In this document: positions 1 through 43,812 of the stretch, in pieces | Layout: each line of letters begins with the position of its first letter | How positions within the stretch are numbered: position 1 is the first letter of the stretch | Virus record (IMG/VR): IMGVR_UViG_3300008050_000095 | Span: 1-43,812 of that record | DNA from: a virus | Direction: 5' to 3' (one strand) | Length of the DNA: 43,812 bases | Position numbers and translations under genes: made by a program | The notes under the pieces: model-generated | Database searches by the model: none | What the model saw: the letters and a program-made list of their open reading frames with translations, nothing else | What the model was told of the DNA's origin: nothing

Positions 1-24
1 AAAGAATCAAAAATTGAAGAGTAA
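1..24 (+). CDS. C-terminal end of an upstream gene (partial)
   Basis: Frame 1 reads KESKIEE and then a TAA stop at 22-24, immediately before the next gene. The gaagag inside this tail would serve as ribosome binding site for the ATG at 30. In phages with this order the preceding gene is usually the major capsid protein or a small capsid-associated protein, but seven residues cannot identify it. Confidence 0.35.
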   Translation, partial: KESKIEE

Positions 25-29
25 TCCTG

Positions 30-602
30 ATGGGAATTGATTTTTACACGTTGACAACCCCTCCAGCAAATGATCCAGTTTTGTTTGCAGGTGCTGATGA
101 GTGGTGTAGAGATATTGATGTTGCAGATACAACTCTGGTGAACGCATTGATCTCATCTGCAACCGTATTGGTCGAGTCAATGACAAATCGTGTTTATGTC
201 CAAAGGACATTTACAGGAAGTTTTCAGTGTGTTCAAGATTCAGATTTTGAAGAGTATTCCTACATCGAATTGCGGAGATCACCATTGATCTCAGTAACAA
301 GTGTGAAGGAGAATGATGTTTTGGTTTCTTCGGATGATTATATTGTCAAAAATACGAGTTCTTTTTCAAGGATTCTGTTCCCAAGCTCATTGTCTTTAGA
401 TAATGATTTCGCATATCCAATTAAGGTTGTTTTTGTTGCAGGATATACAACAGTTCCTGACGACATCATCACAGCAATAAAGCAAATCGTCTTGTTCTGG
501 TACGAAAATCGAGGAGATGTTTCTCCAGATAAAAAACAGATGTTTCCTTTTGTTGCAAAGGCGATTCTAAGTAAGTATAGAATAATCAACTCATTCGGCT
601 AA
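30..602 (+). CDS. Head-tail connector protein, HK97 gp6-like
   Basis: A 190-residue protein of the gp6-like head-tail connector group (phiE125 gp8/DUF3199-type). Such proteins form a ring under the portal and continue the DNA channel towards the tail. The helical N-terminal half (VADTTLVNALISSATVLVESMTNR), the central strand-rich segment (YIELRRSPLISVTSVKEND) and the closing part (VVFVAGYTTVPDDIITAIKQIVLFWYENRGD) follow the family pattern, where a GY..VP.D...AI...V...YE.RGD signature is typical. It is followed by a head-closure gene and an HK97 gp10-like gene, the usual order. The start is supported by gaagag about nine bases upstream. Family identity is from recognisable motifs; no search was run. 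Confidence 0.85.
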   Translation: MGIDFYTLTTPPANDPVLFAGADEWCRDIDVADTTLVNALISSATVLVESMTNRVYVQRTFTGSFQCVQDSDFEEYSYIELRRSPLISVTSVKENDVLVSSDDYIVKNTSSFSRILFPSSLSLDNDFAYPIKVVFVAGYTTVPDDIITAIKQIVLFWYENRGDVSPDKKQMFPFVAKAILSKYRIINSFG

Positions 603-650
603 TGTGTCAGACAAAAACTTATTGTTCAAATATTTATTGGTAAATAACTA

Positions 651-1040
651 ATGGGTGAGTTGATTGTAGAAAGAAGACCATCAAGATCACCTCAGATTGG
701 AGATTTGAAAAGTCGAATCTCCATTTATGAGAGAACGATCACTGCTCCAAACTTTGGTGCAGAAGAGGTCTTCACTCAAGCCCATACTTTGATTAAAACT
801 GTTTGGGCAAAGGCTGAAACAATAAAACATTATGCGACATTTGATGGTGTGAATTCTGAAATAAAACCAACACATAAATTCTCAATCAGGTATCGTAGTG
901 ATGTGGTCCCAAATAGCATTGTCAAATATGATGGAAATAGTTACAAAGTCACAAAGGTAGATGACACAGATTTGAGGAAGCGTTTCTTGTTTCTGCTTTG
1001 CCAATTGCTAGGTGACGAAGATGACCAGGTGAATAGATAA
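651..1040 (+). CDS. Head-tail adaptor / head closure protein
   Basis: A 129-residue protein resembling the phage head-tail joining family (SPP1 gp16/HK97 gp7-like). The characteristic opening is IGDLKSRISIYERT, close to the usual G.L..RI.I....., followed by a VWAKAETIKHYA block and a strand-rich barrel ending in YKVTKVDDTDLRKRFLFLLC. It would cap the connector and act as the valve retaining DNA. A 48-base gap separates it from the connector gene and the ribosome binding site is weak, so a start slightly further in cannot be excluded. Its stop codon shares one base with the next start (TAATG), suggesting translational coupling. Confidence 0.8.
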   Translation: MGELIVERRPSRSPQIGDLKSRISIYERTITAPNFGAEEVFTQAHTLIKTVWAKAETIKHYATFDGVNSEIKPTHKFSIRYRSDVVPNSIVKYDGNSYKVTKVDDTDLRKRFLFLLCQLLGDEDDQVNR

Positions 1041-1507
1041 TGTTCTCAATGAAATTGACCAGGAAGGGAAGAGAGAATCTTTACAAGATCGAAAGTCTTG
1101 ATAAAGTCTTCCCAAAGCATATACACAATGCACTGTATGAGATTGGTCAAGATCACGTAAAGCATTTGCGTAGATCAATGGAAGAGAAAAAGACTGGTCG
1201 AATCTACAATATAAAAGGGTGGGTTCATCAAGCATCCTCCCCAACAGAAACCCCTGCAATTTTATCAAAAGATTTATTCCGAAGTGTGAACTACAAAGTT
1301 CGTGGGCATTATGAGATGGAGTTTGGAGACTCATCTCAACCAGACAAAGACCCGTATGGGTTTTTCTTGGAGCATGGAACAAAAACACAGAGTGGGAAAT
1401 GGAGAATAAAACCAAGACCGCACATCAGTAGGACTGTGAAAGAAAGACAAAAAGACACGTACAATACTTTGGTCGCTTACGCAAAAAATGGATTCACATT
1501 ATCATGA
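1040..1507 (+). CDS. HK97 gp10-like neck/tail completion protein
   Basis: A 155-residue protein with the gp10 pattern: an N-terminal helix, a central loop, then GFFLEHGTKTQSGKWRIKPRPHI near residues 112-134. This corresponds to the family's Y..F.E.GT.......RPFL motif. In long-tailed phages this protein sits at the neck and participates in joining the completed head to the tail. It overlaps its upstream neighbour by one base and its downstream neighbour by four (ATGA), so it lies inside a tightly coupled connector cluster. Family placement is from motif and position. Confidence 0.75.
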   Translation: MFSMKLTRKGRENLYKIESLDKVFPKHIHNALYEIGQDHVKHLRRSMEEKKTGRIYNIKGWVHQASSPTETPAILSKDLFRSVNYKVRGHYEMEFGDSSQPDKDPYGFFLEHGTKTQSGKWRIKPRPHISRTVKERQKDTYNTLVAYAKNGFTLS

Positions 1508-2643
1508 AAATTTCTGAGATTGTTCAACAGTTGCAATTGATCCTCCCAAAGTATACTGATTTATTCAGTACAACTTTGGGTGTTAGCTCCATAACAGCAA
1601 CTGGAGGAGTTGCAACCATAATCACTTCTTCTCCGCATTCCCTAACGACAGGACAAGCTGTTACGATCTCAGACATTGCTCAACAGAACTCAATTGATTA
1701 TGTCTTCAAGGATGGATTGGTTTTCGAGTTTGGAGTCACTTCTCCTCACGATTTGACTTATGGGTATCCAGGATATGAAACCGTTTCAATAGATGGATTT
1801 ACAGATTCAAGTTGGAACGATGATTTCACATTGGTTTCTGTTCCAAGTAAATATTCATTCAAAGTTCAGAGTACAAACTCATCACCAACTCTGAACACAA
1901 ATGAATATCTGAATGAAGTTAGAATGGATGGAGTCAATGGTCGATACTCTGTAACTGTAGTTGACACAACAACATTCACAGTCTCCGGAACATTCAACGA
2001 TGGAACTTACGAAAACGGAACCATCAAGTCTGCGGTAAGGATTGCGGGTTCAGCCTCAGCAGCAAGAGCACTAGAGCAATATACAAAACAAAGTGCGTCC
2101 TCTCTTTGGATGTTCGTTGTGATGGATGATGCGGTCACATCAAAGAACAGGAGTGCTTACAATGATGCTGTTGCAACTGTTACTAATGGCGAAGACATAA
2201 GAGTTAGACTTGTTGATGGTTTTTCTGTATTCTTAGTTCAGAGTGTTAAATCAGAAATTGCTGCAACAAACGCAGTTGATGTTGCAAGACACGATCTTCT
2301 ATATCCAATCACAAAAAGTTTGTTTGGAACAACTTTCTCTACTGGTCTGAGTAGTCTTAGTGATTTCAAAGCAATCCTGACAGGACACAACTTTGTTGAA
2401 TACGACAGATCAACCTTTGTATACCAGTACAATTTTGAGTTTACATACGATCTGATTGCTAGTGATATGGTGGAAGACACCGACACAAGAGCATTCTCAG
2501 AAATTGATTATACTCAGGAGGTTGGTGGTGATGACACAACAGACATGACAGTCTCATCAATAGGGTTGCGAGAAATAAATGAAGTGTTTATACTTGGACA
2601 TCCTGTCGCAGGTATTCTTGGGTCAGTTTATGTACTAAGCTAA
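1504..2643 (+). CDS. Tail terminator, Mu gp37/DUF1834-like, with inserted beta domains
   Basis: A 379-residue protein whose ends fit the Mu gp37 (DUF1834) tail-terminator family. The N-terminus is MKISEIVQQLQLILP; the C-terminal half, from about residue 185, includes ALEQYTKQSASSLWMFVVMDD and a terminal barrel. The terminator ring stops sheath and tube polymerisation. Residues about 27-177 are foreign to a minimal terminator and carry the HSLTTGQAVTIS and GRYSVTVVDTTTFTV motifs of the FCCH-like beta domain seen in many phage structural proteins. A second degenerate copy (SPHDLTYG through SKYSFKVQS) lies inside the first. The C-terminus FILGHPVAGILGSVYVLS is echoed in the gp48-like protein at 13.2 kb. 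Position directly before DUF2635 and the sheath supports the call. Confidence 0.75.
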   Translation: MKISEIVQQLQLILPKYTDLFSTTLGVSSITATGGVATIITSSPHSLTTGQAVTISDIAQQNSIDYVFKDGLVFEFGVTSPHDLTYGYPGYETVSIDGFTDSSWNDDFTLVSVPSKYSFKVQSTNSSPTLNTNEYLNEVRMDGVNGRYSVTVVDTTTFTVSGTFNDGTYENGTIKSAVRIAGSASAARALEQYTKQSASSLWMFVVMDDAVTSKNRSAYNDAVATVTNGEDIRVRLVDGFSVFLVQSVKSEIAATNAVDVARHDLLYPITKSLFGTTFSTGLSSLSDFKAILTGHNFVEYDRSTFVYQYNFEFTYDLIASDMVEDTDTRAFSEIDYTQEVGGDDTTDMTVSSIGLREINEVFILGHPVAGILGSVYVLS

Positions 2644-2655
2644 TAGAGAGGGAAG

Positions 2656-2877
2656 ATGATTAACAAAAAGAATTATGAAGTAAAACAGATCAAAATAAAT
2701 AAGCAAATTAGCAATTGTCAGATTGGAGATATTGTTTCAATTAGTGTTGATCGTGATGGCACACCAATTGAGAGGTATTGGAGAGATCGAGTCAAGGATT
2801 CTGCTATGGACAACTGTGTTGAATTTGTCAAAAAAGCAAGATCAACATCTAAAAAGAAAACAATGGAGACTAAATGA
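2656..2877 (+). CDS. DUF2635-like small protein (Mu gp38 position)
   Basis: A 73-residue basic protein. The segment DRDGTPIERYWRDRVKDSAM resembles the G.P.....YWRRRL.DG.V core of DUF2635, the small protein that in Mu-type tails lies between the terminator and the sheath. Its role in particles is not firmly established. A purine-rich gagaggga precedes the ATG, and the stop overlaps the sheath start by four bases (ATGA), so expression of the two is probably coupled. Identification rests on the short core motif plus an exact match of gene order. Confidence 0.65.
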   Translation: MINKKNYEVKQIKINKQISNCQIGDIVSISVDRDGTPIERYWRDRVKDSAMDNCVEFVKKARSTSKKKTMETK

Positions 2878-4397
2878 TTGATTTACCAAAGGCAACATTG
2901 AGCATCATTCCAGCAGAGCAATTGTCTGGAGTGGCAGAACAACGAGTATTGTTGGTTGGACAAACAAGAAATCCAGATTCTGCTGATAAATTGTATCGGG
3001 ATTTCCCAAACGATGGATCAGAAGATGATCTTTTTATTGCAACAAGTCATATTGCAGGAATGGTACGAGCATTCAAAGCAGAAAATAAAGTGACTTCTTT
3101 AGACGTTTTATCATTGGCGGATGCTGTAGGAGCAACAAAGGGAACAGGAGTCATCACATTTGGAGTCGGACCTGCTGGTGCTGATACAACTATTTATGTA
3201 ACAGTCGGATCAGGCGAAGATTATCGGAAAGAGATCACAATTACTTCTGGATCAACAACCACAACAATTGGAGAAGCAGTCGCTAATGCTTACGCAACCG
3301 ATTTGAAGAAGCCTTTTACAATTGTAAATTCTGGGGGTGTTGTTACAGCAACTGCAATAAATGGCGGAGCACTTTGTAACGAGTGGGGTCTTCAAGTTGA
3401 AGGCGTAATCGACGGTGTTACTGTTGCAATTACTGCTTGGACTGGTGGTGCAACTGATCCTACACTAACAAGTGTCCTGGATGCTATTGGAGATACACGA
3501 TACCAAACGATTCTGTGGCCTGAAGCATACGACTTGTCTGTTGTCCAAACAATGCTTGACGCACGATTCAACACCTCCAATGCTGTAAACGATGGAGTGG
3601 TTGTTCAAGTTAAGTCTGACACATTGGCAAACTTGAAAACGTATGCGGATCAAAATTCCCAATCTGTTGTGATTGTTGGAATGAAGAAGATCAATGACAC
3701 TCTCTTCAAAGGACCAAACACTCTTGAGTTTCCAGATGTTGCAGCAGCACAGATTTGCGCGATTCGAGCACTCCGAAAAACAGACTCTGCTCCTTTGACA
3801 CAATACCTGACAACAACTGCACCTAACGATCAGTTCGGTGGGATGGGAAGTGCAAGTTTGCCTTACTTCAATACTGCTCTACCAAATCTTCCTGTTGCAA
3901 GTCCTGCAAATCAGTTTTCTGAAACTGACCTCGCAGAACTCTCTTCAAATGGAGTTTCTGTTGTTGGACCAAACAAAGCATTCAATGGAACAATCTTTGG
4001 TGAGTTCGTAACGACTTATTTGACTGATACCGCAGGAAATGCAGATACCAGTTACAAGTTCCTGAACACAGTCGATACTGCAAGTGTTGTTCGTGAATAC
4101 TTCTTCACAAACTTCAAATCACGATATGCTCAAACACGTTTGACAGAGGGTGGCTTGCTTCCTGGTCGAGACATGGCAAATGCTTCAAGCATTCGAGCAT
4201 TTTGTTTTGGTTTGTATGATGCTCTTGCAAATTTGGCATTATTACAAAAAGGGACTGCTGCAAAAAAAGATTATGACACCAATCTGGCAATCACTCTCGA
4301 CATCAGTGCCGGATCGGTAACAATCAATCAAGCTCCGCTATTGGTTAGCCAATTGCGAGTAATTCTTGGAACAATTCAAGTGAACTTTGGAGGTTAA
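2874..4397 (+). CDS. Contractile tail sheath protein (Mu gpL-like)
   Basis: A 507-residue sheath subunit, the polymer that contracts around the tube. The N-terminal part (VAEQRVLLVGQTRNPDSAD) is the usual sheath opening, with a small-molecule-like strand and then a domain of glycine/threonine-rich strands at about residues 85-195. A Rossmann-like core follows: YQTILWPEAYDLSVVQTMLDARF and SVVIVGMKK. The C-terminal domain ends with a long helix and LRVILGTIQVNFGG, the part that normally forms the handshake between subunits. Size is typical for Mu-type sheaths. The next gene, two bases downstream, encodes the tube, as expected. Confidence 0.92.
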   Translation: MIDLPKATLSIIPAEQLSGVAEQRVLLVGQTRNPDSADKLYRDFPNDGSEDDLFIATSHIAGMVRAFKAENKVTSLDVLSLADAVGATKGTGVITFGVGPAGADTTIYVTVGSGEDYRKEITITSGSTTTTIGEAVANAYATDLKKPFTIVNSGGVVTATAINGGALCNEWGLQVEGVIDGVTVAITAWTGGATDPTLTSVLDAIGDTRYQTILWPEAYDLSVVQTMLDARFNTSNAVNDGVVVQVKSDTLANLKTYADQNSQSVVIVGMKKINDTLFKGPNTLEFPDVAAAQICAIRALRKTDSAPLTQYLTTTAPNDQFGGMGSASLPYFNTALPNLPVASPANQFSETDLAELSSNGVSVVGPNKAFNGTIFGEFVTTYLTDTAGNADTSYKFLNTVDTASVVREYFFTNFKSRYAQTRLTEGGLLPGRDMANASSIRAFCFGLYDALANLALLQKGTAAKKDYDTNLAITLDISAGSVTINQAPLLVSQLRVILGTIQVNFGG

Positions 4398-4399
4398 TC

Positions 4400-4780
4400 A
4401 TGCCACAAAAAACCCTTAGTAATCCTACCGTTCAAATAGATGGTGATGGTATTGCGATCATTCCAAACTCCTTGAGTTATAAAACAGGCTCAGGCGATAA
4501 GGATGTCAAAGCACAATCTGCAGGTGGGGGCATAATCGAAGTTGTTGTCACTGAAAATGCGGAAACCAATTTGAGCACGATTAAATTCAAACTGTATAAC
4601 ACTGCAACAAACCTTCAATATGTTAAAGATTGGAGTGATAGTCCTAGTGTAACAATCGCAATAAGCGAAGGCGGAATTCAAGAGCAATTTGCAGAGTGTG
4701 TTGTTACTGCTGAGCCAGAGCGTTCAATTGGTGCAGACGGAGAGCTTGAGATTGAGTTCAAAGGTGCACCTTCAATATAA
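4400..4780 (+). CDS. Tail tube protein
   Basis: A 126-residue beta-rich protein directly after the sheath. Features of tube proteins are visible: NPTVQIDGDGIAIIPNSLSYKTGSGDKDVKAQSAGG near the N-terminus, then paired strands IEVVVTENAETNLSTIKFKLYNTATN, and a closing strand ELEIEFKGAPSI. Tubes of this class form stacked hexamers with the Hcp-like fold inside the sheath. In Mu the matching gene is M. No distinctive catalytic residues are expected, so the call depends on size, composition and location between sheath and frameshifted chaperone. Confidence 0.85.
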   Translation: MPQKTLSNPTVQIDGDGIAIIPNSLSYKTGSGDKDVKAQSAGGGIIEVVVTENAETNLSTIKFKLYNTATNLQYVKDWSDSPSVTIAISEGGIQEQFAECVVTAEPERSIGADGELEIEFKGAPSI

Positions 4781-4794
4781 TCAAATGAAAGGGT

Positions 4795-5247
4795 ATGATG
4801 GAGCAACCATACATTTATCAATTGAAAGAATTGCTGGAATACAGCAAAGATGGAAAGTTTGAAAGCACTGGAGAGATCATTTTTGATCCTCCAAGCATGT
4901 CAAATTTAGATGAAGTTTCTGATTTTGAGCAGATTCTGATGGGAGCAATCATCTCAGCAGGGAAGTCTCAAAAAGACATGGTGGACAATTCGGAAGAGGA
5001 AGAAGGTGGTCCGATGAAAACACCAACTGCAAACGAAATCAGAATGCTTCTATTCATCGGGCAGGATGTCAGTGTCAAAAAGATCGTCAAAGTCTTCAAA
5101 CTAGTTGCACTAAAGACCGGAAGACTTGATGAGAAAATCAAATTGAAAGAATCCCACTTCGCAAAGATGGATCGCAAAGATTTCATTGATATGTTGTGCG
5201 GGTATGCCTCTTTTTTTACCTTCCCCTCATTGCTCAGAGGGGAGTGA
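4795..5247 (+). CDS. Tail assembly chaperone, short (G-type) product
   Basis: A 150-residue acidic protein, the zero-frame product of a G/GT-type chaperone locus, which binds the tape measure protein while the tube assembles. It contains an acidic linker (NSEEEEGG near residues 64-71) and helical segments (EIRMLLFIGQDVSVKKIVKVFKLVAL). Two consecutive ATGs are available (4795 and 4798); the upstream AAAGGG spaces better with the second. Its last codons run over a T7 stretch that forms a canonical slippery heptamer, so a fraction of ribosomes should enter the -1 frame and make the longer product listed separately. Confidence 0.82.
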   Translation: MMEQPYIYQLKELLEYSKDGKFESTGEIIFDPPSMSNLDEVSDFEQILMGAIISAGKSQKDMVDNSEEEEGGPMKTPTANEIRMLLFIGQDVSVKKIVKVFKLVALKTGRLDEKIKLKESHFAKMDRKDFIDMLCGYASFFTFPSLLRGE

Positions 5248-5408
5248 CCAAAGGCGATTGGTTCACTCGAATATGCGATTTAGTTAAGTTCTATGAAGGC
5301 GGGTTGACGTTTGAATATGCATCAACCTTGACCTTCTATAGCCTCAACCGAATGGCGAGTGAAGCAAACAAAATCAATGCAGAAGTAAAACGGCAAAGTG
5401 AGAAGTAA
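4795..5408 (+). CDS. Tail assembly chaperone, long (GT-type) -1 frameshift product
   Basis: Predicted fusion made by a -1 ribosomal shift at 5211-5217. The zero frame reads TCT TTT TTT ACC; slipping back one base gives TTT TTT TAC CTT CCC, and the frame then stays open to the TAA at 5406-5408. The result is 141 residues of the short protein plus 63 new ones, 204 in all. The extension (KGDWFTRICDLVKFYEGG, then a helix ending in QRQSEK-like charged residues) has no credible start of its own and resembles GT-type C-terminal parts. Frameshifted chaperone pairs upstream of the tape measure gene are a near-universal tail feature, including Mu. The shift itself is inferred, not observed. Confidence 0.82.
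5211..5217 (+). other. Programmed -1 frameshift slippery site (T TTT TTT)
   Basis: Seven consecutive T in the phase X XXY YYZ relative to the chaperone frame, followed by ACC TTC CCC. The zero-frame stop lies 27 bases further on (5245-5247). This is the classical arrangement for making the G and GT chaperones in a fixed ratio. Confidence 0.8.
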
Positions 5409-5410
5409 TA

Positions 5411-7354
5411 ATGGCTTTTGATGTTTCATATGTTCTAAAGGTTGTAGATAAGTATTCTGGACCTTTGGGTGGTTTTATCCGGAAAACAAAAAAAGCCAAT
5501 GAAGCTGCAAAAAATTATACCGATAGGCTCGATAAACTCGGTGAACGATATACAAAGATGAGAAACCTAATGGGGGCAGCGATAGGTGTTTCTGCCCTAA
5601 AAGGAATCGTTGATACTGCTGCAAATATTGAAGAACATTTTATCAATATAGATAGAATTGTTAATTTTGGAGGAAAAGACAATTTTGAAAAATTTCAAGA
5701 TGGAATATTAAAGACATCAGAATATCTTGGGATGCTCCAAGTTGATTATGCGGGTATTGTTGCAGAGGCAGCAAAATTAGAACCTGACCCCACCAAATTG
5801 GCGGAATTTGCTAGAATTGCAGCAGAGATTTCAATTGCTTTCGATTTCGATCCACAAGTTGCAGTTGATAATGCTGGAAAATTAACAAAGAAGTTTGGAG
5901 CAACAAACGAAGAACTAAAAATAATGGCAGACACCATAAATGGAATCGCTGATAGAATGGGGCAACAAGGATCAAATATTTTCAAGGTGATGGGTGGTCT
6001 ATCAAAAGAGTTTAAGAATCTGAAAGACTTGGGCAAAAAAACTGGCGAAGGAGCATTCACAACTCAAGAAATGGTTGCATGGGCATCTTTTGCTGAGAGA
6101 ATGGAAGTTTCTCCAGAGAAAGCGATAAGTGGCGCAAGAGCAATGTTTGAGAATTTCAAACGAAAATTCCCATCATTTGCAATTGACGCAAGCGAGATCG
6201 GAGTAACACCAGCAATAATGAAATTGTTGGATATGTTCAAAGGGTTCGACCCAAGATTTCGCTCTATGATATTGAAAGAGGCTTTTGATTTTAGTACGTT
6301 TGGAGTTCGTTTCATTGAGTCAGCAATTGTAGATCGAAAAACACTAAATAAATTGATGGATGAAGCGAGTGACAAGACAAAGAACCTAGACTCAATGAAT
6401 GTGGAATTAGAGAAAAAACTAAGAGGAACAAAGACCGCATTAGGGAGGATAGGGGTTGCACTTGAATACGTGAATAAGACGTTGGGTGATGAAATGACCC
6501 CTCATATAAAAGAGTCTGTTCCTTGGATACAGGAATTCTCTCGTTCGACTGGTAGATTCATAAAACAATATTCTGGTGTTATCAAAATAGCATTGGGGTT
6601 TACTGCACTTTCTGTAGCAATTGTTGCAGTAAAATTTGCATTTGGAATGTTCGCAACAGCAGGGGCAACAGTCCTCACATTGTTGACAGCGATGAAGATT
6701 GGTGCTCTTGCTGTTGTAATAAAATTTGCTGGAATAGCATTGCTAATCGCAGGGTCTATTTATGCCATAGGATCGGGAGTAGATTACTTATATAAGAATA
6801 TAACATCTAGGGATGTAGAAGTATTTTTCATAACATTGTGGGAATGGATAAAGGAATTATCTGGATACAATTTAGCAAGTCTTGGTTTTGGACTGTTAAT
6901 GGCAGAACTTGATCCAAAAATAGAGGGGGCAAAGCAAGCAGTAAGAAATTTCTGGACTTGGTTAACAACAGGATCACAAAATTTTGTTATAGGAACCATA
7001 TTGTCAATCAAGAGTATTGAGAAGGAACTTGATCTTGTTTATAAACTGGTACAAGCAACTTGGAACTTGATAAAACAAGTTGTTAGTGAAAAATTAAAAA
7101 TGTGGTTTTCTATTGGTTTTGATGCAGAAAAAGAAGCAAGTAAAACAAACAAGATGACAGAGTTTTTTTGGGAACAGTTCAATAAATTATTCAATAGAGA
7201 TGAATCAGTTTCAAGCATGAACATGCGATCTCAAATCTATTTGAATGGTGAGATTGGAGTGAAAGCAGAAGGTGGTGCAAGGGCAGGATGGAATGTTTTT
7301 GATGCAACTTCTCCTTCAGGAAGTGTTGGTCTTAATATGGCTGGAGTCGCATAA
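5411..7354 (+). CDS. Tail tape measure protein
   Basis: A 647-residue, largely helical protein that sets tail length and is ejected before the DNA. The N-terminus (MAFDVSYVLKVVDKYSGPL) has the usual tape-measure form, followed by coiled coil (KANEAAKNYTDRLDKLGERYTKMRNLMGAAIG). Hydrophobic segments occupy about residues 388-460 (IKIALGFTALSVAIVAVKFAFG, then ALAVVIKFAGIALLIAGSIYAIG with breaks), as in tape measures that insert into the membrane. The length implies a comparatively short tail. It follows the chaperone pair by two bases and shares one base with the gpN-like gene. Confidence 0.9.
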   Translation: MAFDVSYVLKVVDKYSGPLGGFIRKTKKANEAAKNYTDRLDKLGERYTKMRNLMGAAIGVSALKGIVDTAANIEEHFINIDRIVNFGGKDNFEKFQDGILKTSEYLGMLQVDYAGIVAEAAKLEPDPTKLAEFARIAAEISIAFDFDPQVAVDNAGKLTKKFGATNEELKIMADTINGIADRMGQQGSNIFKVMGGLSKEFKNLKDLGKKTGEGAFTTQEMVAWASFAERMEVSPEKAISGARAMFENFKRKFPSFAIDASEIGVTPAIMKLLDMFKGFDPRFRSMILKEAFDFSTFGVRFIESAIVDRKTLNKLMDEASDKTKNLDSMNVELEKKLRGTKTALGRIGVALEYVNKTLGDEMTPHIKESVPWIQEFSRSTGRFIKQYSGVIKIALGFTALSVAIVAVKFAFGMFATAGATVLTLLTAMKIGALAVVIKFAGIALLIAGSIYAIGSGVDYLYKNITSRDVEVFFITLWEWIKELSGYNLASLGFGLLMAELDPKIEGAKQAVRNFWTWLTTGSQNFVIGTILSIKSIEKELDLVYKLVQATWNLIKQVVSEKLKMWFSIGFDAEKEASKTNKMTEFFWEQFNKLFNRDESVSSMNMRSQIYLNGEIGVKAEGGARAGWNVFDATSPSGSVGLNMAGVA

Positions 7355-8637
7355 TGGCAAGCAGAACTGAGCAATTATTTGAAGCATCGTTTGATAATGT
7401 TGATTTTCTTGTTCCATCAGAGTCAGCAAAACGTGGACAGAAAGTTGCAGTCCATGAATATCCAAATTCAGACAAAAGGTTTGCGGAACCACTCGGAAAG
7501 ATTCCTCCTATAATAGAATTAACCGCAATCGTTCATGGATCAGATTTTGCTCAAAGAAGACTGGATTTAGAGAATGCTCTTGAAAAGACTGGAATAAAAG
7601 TATTGATCCATCCAGTTTACGGGAGTCTTGATGTTCAAGTTGGTGAATTTTCTTCAAGCTCATCTCAGAGAGAAGTTGGAAAGATAACTTTTAACATTAC
7701 ATTTTATGTTTCTGATTCTGAGATATTACCAACTAAGATTGCAACAGTTATCAGTGCCGATGATGCAAGGGAAGCAATCAACAATAAATTAGAGAGTTCA
7801 TATGTTGATCCACTGGACGCTGATGCATTGCTCAGTGTGTCAGATGTAGCATTAGATTTTTTAGATAAAATTCTTGACTCTCAACAAGAAGTATTCCAAG
7901 AGCTTGACTCCACAACATCGGAATTGAATCAGACAATAAACAGCGCAAGGAACAATATTTATAAGGTGATGCAAACTGCTTCTGGAATGAGAAATATGAT
8001 TGAAAATACAATCAATACTTTTCTCCAATTGAAAGAAGACCCATCCACCTTAGCATTAGCTTGGAAGAACTTAACAAGTTTTGGAACCTACGGAGAAAAA
8101 ACAGGTAGCGCACAGTTCTATGATGGTGGTGTTGTTGTAGATGATTCAGGAAGAGAGTTGGAAGGAAGACCATTGCCTCCAGGTCCAACAGATACTGTCC
8201 CAAGAGAAGATAAGGCGAACAATAAAGATGTTGTATCAGACGCAACTAGATTGACAGGATTCTCCAGCTATATGGAATCCGTTGGGAATACGACTTTTGA
8301 AAGTGAAAGTGATCTACAGGATTCTCTCGATTTCATTGACGACAGAATCAAGAAACTAGTTGTTGAGAATGAGACTACAGATGGGATCGTGTCAATTGCG
8401 AATGATCCTGATGTGAGAAGAGAGCTTTTGGCTTTGCGGGTTGCAACCAAAGAAGCGTTGAATACACAGCGATCCAATGTCTGGAGTGTTGTTGAGAAGA
8501 ATCAGGGGAAAACCACAATGTCGATATTTGCTCACAGGAATTATGGTGATCTTGAAACTCTTGATACATTGATTGGACTCAATCCTGAAGTGAATGTTGC
8601 AAACTTCAATGAAACAATCAATGCGGTTTCTGAATGA
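7354..8637 (+). CDS. Mu gpN-like baseplate protein with DNA-circularisation N-terminal domain
   Basis: A 427-residue protein. Residues 8-125 carry the DNA_circ_N pattern: FDNVDFLVPSESAKRGQKVAVHEYPNSD, then PPIIELTAIVHGSDFAQRRLDLENALE, GIKVLIHPVYGSLDVQVGEF and KITFNITFYVSD. The family was named for a Mu protein once thought to circularise DNA, but in contractile tails it is a baseplate hub/tape-measure-associated component. The C-terminal 300 residues are helical and weakly conserved. It starts on the last base of the tape measure gene (TAATG) and overlaps the gpP-like gene by four bases. Confidence 0.88.
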   Translation: MASRTEQLFEASFDNVDFLVPSESAKRGQKVAVHEYPNSDKRFAEPLGKIPPIIELTAIVHGSDFAQRRLDLENALEKTGIKVLIHPVYGSLDVQVGEFSSSSSQREVGKITFNITFYVSDSEILPTKIATVISADDAREAINNKLESSYVDPLDADALLSVSDVALDFLDKILDSQQEVFQELDSTTSELNQTINSARNNIYKVMQTASGMRNMIENTINTFLQLKEDPSTLALAWKNLTSFGTYGEKTGSAQFYDGGVVVDDSGRELEGRPLPPGPTDTVPREDKANNKDVVSDATRLTGFSSYMESVGNTTFESESDLQDSLDFIDDRIKKLVVENETTDGIVSIANDPDVRRELLALRVATKEALNTQRSNVWSVVEKNQGKTTMSIFAHRNYGDLETLDTLIGLNPEVNVANFNETINAVSE

Positions 8638-9746
8638 CTTTGAGTATCAAAGTAAACAATCAGGTATACGAATCCTTCACCCAAGCCCAAGCGGATCGTG
8701 ATATTGAAAAAGTTGCGAGTTCATTCTCCTTCACCGCAACCTCATCAAAAAACAAACAAATACCAATAACTGCAGGTGATTTTGTCGAAGTTCTTGCAGA
8801 TGGAAATACGATCATCACAGGGTATGTTGATGAGTATTCTGTAAGCTACGATAGCAAAGAACATGTCATAAACATTAAAGGTCGAAGTAAGACATCAGAC
8901 ATTGTTGATTCGACAATGCTTGGAATCAAACAAATCAATAAAATTCCATTAAAAAAACTTTGTGAGGATGTCTTAAAAGATTTGTATGATGGGGTTGTAG
9001 GAAAATATAAAGTCAACGTGAACTCCAATACAGATGAAGAAGGCAATGCTCTTGGTATTTACACCGCAGGGACCGGGACAACTGTATTCAATTTTTTAGA
9101 AGAAAATGCAAGAAGTGTTGGAATCTTACTGTCGGATGACGAAAAAGGAAATCTCCTATTGAACAGGCCAGGACAAGAAAAATCATCAATTGTTTTGAAG
9201 AATAAAGTTGGAGGAGATGACAACAACATTAAGAGAGCAGTTCGAGTATCCAACATTTCAAATTTATTCTATGAATACACTGCAAACTCAATGAATGTTC
9301 TCTATAAAGCAAAAGAATCCGACAACATAAAAAAAGAAGATTCAACCACAGTGAGTTTAAGAGGGACTTATTTTGATGACGAGATTCGCAAAACAAAAAA
9401 ACTAGAATTTCTCACAGAAATATCAACACAGAAGTACACGTTGAAAGAACGAGCAAGATGGGAGAGAGATATACGGAAAGCAAGAGGTCTTGTTTATCGT
9501 GCTGTTCTCGCTGGTCATAGTCAGGATGGGACTCTACTAAAAGAGAACCTACTTTACGATATTGAAGACGATTTTGCAGGGATTAAGAGGGAATGTATTT
9601 GCAAAAGAGTAATTTACAGGTACAATCTTGATGTAGGATCAGAAACAGAAATGTTTTTCACATCTGCAAAAGCCTATTCATTAGAAGCAGTAAAAGATAT
9701 TTTTGTGGAGGGTGAATCCTATCGAGTAGAAGATAAGTTTGATTAA
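8634..9746 (+). CDS. Mu gpP-like baseplate hub protein
   Basis: A 370-residue protein of the gpP/gp27-like hub family. The N-terminus (LSIKVNNQVYESFTQAQADRDIEKVASSFSFTA) and the following GDFVEVLADGNTIITGYVDEYSVSYDSKEHVINIKGRSKTSDIVDS block are the usual hub barrel with its G.R....D..D signature. Later segments (TVFNFLEENARSVGILLSDDEKGNLLLNRPG) fit the hub's second domain. Hub trimers connect the tail tube to the spike, and the spike gene follows. ATGA overlap with the preceding gene. Confidence 0.87.
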   Translation: MTLSIKVNNQVYESFTQAQADRDIEKVASSFSFTATSSKNKQIPITAGDFVEVLADGNTIITGYVDEYSVSYDSKEHVINIKGRSKTSDIVDSTMLGIKQINKIPLKKLCEDVLKDLYDGVVGKYKVNVNSNTDEEGNALGIYTAGTGTTVFNFLEENARSVGILLSDDEKGNLLLNRPGQEKSSIVLKNKVGGDDNNIKRAVRVSNISNLFYEYTANSMNVLYKAKESDNIKKEDSTTVSLRGTYFDDEIRKTKKLEFLTEISTQKYTLKERARWERDIRKARGLVYRAVLAGHSQDGTLLKENLLYDIEDDFAGIKRECICKRVIYRYNLDVGSETEMFFTSAKAYSLEAVKDIFVEGESYRVEDKFD

Positions 9747-9767
9747 GATTGATGAGGAAAACAAGAT

Positions 9768-10325
9768 ATGATGACAAGACTGATGAATATGATACGAGGA
9801 GCATATTTGAGTCTAGTCAGTGATGATTCAGAACCATATCCTTTTGCTCAAGCAACTCTGAGTGGATATGCAGCAGACTTCACAAGACTATCTGTTTATG
9901 GAGTTTGTTCAAATCCTCCTAAAGACTCTTACGTTTTACTTCTCAATGCTCAGGGTCAAGCTTCTCTCAAATATGGGATTGTCAATGACTTCCTGAATCG
10001 AAAAAAAGATTTGAAAGAGGGTGAAGTCGCATTAGTCAATACGAAGACTGGCTCTTACATTTGGATCAAAGAAGATGGGAACTTAGAACTTCTTGGAGAG
10101 GGAGACTTTGCGGTTCGGTATCTTGAATTGGAAACCGCATTCAATCAACTCCAATCAGATCATGATGCATTGGTTACAGCATTCAACACCCACACGCACA
10201 CAACCACTGCAACCATAGGAGCAAGTGCTGTTCCTGGGGTCATTGCTCCAGTGACTGCACCAGAATTGCCGTCTACTGCTGACATCACTCCAGCAAAAAT
10301 AGAAGAGATAGAGGTTCCTGCATAA
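9768..10325 (+). CDS. Mu gp45-like baseplate spike protein (gpV type)
   Basis: A 185-residue spike subunit. An OB-like N-terminal region (ATLSGYAADFTRLSVYGVCSNPPKDSYVLLLNAQGQ) leads to EVALVNTKTGSYIWIKEDGNLELLG and a C-terminal tip with the sequence FNTHTHTTT. In the Mu gp45 family a histidine pair of this kind (here H142 and H144) binds a metal ion that sharpens the trimer tip used to pierce the outer membrane. Two adjacent ATGs (9768, 9771) are possible starts. The stop overlaps the next ATG by one base. Confidence 0.88.
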   Translation: MMTRLMNMIRGAYLSLVSDDSEPYPFAQATLSGYAADFTRLSVYGVCSNPPKDSYVLLLNAQGQASLKYGIVNDFLNRKKDLKEGEVALVNTKTGSYIWIKEDGNLELLGEGDFAVRYLELETAFNQLQSDHDALVTAFNTHTHTTTATIGASAVPGVIAPVTAPELPSTADITPAKIEEIEVPA

Positions 10326-10789
10326 TGGCACTTGATATTAAGTTGAATTATGAAACTGAATTTGGCAGTTCTGCATATAAGTTTGGGATTGTCAATGGAG
10401 ACATTGAGAGTGAAGATGGTTTGGATTCTGCAATTTATATCTCTCTGCTTTCCGACCAAAGAGCATCAGCCGATCAGATAAGTGAACCATCCAACAGAAG
10501 AGGTTGGCTTGGAGACTTGGCAACACCAGTTGATGGAAGACTGAATGGAAGTCTACTATGGCTTGTCGATCAAGCAAGGTTGAATCAAGACACTCTAAAC
10601 AGATCAATCAATTATGCTCAACTTGCTCTCAATTGGATGGTTGAAGACTCAATTGCAAAATCGGTAACAGTTACTGGGTCAATCATTCCAAGAACTGGAA
10701 TCCAATTGGTAATCAACATTGTTCCTGTTGTTGGAGAAACAACAAATCATTATGTGAATCTTTGGGAGTTAACAGGCAATGCCACTTGA
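10325..10789 (+). CDS. Mu gp46-like baseplate wedge protein (gp25/gpW type)
   Basis: A 154-residue protein with the GP46 pattern: SNRRGWLGDLATPVDGRLNGSLLWLVDQARLNQDTLNRSINYAQLALNWMVEDSIAKSVTV is present in order at about residues 56-117. This protein is the T4 gp25-like wedge component that nucleates the first sheath ring. It precedes the gp47/J-like gene, as in Mu, overlapping it by 11 bases. I see no deviation from the family other than an unremarkable C-terminus. Confidence 0.88.
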   Translation: MALDIKLNYETEFGSSAYKFGIVNGDIESEDGLDSAIYISLLSDQRASADQISEPSNRRGWLGDLATPVDGRLNGSLLWLVDQARLNQDTLNRSINYAQLALNWMVEDSIAKSVTVTGSIIPRTGIQLVINIVPVVGETTNHYVNLWELTGNAT

Positions 10790-12092
10790 TTTACCATCAT
10801 TTGAAACAATTGTAAAAAGAATCCGAGCAGATGTTCAGGGATACCTGCCAGAGTTGGACCCGACCATCTTTGGATCAATCATACGAGCAATCACTGATTC
10901 AAATGCGGGAAGGCATTATGACAATACTCTTTCCATTGCACAACTTGAGAAAGAATTATTCCCAGGATCAGAAACAAGTCGAGAGTCTTTGGAAAGATGG
11001 GCAACCTACGAAGGGTTGACTCCATTTGTTGCAACAGTCTCCACAGGAAATGCAGTGTTCACAGGAACAGTTGGTTCTTCCATTACTGCAACAACACAAT
11101 TCACATCTGACGATGGGAATTCTTACACTGTGGATACAACCACAGCAATTGTAGCAAACTCCGCATCCATAACGAACCTAGAATACTCTGGTTTGACTGC
11201 CACTGCAACTACAGCATCCGCACATGGCCTAGCATCAAATATTGATGTAACAATCTCTGGTGCAACTGAGACGAATTACAACGGTGTCTATACGATCACA
11301 GTCCTGACCTCCACAACATTCTCTTACGAATTATCAATAGCCCCATCAGCAAGTCCTGCAACTGGAACCCCATCTTTTACAGTTGATATGGCATCCGTTC
11401 CACTGACATCAGAAGGATTTGGAACAGAGCAGAACTTAGACTCTGGAGCAAAACTGACAGTAGTTGCAACAATCTCCGGAGTAGACAGCATTGGTTATGC
11501 GGATGTTTTAGGATTCACAGGAGGACGAGATGTTGAGACAAATGAAAACCTCTTGAATCGAGTCCTCCAAAGTCGATCTCAACCTGTTGCAAATTTCAAT
11601 ATTGCTGCAATTACAAAAAAGGCATTGGAGATTTCAGGAGTTACCCGGGTAAAAGTAAATCCAATCACACCAGCAGTTGGAGAGGTAACAGTTCTGTTTG
11701 TTCGTGATGACGATGATGACATCATCCCCTCTGCAGGAGAGATTACAGAAGTTAAGGATAACATTCTCACAATTCTTCCTGCAACAAGTGATAGTGCAGA
11801 TGTTCATGTGAATGATCCACTTACCGAAGTTTCAACCAATTACACATTCTCATCAATCAGTCCTGACACGACAACAATGAGAACAGCAATTGAGAATAAT
11901 CTCTCAGCATTCTACGAAGACGAAGTTGATTTTGAGACACCAATAACGTCAGACAAATATCGGAGAGCAATTGCTGGAACCATTGATCCTGATACTGGAG
12001 ACTCCCTTGTTTCATTTGGTTTATCGACACCAACAACGACGATCACAATTACGTCAAATGAAATTGGAACACTTGGAACTGTAACTTTTTAA
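10779..12092 (+). CDS. Baseplate J-like wedge protein (Mu gp47) with inserted FCCH-like domain
   Basis: A 437-residue baseplate J family member: MPLDLPSFETIVKRIRADVQ opening, HYDNTLSIAQLEKELFPGSETSRESLERWATYEGL, then the SEGFGTEQNLDSGAKLTVVATISG and GGRDVETNENLLNRVLQSRSQPVANFN core, and a C-terminal wing-like domain. Residues about 128-200 (nucleotides near 11160-11378) are an insertion with SAHGLASNIDVTISGAT and YNGVYTITVLTSTTFSYEL, the FCCH-like beta domain also inserted in the tail terminator at 1.6-2.0 kb. J proteins link the wedges around the hub. Confidence 0.88.
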   Translation: MPLDLPSFETIVKRIRADVQGYLPELDPTIFGSIIRAITDSNAGRHYDNTLSIAQLEKELFPGSETSRESLERWATYEGLTPFVATVSTGNAVFTGTVGSSITATTQFTSDDGNSYTVDTTTAIVANSASITNLEYSGLTATATTASAHGLASNIDVTISGATETNYNGVYTITVLTSTTFSYELSIAPSASPATGTPSFTVDMASVPLTSEGFGTEQNLDSGAKLTVVATISGVDSIGYADVLGFTGGRDVETNENLLNRVLQSRSQPVANFNIAAITKKALEISGVTRVKVNPITPAVGEVTVLFVRDDDDDIIPSAGEITEVKDNILTILPATSDSADVHVNDPLTEVSTNYTFSSISPDTTTMRTAIENNLSAFYEDEVDFETPITSDKYRRAIAGTIDPDTGDSLVSFGLSTPTTTITITSNEIGTLGTVTF

Positions 12093-12102
12093 CGAGGAAA
12101 AA

Positions 12103-12390
12103 ATGCGATTACTTCGAGATGCAACAACAGATGGAGATGGTGATATAATTAATTTATCCAGAGCCATTAGAAAACCTGCTACGTTACACATTGTAGGGAC
12201 TTGGGATGGTGCTTCTGTTGCAATTACAGGGTCTATTGACGAAGGAGTTACATTTTTAGCACCTCGTGATTCTGTATCTATATTCACCACAGACACTCTC
12301 ATCAATTTGGATATGGGGGCTGGAAAAATTAAAGCGACCATATCTAATGCTGGTGGTTCTACTGATTTGAATGCTTACTTGTCTTATTGA
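12103..12390 (+). CDS. Small beta-rich structural protein, unrecognised
   Basis: A 95-residue protein with a good ribosome binding site (GAGGAAAAA before ATG). It opens MRLLRDATTDGDGDII and continues as alternating short strands (ATLHIVGTWDGASVAITGSID, then FLAPRDSVSIFTTDTLINLDMG). This composition suits a small jelly-roll-like decoration or fibre-tip protein. It sits between J and the gp48-like gene, where Mu has nothing, so it is an accessory of the baseplate or receptor-binding apparatus by position only. Confidence 0.7.
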   Translation: MRLLRDATTDGDGDIINLSRAIRKPATLHIVGTWDGASVAITGSIDEGVTFLAPRDSVSIFTTDTLINLDMGAGKIKATISNAGGSTDLNAYLSY

Positions 12391-12400
12391 AAAGGTATAA

Positions 12401-13189
12401 ATGAAATTAGGATTTGATAACCAAGATTTTTTGACAAGTGTTGCATTAGGCGCAGTTCCTGGTAATTCCATTATGAACGCATTAGGAGAGCGTGAAACTA
12501 TGGGAACCACTGCAACTGGGGAAGATATTTCAAGAATGAATGAGCTTTCTCCAGCACCAACGAGCACAACGTCTATTCCGATACCTTCTAGTTCAGGCGA
12601 GCAAATGACGTTTGTTTCAGAAGATGCAGCAGATAACGGAACAACAGCAACTGGTGTGTTGACTCTTAGGATGCACTATATAGAAGCTACAAATGGAACA
12701 GAACAAACAGAAGATATTACAATGAACGGAACCACAGCAGTTGATACCGTTGCAACTAATATCATGTTTGTTAATGATATTTATACTCTGACAGTTGGTT
12801 CTAATGGGGTAGCAGAAGGGCACATCAAAGTTTATAAAAAAGGGACTGCTGGTTTGGTTTACAATATGATTGCAGCAGGTGGAAACAAGTCTCTTATTCC
12901 TAATCGAATGGTTCCATCAGGAAAAAAATTAATCCTCAAAGGTTGGCACTGTTCAGAGGCAAAAGGTAAACGGGTTGCCTTTAGAATACGATCAACAGAT
13001 ATGAATGGCACACTGATTCCTGGTGTATTTTGTTTTAAGGATGTCGAATATATTAATAAAGAGTCAACAGGCGAACTTACATTAAATGTATGTGTTCCTG
13101 CTCTGTCTATTGTTAAAGTGTCAGGTTGGCCTGATACAAGTGACGCAGAAGGATCGTGTGGATGGTGGGGATTATTGAAAGACGCTTGA
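12401..13189 (+). CDS. Unrecognised structural protein between J and gp48-like genes
   Basis: A 262-residue protein, translated from AAAGG upstream of ATG. The N-terminal 70 residues (MKLGFDNQDFLTSVALGAVPGNSIMNALGERETMG) look like an attachment segment. The rest is beta-rich with paired strands (VLTLRMHYIEATNGTEQTEDITM, IYTLTVGSNGVAEGHIKVYKKG) and a C-terminal domain containing KKLILKGWHCSEAKGKRVAFRIRSTD and SCGWWGLLKDA. The body resembles virion receptor-binding or decoration proteins, but no family is assigned. Its place in the baseplate cluster supports a virion role. Confidence 0.75.
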   Translation: MKLGFDNQDFLTSVALGAVPGNSIMNALGERETMGTTATGEDISRMNELSPAPTSTTSIPIPSSSGEQMTFVSEDAADNGTTATGVLTLRMHYIEATNGTEQTEDITMNGTTAVDTVATNIMFVNDIYTLTVGSNGVAEGHIKVYKKGTAGLVYNMIAAGGNKSLIPNRMVPSGKKLILKGWHCSEAKGKRVAFRIRSTDMNGTLIPGVFCFKDVEYINKESTGELTLNVCVPALSIVKVSGWPDTSDAEGSCGWWGLLKDA

Positions 13190-13226
13190 TTTATTTTATA
13201 TGAAATAACACCAAACAATCTTACTA

Positions 13227-13880
13227 ATGACTGATTTATTCAATCCTGTTTCACTTGAAGATCAATATCAATATCTGGTATCTCATCTACCGCAAGGGAA
13301 GATGTGGTCTAATGCCTTTAGACCTTACGATGATGAGCACATTGATTATACAGGACTCTTCATTCTTGGTGATGCGACACAAGGGGTTTTGGGATCAGAA
13401 TATGTATTGGGATCACCAACCATAATTGAAAACAACTTTGGAAAATTATTCTTTGCTCTTGCAGTTGAATTCTATCGGTTCCAAGTCTTAGAGAACAAAG
13501 CTTACAATGAGATGGACATCAATGTCACAGATGAGCTTTTGACAGATTGGGAAAAATCAGTTGGAATACCCGATTCATGTTTTTCAACTGATGTGACCGA
13601 TACAGAAAGACGGAATCAAGTTTACCAAAAGTTTTCACGTTTTGGAGGAGTCCAAACTGCTGATGATATTGTTCGAGTTTCGTTGCTATTTGGTTTTACT
13701 GTTACCGCAGTACCAGGACCATCAGTACACACCATCACTGTGACAATCAGTGGAGGAACAGGACCAGCAACAACGTTCCCACTTCCATTCCCAATGCCAT
13801 TTGGCGAAAGTTCTGATGATTTCTTAAAGTGCATACTTGACAAGTTGGTCCCTGCAAATGTTGAAGTGATAATTGATTAA
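13227..13880 (+). CDS. Mu gp48-like tail protein (DUF2313/YmfQ)
   Basis: A 217-residue protein of the gp48/YmfQ family, the baseplate component that joins wedges to tail fibres. Family marks: the N-terminal LEDQYQYLVSHLPQGKMW (family consensus ....LLP.G.aW), then ELLTDWEKSVGIPDSCF and DTERRNQVYQKFSRFGGVQTADDIVRVS. Residues 45-61 (FILGDATQGVLGSEYVL) are an insertion relative to compact members and match the C-terminus of the tail terminator protein. The ribosome binding site is weak. The fibre gene follows after 33 bases. Confidence 0.85.
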   Translation: MTDLFNPVSLEDQYQYLVSHLPQGKMWSNAFRPYDDEHIDYTGLFILGDATQGVLGSEYVLGSPTIIENNFGKLFFALAVEFYRFQVLENKAYNEMDINVTDELLTDWEKSVGIPDSCFSTDVTDTERRNQVYQKFSRFGGVQTADDIVRVSLLFGFTVTAVPGPSVHTITVTISGGTGPATTFPLPFPMPFGESSDDFLKCILDKLVPANVEVIID

Positions 13881-13913
13881 TGAAAGCTGTTAACCAAAAG
13901 ATATAGGATTATT

Positions 13914-15314
13914 ATGTCACATACAAATTTAACAAAATCCGATGGTCAGATACTAAGCGGAGCAGAGATCAATAAATGCCTTTCGGCAGATGCAACTGGG
14001 AACATGGGCTTTCCAGACACTGGGACCGTATCATTGCCAGGACTCTATCCAAACGGTGATACCAATACTGGGATGTGGAGTCCAGGAGCAGACATTCTTG
14101 CACTTGCCACAGGAGGATCAGAAAGAATCCGGTGGAGTTCGACAGGAACTGCAATAACAGGAGCACTCTCTTGCGGAGCACTGACTTCTACAGGTATTGA
14201 CCTAGAAGTTTCGTCTGCTTCTGCTTCACCAAAAATGATTCTTCAAAACACAAGCACTGGTGATATAACATTACAATTATTGTTAACAGGAACACAAGGG
14301 TGGGCACTTGGTATTGACAATGACGATGGCGATAAATTCAAAATTTGTTCTAGTATCGGTGGGAATGTTGCAGATGACACAAGGTTAACTATTGATACTT
14401 CAGGCAACGTTGGGATTGGTACTACTAGTCCACAGCAAACGATAGACATTAAGGGCGCAATTGGGCTAACAGGTTCTACATCTGGAAATAGGAAAGTTTT
14501 TTCCATAAAATCCACATCAACAGAGGTGTTTCATCATATCCCTAACACAACTGGAGGGGCAATACTTTGGCGATTGGATGATGATTCGGCTAATCTTGGT
14601 GCTCTTACAAAAGACGGAAATCTTGGGATTGGATCTACGGCTCCTGATGTTAAACTTATTCTTCAAAATAGTGACACAAGCGATTCAACTCTGCTAAAGC
14701 TGATTAATAATTCCTCAAATGGAAGTGCTAATCACACAGCACTAGAGTTTTGGGGAGATGAAGGCGCTGGCGCAGTTGGAACTTTGCTGGCGCAAGGCAG
14801 AATTTATGGTGAATATGACAGTTCGGATGCAACGTCAGCACATTTAGTATTAGGCTCAAAAAATAATTCAGGTGGGTATCATGATGAAGTGACAATTAGG
14901 CAAGGAAACGTTGGGATCAATGAAACAAGTCCAAGCACCCACAAACTCCATGTTGGAGGTGACTTAAAGATAGGAAAATCAACGGGAAATGGCGTTTCTG
15001 AGTTGATGTTCGATAATAGTAAATTTACGCTAGGTAATGGCTCAACAGTGACTGTTGATGTCGATAAGGCTGTGTTGCTTTCAATTACTTATTCTACTGG
15101 TGGGACTGAATTTTTTGGGGGTTTATTCCATGCTGAATATTATAGCGCAACAGTAACTGAAATATCAGACCCAAGTAGTAAATTTGAAGTAACTGATACA
15201 GGAACCTTATTTTCTGTATATAAAAGTGCTAGCTCGGGAACAGTGACTATCAAGAATCGAACAGGAAATTCTTGGTATGTCTCAATTCAGGTGTTCAAAT
15301 TTCAAGGGATTTAA
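13914..15314 (+). CDS. Tail fibre protein with GNVGIGT repeats
   Basis: A 466-residue fibre. The N-terminal 30 residues (NLTKSDGQILSGAEINKCLS) probably bind the baseplate. The shaft has three copies of a GNxGIgxtsP motif at residues about 164-174, 235-246 and 331-341 (GNVGIGTTSPQ, GNLGIGSTAPD, GNVGINETSPS), a hallmark of trimeric phage fibre shafts. The C-terminal 100 residues (VTVDVDKAVLLSITYSTGG ... WYVSIQVFKFQGI) form a compact beta domain, probably the receptor-binding tip. No S74 chaperone motif is visible. Good ribosome binding site (AGGATTATT). Confidence 0.85.
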   Translation: MSHTNLTKSDGQILSGAEINKCLSADATGNMGFPDTGTVSLPGLYPNGDTNTGMWSPGADILALATGGSERIRWSSTGTAITGALSCGALTSTGIDLEVSSASASPKMILQNTSTGDITLQLLLTGTQGWALGIDNDDGDKFKICSSIGGNVADDTRLTIDTSGNVGIGTTSPQQTIDIKGAIGLTGSTSGNRKVFSIKSTSTEVFHHIPNTTGGAILWRLDDDSANLGALTKDGNLGIGSTAPDVKLILQNSDTSDSTLLKLINNSSNGSANHTALEFWGDEGAGAVGTLLAQGRIYGEYDSSDATSAHLVLGSKNNSGGYHDEVTIRQGNVGINETSPSTHKLHVGGDLKIGKSTGNGVSELMFDNSKFTLGNGSTVTVDVDKAVLLSITYSTGGTEFFGGLFHAEYYSATVTEISDPSSKFEVTDTGTLFSVYKSASSGTVTIKNRTGNSWYVSIQVFKFQGI

Positions 15315-15329
15315 TGATAAGGAGTAAAA

Positions 15330-15608
15330 ATGGAAATACAAATAAAGAATTTTGAAGCAGGTGAAGAAGGAAAGAAACTGGTTGGACTGATTGTTACAAT
15401 CAACAACAAGAAATTTCTGATAGATAAACAAATCCCTATCACCGCAAAGAAGACACCAGAGCAATATGTTCAGGAGGCAATTGAGGCATCTCAGCCTGAG
15501 ATTGATGCTTGGGTTGCAGATAGTGCTTTAGTTGGAAAAGTATGGGATGCTGAATCAAAAACTTTCAAGGTTGAAGAACCAGTTGAAGAACCAGTTGAAG
15601 AGGAGTAG
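15330..15608 (+). CDS. Small acidic-tailed protein in the fibre cluster
   Basis: A 92-residue protein with a strong AAGGAG upstream. It begins MEIQIKNFEAGEEGKKLVGLIVTINNKKFLIDKQIPI, a two-strand opening, followed by helices (PEQYVQEAIEASQPEIDAWVAD) and an acidic C-terminus with a VEEP repeat (VEEPVEEPVEEE). Small proteins after fibre genes are often fibre chaperones. I recognise no family. The repeat comes from a duplicated 15-base unit in the DNA. Confidence 0.75.
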   Translation: MEIQIKNFEAGEEGKKLVGLIVTINNKKFLIDKQIPITAKKTPEQYVQEAIEASQPEIDAWVADSALVGKVWDAESKTFKVEEPVEEPVEEE

Positions 15609-15626
15609 ACTCAGATCGTCTGAGTC
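15608..15626 (+). terminator. Perfect hairpin after the small fibre-cluster gene
   Basis: GACTCAGA (15608-15615) and TCTGAGTC (15619-15626) pair perfectly around a TCG loop. The hairpin overlaps the last base of the upstream stop codon. It is followed by TTAATAAAT rather than a pure T run, so as a rho-independent terminator it would be weak. It could instead define a transcript end or protect the fibre mRNA. Confidence 0.5.
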
Positions 15627-15667
15627 TTAATAAATGGGCAACATAACAATAAATTTGAGGAAAAAAC

Positions 15668-15847
15668 ATGAATTACACAATCAACTTTTCAAAAGAGCAA
15701 CTCGAATTCTTATTCAACTTTTTGGCAAACACACCAGCAGCTTGGGCAAAGGTGAATCCTTTGATTGAAACCATCAAAGCACAAGTGGATCAACAGAACG
15801 AAGAGTTGGAAAAAGAAGAAGCAATAGAAGTAGAAGAATCAAAATAA
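15668..15847 (+). CDS. 59-residue acidic-tailed protein, unrecognised
   Basis: Open from ATG 15668 to TAA 15845-15847 with ATTTGAGGAAAAAAC just upstream (GAGG, spacing eight). The translation begins MNYTINFSKEQLEFLFNFLA, continues NTPAAWAKVNPLIETIKAQV, and ends in a charged helix DQQNEELEKEEAIEVEESK. It is largely helical with a glutamate-rich tail, like its upstream neighbour's acidic tail. It fills the gap between two fibre-cluster genes in the same direction. Function unknown; a small fibre accessory or chaperone is possible by position. Confidence 0.7.
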   Translation: MNYTINFSKEQLEFLFNFLANTPAAWAKVNPLIETIKAQVDQQNEELEKEEAIEVEESK

Positions 15848-15874
15848 CAACCAATCCCACAAAGAGGCTAGAAC

Positions 15875-17077
15875 ATGAGAGACATTGGAACAAAAGTTGA
15901 TGGGTCTACTACCTTATCTGCAGATGATTTCAACTCGATTCAATCTGAACTGAGACACATGGTCGAAAGCACAGGCCAAACCTTAGACCCTGCAGGTGGT
16001 CCTGACAGTCTTGGTCTGTACATGTTGGCTCAAGGGGTCGCAGATTATGCAAATGCTGGTGCAACGTATGTCGATTCTGGTACTGCAAACACTCATGTTC
16101 TAAACCTTGAAAGCGACCTAAGACCACCAACAAAATATACTGAAAACTTTACTGCAATCTTCAAAATAAATGTCACAAACACATCGGCAACGGTAACTGT
16201 AGACATTCATGGAATGGGAGTGATAAATATTGTAAAGCCAGGAGGTGTTTCTCTTGATATAGGAGATTTTATTGCTGGTCAATATGCAATCATTGTATAC
16301 AACGACTCCACATCACAATTCGAGTTGGTTTACACACCTTCTACAAGTGTATTGAAAGGTGCTAGGAATGAAGGATTGGTTGTCAAGAACAATACATCGA
16401 ATCCTCTTTATCAAGTGGATATTACCGCAGATTATTTGACGGTCTACAACGTTGATGGGGTGTCAGTCGTCCTAGATACAATCAGTTTAACTGCGGATAT
16501 TGAAACAACTGGTGCAAATGGAAGAAGCGCAACCGAAGGAGCAGAAATAAATGCTTGGTATCATATTTGGGTGATCTTCGATGGAACAACCACTGCAAGT
16601 TATCTGACTCAATCAAGTGTCGAAGCAACTGTCCTTACAGACCTTCCATCAGGATACACTTATGCAAAGTACGTGGGGGCAGTCTATAATGATACAACCC
16701 CTGACTTTGTTGAATTTCATCAGGTTGGAAATTATGTCAATATAGCTAGGTCAGCAATAGTGTTAAATACATCCTCAACTGCGTGGCAACCTGCTGATTG
16801 TTCTGCTATTGTTCCAACAACTGCAACAATCATAAGAGCGCAAAACACAAGTACAACAGGTGTTTGGAATACTGCTATGTGGTGGTCTGCTGAATCTGAC
16901 GGAAGTGGACCAACAACGGGACAGATTGCTACAGGAGAGAATTCAACTACGGCAAACTACGCATATCATATCTTTGAGGTTTCTGTAACAACACCTCAAA
17001 TGTTTTATGGAAAGGTGGTTGCGGGATGGGGAATTCTTTATTGTGTTCTCGGTTGGCATTACAACAATATAGTATAA
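15875..17077 (+). CDS. Second tail fibre / receptor-binding protein
   Basis: A 400-residue protein. The N-terminus MRDIGTKVDGSTTLSADDFNSIQSELRHMVESTGQTLDP is a common attachment module of phage tail fibres and prophage virion proteins. Next comes ANAGATYVDSGTANTHVLN and a beta-sandwich (TENFTAIFKINVTNTSATVTVDIHGMG) ending near residue 150. Residues 165-290 read as a further beta domain with EGAEINAWYHIWVIFDG and LPSGYTYAKYVGAVYND, a pattern frequent in fibre middle domains. The C-terminal domain is beta-rich with several tryptophans. AAAGAGG lies before the start. It is followed by a tail-fibre chaperone-like gene. Confidence 0.82.
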   Translation: MRDIGTKVDGSTTLSADDFNSIQSELRHMVESTGQTLDPAGGPDSLGLYMLAQGVADYANAGATYVDSGTANTHVLNLESDLRPPTKYTENFTAIFKINVTNTSATVTVDIHGMGVINIVKPGGVSLDIGDFIAGQYAIIVYNDSTSQFELVYTPSTSVLKGARNEGLVVKNNTSNPLYQVDITADYLTVYNVDGVSVVLDTISLTADIETTGANGRSATEGAEINAWYHIWVIFDGTTTASYLTQSSVEATVLTDLPSGYTYAKYVGAVYNDTTPDFVEFHQVGNYVNIARSAIVLNTSSTAWQPADCSAIVPTTATIIRAQNTSTTGVWNTAMWWSAESDGSGPTTGQIATGENSTTANYAYHIFEVSVTTPQMFYGKVVAGWGILYCVLGWHYNNIV

Positions 17078-17086
17078 AAGGATGAT

Positions 17087-17422
17087 ATGAAGAGGGTTTG
17101 TATAAAAGATGATTCTGGAAAAGTACACACGATCTGTTTGAAAAAAGATGATTATGTTTTGCAGGAAAACGAGTCTATTGTTGATGAAAACGCAACATTG
17201 GATTCATTGCAAAGTGATGAGATCAAAAAAGAAATTGCATTGCAAGATTTGAGAGTGAAAAGGGACGAATTGCTTCGAGACTCCGACTTCTCTCAGTTGA
17301 CTGATGTTGGCTTTGATGCCTCTTTGGTTTCAGATTGGAAAGACTACCGACAAGAATTGCGAGACTTACCAGAGAATACGGAAGACCCGTTTTCTGTTGT
17401 GTGGCCTACTGTCCCAAGTTGA
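17087..17422 (+). CDS. Phage tail assembly chaperone-like protein (PF16778 type)
   Basis: A 111-residue protein. The C-terminal half carries the chaperone pattern: LRVKRDELLRDSDFSQLTDVGF, then DWKDYRQELRDLPENTEDPFSVVWPTVP. The family signature is R..LL..sDw.ql.D....... .W..YRq.LRDlp......vvWP. Such proteins help fold or attach tail fibres. Residues 1-50 (MKRVCIKDDSGKVHTICLKK) are a small strand-rich segment. Located directly after the fibre gene with AAAAGGATGAT as ribosome binding site. Confidence 0.82.
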   Translation: MKRVCIKDDSGKVHTICLKKDDYVLQENESIVDENATLDSLQSDEIKKEIALQDLRVKRDELLRDSDFSQLTDVGFDASLVSDWKDYRQELRDLPENTEDPFSVVWPTVPS

Positions 17423-17471
17423 TCGGCCTTTATGGGGGGCAATTTTTAACCTTCCAAAAGGGGGATTTGCT

Positions 17472-17765
17472 ATGGAAGAAAGATGTGAATTTTGTGTTCC
17501 TCTCGAAAAGCGAGTTTCAAAAATGGAATCACAACTTGAGCAAGTTCAAGACTTGAGACTCGATATGAGATCAAACAAAGAGTCTCTCAAATACATAAAA
17601 GACAGTATTGAATCCTTGCCTGAGGTATACAAAAGACTTAATGAGATTGAGAACAATCTATCAATGTTGGCAGGATCAAGGAAAGCGTATATCTTTGTTT
17701 TTGGTCTTGCAGTAACAATGATTACTGGTCTTTCTGGAACAATCTTACATTTGATTACAGGTTAA
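17472..17765 (+). CDS. Holin-like coiled-coil protein with C-terminal membrane segment
   Basis: A 97-residue protein. The start chosen is ATG 17472, preceded by AAGGGGG seven bases away; the reading frame is open further upstream but without a good start. It begins MEERCEFCVPLEKRVSKMES, with a CxxC pair, then a long coiled coil (residues 10-65), and ends with one transmembrane helix at about 72-95 (IFVFGLAVTMITGLSGTILHL). This layout resembles XhlA-type lysis-associated proteins and some holins. The next gene, one base after the stop, is a lipoprotein, so the two probably act at the envelope together. Holin function is inferred. Confidence 0.7.
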   Translation: MEERCEFCVPLEKRVSKMESQLEQVQDLRLDMRSNKESLKYIKDSIESLPEVYKRLNEIENNLSMLAGSRKAYIFVFGLAVTMITGLSGTILHLITG

Positions 17766-17766
17766 A

Positions 17767-18873
17767 ATGAAGAATCTTGTTATTCTATTGATTGCGTATC
17801 TTGCTATTTCTTGTGCTCCAGACAACAAGCCGAAGAAAAAAGACCCTGTAGAAAGTTTTGAGATCACAGAGCAAACAGATCGGTACTTGAAGAGATTTGA
17901 AGTTGGATCAGAAAATTACGATCAATATAGCCTCCTTCTCCCAATAGAAAACGGAACTCATATCAAAAAAGGTGATGCACTCATTTTCAACTCAGTCGCA
18001 CTTGCTTCGATGTGTATGCTTGAAGGATTCGATTCAGAAAGAGTTGTGTTATGGGATGCAGTTAAAGGATTGCAGAAGAACGGGACATTTATCAGACATC
18101 CCGAATCACAAGCAAAACTCAGCATATCAAAAGATCAGCTAACAGGTTTTTTCTATTTGGCAGCAATCGCAAAGTACACAGATTGTGATCCTGTTGTGGG
18201 AGACATGCCCGCCATATTGGCTAGCCTCAAACAATATGGAGTCTCCCATGACTGGGAAATGGCAACAGGCAAAACAGATAGATCAACAACATTGTGGTTG
18301 GATTTCCACATCCTAAAAGCCATATACGGTATGTATGATTTAGAGAATAGTGATTTTGACTTGAGTAGATCAATTCATTATGTCGAAGCGTCATCCATCG
18401 TTGCTCCACAACTGGCGTATATGGCCTACCTATGTAGATCAGGAGAAGACAAGTTGGCATGTGTTGATGGGAAGCCTGTTCCCGTATTTGGGAACCACCT
18501 CCTTGCACTAACCATTGCGATTTTTGCGGTAGACTCCCGAGTCTCAAAACATCCGCTATACAAAAAATCAAAGACAAATGAGTGGCTCAAGAATATCTCC
18601 GAAGTTGGTGATGAGTTTGGATACCGCAATTGGTTGTTCTTTTCCATGTATTCCTACTTCACTGGGAAGGGAAAAGGATACAAAAACAACATAGATGATT
18701 TTCTTGTAAACTGGTTTCCAGATCAAACTGGAGAAGAGAAAGATCATGCGGTTTTGGGATGGGGTTGTTCAGAATATATCTGGCAACGGGTTCCTCCAGA
18801 AACTTGTTCAGGATCACCAGTGTACTACACAGGAATTGATTTCTTACATTTGTACTCTTGGAGCCGGATGTAG
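17767..18873 (+). CDS. Large phage lipoprotein, unrecognised; candidate lysis or exclusion factor
   Basis: A 368-residue protein with a clear lipoprotein signal: charged N-terminus MKN, hydrophobic core LVILLIAYLA, and AISC with the acylated cysteine at residue 16. Position -3 is Ala rather than Leu, so the lipobox is somewhat relaxed. Residue +2 is Ala, not Asp. The mature part (ALIFNSVALASMCMLEGF, LTGFFYLAAIAKYTDCDP, RNWLFFSMYSYFTG) is rich in helices with aromatic and cysteine residues, suggesting a helical toroid. Its C-terminus has WGCSEYIWQRVPPETCSG. No peptidoglycan hydrolase motif is recognised. It directly follows the holin-like gene in the usual endolysin/spanin slot, and no other endolysin candidate is visible in the window. 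Confidence 0.8.
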   Translation: MKNLVILLIAYLAISCAPDNKPKKKDPVESFEITEQTDRYLKRFEVGSENYDQYSLLLPIENGTHIKKGDALIFNSVALASMCMLEGFDSERVVLWDAVKGLQKNGTFIRHPESQAKLSISKDQLTGFFYLAAIAKYTDCDPVVGDMPAILASLKQYGVSHDWEMATGKTDRSTTLWLDFHILKAIYGMYDLENSDFDLSRSIHYVEASSIVAPQLAYMAYLCRSGEDKLACVDGKPVPVFGNHLLALTIAIFAVDSRVSKHPLYKKSKTNEWLKNISEVGDEFGYRNWLFFSMYSYFTGKGKGYKNNIDDFLVNWFPDQTGEEKDHAVLGWGCSEYIWQRVPPETCSGSPVYYTGIDFLHLYSWSRM

Positions 18874-18901
18874 TTTTGTACTCGGGGGATGAGAATACCA
18901 A

Positions 18902-19066
18902 ATGGGAGAAGAAAAGCAGTTTCTTGATCTCCAAGCGAAATACTTGGAGAGCAAGGTGAAGGAAGTTAAAAAGAAAAAACACAACTCCTTCATCAAACGA
19001 TGGATCAAAAAACATGCGTTAGAGGTTCGAGACTTCTATTCTTTCATAAAGAAAAACGAAGATTAA
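18902..19066 (+). CDS. 54-residue basic protein at the end of the late operon
   Basis: ATG 18902 to TAA 19064-19066, preceded by GGGGGATGAGA. The product begins MGEEKQFLDLQAKYLESKVK and continues with a lysine-rich helix (EVKKKKHNSFIKRWIKKHAL) to the end EVRDFYSFIKKNED. It is highly basic and amphipathic. No family recognised. It is the last rightward gene, and its stop codon overlaps the stop of the convergent leftward gene inside the palindrome GATTAATC. Confidence 0.65.
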   Translation: MGEEKQFLDLQAKYLESKVKEVKKKKHNSFIKRWIKKHALEVRDFYSFIKKNED

Positions 19067-19275
19067 TCCTCATTGTTTCGCCTCTTGTAATACACGTCAA
19101 TATCTACACCAAAAAACTTTGTGTCATACATTTCAATAACAGTCGCTTCTTTGTATTCCGATGGAACTGTTGAAATTGATGACCAAAGCTTATTGATGAA
19201 TGGAACCAGCTTTCTTGGAACATCCATTTCAAACCGATCCCGATACACTGTTACCTTTTCAAAATCATCTCCCAT
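19063..19275 (-). CDS. Last gene of the leftward operon, unrecognised
   Basis: A 70-residue protein (MGDDFEKVTVYRDRFEMDVP ... YYKRRNNED). I place the start at 19275 because GGAG lies seven bases upstream and this gives an 11-base overlap with the preceding gene, as elsewhere in the operon. An earlier ATG at 19326 would add 17 residues but has a poor ribosome binding site. The composition is mixed alpha/beta without recognisable motifs. Its stop overlaps that of the convergent rightward gene. Confidence 0.65.
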   Translation of the reverse strand: MGDDFEKVTVYRDRFEMDVPRKLVPFINKLWSSISTVPSEYKEATVIEMYDTKFFGVDIDVYYKRRNNED

Positions 19276-19459
19276 ATGGAACTCCGGACCGCCTAAAGAC
19301 CAAAGACACAAAGTCCCTTTTCCCATTTACATACTCATCAACATCATTACAAACTGGATCAAGTTCAAAAACAATCTCCCGTATTTCGTCTTCAATGCGT
19401 TTCAGTCGATCAATCGCACACTGGACACACCCCTCTATTTTACAAAATTCGATACACAT
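19265..19459 (-). CDS. Small cysteine-containing protein, unrecognised
   Basis: A 64-residue protein with AAGGGG upstream of ATG. It begins MCIEFCKIEGCVQCAIDRLK, with four cysteines in the first 14 residues, which could bind a metal, followed by a helix (RIEDEIREIVFEL). It lies 29 bases after the RuvC-like gene and overlaps the next gene. Function unknown. Confidence 0.65.
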   Translation of the reverse strand: MCIEFCKIEGCVQCAIDRLKRIEDEIREIVFELDPVCNDVDEYVNGKRDFVSLVFRRSGVPYGR

Positions 19460-19488
19460 ATTCCCCTTTGATTGCTAAGATTTGTTGT

Positions 19489-19941
19489 TCAGCTAACCGC
19501 AATCATAATTGCCTCCGCACGATCAACGTCTTTCTTTCTCTTCAGTAATGGTATCAAATTTGGGTACATTTTCAAGACTGCTAACCTGGATGCGTCTTTT
19601 GGCATGTTTATAAGGCCAAAATGCTTTTTCCATTGGGAGGGCAACACCATTTTTGGCTCCAGGAACAGTCTAGAAATAGATACTGCAGTATAAAATGCTC
19701 CCATGAAACGTCCGGAACTCACAACACCCTGCTTTGGCATTGTGTGAACAATCTCAATGGTTATGGATTCCATCTCTTCTTTCTTTGCATCCAACATCTG
19801 ATAAAGAGCAACCCCATCCACCATGCGAACATCACTCACAGACCAAGGCTGAATCATTGTTGGCATGTCTTCGACTTCAATTCTGTCATCATAAACGAAT
19901 GCTATTGCTCCATTCAAGCCAGGGTCGATTCCTATTCGCAT
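19489..19941 (-). CDS. ruvC: RuvC-like Holliday junction resolvase
   Basis: A 150-residue RNase H-fold nuclease. The first strand MRIGIDPGLNGAIAF supplies the catalytic Asp at residue 6; the second acid is in TIEIVHTMP (E63); the C-terminal acids are in KKDVDRAEAIMIA (D138/D140 and E143). The central QGVVSSGRFMGAFYTAVSIS segment and PSQWKKHFGL match phage and cellular RuvC enzymes. It would cleave branched DNA made during recombination or before packaging. GAGGAGTAAT precedes the start. It follows the polymerase gene, consistent with a replication role. Confidence 0.88.
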   Translation of the reverse strand: MRIGIDPGLNGAIAFVYDDRIEVEDMPTMIQPWSVSDVRMVDGVALYQMLDAKKEEMESITIEIVHTMPKQGVVSSGRFMGAFYTAVSISRLFLEPKMVLPSQWKKHFGLINMPKDASRLAVLKMYPNLIPLLKRKKDVDRAEAIMIAVS

Positions 19942-19960
19942 ATTACTCCTCGATTTCTAG

Positions 19961-20026
19961 TTACTTTGATTTTCTCTCTAATAGTTTTGCACTCATATGG
20001 GTAAAAGACTCATTGCTCCTTTTCAT
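19961..20026 (-). CDS. Possible 21-residue peptide coupled to the polymerase gene
   Basis: ATG at 20026 overlaps the polymerase stop codon by four bases (ATGA), with AAGGAG just before it, and reads 21 codons to TAA 19961-19963 (ends SAKLLERKSK). The overlap is typical of real coupled genes here, but the ribosome binding site is only one base from the ATG and the peptide is very short. It may be chance. Confidence 0.3.
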   Translation of the reverse strand: MKRSNESFTHMSAKLLERKSK

Positions 20027-22854
20027 ACTCCTTGTGATCGTGTAATTCTCATTATATTCTTGACGAAGATCAAACCCCACCCGTTTATCCGATCTCCATT
20101 TACGATATACCAATCTTTGTTTTCTTTTCCTGTATCTGCAATCACCTTTCCAAAGAGATTGTAATCTTCTCTTTTGATCTTACACATGATCTCGCCACTG
20201 TCATCTTCAATGATGATATTCAGCCAAGTTGTGTTCCCTGTTTCGTACACACCATTTCTCTTTGTCAAAAATACATCCTCATTGGCATCACGTATCCTCT
20301 TACTTGTCATGCAACCAATGATCGTATAGTTGTCATCCTTCACTGTGTCTTTGATCTCTGTAACAGTTCTGAGAAGTCCATGTGAACCAGGATCAGTGTA
20401 GTAGTCACCATAGACTTGCTTTGCAGGATACAGATACTTGAATGGGCTTATTGGGTTGTCCATTTTTGATTGGAGTCCTTTTGTAAACGTGTATCCATCT
20501 TCTCGATACTTGACAATCTGATTTGCTTTCTGAGGACCAATCCCATCAATTGTCTTCAGTCCTCCATAAAGTTTTCCATTGCGGATTGACCAATCCTGAA
20601 CAGACAACTCACGATCAAAGAAGCAATACTCAATTCCATCGTTCTCAACCGCATCTCTGAGAATTCTTACAGAAGATTGGTCATCCTTAGAATGATTGAG
20701 ACATGCAACTGTAAACTCAAGTGGGTGATGAGCTTTCATGTAGGCGCAAAGGTATGAAATTATTGCATATGCTACAGAATGGCTACGGTTGAAAGAGTAT
20801 TTTCCCATCGTATTCAAATGGTCCCAAACTTCTTTTGACTCTTCTTTTGAAAGACCATTTTCAACTGCACCTTCCTCAAATTTTGGGTACATTTTATCGA
20901 ACAGTTCTGATCCAAGGGATTTACTCATGGCTTTCCTGATCTTTGATGTGTCTTCCCAGGAAAGTTTGCCCAATTCCCTAACGATCTTCATCACCTGCTC
21001 TTGATAGGTCACAACCCCACAAGTATTTTTCGTTGTCTCAACGATGATCGGATGGTCGTTTATGTATTGCTCCAATCCTTCTCCAGACCGTTGTCTTACA
21101 TAAGTTTGTGCTCCTCCGGACCCAAGTGGTCCTGGCCTTCCAAGTGCGGTCAGTGCAGATATGTCTTCAATGTTTTCAATCAGCATCTGCTTTGCAAGAC
21201 CATTGACTGCTGATCCTTCAAACTGGAATATTCCATTGTACCGTTGATTGTTAAAGACATCATAAGTTTTCCCATCATCAAGCGGAATCTCATAAAGCCA
21301 TTTGTATGGTTTGTAAATTTGATCGCAGACATCCGCAAGGATTGTCAGAGTCCTCAGTCCAAGAGCATCAATCTTCAGGAGGTTTATCTTCTCAGCATCC
21401 TTCTTGTCGATCATTGCAATTCTCTTGTTCTCTCGACTGTTCACACCTGCATAGTCGGTGATCGGTTTGTTGCAGACAAGGATTCCCGCAGCATGTACTG
21501 ATTGATGGAGTGAGTGCCCTTCAACCCTCTCTGTGACTCGCATTGATGGGTACTTCTCAATGAACTTCTTTCCAACTTCAGTCTCATTGAACGTGTCCTC
21601 AATGCAATTCTTTGCTCTCGCATCCCCATCGGAGTGTTCAACGATTGATTCTTTCAACTCCTCCAAGTCATCAAGTGGGATACTAAGAGCTTTTGCAAAG
21701 CGATTGATTGCAGACTTTGGTTTCAATCTGTTTATATTCCCAATCTGTGCAACATGCTTTGATCCATACTTGTTTTCAAGATAGCGGATTGCTAAATGTC
21801 TCTTGTCATCTTGGAAGTCAATATCAATGTCCGGCAAATCTCCAAATCTATTTATATCTATAAAACGCTCGAAATAAAGCCCATATTTGATTGGATCAAC
21901 TTCGGTGATCCCCATGAGATAACAAACTAGACTACCACCTGAACTCCCTCTGCCATGACCTACGCTCATGTGTTTCTTCGCATGCCGGATCAAGTCTGCA
22001 ACCACCAGGAAATAATCTGAATACTCTTTTTCAACAATGAGCTTGATCTCTCTTTTGTACCGATCCGCATACTCTCCGGAGTCAATATTGAGTCCTCGGA
22101 GTCTTGCACCATCTTGACACCATTTGTAAATGTCATCCCTTCCAGTGTACTTGACCATTGGAGCAGTTGGCAATTCAGCATTACAAGAGTCTGCAACTGC
22201 ATCCAGGTTGCGGAGTGCTTCGCCATACCTTGGGAAGTCTGCAATCCATTCATTTCTTGTCAAGATGTGAATAGGATGAGACTTTCTTTCCAGTTGCCTC
22301 TCATCCGCAAAGGGTTCATAGACTGACAAATCATCAGCATCAGGATAAAAGTTGTCAACTGTTGCAATCAGAGATCGTTCATTTTTTTCTGAACGTTCAG
22401 AATAAGGAATGTGAGGCCCAACCTCTTGAAAAACTTTTCTAGTCAATAAATCCCATCTTGGTGCAACTCCACTCAAGACATAGACATCATCACTGAGCTT
22501 GTTCACCTGCTCATACGACACTCTTGGTCTGTAGTAGAACTGCTGATGTGCAACATCAGTCATCTGGTACAGCGTCTTGACTCCTTCTGTTGTTCTCGCA
22601 ATAAACGTCATCGTGTTGTATGGCATCTTTCGCTCTTTCAACTCCAAATCATCAACGACATGGAGTCGAACACCATACACAGGTTTGATTCCAATACTCT
22701 CACATGCAGACTTCCATCGGACAAACCCAAAAGTATTCCCAACATCAGCAATCCCTCCATAATTTGCCATTGTTGAACACTTCTTTGCAAGTGAGTCCAA
22801 ATGTCCATACGCATGTTTGAAAGAATATTCACTTCGCAGATTTAGCCAGCCCAT
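20023..22854 (-). CDS. dnaE: DNA polymerase III alpha subunit (C-family, DnaE type)
   Basis: A 943-residue replicative polymerase, shorter than the roughly 1160 residues of bacterial DnaE. Order: PHP domain (1-220), GHGRGSSGGSLVCYLMGI (299-316), the catalytic PDIDIDF (341-347, acids D344 and D346), the third catalytic Asp in NLLKIDALGLRTL (D496), fingers including RPGPLGSG, HhH motif IDGIGPQKANQI (769-780), and an OB-like segment with WLNIIIEDDSGEIMCKI near 880. In the PHP domain the metal ligands are altered: HSDYS is SEYS and the usual D/H of ..TDHG.. is ADVG, so it should not be an active nuclease. Proofreading is supplied by the DnaQ-like gene upstream, which overlaps by 26 bases. Phage Pol III alpha genes are uncommon. 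Confidence 0.95.
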   Translation of the reverse strand: MGWLNLRSEYSFKHAYGHLDSLAKKCSTMANYGGIADVGNTFGFVRWKSACESIGIKPVYGVRLHVVDDLELKERKMPYNTMTFIARTTEGVKTLYQMTDVAHQQFYYRPRVSYEQVNKLSDDVYVLSGVAPRWDLLTRKVFQEVGPHIPYSERSEKNERSLIATVDNFYPDADDLSVYEPFADERQLERKSHPIHILTRNEWIADFPRYGEALRNLDAVADSCNAELPTAPMVKYTGRDDIYKWCQDGARLRGLNIDSGEYADRYKREIKLIVEKEYSDYFLVVADLIRHAKKHMSVGHGRGSSGGSLVCYLMGITEVDPIKYGLYFERFIDINRFGDLPDIDIDFQDDKRHLAIRYLENKYGSKHVAQIGNINRLKPKSAINRFAKALSIPLDDLEELKESIVEHSDGDARAKNCIEDTFNETEVGKKFIEKYPSMRVTERVEGHSLHQSVHAAGILVCNKPITDYAGVNSRENKRIAMIDKKDAEKINLLKIDALGLRTLTILADVCDQIYKPYKWLYEIPLDDGKTYDVFNNQRYNGIFQFEGSAVNGLAKQMLIENIEDISALTALGRPGPLGSGGAQTYVRQRSGEGLEQYINDHPIIVETTKNTCGVVTYQEQVMKIVRELGKLSWEDTSKIRKAMSKSLGSELFDKMYPKFEEGAVENGLSKEESKEVWDHLNTMGKYSFNRSHSVAYAIISYLCAYMKAHHPLEFTVACLNHSKDDQSSVRILRDAVENDGIEYCFFDRELSVQDWSIRNGKLYGGLKTIDGIGPQKANQIVKYREDGYTFTKGLQSKMDNPISPFKYLYPAKQVYGDYYTDPGSHGLLRTVTEIKDTVKDDNYTIIGCMTSKRIRDANEDVFLTKRNGVYETGNTTWLNIIIEDDSGEIMCKIKREDYNLFGKVIADTGKENKDWYIVNGDRINGWGLIFVKNIMRITRSQGV

Positions 22855-23380
22855 CTTTCCCTTTCAACCATTTGTAAGACTTATACGTTGCAATCACATC
22901 GTTCTTTGCCCTGTGTGCCCCTTCAATCTTCTCACCTGTTGCCATTTCGTACAACTCGCCATTCTTCAAGCGGTACCCCTTCAAATGAAGAGATTGCTCA
23001 ACTGTACAGAACTTGATTGGTGGATATGGGAAGTGGTACTGCTTTCCAAGTCTTCTCAACTCATTTATCAACATTCCTTCATCAAACGACAAATTGTGAG
23101 AAACAACCGTATGAGACTTGAAGAACACATTGACCACTTTTCGGTACACCTCCGCAAAGGTTGGAGCATTTGCAACATGCTCATCTCTTATTCCTGTAAT
23201 CTTTGTTATCTTGTTTGGAATCGAAACTGGAGGTTTCACATAAGTCTCCAACTCATTTTGAATCTCACCATCTTCATCAACCTGACAAGCATAGATTTCT
23301 ATGATGTGAGGCTGGACAGAAAGCGGATTCCCCTCTGATTTTAAGAGTCCAGTCGTTTCCAGGTCGAATACTGTTATCAT
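22829..23380 (-). CDS. dnaQ: DnaQ-like 3'-5' proofreading exonuclease (DEDDh)
   Basis: A 183-residue DEDDh exonuclease. Exo I MITVFDLETTG gives D6 and E8; Exo II VVSHNLSFDEGML gives D100; Exo III EGAHRAKNDV gives H156 and D161. The central TYVKPPVSIPNKITKITGIRDEHVANAPTF block is typical of epsilon subunits. The gene overlaps the polymerase start by 26 bases, so polymerase and exonuclease are co-expressed and probably form a phage Pol III core. The C-terminus (KGKDGLAKSAK) is short and lacks the long clamp-binding tail of bacterial DnaQ. AGGGAAAA precedes the ATG. Confidence 0.92.
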   Translation of the reverse strand: MITVFDLETTGLLKSEGNPLSVQPHIIEIYACQVDEDGEIQNELETYVKPPVSIPNKITKITGIRDEHVANAPTFAEVYRKVVNVFFKSHTVVSHNLSFDEGMLINELRRLGKQYHFPYPPIKFCTVEQSLHLKGYRLKNGELYEMATGEKIEGAHRAKNDVIATYKSYKWLKGKDGLAKSAK

Positions 23381-23388
23381 TTTTCCCT

Positions 23389-24099
23389 TTAGTCATTTGT
23401 TATTTCTAGTTCCTCGCTAATCACCTCTGATTGACCATGCAATTCTGCAAATAATTCAACTTTTTTGCGAACATCTTTGTAAATTTTCTTATAAAACACC
23501 CCTTTTGACATTCCTATTGATAGTGCTCTCTCGACAATCTGCTCTGCTGAACTTATTGTCATTAATTGTTGTGTTGTTAACATCTCTCTCAAATTCTTAT
23601 GTCTTCCTTCGACAATAAATAGAAGACTATTAAGCATTTTGGTAATATTGATATAATATGTTTCTGGTTTTTTACTTCCTTGTTCGGTGGAATACTCTAC
23701 AAAATTCTTGATTACGTCAGTTGTTTGTTTTCTTACTATTTTTCCAGCATGACGAATTTCCTTGTAGGCATGATCCTCTTTATGTTCTCTTAGGGAGTTA
23801 AGCTCTATTCTGCATTTCTTGAATTGTAAAATTATAGATTTTTTGAATACCACTACTTTCTTACTATTTCTCAATAATGTTCCTAAAAATAGAAAATGAT
23901 CTTCGTTTAGTAATTTTTCCTTTGCAGATCGACCACCAGTTGAACTCAACTTATTCGTTTTTAAAACGCCAAAGTCTAAAAAATCTTCTTCATAATCATT
24001 AATCGTTTGTAAAATGCTTTTGTGATCTCTATCCAACCCTTTTGCGATCAAAAAACTTCCTATCCTTGCTTCCCCATCATAGATCGAAACATCTTTCAT
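23389..24099 (-). CDS. rha: Rha-like phage regulatory protein
   Basis: A 236-residue protein. Its N-terminal 90 residues follow the Phage_pRha pattern: IGSFLIAKGLDRDHKSILQTINDYEEDFLDFG, then SSTGGRSAKEKLLNEDHFLFLGTLLRNSKKVVVFKKSIILQF. In this family N-terminal DNA-binding-like modules are joined to variable C-termini, and Rha of phi80 and P22-like phages blocks growth in some hosts. The rest is a long helical region with no recognised domain. The gene is visibly more AT-rich than the helicase and exonuclease genes on either side and has its own 100-base upstream region with an inverted repeat, as expected of an inserted cargo gene. Confidence 0.75.
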   Translation of the reverse strand: MKDVSIYDGEARIGSFLIAKGLDRDHKSILQTINDYEEDFLDFGVLKTNKLSSTGGRSAKEKLLNEDHFLFLGTLLRNSKKVVVFKKSIILQFKKCRIELNSLREHKEDHAYKEIRHAGKIVRKQTTDVIKNFVEYSTEQGSKKPETYYINITKMLNSLLFIVEGRHKNLREMLTTQQLMTISSAEQIVERALSIGMSKGVFYKKIYKDVRKKVELFAELHGQSEVISEELEITND

Positions 24100-24112
24100 A
24101 ATAAAATCTCAT

Positions 24113-24148
24113 TTATTGGTTATTGAAAAGTAACACAACAACCAATAA
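24113..24148. promoter_or_regulatory. Inverted repeat upstream of the Rha-like gene
   Basis: TTATTGGTT (24113-24121) and AACCAATAA (24140-24148) form nine-base arms around 18 bases, just upstream of the ATG at 24099. A perfect -10 box is not evident. It may be an operator controlling the Rha-like gene, possibly its own product's binding site. The rest of the 24100-24202 spacer is AT-rich. Confidence 0.45.
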
Positions 24149-24202
24149 TCCTTTTTACCACAATATCAAGACATAAATATTTAGTATGATCCCCGATCAC
24201 TC

Positions 24203-25753
24203 TTAAAATTCGTGCATTTTGATCTCAGGATACCGACCACTTTCGTTCACCAGGATTCGATCCGGCTTATCGAGTGTGTGAACAACATCAAGAGATTGTT
24301 TCGTAGTATCAGGAGGAGAAACGGAGGACCGTCTCTTCCACCAATGATGTGCTTTCGCAGTTGCATATCCGCCATGTTCTATGCAGATGTACTCTTTGAA
24401 AATGCGAAGACCGCAAAGATAATCGACTCTGAGCATCGTAATGTTCTTTGCACCAGTGTACGGATAGTATTCAACGTCCTCCACTTCGTGCCAGTTTTCC
24501 ATCGAAATCACATCAGCATCACTTGTACCCAATGTCAGATGGTGCTGAAACTGAAAATTTGCTCCACAGGAAGGACAGATGCGAACCGCAATGTGAACAA
24601 GCTCACAGCATTGATCGCATTCTTTCATGATTGGCTCCCCACCACCTTTCCCATTGTTTGTTTTGATTGTTGGAGCATCAATAGGCCCATTTCTCATTAG
24701 GTTTCCGGCATAGTCCAGCACCAAACAATCTTCCTTTCCTTCAGCAATTCTCATCCCTCTTCCGATGATTTGCACATGTAGGACCGGACTTGCAGTAGGT
24801 CTTAGGAGTACAATCATATCAACTTCTGGAATATCGAGTCCAGTTGTGAGCATTGCAACCGAAACAACTGCTTGATATTCACCTGCTCTGAACTTATCCA
24901 AAACGAAGTCCCGAGATGTCTTCAGTTTTGAATGGAGAACTGCAGTTTTGATTCCCATCTCATTCAGTGTTTCTGCAATGTGTTCGCAGTGTTCAATATC
25001 AATCGCATAAACGAGCCATTTCTTGCGGAGGTTCTTGTATCCAATGAGTTCAGAAACGATCTCTTGTGTTATGGATTTGCGGTCAAATGCCATTGACAAC
25101 TCTTTTACAATGAAGTCTCCAGACTGTTTTTTGATCTGACTTGCATCCAGAGTTGTAGATGGTTTCTTACTTGTTACTTGGCAAAGCCTTCCTAGCTCTT
25201 GGAGCTTACTCAATTTGATTGTGTACACAATGTCATCAAAGAACGCATCATCCCCAAGATGTAGGTATCCGGTTCCAAGTCGGTATGGTGTTGCAGTAAA
25301 CCCGACAACTTTCTTCTTCACTGCATTGAAAAATGTCCTGTACCGACTTGTTTTCTTGTAGGACACAGTATGAGCTTCATCAAGCAGAATGATGTCAAAA
25401 TGCTTAAAATCATCCGCCTTGTTGTAGCAAGATTGGATTCCTGCAACGGTTACTTCTTCGATCTCTCGACTCTTCAATCCTGATGAGTACAACCCGACAT
25501 CGAAAGGCATTCCTTCAGTTTGCTGAACAATTGCATCATAGTTCTGCTGAAGGATCGAAGCATCATGAGCAAGAACCAAGATGTGCTGTTCAGGCCAATT
25601 TCTTTTTATGATCCTGCAAAGTTCTGAAATAATGACGCTTTTTCCAGAACCAGTGGGAGCAACAACAAGCGGATTCCCCTTCCCACCGTTTTGGAAGTAT
25701 CGGAATACCGCATCAATAGCATCTTGCTGATAGTCGTATGGTTTTTTAATCAT
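24203..25753 (-). CDS. SF2 DEAH-box helicase
   Basis: A 516-residue helicase. Start set at 25753 because this ATG overlaps the preceding stop (ATGA); an upstream non-ATG start would only add 11 residues. Motif I is APTGSGKS (32-39), motif II DEAH (125-128), motif III TAT (153-155), and motif VI QIIGRGMR. After the helicase core, CDQCCELVHIAVRICPSCG is a zinc ribbon, followed by a C-terminal region ending in CGLRIFKEYICIEHGGYA. Relatives occur widely in phage replication modules, often called type III restriction-like or DEAD/DEAH helicases, and probably unwind replication or recombination intermediates. It is coupled to the RecB-like nuclease, suggesting that they work together. Confidence 0.9.
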   Translation of the reverse strand: MIKKPYDYQQDAIDAVFRYFQNGGKGNPLVVAPTGSGKSVIISELCRIIKRNWPEQHILVLAHDASILQQNYDAIVQQTEGMPFDVGLYSSGLKSREIEEVTVAGIQSCYNKADDFKHFDIILLDEAHTVSYKKTSRYRTFFNAVKKKVVGFTATPYRLGTGYLHLGDDAFFDDIVYTIKLSKLQELGRLCQVTSKKPSTTLDASQIKKQSGDFIVKELSMAFDRKSITQEIVSELIGYKNLRKKWLVYAIDIEHCEHIAETLNEMGIKTAVLHSKLKTSRDFVLDKFRAGEYQAVVSVAMLTTGLDIPEVDMIVLLRPTASPVLHVQIIGRGMRIAEGKEDCLVLDYAGNLMRNGPIDAPTIKTNNGKGGGEPIMKECDQCCELVHIAVRICPSCGANFQFQHHLTLGTSDADVISMENWHEVEDVEYYPYTGAKNITMLRVDYLCGLRIFKEYICIEHGGYATAKAHHWWKRRSSVSPPDTTKQSLDVVHTLDKPDRILVNESGRYPEIKMHEF

Positions 25754-26568
25754 AGTAGGGACTCCAAAAAGTCGTGATCTCTGCATCCACGTTTTTGATG
25801 CTCAAATGCAATATCAACATAGTATTTTGAACACTTCCATTTGCCTTCATCGTGTATGTCACAATGAGTGCAAGTTCGGCAGTTCTTTGATGGTTCTTCT
25901 CCAAAGTGGCAGATGTCATAGAACGGACACCATTTGCATTCGTACCATGTTGGCCCTGCAATCTTCTCAGGAGGAACATCTGTTGATATGATGTCTACAC
26001 CCCTTTGGATCAATTCTTTTGCCTTCTCAGTGTCACAGGGAACACGTTCGTAATACCTGGAGTCATCATTCTTATTGACCATGATGAACAGACATCTTTT
26101 TAGTTTCAGGAGGTACATGTAACAAACCACCTGAGCATAATAAATTGGTTTGGATTTTTTCAATCCGTCTTTTCGCATTGCTTTGTAGCTTTTTTCGTTT
26201 GCAGTTTTGAATTCGAGAAGGTGCGTCGTCTTAGGTGCATCTGGAACTTTATCTGCAAGACCATCAATGTGACCTTTGATATGACCATTCCCAGCAGAAC
26301 AACCTTTTTGGTCTGAGTGTACTTCGATCCCAATCCTTTCAAGGTCTTCGATAATAATCGGTTCTTCTTTGTGTCCTCTTGAGAACAATCGTTTTTGTCT
26401 TTGGTTGATTTTTTCATTTCCACATAACCTGAATCTGTACCATAGTTTTCTTGGGCATGAATCGCCAATTGAAGAGATTCCCAAATACGATCTCACTTCT
26501 GGCTCAACGGGTGCGTCTTCAATTAATTTTTCTGTTTTCGTCCTTATGTCTGCTGGAAGTGCTACCAT
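25750..26568 (-). CDS. RecB/Cas4-like PD-(D/E)XK nuclease with Fe-S-type cysteines
   Basis: A 272-residue exonuclease. Nuclease residues: H100-I-D102-G, LLEFKTA (E119, K121) and YYAQVVCYM (Q146, Y150). A lone cysteine in SSIGDSCPRKLWY (C38) plus a C-terminal CKWCPFYDIC cluster resemble the iron-sulphur cage of Cas4/AddB-type nucleases. A further six cysteine/histidine residues (CRTCTHCDIHDEGKWKC) make an additional zinc-like site. It likely resects DNA ends for the Sak4/DUF669 annealing system encoded just upstream. Good GAGG before ATG; four-base overlap with the helicase gene. Confidence 0.9.
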   Translation of the reverse strand: MVALPADIRTKTEKLIEDAPVEPEVRSYLGISSIGDSCPRKLWYRFRLCGNEKINQRQKRLFSRGHKEEPIIIEDLERIGIEVHSDQKGCSAGNGHIKGHIDGLADKVPDAPKTTHLLEFKTANEKSYKAMRKDGLKKSKPIYYAQVVCYMYLLKLKRCLFIMVNKNDDSRYYERVPCDTEKAKELIQRGVDIISTDVPPEKIAGPTWYECKWCPFYDICHFGEEPSKNCRTCTHCDIHDEGKWKCSKYYVDIAFEHQKRGCRDHDFLESLL

Positions 26569-26582
26569 AATAAAACCTCAAA

Positions 26583-26604
26583 GAAAAAGGGGGCAAAGCC
26601 CCCA
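26583..26604 (-). terminator. Rho-independent terminator inside the leftward operon
   Basis: On the minus strand GGGGGC TTT GCCCCC is followed by TTTTTCTTT: a six-base GC stem with a three-base loop and U-run. It lies between the DUF669 gene (upstream in transcription) and the RecB-like gene, so it should end or attenuate transcription there unless antiterminated. Confidence 0.88.
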
Positions 26605-26622
26605 TAGGATTAAACTGATTCC

Positions 26623-27105
26623 TTATGCCCAAGGAACACTTGAAGGATCAACATCAGCAGGTGCTGACTGACCGGATGAGACTGGAGGAGCAGAAACCAC
26701 ACTCCCTTTCAACTGAGAGTAACTGGTTGGCTTATTGGCTGCAGGATAATCACCCTTCGCAGGTTTGATACCAACACCCAAAATGAATGGGACCATGTGA
26801 AGTTCCTGCGTGTCCTGGATCACAGGTTTCCCAGTTGCACGACAGATACTTGAAAGCTCTTTCTGAGCAATCTCAACTGCCTGTGGATTGGGATTCACAA
26901 TGTTCAGATTCGCCCAAATCTTGCGACCATTGAACTCGCCCCCCATGACTTCAAACTCAAATTTGATATACTTCCCATTTCCGGCCCGAGTATCCTTGAT
27001 GTCAGAAGAGATGATTTGAGCAGTGTACTTGCCTGTAGGAATTGGCTCAAAGTTTCCCATGTCTTTGTGTTGGTTGCTGTCGAATGCTTGATCTAGTTGT
27101 GCCAT
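26623..27105 (-). CDS. DUF669-like single-strand DNA-binding/annealing accessory
   Basis: A 160-residue protein. PIPTGKYTAQIISSDIKDTRAGNGKYIKFEFEVMGGEFNGRKIWANLNIVNPNPQAVEIAQKELSSICRATG is present in segments and is the DUF669 core. That family accompanies phage recombinases and is thought to bind single-stranded DNA. A flexible S/P/A-rich tail (residues 130-160) ends in VPWA, reminiscent of SSB tails without the acidic tip. Next to the Sak4-like ATPase, as in other phages. GAGG before ATG. Confidence 0.85.
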   Translation of the reverse strand: MAQLDQAFDSNQHKDMGNFEPIPTGKYTAQIISSDIKDTRAGNGKYIKFEFEVMGGEFNGRKIWANLNIVNPNPQAVEIAQKELSSICRATGKPVIQDTQELHMVPFILGVGIKPAKGDYPAANKPTSYSQLKGSVVSAPPVSSGQSAPADVDPSSVPWA

Positions 27106-27174
27106 AAGATTGCCTCATAGTTTTTTTGGTTTTAAGAATGGCTCAAATGAGCCGATTGAAAAGAATCCTGCTGA

Positions 27175-27963
27175 TTATTCAGCAAGCAATTCTTTTGAAA
27201 TTTTTTGCTCTGAACTTTTTGCTTCCGATTTTTTATCTTCCGCTTTGGGTTCAGCCTTCTTTTTCTTCTTTTCAGGTTTTGATTCCTCAATCCCTAATGC
27301 CTTGTTGAAAAGCTTTCCAAGATGCGGTTCTTCAACGTTGTCGAGCATCCCACCCCGAGCTTTTGCTACATACTGAATGTCACCTTCAGTCTGGAGGTAT
27401 CGGTACTTGACACCTTCTTCTGTGACACCAATGCGGATTGCCAAACAGAAGTCGAACAGATAAGGAAGGTTTTGACCCAACTGTTGACCAGGCATTGATG
27501 GTCCAAATGATGTGATGCCTGTGAAGTCATCAGTCATTCGTTTCATCTTTGCAGTGAAGTAAACGTTTCGATCACTCAAGTCCCGAAACTTTTTAATCAT
27601 TGGAAGAAGTTTATCAGCATATGCCCCGTAGGCTTGTCGAGGATCACGACCTGCGTTCAATTTCTCTTCTCCAAGGATTGTTTCAGCAATGTCTGTAATC
27701 GAGTCCAGACAGACTGTTTTGAAGTCTTTTGCATGTTCACTTCCAACTATGAAGTGGTATGCTTCTTCCAAATCTTGAAAGGAAGAAATTTCGATCACAG
27801 GAATTTTGACATTTTTCAAAGTCAACAGACCCTTTTCTGCTGAGATAATCACTGGACTTGGAGCAGTCTGACACAACCATGTCTTTCCTACTCCAGATTC
27901 CCCATATGCGAGAGCTTTCACACAGTTTATGCTCTCACTTGTTGTTGTTAGTTTTATTGCCAT
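27175..27963 (-). CDS. Sak4-type RecA-fold ATPase
   Basis: A 262-residue AAA/RecA-like ATPase. Walker A is GESGVGKT (21-28), the Walker B region is FKTVCLDSITDIAE, and QLGQNLPYLFDFCLAIRI is the usual late motif. Family members (AAA_24, Sak4) promote single-strand annealing or strand exchange in phages. The C-terminal 40 residues are a lysine/glutamate-rich tail (EKKKKKAEPKAEDKKSEAKSSEQK). It is coupled by one base to the basic protein upstream and followed by DUF669. GGAGGAG is the ribosome binding site. Confidence 0.88.
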   Translation of the reverse strand: MAIKLTTTSESINCVKALAYGESGVGKTWLCQTAPSPVIISAEKGLLTLKNVKIPVIEISSFQDLEEAYHFIVGSEHAKDFKTVCLDSITDIAETILGEEKLNAGRDPRQAYGAYADKLLPMIKKFRDLSDRNVYFTAKMKRMTDDFTGITSFGPSMPGQQLGQNLPYLFDFCLAIRIGVTEEGVKYRYLQTEGDIQYVAKARGGMLDNVEEPHLGKLFNKALGIEESKPEKKKKKAEPKAEDKKSEAKSSEQKISKELLAE

Positions 27964-28349
27964 TATATCTCCTCCTTGTCATGTCTAGCCCACCGAGCAT
28001 ACTCCTCGTCTTTTTCCTCTTGACTAAACGGGTTTGTAATCATCACCCAAGTTTGTAAGTGATTGTCAATAATCATTTTGACTCTCTTGACAACCAAGTG
28101 TTTGTCAATGCGATTGTCAATTTTACCTTGCCTCATTGCATGAACTAAATTTTGCGGAGACTCATGAAACAGAATCATGGATTCTCCATCATCAAGGGAT
28201 CGAGTCTTTGCAACAAGCCCTCTCGCTTTGATACGAGTCTTTTTTCTTTCTCTTTCTGTTTTTTGTTTTATCAACCTCCTTCGTCTTATCTCCGCCTTCT
28301 CTTCCTCTGTTCTGAGTACTCTTGGTTTTGGAGTCCAAATATCTCCCAT
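27963..28349 (-). CDS. Basic protein upstream of Sak4, unrecognised
   Basis: A 128-residue protein. Its N-terminal third is strongly basic (TEEEKAEIRRRRLIKQKTERERKKTRIKARG in pieces), then LDDGESMILFHESPQNLVHAMRQGKID and a C-terminal acidic helix (EEKDEEYARWARHDKEE). It may bind nucleic acid. The final base of its stop is shared with the first of the Sak4 start. GAGG before ATG. Unrecognised family; it belongs to the recombination cluster by operon position. Confidence 0.75.
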   Translation of the reverse strand: MGDIWTPKPRVLRTEEEKAEIRRRRLIKQKTERERKKTRIKARGLVAKTRSLDDGESMILFHESPQNLVHAMRQGKIDNRIDKHLVVKRVKMIIDNHLQTWVMITNPFSQEEKDEEYARWARHDKEEI

Positions 28350-28355
28350 ATTGCC

Positions 28356-28724
28356 TCATTTGAGTTCTTTGATTGCCAGTGTTGGAGTCCCAGGAGTCTC
28401 AACAACGACTGTGTGAAAAATTGAATCTTCAGGCAATGTTTTGTATTCTTTAGCCCGAACTTCGTACTTGTAGCGTATGCACTTTCTCTCTTCTGGAGAA
28501 AGTCTTGAATAAACATGAGTCAATGCGGATTCATCAATCTTCATGTTTGTTTTTGCAGTTGCAACGACATCGACTCCAAAGTCTTTGTTGTGAACCACAC
28601 CTTTTTTCTTGTCTTCCAAGATTGAATTGCAAATGATTGTTCGCAAATCCATCTCAACCTGCTTTGCTTCAGCAAGAACATCTTTTGCTTTTTGCCAGTT
28701 GTCTATTGTCTCTTGTGTCAACAT
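28356..28724 (-). CDS. First gene of the recombination operon, unrecognised
   Basis: A 122-residue protein: MLTQETIDNWQKAKDVLAEAKQ, then VEMDLRTIICNSILEDKKKG, VVATAKTNMKIDESALTHVYSRLSPEERKCIRYKYE and a strand-rich end. It resembles small phage proteins that often precede Sak4/DUF669-type genes, but I cannot name a family. It is the first gene after a strong leftward promoter (28868-28896), with GAGG seven bases before its ATG. Confidence 0.75.
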   Translation of the reverse strand: MLTQETIDNWQKAKDVLAEAKQVEMDLRTIICNSILEDKKKGVVHNKDFGVDVVATAKTNMKIDESALTHVYSRLSPEERKCIRYKYEVRAKEYKTLPEDSIFHTVVVETPGTPTLAIKELK

Positions 28725-28867
28725 TTTGTAGCCTCAAAAAAATGTCAAAAGAATAAGACCAAAAAACATGAAAAGTGAAAAAGCAATTTCAAAGAATCGT
28801 CTATAATCAGTATCAGTGCTTTTGATCTTTTGGGTTTGTTTAGGTTTGTTTTGTGTTGATGTATAAA

Positions 28868-28896
28868 GTTATAGTTACATCCAACATTATTGTCAA
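28868..28896 (-). promoter_or_regulatory. Sigma70-like leftward promoter
   Basis: On the minus strand: -35 TTGACA (28896-28891), exactly 17 bases, -10 TATAAC (28873-28868). Start is expected near 28861, leaving a leader of about 137 bases before the ATG at 28724. It lies just downstream of the microprotein string and would drive the recombination and polymerase genes. Confidence 0.78.
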
Positions 28897-28915
28897 ACCT
28901 TTTTTTAGATTATTT

Positions 28916-29086
28916 TTAGTTTATTGATTTGTTAGCCTTAACATGTAGGATGCAATCATCACTAATATAGTACAACATCTCCCCATCATCCGACCTATAG
29001 CCTGACCCTGAGCCATATCCGTTATCCATCACAGGACAAGTACAACCCTCCTTAATTGCTTCCCTACTACCAGGATTAAGAATCAT
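28916..29086 (-). CDS. 56-residue cysteine-containing protein
   Basis: ATG 29086 to TAA 28916-28918 with GTGAGGAAAA upstream. The product begins MILNPGSREAIKEGCTCPVM and contains DNGYGSGSGYRSDDG, then MLYYISDDCILHVK. The C.CPVMDN..G.G ... (F/Y)..S..C.LH layout occurs in small proteins of many tailed phages; its cysteines and histidine could hold a zinc ion. Function unknown. The stop is 20 bases upstream of the -35 box at 28891-28896. Confidence 0.75.
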   Translation of the reverse strand: MILNPGSREAIKEGCTCPVMDNGYGSGSGYRSDDGEMLYYISDDCILHVKANKSIN

Positions 29087-29092
29087 TTTTCC

Positions 29093-29281
29093 TCACATGT
29101 AATTGGTGCTAAACGAAAACAATCTAGTCTCTTCAGAGCATTTAGGACAATTGGTATATGCTGTCATGTCTGGATCATACAAACTACTAACACCAGACTT
29201 GCACCGAACATCCTCTTCCTCATATGAAAATATGATCGTACAACTCCGACAAACAGTCACATTTTTATTGAGTATCTTTTT
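29093..29281 (-). CDS. 62-residue zinc-ribbon protein
   Basis: Start chosen at 29281, right after AAGGAGGAGG and overlapping the preceding gene by 17 bases; the frame is open further but lacks a plausible start. MKKILNKNVTVCRSCTIIFS supplies one CxxC and YTNCPKCSEETRLF the other, separated by about 35 residues, so a zinc ribbon is likely. Such microproteins occur widely in phage early regions. Function unknown. Confidence 0.65.
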   Translation of the reverse strand, partial: KKILNKNVTVCRSCTIIFSYEEEDVRCKSGVSSLYDPDMTAYTNCPKCSEETRLFSFSTNYM

Positions 29282-29480
29282 CATCCTCCTCCTTTTGTAT
29301 GATGTGGAGTTCTTCCTCCATGACACTATCATACCCGACATTGCCTGATGATTTAATGACCAGCTTGAGATTGCCATTTTCATCATTGAAGATAGTCTCA
29401 CCATTTTGGCAGAATCTAATACGCTCAACTCCTTCCTGTTTAGGGGGCGTTTCTTCATCATGCTCAATAGTCTCAATCAT
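29265..29480 (-). CDS. 71-residue acidic protein, unrecognised
   Basis: MIETIEHDEETPPKQEGVER followed by strand-like IRFCQNGETIFNDENGNLKLVIK and an acidic C-terminus (EEELHIIQKEEDEKDTQ). Translation is coupled: its ATG overlaps the previous stop within ATGATTGA, and GAGGAGGAAGA lies in the end of that gene. Highly acidic; possibly a DNA mimic, but no evidence beyond composition. Confidence 0.65.
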   Translation of the reverse strand: MIETIEHDEETPPKQEGVERIRFCQNGETIFNDENGNLKLVIKSSGNVGYDSVMEEELHIIQKEEDEKDTQ

Positions 29481-29649
29481 TCTTCCTCCTCATCTGGGTT
29501 GTGGTCTTCTTTCTTCTACTAAAAAACGGAGCAACTCTACCAGAATCAAGAATAAATGATGTATTCCTGTACATTTTGTCATGTGTATATGTTACAATTC
29601 CAAACGTCTTTTGCTCATCACTCCATCTGCGATTTCTATTTATCATCAT
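29473..29649 (-). CDS. 58-residue basic protein, unrecognised
   Basis: ATG 29649 (or 29646) to TGA 29473-29475; AGAGGGATTAAA precedes the start. The product begins MMINRNRRWSDEQKTFGIVT, contains THDKMYRNTSFILDSGRVAP, and ends basic (FFSRRKKTTTQMRRKND). It overlaps the next gene by eight bases. Small, basic, with a possible beta hairpin. Function unknown. Confidence 0.6.
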   Translation of the reverse strand: MMINRNRRWSDEQKTFGIVTYTHDKMYRNTSFILDSGRVAPFFSRRKKTTTQMRRKND

Positions 29650-29675
29650 TTTAATCCCTCTTCTGCAAAAAAATA

Positions 29676-29801
29676 TTAATATTTAATTTTTAGAATACGC
29701 TTTGCTTCAGTTTCTATGAACTCACACAAAGGCATATATATGTTTTTGTCTTTATAAACCGTACGCAAATCGTCCAGGGGTCTAAGACTACACCATTGCA
29801 T
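29676..29801 (-). CDS. 41-residue protein, probable
   Basis: ATG 29801 to TAA 29676-29678, overlapping the preceding gene's end by 14 bases. The translation begins MQWCSLRPLDDLRTVYKDKN and ends CEFIETEAKRILKIKY; it looks like a real folded or helical protein, but the ribosome binding site is poor. It may rely on termination-reinitiation from the overlapping gene. Confidence 0.5.
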   Translation of the reverse strand: MQWCSLRPLDDLRTVYKDKNIYMPLCEFIETEAKRILKIKY

Positions 29802-29973
29802 CGTCAACTTTTACTGCGATTTGACCACGACTAGTGAACTCTGATTTTGGATTCAAAACATCTTCACAAGTTCTATAAAGCCACTCGAAATTTAATCCTT
29901 CTCGTTTTGCACTTATTGATGCGCGTTGGATTTCTTTCAGTGTTTCTTCCAGTTCTTCATAGGTTGCTTTCAT
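29788..29973 (-). CDS. 61-residue helical protein, unrecognised
   Basis: MKATYEELEETLKEIQRASI continues SAKREGLNFEWLYRTCEDVLNP, with a short strand-rich end. Two ribosome binding sites (AAGGAGAAAGGAG) sit before the ATG, suggesting strong expression. Mostly helical and acidic at the N-terminus. No family recognised. Confidence 0.68.
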   Translation of the reverse strand: MKATYEELEETLKEIQRASISAKREGLNFEWLYRTCEDVLNPKSEFTSRGQIAVKVDDAMV

Positions 29974-30072
29974 TTTATTCTCCTTTCTCCTTATTTAACG
30001 CTCGTTTGTAAAGAACCATTTTTCAACCTGTTTTCCCAATTTCGATGCCAATCAATTTCAATTCCTCAATAT

Positions 30073-30282
30073 TCATCCTTCCTCATCATGCTTGACGTTA
30101 CAACCAAGAGTGCCATACTCACAGACTCTTGATGAAGTGATCTTGATATGACAATCACCCTGATCTTTACCTTCCAAACACTCAACAAAAGCGTCTACTT
30201 CTTTTTTAATTTCCTCAAGTTCTTCAGTGCTCCATCTGGAGGTCACTTCAAAATGAATGCGTTTAACTTCTTCAATCTTCAT
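30073..30282 (-). CDS. 69-residue cysteine protein, paralogue of 30494-30790
   Basis: After MKIEEVKRIHFEVTSRWSTEELEEIKKEVDAFVE the C-terminus reads ITSSRVCEYGTLGCNVKHDE, nearly identical to the end of the 98-residue protein two genes upstream (ISSRVCEKGTLGCNVRHEE). The shared module also covers EELEEI...DAFVE. Cysteines and histidine may bind zinc. ATGA overlaps on both sides: with the gene before it and with a tiny reading frame after it. Confidence 0.7.
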   Translation of the reverse strand: MKIEEVKRIHFEVTSRWSTEELEEIKKEVDAFVECLEGKDQGDCHIKITSSRVCEYGTLGCNVKHDEEG

Positions 30283-30497
30283 TTTTCCTCCACATTAAAG
30301 TTTGTAACATACTCTCGCTGATCTCGACCAACAGCATCTGTAAGACCATCCAACAAAGAGACGACCATTCTTGCAAATATAACGCTTTGATCCTCTTTTT
30401 TTGGATACTCTTTTGCGTGTTCCCGACAAAGGGTTTGGTCAAATTTCAATAAAGCTCCATCTGTAGAAACCTTCATCCAATATTCGTCTTCTTTCAT
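30279..30497 (-). CDS. 72-residue protein between the two paralogues
   Basis: MKEDEYWMKVSTDGALLKFDQ, then TLCREHAKEYPKKEDQSVIFARMVVSLLDGLTDAVGRDQ. Joined to both neighbours by four-base ATGA overlaps, with GAGGAGGAAGA upstream. A mixed alpha/beta microprotein with no recognised family. Lying between two copies of a duplicated gene, it may have been trapped or co-duplicated and then diverged. Confidence 0.68.
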   Translation of the reverse strand: MKEDEYWMKVSTDGALLKFDQTLCREHAKEYPKKEDQSVIFARMVVSLLDGLTDAVGRDQREYVTNFNVEEK

Positions 30498-30790
30498 TCT
30501 TCCTCCTCATGTCTCACATTACAACCAAGCGTTCCTTTCTCACAAACTCGACTTGATATAATACTACATCTGCAATCCTCTATGCTCCATGTCTCAACGA
30601 AAGCATCTGCATCGTTAGTAATCTCTTCCAACTCCTCAGCATTCCAATATTCATCGTTAAGTTCCTTCTCAGAGTCCAAATGTTCTCCCAATGAAATCTC
30701 CCTGTCACAATTAGGACAATTCACTGGGCACTCCAAAAACCACTCCATTTCAGTTGAACATACTGGACACTTTGAAAAACGTATTCCCAT
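30494..30790 (-). CDS. 98-residue zinc-ribbon protein with duplicated C-terminal module
   Basis: The N-terminus has CPVCSTEMEWFLECPVNCPNC, a zinc ribbon or rubredoxin-like knuckle. The second half is the module EELEEITNDADAFVET ... ISSRVCEKGTLGCNVRHEE shared with the 69-residue protein downstream. So this is a fusion of a zinc ribbon with the shared module, or its downstream relative has lost the ribbon. GGAGGAG is the ribosome binding site. Function unknown. Confidence 0.72.
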   Translation of the reverse strand: MGIRFSKCPVCSTEMEWFLECPVNCPNCDREISLGEHLDSEKELNDEYWNAEELEEITNDADAFVETWSIEDCRCSIISSRVCEKGTLGCNVRHEEEE

Positions 30791-31240
30791 CTACTCCTCC
30801 AACCCAACATTGATACAATCAATCTCCTCTTGTGTTGTTTCTCTAACACCAGAACGAAGATCATTTTCAATAGACTCAACAATTGCATCCATATCAACCA
30901 CATTCTCAGGTTGATTTTCTAGCACCAACTCATCCCAATTAGGACAAGGACCGCAAAGGACTCCAGGTTCCTCCTTCCTATCAAACTCCAAAAACTCAGA
31001 ATCATTGGAGCTTACAAAATTATAAACTAGATTTCCATCAATGCGAACTTCGCTCTCTGAGCTTGCGACAATCACCTTACACGTATCAAAGCCATCAACA
31101 GAAACACTTTGTGATGTGTTCAATGGAAACCGATGAAGAAGGATTTGAATAAACTGATTTGTAACATCCCTTTTCTCTTCTCCATTGTTCACAAAAATCT
31201 TACCAGTCCTTGGCTCATATGCTAAATTAATCCCACTCAT
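30791..31240 (-). CDS. 149-residue protein, unrecognised
   Basis: Begins MSGINLAYEPRTGKIFVNNG; I use ATG 31240, four bases after GAGGAG, with 31243 as an alternative. Strand-rich N-terminal half (SVSVDGFDTCKVIVASSESEVRIDG) and an acidic C-terminus with GPCPNWDELVLENQPENVVDMDAI. It overlaps the small membrane-protein gene upstream and abuts the zinc-ribbon gene. No family recognised. Confidence 0.7.
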   Translation of the reverse strand: MSGINLAYEPRTGKIFVNNGEEKRDVTNQFIQILLHRFPLNTSQSVSVDGFDTCKVIVASSESEVRIDGNLVYNFVSSNDSEFLEFDRKEEPGVLCGPCPNWDELVLENQPENVVDMDAIVESIENDLRSGVRETTQEEIDCINVGLEE

Positions 31241-31352
31241 CATTCTCCTCAAACCACTCCTTGTGTTTTCGTTTCATCCCCTGGAAAACAAGATACTCGA
31301 CCAACATCAATGCAATGATCTCACAAAAAGCAATAGCAAGTATATCCATCAT
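31227..31352 (-). CDS. 41-residue single-pass membrane protein
   Basis: ATG 31352 to TAA 31227-31229 with GAGGTAGGGG immediately upstream. MMDILAIAFCEIIALMLVEY gives one hydrophobic helix with conserved-looking acids, then LVFQGMKRKHKEWFEENDEWD, a charged cytoplasmic tail. It is the only clear membrane microprotein of this string; roles such as superinfection exclusion or membrane anchoring are only guesses. Overlaps the next gene by 14 bases. Confidence 0.7.
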   Translation of the reverse strand: MMDILAIAFCEIIALMLVEYLVFQGMKRKHKEWFEENDEWD

Positions 31353-31372
31353 CCCCTACCTCTATTCGATTG

Positions 31373-31657
31373 TTAACAATTGAACGGGCTAACCTTCCTA
31401 CCCTTTGTCTTTCCAATGACAACTCTGTTTTTCCAAAAATCCATCATAATTCTGTTTGCCATTGCATAAGCACAAACAGCGTGAAAATAAGCACCACCGC
31501 TAACAACATGATAAATGATAATGGGGTCTTCCTCTTCTATTTCATGCCCACAAACGAAACATTTTTCATCATCAATAGGGACAACCGGATCACCATCGTA
31601 AGAGCCGTCTTTCCTCTCTGGACTTCTTGCCACCCCAACATTCTTATAAAAAGACAT
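31373..31657 (-). CDS. 94-residue zinc-binding-like protein
   Basis: Start at 31657 with GGAG six bases away; an upstream start would add four residues. After MSFYKNVGVARSPERKDG comes CFVCGHEIEEEDPIIIYHVV and AYFHAVCAYAMANRIM: a C..C ... H..C arrangement like a treble-clef or LIM-type zinc finger. Possibly a regulator or adaptor. No family named. It follows DUF3310 by 12 bases. Confidence 0.72.
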   Translation of the reverse strand: MSFYKNVGVARSPERKDGSYDGDPVVPIDDEKCFVCGHEIEEEDPIIIYHVVSGGAYFHAVCAYAMANRIMMDFWKNRVVIGKTKGRKVSPFNC

Positions 31658-31669
31658 AATCTTCTCCAA

Positions 31670-31906
31670 TTAATCATTCAAATTATCAAAACTCTCAGAT
31701 AGCCACTTTGTGTAGTTCTTTGCCTTCTCCGCATCCCGTTTGCAGTCTTCGATGTACTCATGCTTATGCATCAATCTGCAGAGATACTTCAACGAGTTTC
31801 CAAGTAAATACCCCTGGTATTGCTCAGATGTAAGTTTTGCTTTTATGATGTCTAGTGTCTCAACACCACCTGCATCATAGTAATTTGATTGCTCATCTCT
31901 ACTCAT
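31670..31906 (-). CDS. DUF3310 (SaV-like) protein
   Basis: A 78-residue protein beginning at 31906 after GGAGGCAAAA; the longer open frame upstream is not needed. The DUF3310 pattern is clear: NYYDAGGVETLDIIKAKLTSEQYQGYLLGNSLKYLCRLMHK in order, then EDCKRDAEKAKNYTKWLSE. The family is common in phages, sometimes called nucleotide kinase-like, but its function is not settled. Overlaps the preceding gene by eight bases. Confidence 0.88.
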   Translation of the reverse strand: MSRDEQSNYYDAGGVETLDIIKAKLTSEQYQGYLLGNSLKYLCRLMHKHEYIEDCKRDAEKAKNYTKWLSESFDNLND

Positions 31907-32144
31907 TTTTGCCTCCCATAAAATCAAGTAAGTTTTCAGCCAATGCCACCAAATTAACAACTTCTTCAATTCTCCTCCATGTGACCCCATAAACAAAAAA
32001 ACAGTAGTCTGAGTACAATGCCTGGAGTTCGATTGGAATGATGTGATACCCAAGATTTTGAATCATACTCTGTAATTTTGAAACATCACTTGGATGGAAC
32101 ACTCTTCCGGACTTCCTATACTTGATGATTTCTATCGTCTTCAT
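31899..32144 (-). CDS. 81-residue protein, possible nuclease-like fold
   Basis: MKTIEIIKYRKSGRVFHPSD, then VSKLQSMIQNLGYHIIPIELQALYSDYCFF and a helix ending LLDFMGGKNE. ATG 32144 has AAGGGG upstream; the frame extends a few codons further to a TTG. The pattern of strand-helix-strand is not specific. It follows the primase-helicase by 29 bases and overlaps DUF3310 by eight. Confidence 0.68.
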   Translation of the reverse strand: MKTIEIIKYRKSGRVFHPSDVSKLQSMIQNLGYHIIPIELQALYSDYCFFVYGVTWRRIEEVVNLVALAENLLDFMGGKNE

Positions 32145-32173
32145 AAAACCCCTTTTCAACCCCCCTAACTGTT

Positions 32174-35020
32174 TTACTCATCAACTCGAATCACACGCCA
32201 TTGTGCAACCGAGTACCCTTCTTCTCGGATCAACTTATACCCCCTCAGAATGAAATCTTTCATTCCCAAGATGAATCTCCCAAGCGTTTTGATATTCTGA
32301 ACAGCTTTCTCGTTGAATGCATCTGTGATTGCATGTCGAAAATCATCTCCAGATGAATCAACTCCGATTGTTTTCAATCCAAGATTGTGCCCCTCAATCA
32401 ATTTCATGATATCTTTCGTTTTGAATGGATTGTTCCCAAAAGTATTGTGCAACATCTCAAGCAATTCCCCTTTTGCGATTGCTTCATCATCAAGAAAATC
32501 GTTCCGATCAAAAACATCCAGTAGATCATGTCCGGAGACTTCAAGCAACGGAATCCGAACAAACTTATTCCACTCTTTGAATCGTGCGGATGAGTCGTAT
32601 TTATCGTAATCAATATTCTTTCCTGCAGTCACAATGGAAAGGACTGCACTGATGATCCTTTTTCGATTCTCCATTGCCCATTGTCCAATATCTGTTCTGT
32701 TGAACTTCCGGAACTCTGGACGCTCCATTGATGGAACGATCCTGATCGGAAGAATCCGGGTTGCAAAGTCACCTTTGAAAACAATATTGTTCCCAGTGAA
32801 CAACCATAGGACTCCGGAAGGAACCTCCTCAGTTTCGTTTGATCCAAGTTTTCTTCTGCTGTAGGTTCCAGATGTCATTGCCTTCGCAAGCTCATTCGAC
32901 TGGATTGCAGCATCTTTTTTGATATTGTAAAAGAGAACACAACTGTGTCCTTCCCTCAAGATTGCGAGCAAATGTTTTCCGAGTTCTTCATCGTTATCAC
33001 TCCAGCCTGTCGCAGCAACTGGTCTGTTGTACATTGAGTATGACAATAGTTGAGCCAAAGTCGTCTTTCCGGATGATGGCTTTGGAGAAACGATTGCAAA
33101 TCCTGGCATCCCATTGTCACCAATGACATATGGCCTTTGGATTGCGGTCATGAACATTCCAACTGCTGCAGCCCTATCTAAGTCTGTTTGGAATGGGAAC
33201 TCTGCAAGTACATTGTTTGCAAGATAATCATATGCTTCTTTTGGATCAGTAAGAGTGATTTTCAACTTCTTATGAAGGACCGCATAAAGACCCGTATTTG
33301 GATCATAACCACTCTTCTCAACAGGTTTCCAAGTGTCATCAATAAAAGGATGCTCAACGATTCCGGACAGTGGCTTCCACTTTGCTCCATACATCCTTGG
33401 GATCGCATTCAGGATTGAATCAGGACACACAATTTCACTTCCTTTTTCTGAAAGAAAAACACAGTCTTTCTCGGCCCTAGAACGAATCACACCAACTGGA
33501 TGCGAAATATCATGGATGACAGGCATCTCAGGATAATCATTCATCATCTGGCCTTTCTTTGTGATCTGTCTGATCGTCTTTGGAGTCGAGTATTCGACAA
33601 CAGAGATTGTGTTCCCAAGTCGGTACACTTCCGGCTTTTTCTTAGACTCAGCCATAATCTTGCAAATTTGCTCAGTTGCAGCACCATATCCAGAATTTGA
33701 AATTTCTACTTCGTAAATGTCCTGAGCTTTACGCTCCTCAGTCTTTTTTTTACGAGCAAGGTCTGCAAGCTCATCTTCCTTTTCCATCTTCGCAAGTTTG
33801 ACATCTTCGCTGATTGCTCTTGTTCCGAATCCAGTCTTTTGCTCAATGGCCCGCACCAATTGCTTCAGTTCGACTCCATGAAACCCAACAAGTCTTTTTG
33901 CAAATCCGCTTGTGACTTCGATGATATTTGATGTGTCAATCCAATCAACCACTTCTTCAAAACTTGGCTTCCCAACAATGTCTACCGCAGACTCGACTGC
34001 TCTTGGGATGTCATCAAAGCGATTCTGCCAGTCATTGAGCCGATCTTCGTCATTCTCAATGTCTTTCTTTGCAACGAGCATAAACTCCTCAATGAGAGCT
34101 TTCACATCGTTCTTTGGAAGTCCTTTGTTCACAAGTGAGAGTGCTGTACTCCGTATTTGATCGTGAAAGTTTTCACTACTCATGATCTTGCGAATCGAAT
34201 CCGACATCGAATAAGTTTCTTGAACAGGTTGGTCCAAGTCCAGTCGAGTTAAGTTGCCAGCACTCTTGTTCAGAGGACCACTCTTGTAATCAATGTTTGG
34301 ATACCAATTCAGAAACTCATTTCCAACGTCATAGAACCCAACAAATTCATCATCATCAATTGGGTCACTACTCCCCAGGAAATTATTGTCATCAAGGCAA
34401 ATCCTTTTCATTGTGTAGATCGGCTGAGCACTCTTGTATACGGATGGATCAAGATACTCTGTTCCATTTGGTTTCCAATCTTTTGCCCACTTCATCATAA
34501 CCGTATTGTGAATCGTATGCTTCAGTCGGAAGAAAATATGAGCTTTCAACTTCTTTTCCTTTGTCAATCCTGCAGATGATGAGAATTGATATACGAAATT
34601 CACTTTGGAAAACTCATCAGGAAGTTCTTCTTTGATGAATTTTCTAATCATTTCCAAGCCACCATGATTTGGATACTCATCTGACTCTTCAAAAGAGTAT
34701 TTATCGACATCAATACAAAACCACTCAAGATTCTTATCTTTGATTGTTGGTGGTTCCCCTTGCCGACCTTCTCGACTCCTCCGCAACATCTTTGACAGGT
34801 CAACCCCTTCAATGAAATCACCATGAATCATAAAAACAGGCTTGTTGAGAACAGCTTTCAGAATCTTTGACAAGTCTTCCAGGTCATCACACTCTTGGCT
34901 GATCCCAGTAAAGTGCTTCATTAGCGGATAGTCGTTTTTCTTATCCCAAACGTCATCATACAGCTTGAATGTTTTTGTTGGTTTTTGCCCGCCAACTGGT
35001 TTCATAAAGTTAATCTTCAT
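32174..35020 (-). CDS. AEP-type primase with superfamily 3-like helicase domain
   Basis: A 948-residue replication initiator. The N-terminal part has archaeo-eukaryotic primase marks: WFCIDVDKY (D104, D106) and, after a gap, QFSSSAGLTKEKKLKAHIFF with the catalytic-type histidine H161. A charged linker lies at 405-435. The C-terminal ATPase has Walker A SPKPSSGKTTL (645-655) and VLFYNIKKDA as a likely Walker B region, followed by a sensor LWLFTGNNIVF (residues about 735-745). The tail (GYKLIREEGYSVAQWRVIRV) is a winged-helix-like end. It should prime and unwind at the origin, probably the repeat region at 37.4-37.9 kb. GAGG before ATG. Confidence 0.88.
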   Translation of the reverse strand: MKINFMKPVGGQKPTKTFKLYDDVWDKKNDYPLMKHFTGISQECDDLEDLSKILKAVLNKPVFMIHGDFIEGVDLSKMLRRSREGRQGEPPTIKDKNLEWFCIDVDKYSFEESDEYPNHGGLEMIRKFIKEELPDEFSKVNFVYQFSSSAGLTKEKKLKAHIFFRLKHTIHNTVMMKWAKDWKPNGTEYLDPSVYKSAQPIYTMKRICLDDNNFLGSSDPIDDDEFVGFYDVGNEFLNWYPNIDYKSGPLNKSAGNLTRLDLDQPVQETYSMSDSIRKIMSSENFHDQIRSTALSLVNKGLPKNDVKALIEEFMLVAKKDIENDEDRLNDWQNRFDDIPRAVESAVDIVGKPSFEEVVDWIDTSNIIEVTSGFAKRLVGFHGVELKQLVRAIEQKTGFGTRAISEDVKLAKMEKEDELADLARKKKTEERKAQDIYEVEISNSGYGAATEQICKIMAESKKKPEVYRLGNTISVVEYSTPKTIRQITKKGQMMNDYPEMPVIHDISHPVGVIRSRAEKDCVFLSEKGSEIVCPDSILNAIPRMYGAKWKPLSGIVEHPFIDDTWKPVEKSGYDPNTGLYAVLHKKLKITLTDPKEAYDYLANNVLAEFPFQTDLDRAAAVGMFMTAIQRPYVIGDNGMPGFAIVSPKPSSGKTTLAQLLSYSMYNRPVAATGWSDNDEELGKHLLAILREGHSCVLFYNIKKDAAIQSNELAKAMTSGTYSRRKLGSNETEEVPSGVLWLFTGNNIVFKGDFATRILPIRIVPSMERPEFRKFNRTDIGQWAMENRKRIISAVLSIVTAGKNIDYDKYDSSARFKEWNKFVRIPLLEVSGHDLLDVFDRNDFLDDEAIAKGELLEMLHNTFGNNPFKTKDIMKLIEGHNLGLKTIGVDSSGDDFRHAITDAFNEKAVQNIKTLGRFILGMKDFILRGYKLIREEGYSVAQWRVIRVDE

Positions 35021-35026
35021 AATGCC

Positions 35027-35323
35027 TCATTTCTTTGTTTCTTTTTTCAAGAAAAACGGTGTGCTCGAATCGTACTCTTCGTACTCCTCAAGGATTTCGT
35101 ACTTACTTATATTGAACTCAATCGAGTTTTGACATCTTCCATCTTGCTCATGCTTTATTACTCCTCCAGAATCCAAAAATGCTTGTACACTGGATTGGAC
35201 TTCTTCATGAGTTGATTCTCCAAAACACTCACCTGTAGATTTTTTCATCTTCTTAGTTTTTGATTCTTTGATTCCAACAATCATCCCAAGACTGTTTGGA
35301 TTTGATTTGATTCCCCATGTCAT
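35027..35323 (-). CDS. 98-residue protein, unrecognised
   Basis: Start at 35323 after AGGGGAACAAAA. MTWGIKSNPNSLGMIVGIKE, a lysine-rich stretch (SKTKKMKKSTGECFG), then a domain HEEVQSSVQAFLDSGGVIKHEQDGRC and an acidic end (YEILEEYEEYDSS). It lies directly before the primase-helicase gene (six-base gap), and could be its accessory. No family recognised. Confidence 0.68.
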   Translation of the reverse strand: MTWGIKSNPNSLGMIVGIKESKTKKMKKSTGECFGESTHEEVQSSVQAFLDSGGVIKHEQDGRCQNSIEFNISKYEILEEYEEYDSSTPFFLKKETKK

Positions 35324-35357
35324 TTTTGTTCCCCTTTTTGCCCCCCATTTGTTTGAA

Positions 35358-35549
35358 TTACAGATGAGTAAACACGCAAGTCTCACAGTCAGTGCATTTC
35401 ACTTTGTCATTGCACATCTCAATGAAATATTTTGAATCACCAGTGTACACTCCCAAATCATATTCTTTTATTGAACTAATCACATTTACTGTTTTTGAGT
35501 CGGACAACCCCCTGTCTCTCAAAAAATCATAATCAACTTTCCTATTCAT
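35358..35549 (-). CDS. 63-residue protein with C-terminal cysteine cluster
   Basis: MNRKVDYDFLRDRGLSDSKT, then SIKEYDLGVYTGDSKYFIEM and a C-terminal CNDKVKCTDCETCVF with four cysteines. AAAGGGGAATACGAAT precedes the ATG. The cysteine knot probably binds zinc or iron. Function unknown. Confidence 0.68.
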   Translation of the reverse strand: MNRKVDYDFLRDRGLSDSKTVNVISSIKEYDLGVYTGDSKYFIEMCNDKVKCTDCETCVFTHL

Positions 35550-35572
35550 ATTCGTATTCCCCTTTCGTTTTG

Positions 35573-35935
35573 TTAGATTGTCACTTCCTCAACAATTTTG
35601 ATTTTTGATTTTAGGTAGTTCATATTGTTTTGATTGAGCCACCCGTAGATCAGTTTTCTTGCTTTCTTGAATTCCCCATTCTCGACTGCAATGTAGCTGA
35701 TTTTTTTCTTATCCATTTCATCAACGATCTGAGACATGACATCATTGAAAATTGCAATTGTGTTCACCCCCCTGAACACTTGCATATCATCATCAAGAAA
35801 TGGTTCTTTATATGGTTCTTTTGTGTACGGATTTTTCAAATCTGCAACCTGTCTGTTCACTTTAGTCTCGCCTCGTTTTCGACCATGATTCTCGAATGGT
35901 GATGCATTTGATCCATAGTGATAATGTCCTGCCAT
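35573..35935 (-). CDS. 120-residue protein, unrecognised
   Basis: The N-terminal 45 residues are polar with MAGHYHYGSNASPFENHGRK; from DDDMQVFRGVNTIAIFNDVM on it is helical with ISYIAVENGEFKKARKLIYGWLNQNN. GGGAGAGAT precedes the ATG. Position before small accessory genes and after a zinc-ribbon gene. No family recognised; the histidine/asparagine-rich N-terminus is unusual. Confidence 0.7.
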   Translation of the reverse strand: MAGHYHYGSNASPFENHGRKRGETKVNRQVADLKNPYTKEPYKEPFLDDDMQVFRGVNTIAIFNDVMSQIVDEMDKKKISYIAVENGEFKKARKLIYGWLNQNNMNYLKSKIKIVEEVTI

Positions 35936-35942
35936 ATCTCTC

Positions 35943-36260
35943 CTATTTTGTTTCTAGTTCTGCCCTATCTAGTTCTGCCCTATCAAGGGTTATTTCACGC
36001 AACAATGCGTCCATATCAAAATCCATATCATCGCCCCGCTTCAGGCTCTCTCTCAAATCTTTATTTATTTGATCTATTAAATCTTTCCTGTCTCGTACAA
36101 CTTTTCCACAGGATGGACAATACGGTGGACGTTCAGGGTTACCCCAGTAGTCATTAACTGATTTCATATAAACACCAAACTTTTGACCACAACCACCACT
36201 AGTCTCATCACAAAACCAGACAGGCATTTCAATGTCGACTGGTATAGATTCTACTTTCAT
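35943..36260 (-). CDS. 105-residue zinc-ribbon protein with duplicated tail
   Basis: VWFCDETSGGCGQKFGVYM and RPPYCPSCGKVVRD supply two cysteine pairs. A charged helix follows. The end DRAELDRAELETK comes from a perfect 15-base tandem duplication near 35953-35983 in the DNA, a sign of recent slippage. No family name; it follows the coiled-coil protein. Confidence 0.72.
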   Translation of the reverse strand: MKVESIPVDIEMPVWFCDETSGGCGQKFGVYMKSVNDYWGNPERPPYCPSCGKVVRDRKDLIDQINKDLRESLKRGDDMDFDMDALLREITLDRAELDRAELETK

Positions 36261-36276
36261 TTTTCCTCCTCAATGA

Positions 36277-37158
36277 TTAGTATTTGATTGAAACGTGTCG
36301 AACCCCGCCCTTGATTAAGATGTTCAACATCCGTTGTGCAATGGACTCTGGAGCACCATCTTTCATGAGGTCAGCAATGATCTCCCCATGAATGATATTC
36401 TGATGGTCCTGGTCTGCAATACGCTTTGCTTCGTATTCATCTTTAGATTTTTCATTTGCGATTCGTTGATTCTCAACTCGTATCGCCTCAGCCTTTGCGA
36501 TCCTGCGTTCCTGTTCTATTGCCTGTTCTTTTTCGATTTCTGCTTGTTTCAATGCTTGGGCTTTTTCTTGTTCTACTCTCTTGATGCGCTCCTCTGCTTC
36601 TCTCTTTGCTCTTTCTGCTGACTCCAAGGCAATCTGAGCATCACGCTCCATTTGCTCTCTCAAGGCAACCTCAGCAAGTTCTTTGGCTAATCTCTCTTCC
36701 TCGATCTTATCAAGACGTTGTTTTTCTGCTTCAAGTTCTTTGATGCGATTGACGATCTGATCTTCCAGAATGGCATTCTCCCATGCAGAGTCGATTTCTT
36801 TCTCCAGTGCTTCCGCAACCTTGCGAGCCTTGTCTTCAATCTCCCATGCGGTCAGTGGTCCTCGAACCTCAGCTTTGAGATTATCAAGGAAGTCTCTTGC
36901 TTTCTTGCGAGACTCGTCTACAGTTTTAGCTTTCTGTTTCCACTCTGCAACCAACTCTTTTCCGAGTGAGTCGAGTGTGGTCTTGGACTGAGCAATCTTG
37001 TATGCGACTGATGCTACTTCTTTTCTACCCTTGGCAGTATCAATAGATAGATCATACTGGGATACTTCCTCTTGAATCATGCGGAGGAACGGGTCAATGC
37101 CTTCTGTTGTGAATACTTCAATCGGGTTTATTGCCTCAACTTTGATTAGATCGTTCAT
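36277..37158 (-). CDS. Long coiled-coil protein, first gene of its operon
   Basis: A 293-residue protein. The N-terminal 100 residues are conserved-looking (MNDLIKVEAINPIEVFTTEG, FLRMIQEEVSQYDLSID, KGRKEVASVAYKIAQSK); residues 110-240 are a continuous charged coiled coil; the C-terminus (GEIIADLMKDGAPESIAQRM) is globular. Similar coiled-coil proteins often precede the recombination genes of temperate phages, without a defined role. It is the first gene after promoter 37312-37340 and a 147-base leader, with GGAG near the ATG. Confidence 0.78.
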   Translation of the reverse strand: MNDLIKVEAINPIEVFTTEGIDPFLRMIQEEVSQYDLSIDTAKGRKEVASVAYKIAQSKTTLDSLGKELVAEWKQKAKTVDESRKKARDFLDNLKAEVRGPLTAWEIEDKARKVAEALEKEIDSAWENAILEDQIVNRIKELEAEKQRLDKIEEERLAKELAEVALREQMERDAQIALESAERAKREAEERIKRVEQEKAQALKQAEIEKEQAIEQERRIAKAEAIRVENQRIANEKSKDEYEAKRIADQDHQNIIHGEIIADLMKDGAPESIAQRMLNILIKGGVRHVSIKY

Positions 37159-37215
37159 AGAATGCTCCGTTTCTATAAAAAGTGACCCCCCCTATTGAAA
37201 AGGTAAATTTTCTGG

Positions 37216-37262
37216 AGAGGGTGTTTCCCCTGAAAAATGAGTTTTGAATCAGAGGGTGTTTT
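37216..37262. repeat. Two AGAGGGTGTTT direct repeats in the leader
   Basis: AGAGGGTGTTT occurs at 37216-37226 and 37251-37261, 35 bases apart, between the leftward promoter and the coiled-coil gene. They would be transcribed into the leader and could bind a regulator or pair with RNA. Confidence 0.6.
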
Positions 37263-37311
37263 GATACGATTAAAACCTAAGAAATTTTGTTTTGTTGATT
37301 TGATATATACA

Positions 37312-37340
37312 TTTATAAACCTATGAAAACCAAATGTAAA
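37312..37340 (-). promoter_or_regulatory. Sigma70-like leftward promoter
   Basis: Minus strand: -35 TTTACA (37340-37335), 17-base spacer, -10 TATAAA (37317-37312). Start near 37305. It points at the coiled-coil and primase-helicase genes and lies on one side of the repeat-rich region. Confidence 0.7.
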
Positions 37341-37412
37341 GGGTTTTATTTTTTATTTTTTACTTTGGAAAAACCTCAATAATCTCAATAATTTACCTCC
37401 ATTCTTCTACAG

Positions 37413-37589
37413 AAAAGTCAAAAAATTTGGGACACTTCAAAACGAACAGTGTAAAAAACAAGAAAAACCACTGACTGCGGAGGAAAACTCCGGAATACCC
37501 AAGGGAAATGCCTCAGAAAACCAACAATTAAAAAACCAACTTTTTTCTGGAAAAAGTCAAAAAATTTGGGAGGCGTGAAAGCGAACAGT
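37413..37589. repeat. Pair of 38-bp direct repeats
   Basis: 37413-37450 and 37552-37589 begin with the same 20 bases (AAAAGTCAAAAAATTTGGGA), differ at half of the next ten, and end with the same CGAACAGT. The spacing is 139 bases. Between them is a small hairpin CGGAG-GAAAA-CTCCG (37478-37492). They form the left part of the putative origin. Confidence 0.8.
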
Positions 37590-37643
37590 CCTCCAGGGAA
37601 CCCATATCGTAGTTTTTGAATAATCAGATATATACTTATTCAT

Positions 37644-37671
37644 ATATAGGTATACTCATATATACCTATAT
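37644..37671. repeat. AT-rich palindrome containing TAGGTATA
   Basis: ATATAGGTATA (37644-37654) and TATACCTATAT (37661-37671) form 11-base arms around CTCATA. It lies within a long AT-only stretch (37616-37690) that could melt easily. The octamer TAGGTATA recurs in the divergent control region at 43.3-43.5 kb. Confidence 0.75.
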
Positions 37672-37696
37672 TCAGATACTTACATATCATGATAAT

Positions 37697-37908
37697 ATTA
37701 TTATGTTTCCTTATTTTTCCGGTAGGAAAAACCGATTAAGGAAACATAATGTTCTTTTTGTACTTGGCAAAAATAAAGCATATTATGTGTTCTTAATCTA
37801 TTTTGGGAGTCAATGCCAATAATCATATTATGTATTGTTAATTTTTTAGGCCCGGTTCCAAACAAAAATGAAAAGTTATCAATAATCATATTATGTTTCG
37901 TTAATTTT
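37697..37908. repeat. Five iteron-like 22-bp repeats and a bulged hairpin (putative origin)
   Basis: Copies at 37697-37718 (+), 37732-37753 (-), 37779-37800 (+), 37824-37845 (+) and 37887-37908 (+); consensus core ATATTATGTTTCNTTAATTT. The first two face each other and make a hairpin: arms 37700-37713 and 37737-37750, continued by 37714-37720 and 37725-37731, giving 21 pairs with a five-base bulge and a GGTA loop. Iterons of this type bind replication initiators in plasmids and phages. No gene is convincing here. Confidence 0.72.
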
Positions 37909-37912
37909 GAAG

Positions 37913-37946
37913 AAAAAAATTCACTCCGTTTTTATACGGAGTGAAT
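37913..37946 (-). terminator. Strong rho-independent terminator
   Basis: Minus strand: ATTCACTCCGT, loop ATAAAA, ACGGAGTGAAT, then TTTTTTC. An 11-base perfect stem. It ends transcripts arriving from the 37960 gene and separates the early cluster from the putative origin. Confidence 0.9.
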
Positions 37947-37959
37947 ATCTTTACTCAAA

Positions 37960-38223
37960 TCAAATCGTATCAATACTGTTATTGTATCCGGTAACATAAC
38001 CTAACAACTCATGCTTAGTTTGAAACTCGATTTCTCCCATAGCTTGTCCATTGTGACCGTTAAAAGTGATTGAGTACCTCTTGCACTTGTCTTGTCTTCC
38101 AAAGTCAATGCTAGCGTATTTTGTTGCATCAAATTGACTAGTAAACCGTATACATTGTGACAAGTAAAACATATCAATATCATGCTCAGGAAAATGCATA
38201 TCTGGAAAGTTAGGATTAATCAT
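37960..38223 (-). CDS. 87-residue protein, unrecognised
   Basis: MINPNFPDMHFPEHDIDMFY, then LSQCIRFTSQFDATKYASID and strands KRYSITFNGHNGQAMGEIEF. Coupled by ATGA to the 53-residue gene upstream and followed by the terminator at 37913-37946, so it is the last gene of its unit. Small alpha/beta protein; no family recognised. Confidence 0.72.
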   Translation of the reverse strand: MINPNFPDMHFPEHDIDMFYLSQCIRFTSQFDATKYASIDFGRQDKCKRYSITFNGHNGQAMGEIEFQTKHELLGYVTGYNNSIDTI

Positions 38224-38381
38224 TTTTTAGACTCCTTTATCAATATGACGCAATAACACTTTTTTTCTTCAAAAGTCTCCAAATCAAGATATTTTGACTC
38301 AACGACTTTGTGTTTTTTCCTTGTTTGGCTTTCGTTTGACTTCTTCCAAGATACCGCTTTTTTATAATCTAAAGTTTTCAT
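38220..38381 (-). CDS. 53-residue basic protein
   Basis: ATG 38381 to TGA 38220-38222, with ATGA overlaps at both ends and GGAG eight bases before the start. The product begins MKTLDYKKAVSWKKSNESQT, is strongly basic to RKKHKVVESK, and ends with CYCVILIKESKK. The double overlap makes it a convincing gene. Function unknown; possibly nucleic-acid binding. Confidence 0.7.
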   Translation of the reverse strand: MKTLDYKKAVSWKKSNESQTRKKHKVVESKYLDLETFEEKKCYCVILIKESKK

Positions 38382-38953
38382 TTTATTTGCTCCTTTATGA
38401 TCTTATTACCTGTTTTTTTGTAGCACATCATGCAACTCAAACAATCCTTTGAACCACAGTTGATTTTGACGTTTTTAGGATTATCCTTGAACACTAAAAA
38501 AGAGCGGTCGAATGGTTTTGGGGGATTTGAATTTTTTACTATTGGATCAATTCTTGATACTGAGTAATTCAATACAAGATTTGATGGAACTTTTCTTGAC
38601 TCAAAAACCTTTTTTACAATTGCTTTTCTTTTGGTCCAAAGTGCAAATGTTACATGTTTGTTTCTTTTGTGCGTTACAATTTTGAGTAAATTTTCGAGGT
38701 GTAAAATATTGCGTAACTCCCCATAAGAATGAATCCTTACTATCAATTCATCTTTGAAGACTGGAATGTCTATTTCCTCGAGTTCCTGTTCATAAATAAT
38801 CGAGTTTGTAAGAAGTTTTTTTTCGAGTGCTTTGTAGCATCTTTCCAAGCTTTCTGCGTAGCATTTCTTACAAACGTTATCTGCATTTTGTTGCATCTTT
38901 TGACAAAAATCATTCGTCATAGTTGAAGTATTCATTGAGACAATACCTTCCAT
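38378..38953 (-). CDS. Gp88-like cysteine-rich protein
   Basis: A 191-residue protein. Start placed at 38953 after AAGGGACTAAAAAA; ATG 38995 is an alternative. It has VCKKCYAESLERCYKALEKK, then DELIVRIHSYGELRNILHLENLLKIVTHKRNKHVTFALWTKR and a C-terminal INCGSKDCLSCMMCYKK. The order (CxxCYa, R.H..G....., F..WT, C-terminal cysteines) resembles the Gp88 domain of mycobacteriophages, function unknown, perhaps radical-SAM-like or metal-binding. It is coupled to two downstream genes by ATGA overlaps. Confidence 0.72.
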   Translation of the reverse strand: MEGIVSMNTSTMTNDFCQKMQQNADNVCKKCYAESLERCYKALEKKLLTNSIIYEQELEEIDIPVFKDELIVRIHSYGELRNILHLENLLKIVTHKRNKHVTFALWTKRKAIVKKVFESRKVPSNLVLNYSVSRIDPIVKNSNPPKPFDRSFLVFKDNPKNVKINCGSKDCLSCMMCYKKTGNKIIKEQIK

Positions 38954-39021
38954 TTTTTTAGTCCCTTTTGTAGTCCATTGTGATGCATTTTGCATAGTCA
39001 AATCTCATTGAATTTTGATAC

Positions 39022-39052
39022 AAAAAAAAGAGCGTGAAAACGCTCTTTTGTG
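39022..39052 (-). terminator. Rho-independent terminator after the RadC-like gene
   Basis: AAAAGAGCGT (39026-39035), GAAA, ACGCTCTTTT (39040-39049). On the minus strand the stem is followed by a long T-run, and A8 on one side with T4 on the other makes it potentially bidirectional. Confidence 0.88.
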
Positions 39053-39074
39053 AAGAAAGAAAAACATGTTTTTA

Positions 39075-39539
39075 TCACAAAACATTCCCATTATCCGCAA
39101 ACGAATAGTACGTCCCCTTACCTATAATGATATGGTCAAGAACTGGAATACCTAAAATATTACCAGCTTCTTTCAAACGTTTGGTGATTTGGATATCTTC
39201 ATTTGATGGTTCTGGATTTCCAGAAGGATGATTATGGATGCATATGATATCTGCTGACAAGCTCTTTACCGCATGAAAAAAGACTTCTCTAGGGTGTACA
39301 AGACTACGATTAATCAACCCCTTTGTGATTAGTTTTTTGCCTGTGATACTGTGTTTGTTGTTGAGTAACAAAATATAAAATTCCTCTTGTTTTTTTCGAT
39401 TCAAATATGACATTTTTTCAAAAACTTGTTGACTTGTGCAAACGTCGTTTTTCTGCATTTCCGCTTGGAAAGCTTGTTCTGCTTCGCAAACGGTTTCACA
39501 ATTTTTGATTATCTCAAAAAGCTTTTTATCAATTTTCAT
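39075..39539 (-). CDS. RadC-like JAB/MPN-domain protein
   Basis: A 154-residue protein. The JAB metal site is intact: EEF (E53) and IHNHPSGNPEPSNED (H102, H104, D115), within a RadC frame EEFYILLLNNKHSITGKKLITKGLINRSLVHPREVFFHAV. It lacks the N-terminal HhH domain of chromosomal RadC. RadC-family proteins are frequent in mobile elements; their function is unclear (earlier repair claims are not upheld), with roles in defence or anti-defence proposed. GGAGTCAAA before ATG; a terminator follows. Confidence 0.9.
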   Translation of the reverse strand: MKIDKKLFEIIKNCETVCEAEQAFQAEMQKNDVCTSQQVFEKMSYLNRKKQEEFYILLLNNKHSITGKKLITKGLINRSLVHPREVFFHAVKSLSADIICIHNHPSGNPEPSNEDIQITKRLKEAGNILGIPVLDHIIIGKGTYYSFADNGNVL

Positions 39540-39564
39540 TTTGACTCCATTTCTTATGGTTTTT

Positions 39565-39588
39565 GATTTTTGGATTTTTGGATTTTTG
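39565..39588. repeat. Three tandem GATTTTTG units
   Basis: Perfect 8-base tandem repeat, three copies, in the leader of the RadC-like gene (read as CAAAAATC on the coding strand). An 8-base-arm hairpin (AGAGTCAA-ATTA-TTGACTCT, 39599-39618) lies next to it and overlaps the end of the preceding gene. Confidence 0.85.
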
Positions 39589-39602
39589 ACGTTTTTTGAG
39601 AG

Positions 39603-39767
39603 TCAAATTATTGACTCTACTGGTTCAAGAAAATATTTGAATTTTTGCTTTTTTTCTTTCAAGAACTCAATTCTTTTTAGAACCAAATCAAGTTCATTTT
39701 CTGAGCAAATCCAAATTGATTTCTTTCCATTCTTTTCACGAAACTGCAAATTCAAATAGTATCTCAT
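39603..39767 (-). CDS. 54-residue basic protein
   Basis: ATG 39767 overlaps the previous stop (ATGA) with AGGAAGG further up; ends TGA 39603-39605. MRYYLNLQFREKNGKKSIWI continues CSENELDLVLKRIEFLKEKK: two strands, then a lysine-rich helix. Its last codons overlap the 39599-39618 hairpin. No family recognised. Confidence 0.68.
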   Translation of the reverse strand: MRYYLNLQFREKNGKKSIWICSENELDLVLKRIEFLKEKKQKFKYFLEPVESII

Positions 39768-39925
39768 GAGTTCATTTCCTTCCTAAAAGATTCTGCATTT
39801 TGAGCAATCCAATTGAGCGCAATTTGCTCTTTAATTTGCTCTGTTATTTGTCGAGTTAAAGACTGCTTTTCAATCTCTTTTTTTATTGCGTTTATTTGCA
39901 ATTGCAAAAAATTTTGATTGTTCAT
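39764..39925 (-). CDS. 53-residue helical protein
   Basis: ATG 39925 with GGAG seven bases before; ends TGA 39764-39766, overlapping the next start. MNNQNFLQLQINAIKKEIEK then QSLTRQITEQIKEQIALNWI, entirely helical. The leader holds four TTTTTTAG units. No function is evident. Confidence 0.65.
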   Translation of the reverse strand: MNNQNFLQLQINAIKKEIEKQSLTRQITEQIKEQIALNWIAQNAESFRKEMNS

Positions 39926-39938
39926 AATTTACTCCGTG

Positions 39939-39970
39939 TTTTTTAGTTTTTTAGTTTTTTAGTTTTTTAG
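39939..39970. repeat. Four tandem TTTTTTAG units
   Basis: A perfect 8-base repeat, four copies, between the stop of the 39967 gene (inside the last unit) and the 39925 gene. On the coding strand it reads CTAAAAAA. Confidence 0.9.
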
Positions 39971-40152
39971 TTTTCTAACATAAAGAAAAATTCGTTTTCT
40001 GCATCTATACGTTTTGACTCTGAATAGATATATCTTTGAAAAACCCAAGAATCATCAAACAAACGGAAAACCATGAAAATTTGATTTCCGCAGTATGTTG
40101 CATTTTCTGGAACAAACTTATATTGATCTTTTATCCATGACTTTTTTAACAT
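39967..40152 (-). CDS. 61-residue protein, unrecognised
   Basis: MLKKSWIKDQYKFVPENATY, then CGNQIFMVFRLFDDSWVFQR and IDAENEFFFMLEN. Strong AAAGGAGAAAATT before the ATG. It looks like a small beta sheet with many aromatic residues. Function unknown. Confidence 0.68.
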   Translation of the reverse strand: MLKKSWIKDQYKFVPENATYCGNQIFMVFRLFDDSWVFQRYIYSESKRIDAENEFFFMLEN

Positions 40153-40170
40153 AATTTTCTCCTTTTTTTG

Positions 40171-40674
40171 TTAGAAGTTGCCGCCTATCATGCCGTTTTT
40201 ATAACGCAAAATCATGTGAAATGAAGGATTGTTTTCTGCTTTCAAAACATAGTTATCAAGAAAAGTTTTTTGCTCATTGTAGTATGTACCGAACTTTTCT
40301 TTTGAGTGATACCAAGAAACAAATTCTTTTTCTCCGCAAACTGATATTGAGACGGGCCCGTATGCTTTGTGAATCAAATTCACTAGCATACTTATTCTCT
40401 TGAGTTGAAAACGACCACAGAAGCCTATATTTAGACTCTCAGTGTACGTTTTTCCATGTGTATCACTAATAGACACGCTTGACTCGAAAAATTCAAGAGT
40501 GGTACTTTTCAGAGTTGTTTTGACTCCACTAATTTTTGCGCTTTTCTTTAGCACGTCTATGATTTTTTTCAAATCCATATTCATTTTTTTGACTCCTAAT
40601 GAAAAAGTTTTTTTCTTTGTTGCATAACACAACATAGGCTTTGATTTTTTGATGTTTTGGCATTCGTTTTTCAT
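40171..40674 (-). CDS. 167-residue protein, unrecognised
   Basis: ATG 40674 (GGAGTC upstream) lies right after the repeated spacer; an internal ATG at 40584 also has GGAGTC at good spacing and would give 137 residues beginning MNMDLKKIIDVLKKSAKISG. The body has strands KTTLKSTTLEFFESSVSISD and GPVSISVCGEKEFVSWYHSK. Two products from one frame are possible. No family recognised. Confidence 0.68.
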   Translation of the reverse strand: MKNECQNIKKSKPMLCYATKKKTFSLGVKKMNMDLKKIIDVLKKSAKISGVKTTLKSTTLEFFESSVSISDTHGKTYTESLNIGFCGRFQLKRISMLVNLIHKAYGPVSISVCGEKEFVSWYHSKEKFGTYYNEQKTFLDNYVLKAENNPSFHMILRYKNGMIGGNF

Positions 40675-40759
40675 GGTTTTGACTCCGCAAAATGTTAGAA
40701 AAAAATATGATGAAAAAACTAAAAAACGTATACGTTTTTGCATACGTTTTATGCTTTTT
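40675..40759. repeat. Duplicated 85-base intergenic spacer, copy 1
   Basis: Stop-to-start spacer of exactly 85 bases. The half nearest the downstream ATG (TTTGACTCCGCAAAATGTTAG on the plus strand, in part) matches copy 2 at 40970-41054 nearly base for base; the other half holds a hairpin of different sequence. Confidence 0.85.
40716..40750 (-). terminator. Hairpin terminator in spacer copy 1
   Basis: AAAACGTAT (40723-40731) pairs with ATACGTTTT (40742-40750); on the minus strand it is followed by TTAGTTTTTT. The overlapping AAAAACGTATACGTTTTT is also a perfect 18-base palindrome. Confidence 0.7.
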
Positions 40760-40969
40760 TCAGTCAATAATTTCACTTGCCAAACCACGCAAGAGCAATT
40801 CGTTTTTGTGGTTTTTCAATCGGTATTCATATTCTTCTTTTATCCCTCTATTGTGAGTGCTATTACAATAATTTTTATACATGCATACCATTTCAAGTGT
40901 TTTTCGATAAAATGCAATTAGGGAAGTATTTGATATATCCTGATAGTATTTTTTATCATAGCTAATCAT
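40760..40969 (-). CDS. 69-residue protein, unrecognised
   Basis: ATG 40969 with GGAG seven bases upstream. MISYDKKYYQDISNTSLIAF, YRKTLEMVCMYKNYCNSTHN, RGIKEEYEYRLKNHKNELLL: helical, tyrosine-rich and basic. Flanked on both sides by the duplicated spacer, so it may have arisen or moved with that duplication. Ends EIID; the upstream neighbour ends QEID, also just before the spacer. Confidence 0.7.
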   Translation of the reverse strand: MISYDKKYYQDISNTSLIAFYRKTLEMVCMYKNYCNSTHNRGIKEEYEYRLKNHKNELLLRGLASEIID

Positions 40970-41054
40970 AATTTGACTCCGCAAAATGTTAGAAAAAATA
41001 ATGATGAAAAAACTATAAAAACCGCACTGCAGTTAGTGCGGTTTCTAACTTTTT
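40970..41054. repeat. Duplicated 85-base intergenic spacer, copy 2
   Basis: Same length as copy 1 and same arrangement: TGA stop, GAAAAAAG, hairpin, T-run, a conserved stretch with CTAACATTTTGCGGAGTC on the coding strand, then ATG. The hairpin sequence differs completely from copy 1. Confidence 0.85.
41014..41044 (-). terminator. Hairpin terminator in spacer copy 2
   Basis: AAACCGCACT (41019-41028), GCAGTT loop, AGTGCGGTTT (41035-41044): ten perfect pairs; followed on the minus strand by TTATAGTTTTTT. Confidence 0.85.
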
Positions 41055-41900
41055 TCAGTCAATCTCTTGAATCAGATACTGAATCGTATAACCGTCTTCG
41101 ATTATTGCGTCAATATACTTTTGTGGGACAATTGCGTAATAGATTTCTCCGAGCTGAATATCTTGTAGGAAAGAGCAAAAATTCAAACCAGTTTGAACTA
41201 TTGCTTTTCTATCGTTCTGCAAATCATTATAATCTGACTCCGATACTTCGACTATCCCATTGATAGTATCGGCCCGCAAATATTTCATTGATTTACGATT
41301 TTTTTTGCTCTGTTCAATACGTTTTTCTTTACGTTTTTTTTGCTTCTCGATTAGTTCTAATTTTGAAGGCAAATCAAACCAAAAATCCAAATCATCAACG
41401 TCTTTTTTAAAGATTGTATCCAGGCCAATTTGAACTTGAATTTGCAATACTGGTTTGAAATTAATTACACATGAATCAAAATGAATAAGGTAGGCTGAAT
41501 CCATATCATTCCTGCTTTCGTCAAAATATAACGCAATGCAAGAGTGATTGTGCTCAATGTTTATAATTTTACACTTTCGAGATTGACTCAAAATCACTTC
41601 AATAATTGACTCTTCATTCTCAATTTCATTTGATTCATTTCTCAAAATAATTTTGAGTTTTTCAAAGAAAGTCTCTGAAACGGTTTTTTGAAAAAGGAAA
41701 ACACCGTTTTGAATGATTCTGCATTCTGCATATTCTTCGACATAGCAAACAAAAATATTTTTGTTTGGATTCATTTTGTCTACAATTTCAAGACTAGTTT
41801 TCGAGTCATACCTATCCAAAATCAAAACACGATTTTTGAGCAACTCTAGGCAGATATCCAAAGCTTGTTTTTCATTTTGCAATTTGATTTGAGTATTCAT
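41055..41900 (-). CDS. 281-residue protein, unrecognised
   Basis: MNTQIKLQNEKQALDICLEL, LLKNRVLILDRYDSKTSLEI, then a strand-rich part (KNIFVCYVEEYAECRIIQNG) and, at 190-215, a basic linker KQKKRKEKRIEQSKKNRKS. The C-terminus has VQTGLNFCSFLQDIQLGEIY. One of the larger genes of the AT-rich early region; possibly two domains joined by the basic linker. No family recognised. Followed by the duplicated spacer and terminator. Confidence 0.75.
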   Translation of the reverse strand: MNTQIKLQNEKQALDICLELLKNRVLILDRYDSKTSLEIVDKMNPNKNIFVCYVEEYAECRIIQNGVFLFQKTVSETFFEKLKIILRNESNEIENEESIIEVILSQSRKCKIINIEHNHSCIALYFDESRNDMDSAYLIHFDSCVINFKPVLQIQVQIGLDTIFKKDVDDLDFWFDLPSKLELIEKQKKRKEKRIEQSKKNRKSMKYLRADTINGIVEVSESDYNDLQNDRKAIVQTGLNFCSFLQDIQLGEIYYAIVPQKYIDAIIEDGYTIQYLIQEID

Positions 41901-41937
41901 AGCTTTTTCTCTTTTGAGGTTTTAAGTTTTTTGTGGT

Positions 41938-41960
41938 GTGAGAGTTAATAGGACTCTCAC
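41938..41960. other. Hairpin in the leader of the 41055-41900 gene
   Basis: GTGAGAGT (41938-41945) and ACTCTCAC (41953-41960) pair perfectly around seven bases. On the minus strand no T-run follows, so it is not a standard terminator. It lies 38 bases upstream of the ATG at 41900. Confidence 0.6.
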
Positions 41961-42002
41961 TATGAGGTTTTTCTTGTTTTTTGGTATACTTGTATTGATT
42001 TA

Positions 42003-42764
42003 CTAAAAATCAATGTACTGGTGTAGATCCTGACGTGTAAATCTTTTTACAAGCTTTGAGTCATACTTTAGATTTGAGTATGCTTCACAAGTTCTTTCAT
42101 ACCATTTTTCATCATAAAAGATTTCTAGGTATTGTTCGCCTGAGTCCTTGATATTTTGGAAAATTGACTTTCCAGAGATTCTGAATTCTCTTGAAAACTT
42201 CTTTTGAACTTCAATCATTGACTCAATCACTTTGTTTGTAGTTTCAAACTCGTTTTCCGCAAATTGAATCAAAATGTTTTTTGCTGATATTTTAGTTTGC
42301 TCCATGTTGTCTCCATTCAATTGTATATTCATCACGGTTTCTTCTTCTTCTTCTTCTTCTTCTTCTTCTTCTTCTTCTTCTTCTTCTTCTTCAAAAAACA
42401 TACTTTCTTCAAACTCAATCTTCTCAAGTTTTTCGAGTTCTGCTTCCCACCGTGGTATAGTGATAGATGGCTTCCCATCTCTTCTATATGACAAATTAGA
42501 GATTATGCTCTTTAATGTTCTGATTCTCTTTTGTCTTAGTGTTAGTGTTTTCGAGTAGAAAACGTTATTGTATGTAAATTCATTTTCCGCTGTTTTTTTG
42601 CGACGATTCATTGAAACAACAACAACTCCATTTTCCTCTAATATTTCCCGCAAGATTTGAGGAGTCAAAACACAACCAATTGTTTTGATTGTTCCGCAAA
42701 AGTGGTGCTCGTCTTTTGCGTTTTCTTCCAGTATGATTTTTGTGTTTTCGAGTAGGATTTCCAT
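42003..42764 (-). CDS. 253-residue protein with an 18-glutamate run
   Basis: MEILLENTKIILEENAKDEH, then TIGCVLTPQILREILEENGV and basic NRRKKTAENEF. Residues about 121-142 carry a run of 18 glutamates encoded by a pure GAA repeat; the second half (MNIQLNGDNMEQTKISAKNI onward) has ETTNKVIESMIEVQKKFSRE and looks like a separate helical domain. The run is an acidic linker of variable length by nature. An internal ATG at the start of the second half is possible. No family recognised. Confidence 0.75.
   Translation of the reverse strand: MEILLENTKIILEENAKDEHHFCGTIKTIGCVLTPQILREILEENGVVVVSMNRRKKTAENEFTYNNVFYSKTLTLRQKRIRTLKSIISNLSYRRDGKPSITIPRWEAELEKLEKIEFEESMFFEEEEEEEEEEEEEEEEEETVMNIQLNGDNMEQTKISAKNILIQFAENEFETTNKVIESMIEVQKKFSREFRISGKSIFQNIKDSGEQYLEIFYDEKWYERTCEAYSNLKYDSKLVKRFTRQDLHQYIDF
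42339..42392. repeat. (TTC)18 microsatellite
   Basis: Eighteen uninterrupted TTC units (GAA on the coding strand) inside the 42003-42764 gene. Length changes would keep the frame and alter the glutamate linker. Confidence 0.97.
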
Positions 42765-42816
42765 TGTGTCTCCATTTTTTTTAGGTTTTTGATTTTTTGG
42801 TTTTGACTAAAAATTT

Positions 42817-43203
42817 TTATCGGTATTGGGAATTATATTCCAACAATGCAATCTTATAATCGGTTGCATGATTTGCATTGCTAGGACTCTCCGAAAAGAT
42901 CAATCCTGACTCTTTACAAAGAGATTTTGCATACTTTCGCAATTCAGGAACGGATTGTAAATCAATATCCATATCAAGATTTCCGCAAGATGCTGAAAGA
43001 GTCGGTGATTCAGGAAAGTTATTTTCAAAAGACCATTCAAAAACAACGGTTTTGTTCTTGATCTCACCGTCGAAAAGTTTTTCGAGATTAGGCACTTTAT
43101 CCGCTTGTCTTGAGAGAAGTTTTCCCTCTCGATAAAGACAGTTTTTTGTGATTCTATAACCGGCCTGCTTTGCTTTTTTTTGAATATTAGTTAATTTTTT
43201 CAT
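42817..43203 (-). CDS. 128-residue protein, first gene of the leftward early region
   Basis: Start at 43203 with GAGGTAAAA upstream. MKKLTNIQKKAKQAGYRITK, then NCLYREGKLLSRQADKVPNL and a strand-rich middle KNKTVVFEWSFENNFPESPT, DMDIDLQSVPELRKYAKSLC. The longer open frame upstream runs through simple-sequence DNA and is not believed. The N-terminal basic segment might bind nucleic acid. No family recognised. Confidence 0.72.
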   Translation of the reverse strand: MKKLTNIQKKAKQAGYRITKNCLYREGKLLSRQADKVPNLEKLFDGEIKNKTVVFEWSFENNFPESPTLSASCGNLDMDIDLQSVPELRKYAKSLCKESGLIFSESPSNANHATDYKIALLEYNSQYR

Positions 43204-43219
43204 TTTTACCTCTTTTTTC

Positions 43220-43250
43220 GTTGTTTTTTGGTTGTTTTTGGTTGTTTTTG
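43220..43250. repeat. Three near-identical GTTGTTTTTG units
   Basis: One 11-base and two 10-base units in tandem, in the leader of the 43203 gene; coding-strand reading CAAAAACAAC. A similar style of leader repeat occurs at 39565 and 39939. Confidence 0.85.
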
Positions 43251-43746
43251 GTTTGTAAGTTGTTGTTTTTATTGACTTTTTTCTTAGAACTGATGTTTTT
43301 GGTTCTCTCCCCCCCCACAAACAACCTAATAAATGCTAGGTATAATGTCAATAACAAAACAAACTTTTTTTATTTATCTTTGTTTTTTTGTCTATCGTGT
43401 GGTGTCTCCGAGGGCGTGTTTGCATACTATATAGATATGAGAGTCGGCAAACCAAGATAAACCTAGCTATACACGCACTGTACTAGGTTTAACGTTAGTT
43501 TTAGGTATATCTCTATAGAGCTTTAAAGTTGGAGTGTTGTAATAGTATAAAAATAAAAAAAAATATTTTCTAATAATCCACTTTTTGGTTAAAAACGAGT
43601 AAAGGAAAAAAGCTGAAAATACCGTTAAACCGAAAAGTCAATGATTTCAGTAGCTTGGAAGGAAAGTGAAAAAAAGCTATTTTGTGGTTGATTTTTTTTC
43701 AAAAATTTCACCTAAAATCGAATATTTAACACAAAAAGAGGTAGGT
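43251..43746. promoter_or_regulatory. Divergent control region
   Basis: Gene-free stretch between the leftward early genes and a rightward gene. It contains a TAAACCTAG/CTAGGTTTA inverted repeat (43458-43466, 43483-43491), the octamer TAGGTATA at 43337-43344 and 43502-43509, a minus-strand TTGACA (43351-43346), a plus-strand TATAAT (43341-43346) and the palindrome CTCTATAGAG (43511-43520). I could not pair -35 and -10 boxes convincingly. Promoters for both directions and repressor sites are likely here by position. Confidence 0.5.
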
Positions 43747-43812
43747 ATGACAAATGAATCGGAACAACTGGAAAAAGGGGCTAAATCCCTTGCGGGGAAC
43801 AAGATACAAGTT
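43747..43812 (+). CDS. Start of a rightward gene (partial)
   Basis: ATG 43747 after AAAGAGGTAGGT, open to the end of the window (MTNESEQLEKGAKSLAGNKI...). It is the first rightward gene after the divergent region. In phages with this order a small terminase subunit often begins here, or an early regulator; 22 residues do not decide. Confidence 0.6.
   Translation, partial: MTNESEQLEKGAKSLAGNKIQV

Follow-up and report, generated by a model that had tools for sequence, protein, structure and literature searches.

Among described phage systems for breaching the outer envelope, two-component spanins have combined periplasmic lengths of 62-300 residues, none of 58 known u-spanins contains a periplasmic cysteine, and in ~13% of the tailed phage genomes surveyed a spanin could not be identified (PMC6139136). 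How spanin-less phages break the outer membrane is largely an open question, with short cationic disruptins representing one answer (PMC12819732). The phage lipoprotein described here shares features with several such systems. Like lambda Rz/Rz1 and T4 PseT.3/PseT.2, it pairs a predicted phage outer-membrane lipoprotein, encoded in or near a lysis cassette, with conserved cysteines that would lie in the periplasm; unlike them, it carries a 352-residue helical and probably globular domain, and has no recognisable i-spanin with an N-terminal transmembrane domain (TMD) with which its gene might be nested or overlap. Like the u-spanin T1 gp11, it is a lone lipoprotein whose gene, in one related genome, comes immediately after that of the endolysin, whereas it lacks a C-terminal TMD, contains cysteines and is predicted to be helical rather than beta. 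The accessory lysis esterase LysB of mycobacteriophages (PMC5707550) offers a parallel for a putative separate lysis protein directed at the outer layer and encoded in a lysis cassette, but it acts on the mycobacterial outer layer and shows no sequence relation to our protein. T5 Llp, T1 Cor and Rtp45 are also accessory phage outer-membrane lipoproteins, yet are very small, are made early and have no sequence match to it. Finally, PL5 lyases and other alpha/alpha toroids (PDB 7wxn, 7fhv, 4ce7) bear a weak fold resemblance to a low-confidence model of the protein, with which they share no sequence or profile match.

The DNA analysed (the window) comprises 43,812 nucleotides, positions 1 to 43,812 of IMG/VR record IMGVR_UViG_3300008050_000095. 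It is incomplete, covering part of a tailed-phage genome, and opens with head-tail connector genes. The tail module is of the contractile, Mu-like kind (Baseplate_J, Gp48, tail chaperone), and the strand opposite to the tail genes carries a replication module in which the phage encodes a DNA polymerase III alpha subunit of its own. The genes for terminase, portal, protease and major capsid protein are not in the window; they belong to the missing segment, where the related genome G001 has its lysis genes. No integrase was recognised. The nearest cultured DnaE relatives belong to phages of Cronobacter, Vibrio, Serratia and Erwinia and are the basis for assigning a Gram-negative host; the window phage and its relatives are probably lytic phages of Gram-negative bacteria. 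Alongside the phage-encoded DnaE, the window encodes a 948-aa primase/polymerase-like protein (32174-35020, minus strand; PHROG_19930, 4e-20), as well as a protein with ~18 consecutive glutamates, a simple repeat and possible slippage site (42003-42764, minus strand).

The lipoprotein gene (17767..18873, plus strand) encodes 368 residues, of which the first 16 form a signal peptide and lipobox (17767..17814, plus strand), identified by direct reading and by lipobox scan. The signal peptide, MKNLVILLIAYLAISC, has the form of a lipoprotein signal and ends in LAISC, upholding the AISC lipobox of the original prediction; processing would follow MKNLVILLIAYLAIS^C16, leaving alanine at +2. The A at -3 lies slightly outside the [LVI][ASTVI][GAS]C consensus, and we accept the lipobox nonetheless because a homologue has LTTSC with the acceptor cysteine conserved. 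Under the usual enterobacterial rule, alanine at +2 leads to outer-membrane sorting, and with no Asp at this position we infer an outer-membrane destination. A simple lipobox pattern scan identified no other lipoprotein ORF in the window. The mature part comprises 352 residues (40.0 kDa, pI 5.5), confirming a large mature domain while correcting an earlier count of 350, and contains 9 Trp, 20 Tyr and six Cys in addition to the lipidated one. Secondary structure prediction gave helix almost throughout, in agreement with the earlier description of the protein as helical. The sole hydropathy peak is internal (residues 237-255) and the C-terminus has none, such that a second transmembrane (TM) segment is not convincing. 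The protein matched no Pfam, PHROG or NCBIfam family and no PDB chain by sequence; tblastn returned nothing at E 10 among 50,697 phage records and no meaningful match in phages and plasmids.

Related phages, gathered through baseplate, DnaE and RuvC searches on the basis of their common tail and replication modules, revealed a homologue in G001 (35% identity over 350 residues, E 6e-64; blastp of G001 ORFs against the window), likewise a lipoprotein, with lipobox LTTSC. All seven cysteines are conserved between the two proteins, including the lipidated residue and all six others. A third homologue, 5′-truncated, was found by profile scan in a further phage, G012 (29% identity, E 5e-28), and retains all five cysteines of the overlapping part. 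His244 and Tyr295 are invariant in the three copies; Asn243, preceding the histidine, is present in two and replaced by Ala in the third. Given the 35% identity over 350 residues and the conservation of all seven cysteines in another phage, the ORF is a real gene rather than a chance reading frame. The full cysteine conservation in G001 and in the overlapping G012 part further indicates that the family is genuine and under constraint, and its sequences form a new, three-member orphan family that is rare in the collection searched. The conserved pattern fits an oxidising periplasmic location. Single-sequence scans of viral and genome contigs returned no close homologue, a DNA scan of the whole viral collection for the conserved motif I-W-Q-R-x5-C-x2-S-x5-G-x-D-F recovered only the two known relatives, and a terminase-anchored scan for further lysis cassettes yielded loci of other phages with no homologue ahead of terminase. 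The related records G002, G003 and G004, two of which are fragments, carry no homologue; the gene is therefore accessory.

In the window, the 3′ end of the late plus-strand operon consists of a tail fibre assembly chaperone gene (PF16778; 17087..17422, plus strand), a gene for a 97-aa coiled-coil protein whose C-terminal TM segment spans about residues 73-92 (17472..17765, plus strand; ribosome-binding site AAGGGGGA), the lipoprotein gene and possibly a 54-aa basic ORF (18902..19066, plus strand). Beyond it lie convergent genes, including one at 19063-19326 and a RuvC/resolvase-like gene, named from sequence features, that served as a synteny anchor with the relatives (19489..19941, minus strand). 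The lipoprotein does directly follow the coiled-coil/TM protein, as originally described, with one nucleotide separating the stop at 17765 from the start at 17767; position 17472, previously taken as the beginning of the feature, is the start of the neighbour. A firm identification of this neighbour as a holin could not be sustained: it has a single TM segment, and its match to the holin profile PHROG_689 (E 0.003) is level with structural coiled-coil matches.

The one-nucleotide spacing, together with the pairing of a coiled coil and a lipoprotein, raises the question of whether the two products form an unusual two-component spanin, with the 17472-17765 protein as inner-membrane partner and the lipoprotein as o-spanin. 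The positional counterpart of the neighbour in G001, which has an N-proximal TM segment followed by a coil, would suit such an arrangement. An o-spanin, however, is expected to have an i-spanin partner with an N-terminal TMD and a periplasmic coil, and the window neighbour has its coil but a C-terminal TM segment, and lacks a signal that would export the coil. The lipoprotein also exceeds the combined 62-300 periplasmic residues of two-component spanins, the two genes are not adjacent in G001, and coil genes occur in relatives that have no lipoprotein at all. We therefore regard a two-component spanin as very unlikely.

The 54-aa ORF lies between the lipoprotein gene and the convergent gene 19063-19326 and ends where the latter ends. 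Its coding status is uncertain; the product would be basic (pI 9.7, net charge +6), with an amphipathic moment of 0.56, and several other window ORFs are equally basic. Searches for relatives found none. It could represent a disruptin-like peptide, or nothing.

Comparison of the same region across relatives bears on a further element of the original prediction, which had placed the lipoprotein in an endolysin slot. A coiled-coil/TM gene stands alone at the late-operon end, facing convergent genes, in G001, G002 and G009, and lies close to that end in G007; these genes hold a position in common with the window gene, are unrelated to it in sequence and are accompanied by no endolysin. An amidase together with a lipoprotein occurs there in G004 alone, a more distant relative. 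Because of this distribution, the late-operon end is, as far as gene content indicates, an accessory site able to carry lysis genes and not a fixed endolysin slot.

Within the window itself, lysis families were absent from 46 further ORFs searched against Pfam and from the best 25 of the 42 PHROG families listed, and dedicated amidase_2, M15_3 and phage lysozyme searches were negative. The earlier observation that the window shows no recognisable endolysin or spanin thus holds, but it says little about the phage, because the window is a fragment and the G001 endolysin sits just ahead of terminase, in the segment missing here. The lipoprotein itself was rejected as an endolysin, having no muralytic domain in Pfam, PHROG or NCBIfam and no amidase_2, M15_3 or lysozyme match, and was rejected as a u-spanin, since it has no C-terminal TM segment, like its homologue, and has six conserved cysteines in the mature part.

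G001 provides the most informative context. The ends of its 57.7-kb contig split a primase-like gene between positions equivalent to residues 318 and 322 of the window protein, from which we conclude that the contig is an essentially whole, circularly permuted genome. At the start of its late operon lie, in order, a 123-aa M15_3 endolysin gene (PF08291, 2e-13; PHROG_894 endolysin, 2e-20), the lipoprotein homologue and a gene for a 68-aa single-TM protein, followed by terminase. The start codon of the homologue overlaps the endolysin stop codon (ATGA), and the homologue is the only lipoprotein that the simple lipobox pattern scan detected in this near-complete genome. Intergenic DNA ahead of the cassette (L060:11780-12080) is rich in degenerate copies of a motif resembling TGTTnGTATAnnCnAA and has the look of iterons or regulatory repeats.

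G012 is a different type of phage, whose tail tube and portal genes are unrelated, and its homologue lies ~7 kb upstream of an M15-type endolysin (PHROG_894, 9e-8) on the same strand. The intervening genes encode secreted, membrane and response-regulator proteins. A protein with a response-regulator receiver domain (L075:1874-2401, plus strand; PF00072, 1.5e-24) and a second similar-looking one (L075:4172-4714, plus strand) were noted within a phage structural region that also encodes secreted and membrane proteins. The neighbours in G012, combined with the patchy distribution of the gene and its different positions in the three phages, would also suit a moron-like accessory lipoprotein that has no part in lysis and plays another role at the host envelope, such as host takeover, anti-defence or envelope stabilisation. 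The translational overlap with the G001 endolysin and the placement on the late strand point instead to lysis, and we consider a moron-like function rather improbable.

The same accessory character, with a position that differs between phages, is also seen for superinfection-exclusion genes. The lipoprotein would in that case bind a receptor in the outer membrane on its periplasmic face, blocking adsorption to infected cells or debris, much as the known exclusion proteins T5 Llp and Rtp45 are periplasmic outer-membrane lipoproteins, with a disulfide in Llp (PMC9586334, PMC12685063). These known examples, however, are tiny (about 6 kDa for Rtp45) and reported to be made early, in contrast to a 40-kDa protein encoded on the late strand; the G001 copy adjoins an endolysin, and the lipoprotein has no match to the Cor/Llp exclusion families in PHROGs. 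Exclusion is accordingly unlikely in our assessment; if true, it would involve a lipoprotein far larger than the small known examples cited (T5 Llp, Rtp45).

Our preferred, and still tentative, reading is a late outer-membrane lipoprotein that assists envelope breakdown. It is favoured because of the linkage to the endolysin, the status of the homologue as sole lipoprotein in G001 and the lack of a recognised spanin; caution is warranted because the position varies, the distribution is accessory and the lipobox is the only spanin hallmark present. The fold model is also poor, and the searches gave no homologue of known function. Endolysin adjacency was seen once, in G001, whereas the late operon of the window carries the gene at its other end and the G012 genes are ~7 kb apart. 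The lysis role that had been proposed from the window thus gains support from the G001 overlap with an M15 endolysin, and that support is incomplete. In such a scheme, the protein would be expressed late in infection and leave the cytoplasm through Sec; after lipidation at Cys16 it would reach the outer membrane, from which an all-helical domain stabilised by disulfides would project into the periplasm. Once the peptidoglycan had been cut by the endolysin, the lipoprotein would contribute to weakening or opening the outer envelope, either alongside spanins or in their place, and might do so by binding an envelope glycan or acting on one. The timing, fold and disulfides in this scheme are inferred, as are export and the outer-membrane location. 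A large lipoprotein co-translated with the endolysin, and the sole one detected in G001, is a concrete candidate for the agent of spanin-less outer-membrane breakage.

A fold search had been suggested, with alpha/alpha toroids in mind. AlphaFold2 with an alignment of the three sequences produced an all-helical model (pLDDT 52, pTM 0.52), for which every Foldseek match had an E-value >1 and the highest probabilities fell mainly on alpha/alpha-toroid proteins: the PL5 lyases 7wxn (0.44, E 1.2) and 7fhv (0.23), transcobalamin (0.35), GH105 (0.33) and GH76 (0.25). A single-sequence model, used as negative control, reached pLDDT 33 and had no alpha/alpha-toroid match >0.09, and a search of a viral fold library gave no match. 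The resemblance is thus a hint from a low-confidence model, weakly supporting the toroid suggestion. Membership of the PL5 polysaccharide lyases was rejected, PF05426 giving no match at E 10 in the window, G001 or G012 proteins.

These toroid matches, which the single-sequence control does not reproduce, with the invariant His244 and Tyr295 and an Asn243 found in two of three copies, would be compatible with an outer-membrane-anchored carbohydrate-active enzyme or glycan binder that clears capsule, exopolysaccharide or periplasmic glycan, and so aids release or spread rather than lysis. The E-values, the model confidence, the failure of PF05426 and of every other Pfam family, and the Ala at position 243 of the third copy all argue against it, and we rate it as fairly unlikely. 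A narrower form of the envelope-breakdown reading would make the protein a new class of lysis protein that disrupts the outer membrane: a large alpha/alpha-toroid lipoprotein, rich in disulfides and anchored in the outer membrane, would take the place of spanins, perhaps as an enzyme, in phages of Gram-negative hosts with no recognisable spanin. We regard this form as doubtful.

Two other lipoproteins were noted among the relatives. In G004, an Amidase_2 endolysin gene is followed by one for a lipoprotein of 136 aa that weakly matches Rz-like spanins (L017:15037-15914, minus strand), a candidate small lysis lipoprotein. In G003, an ORF (L065:3414-4073, minus strand) combines a lipoprotein signal, LILTGC, with an astacin-type zinc protease motif, HEVFHVLGFPHEHQRPDRD, marking its product, by motif only, as a putative lipoprotein metalloprotease.
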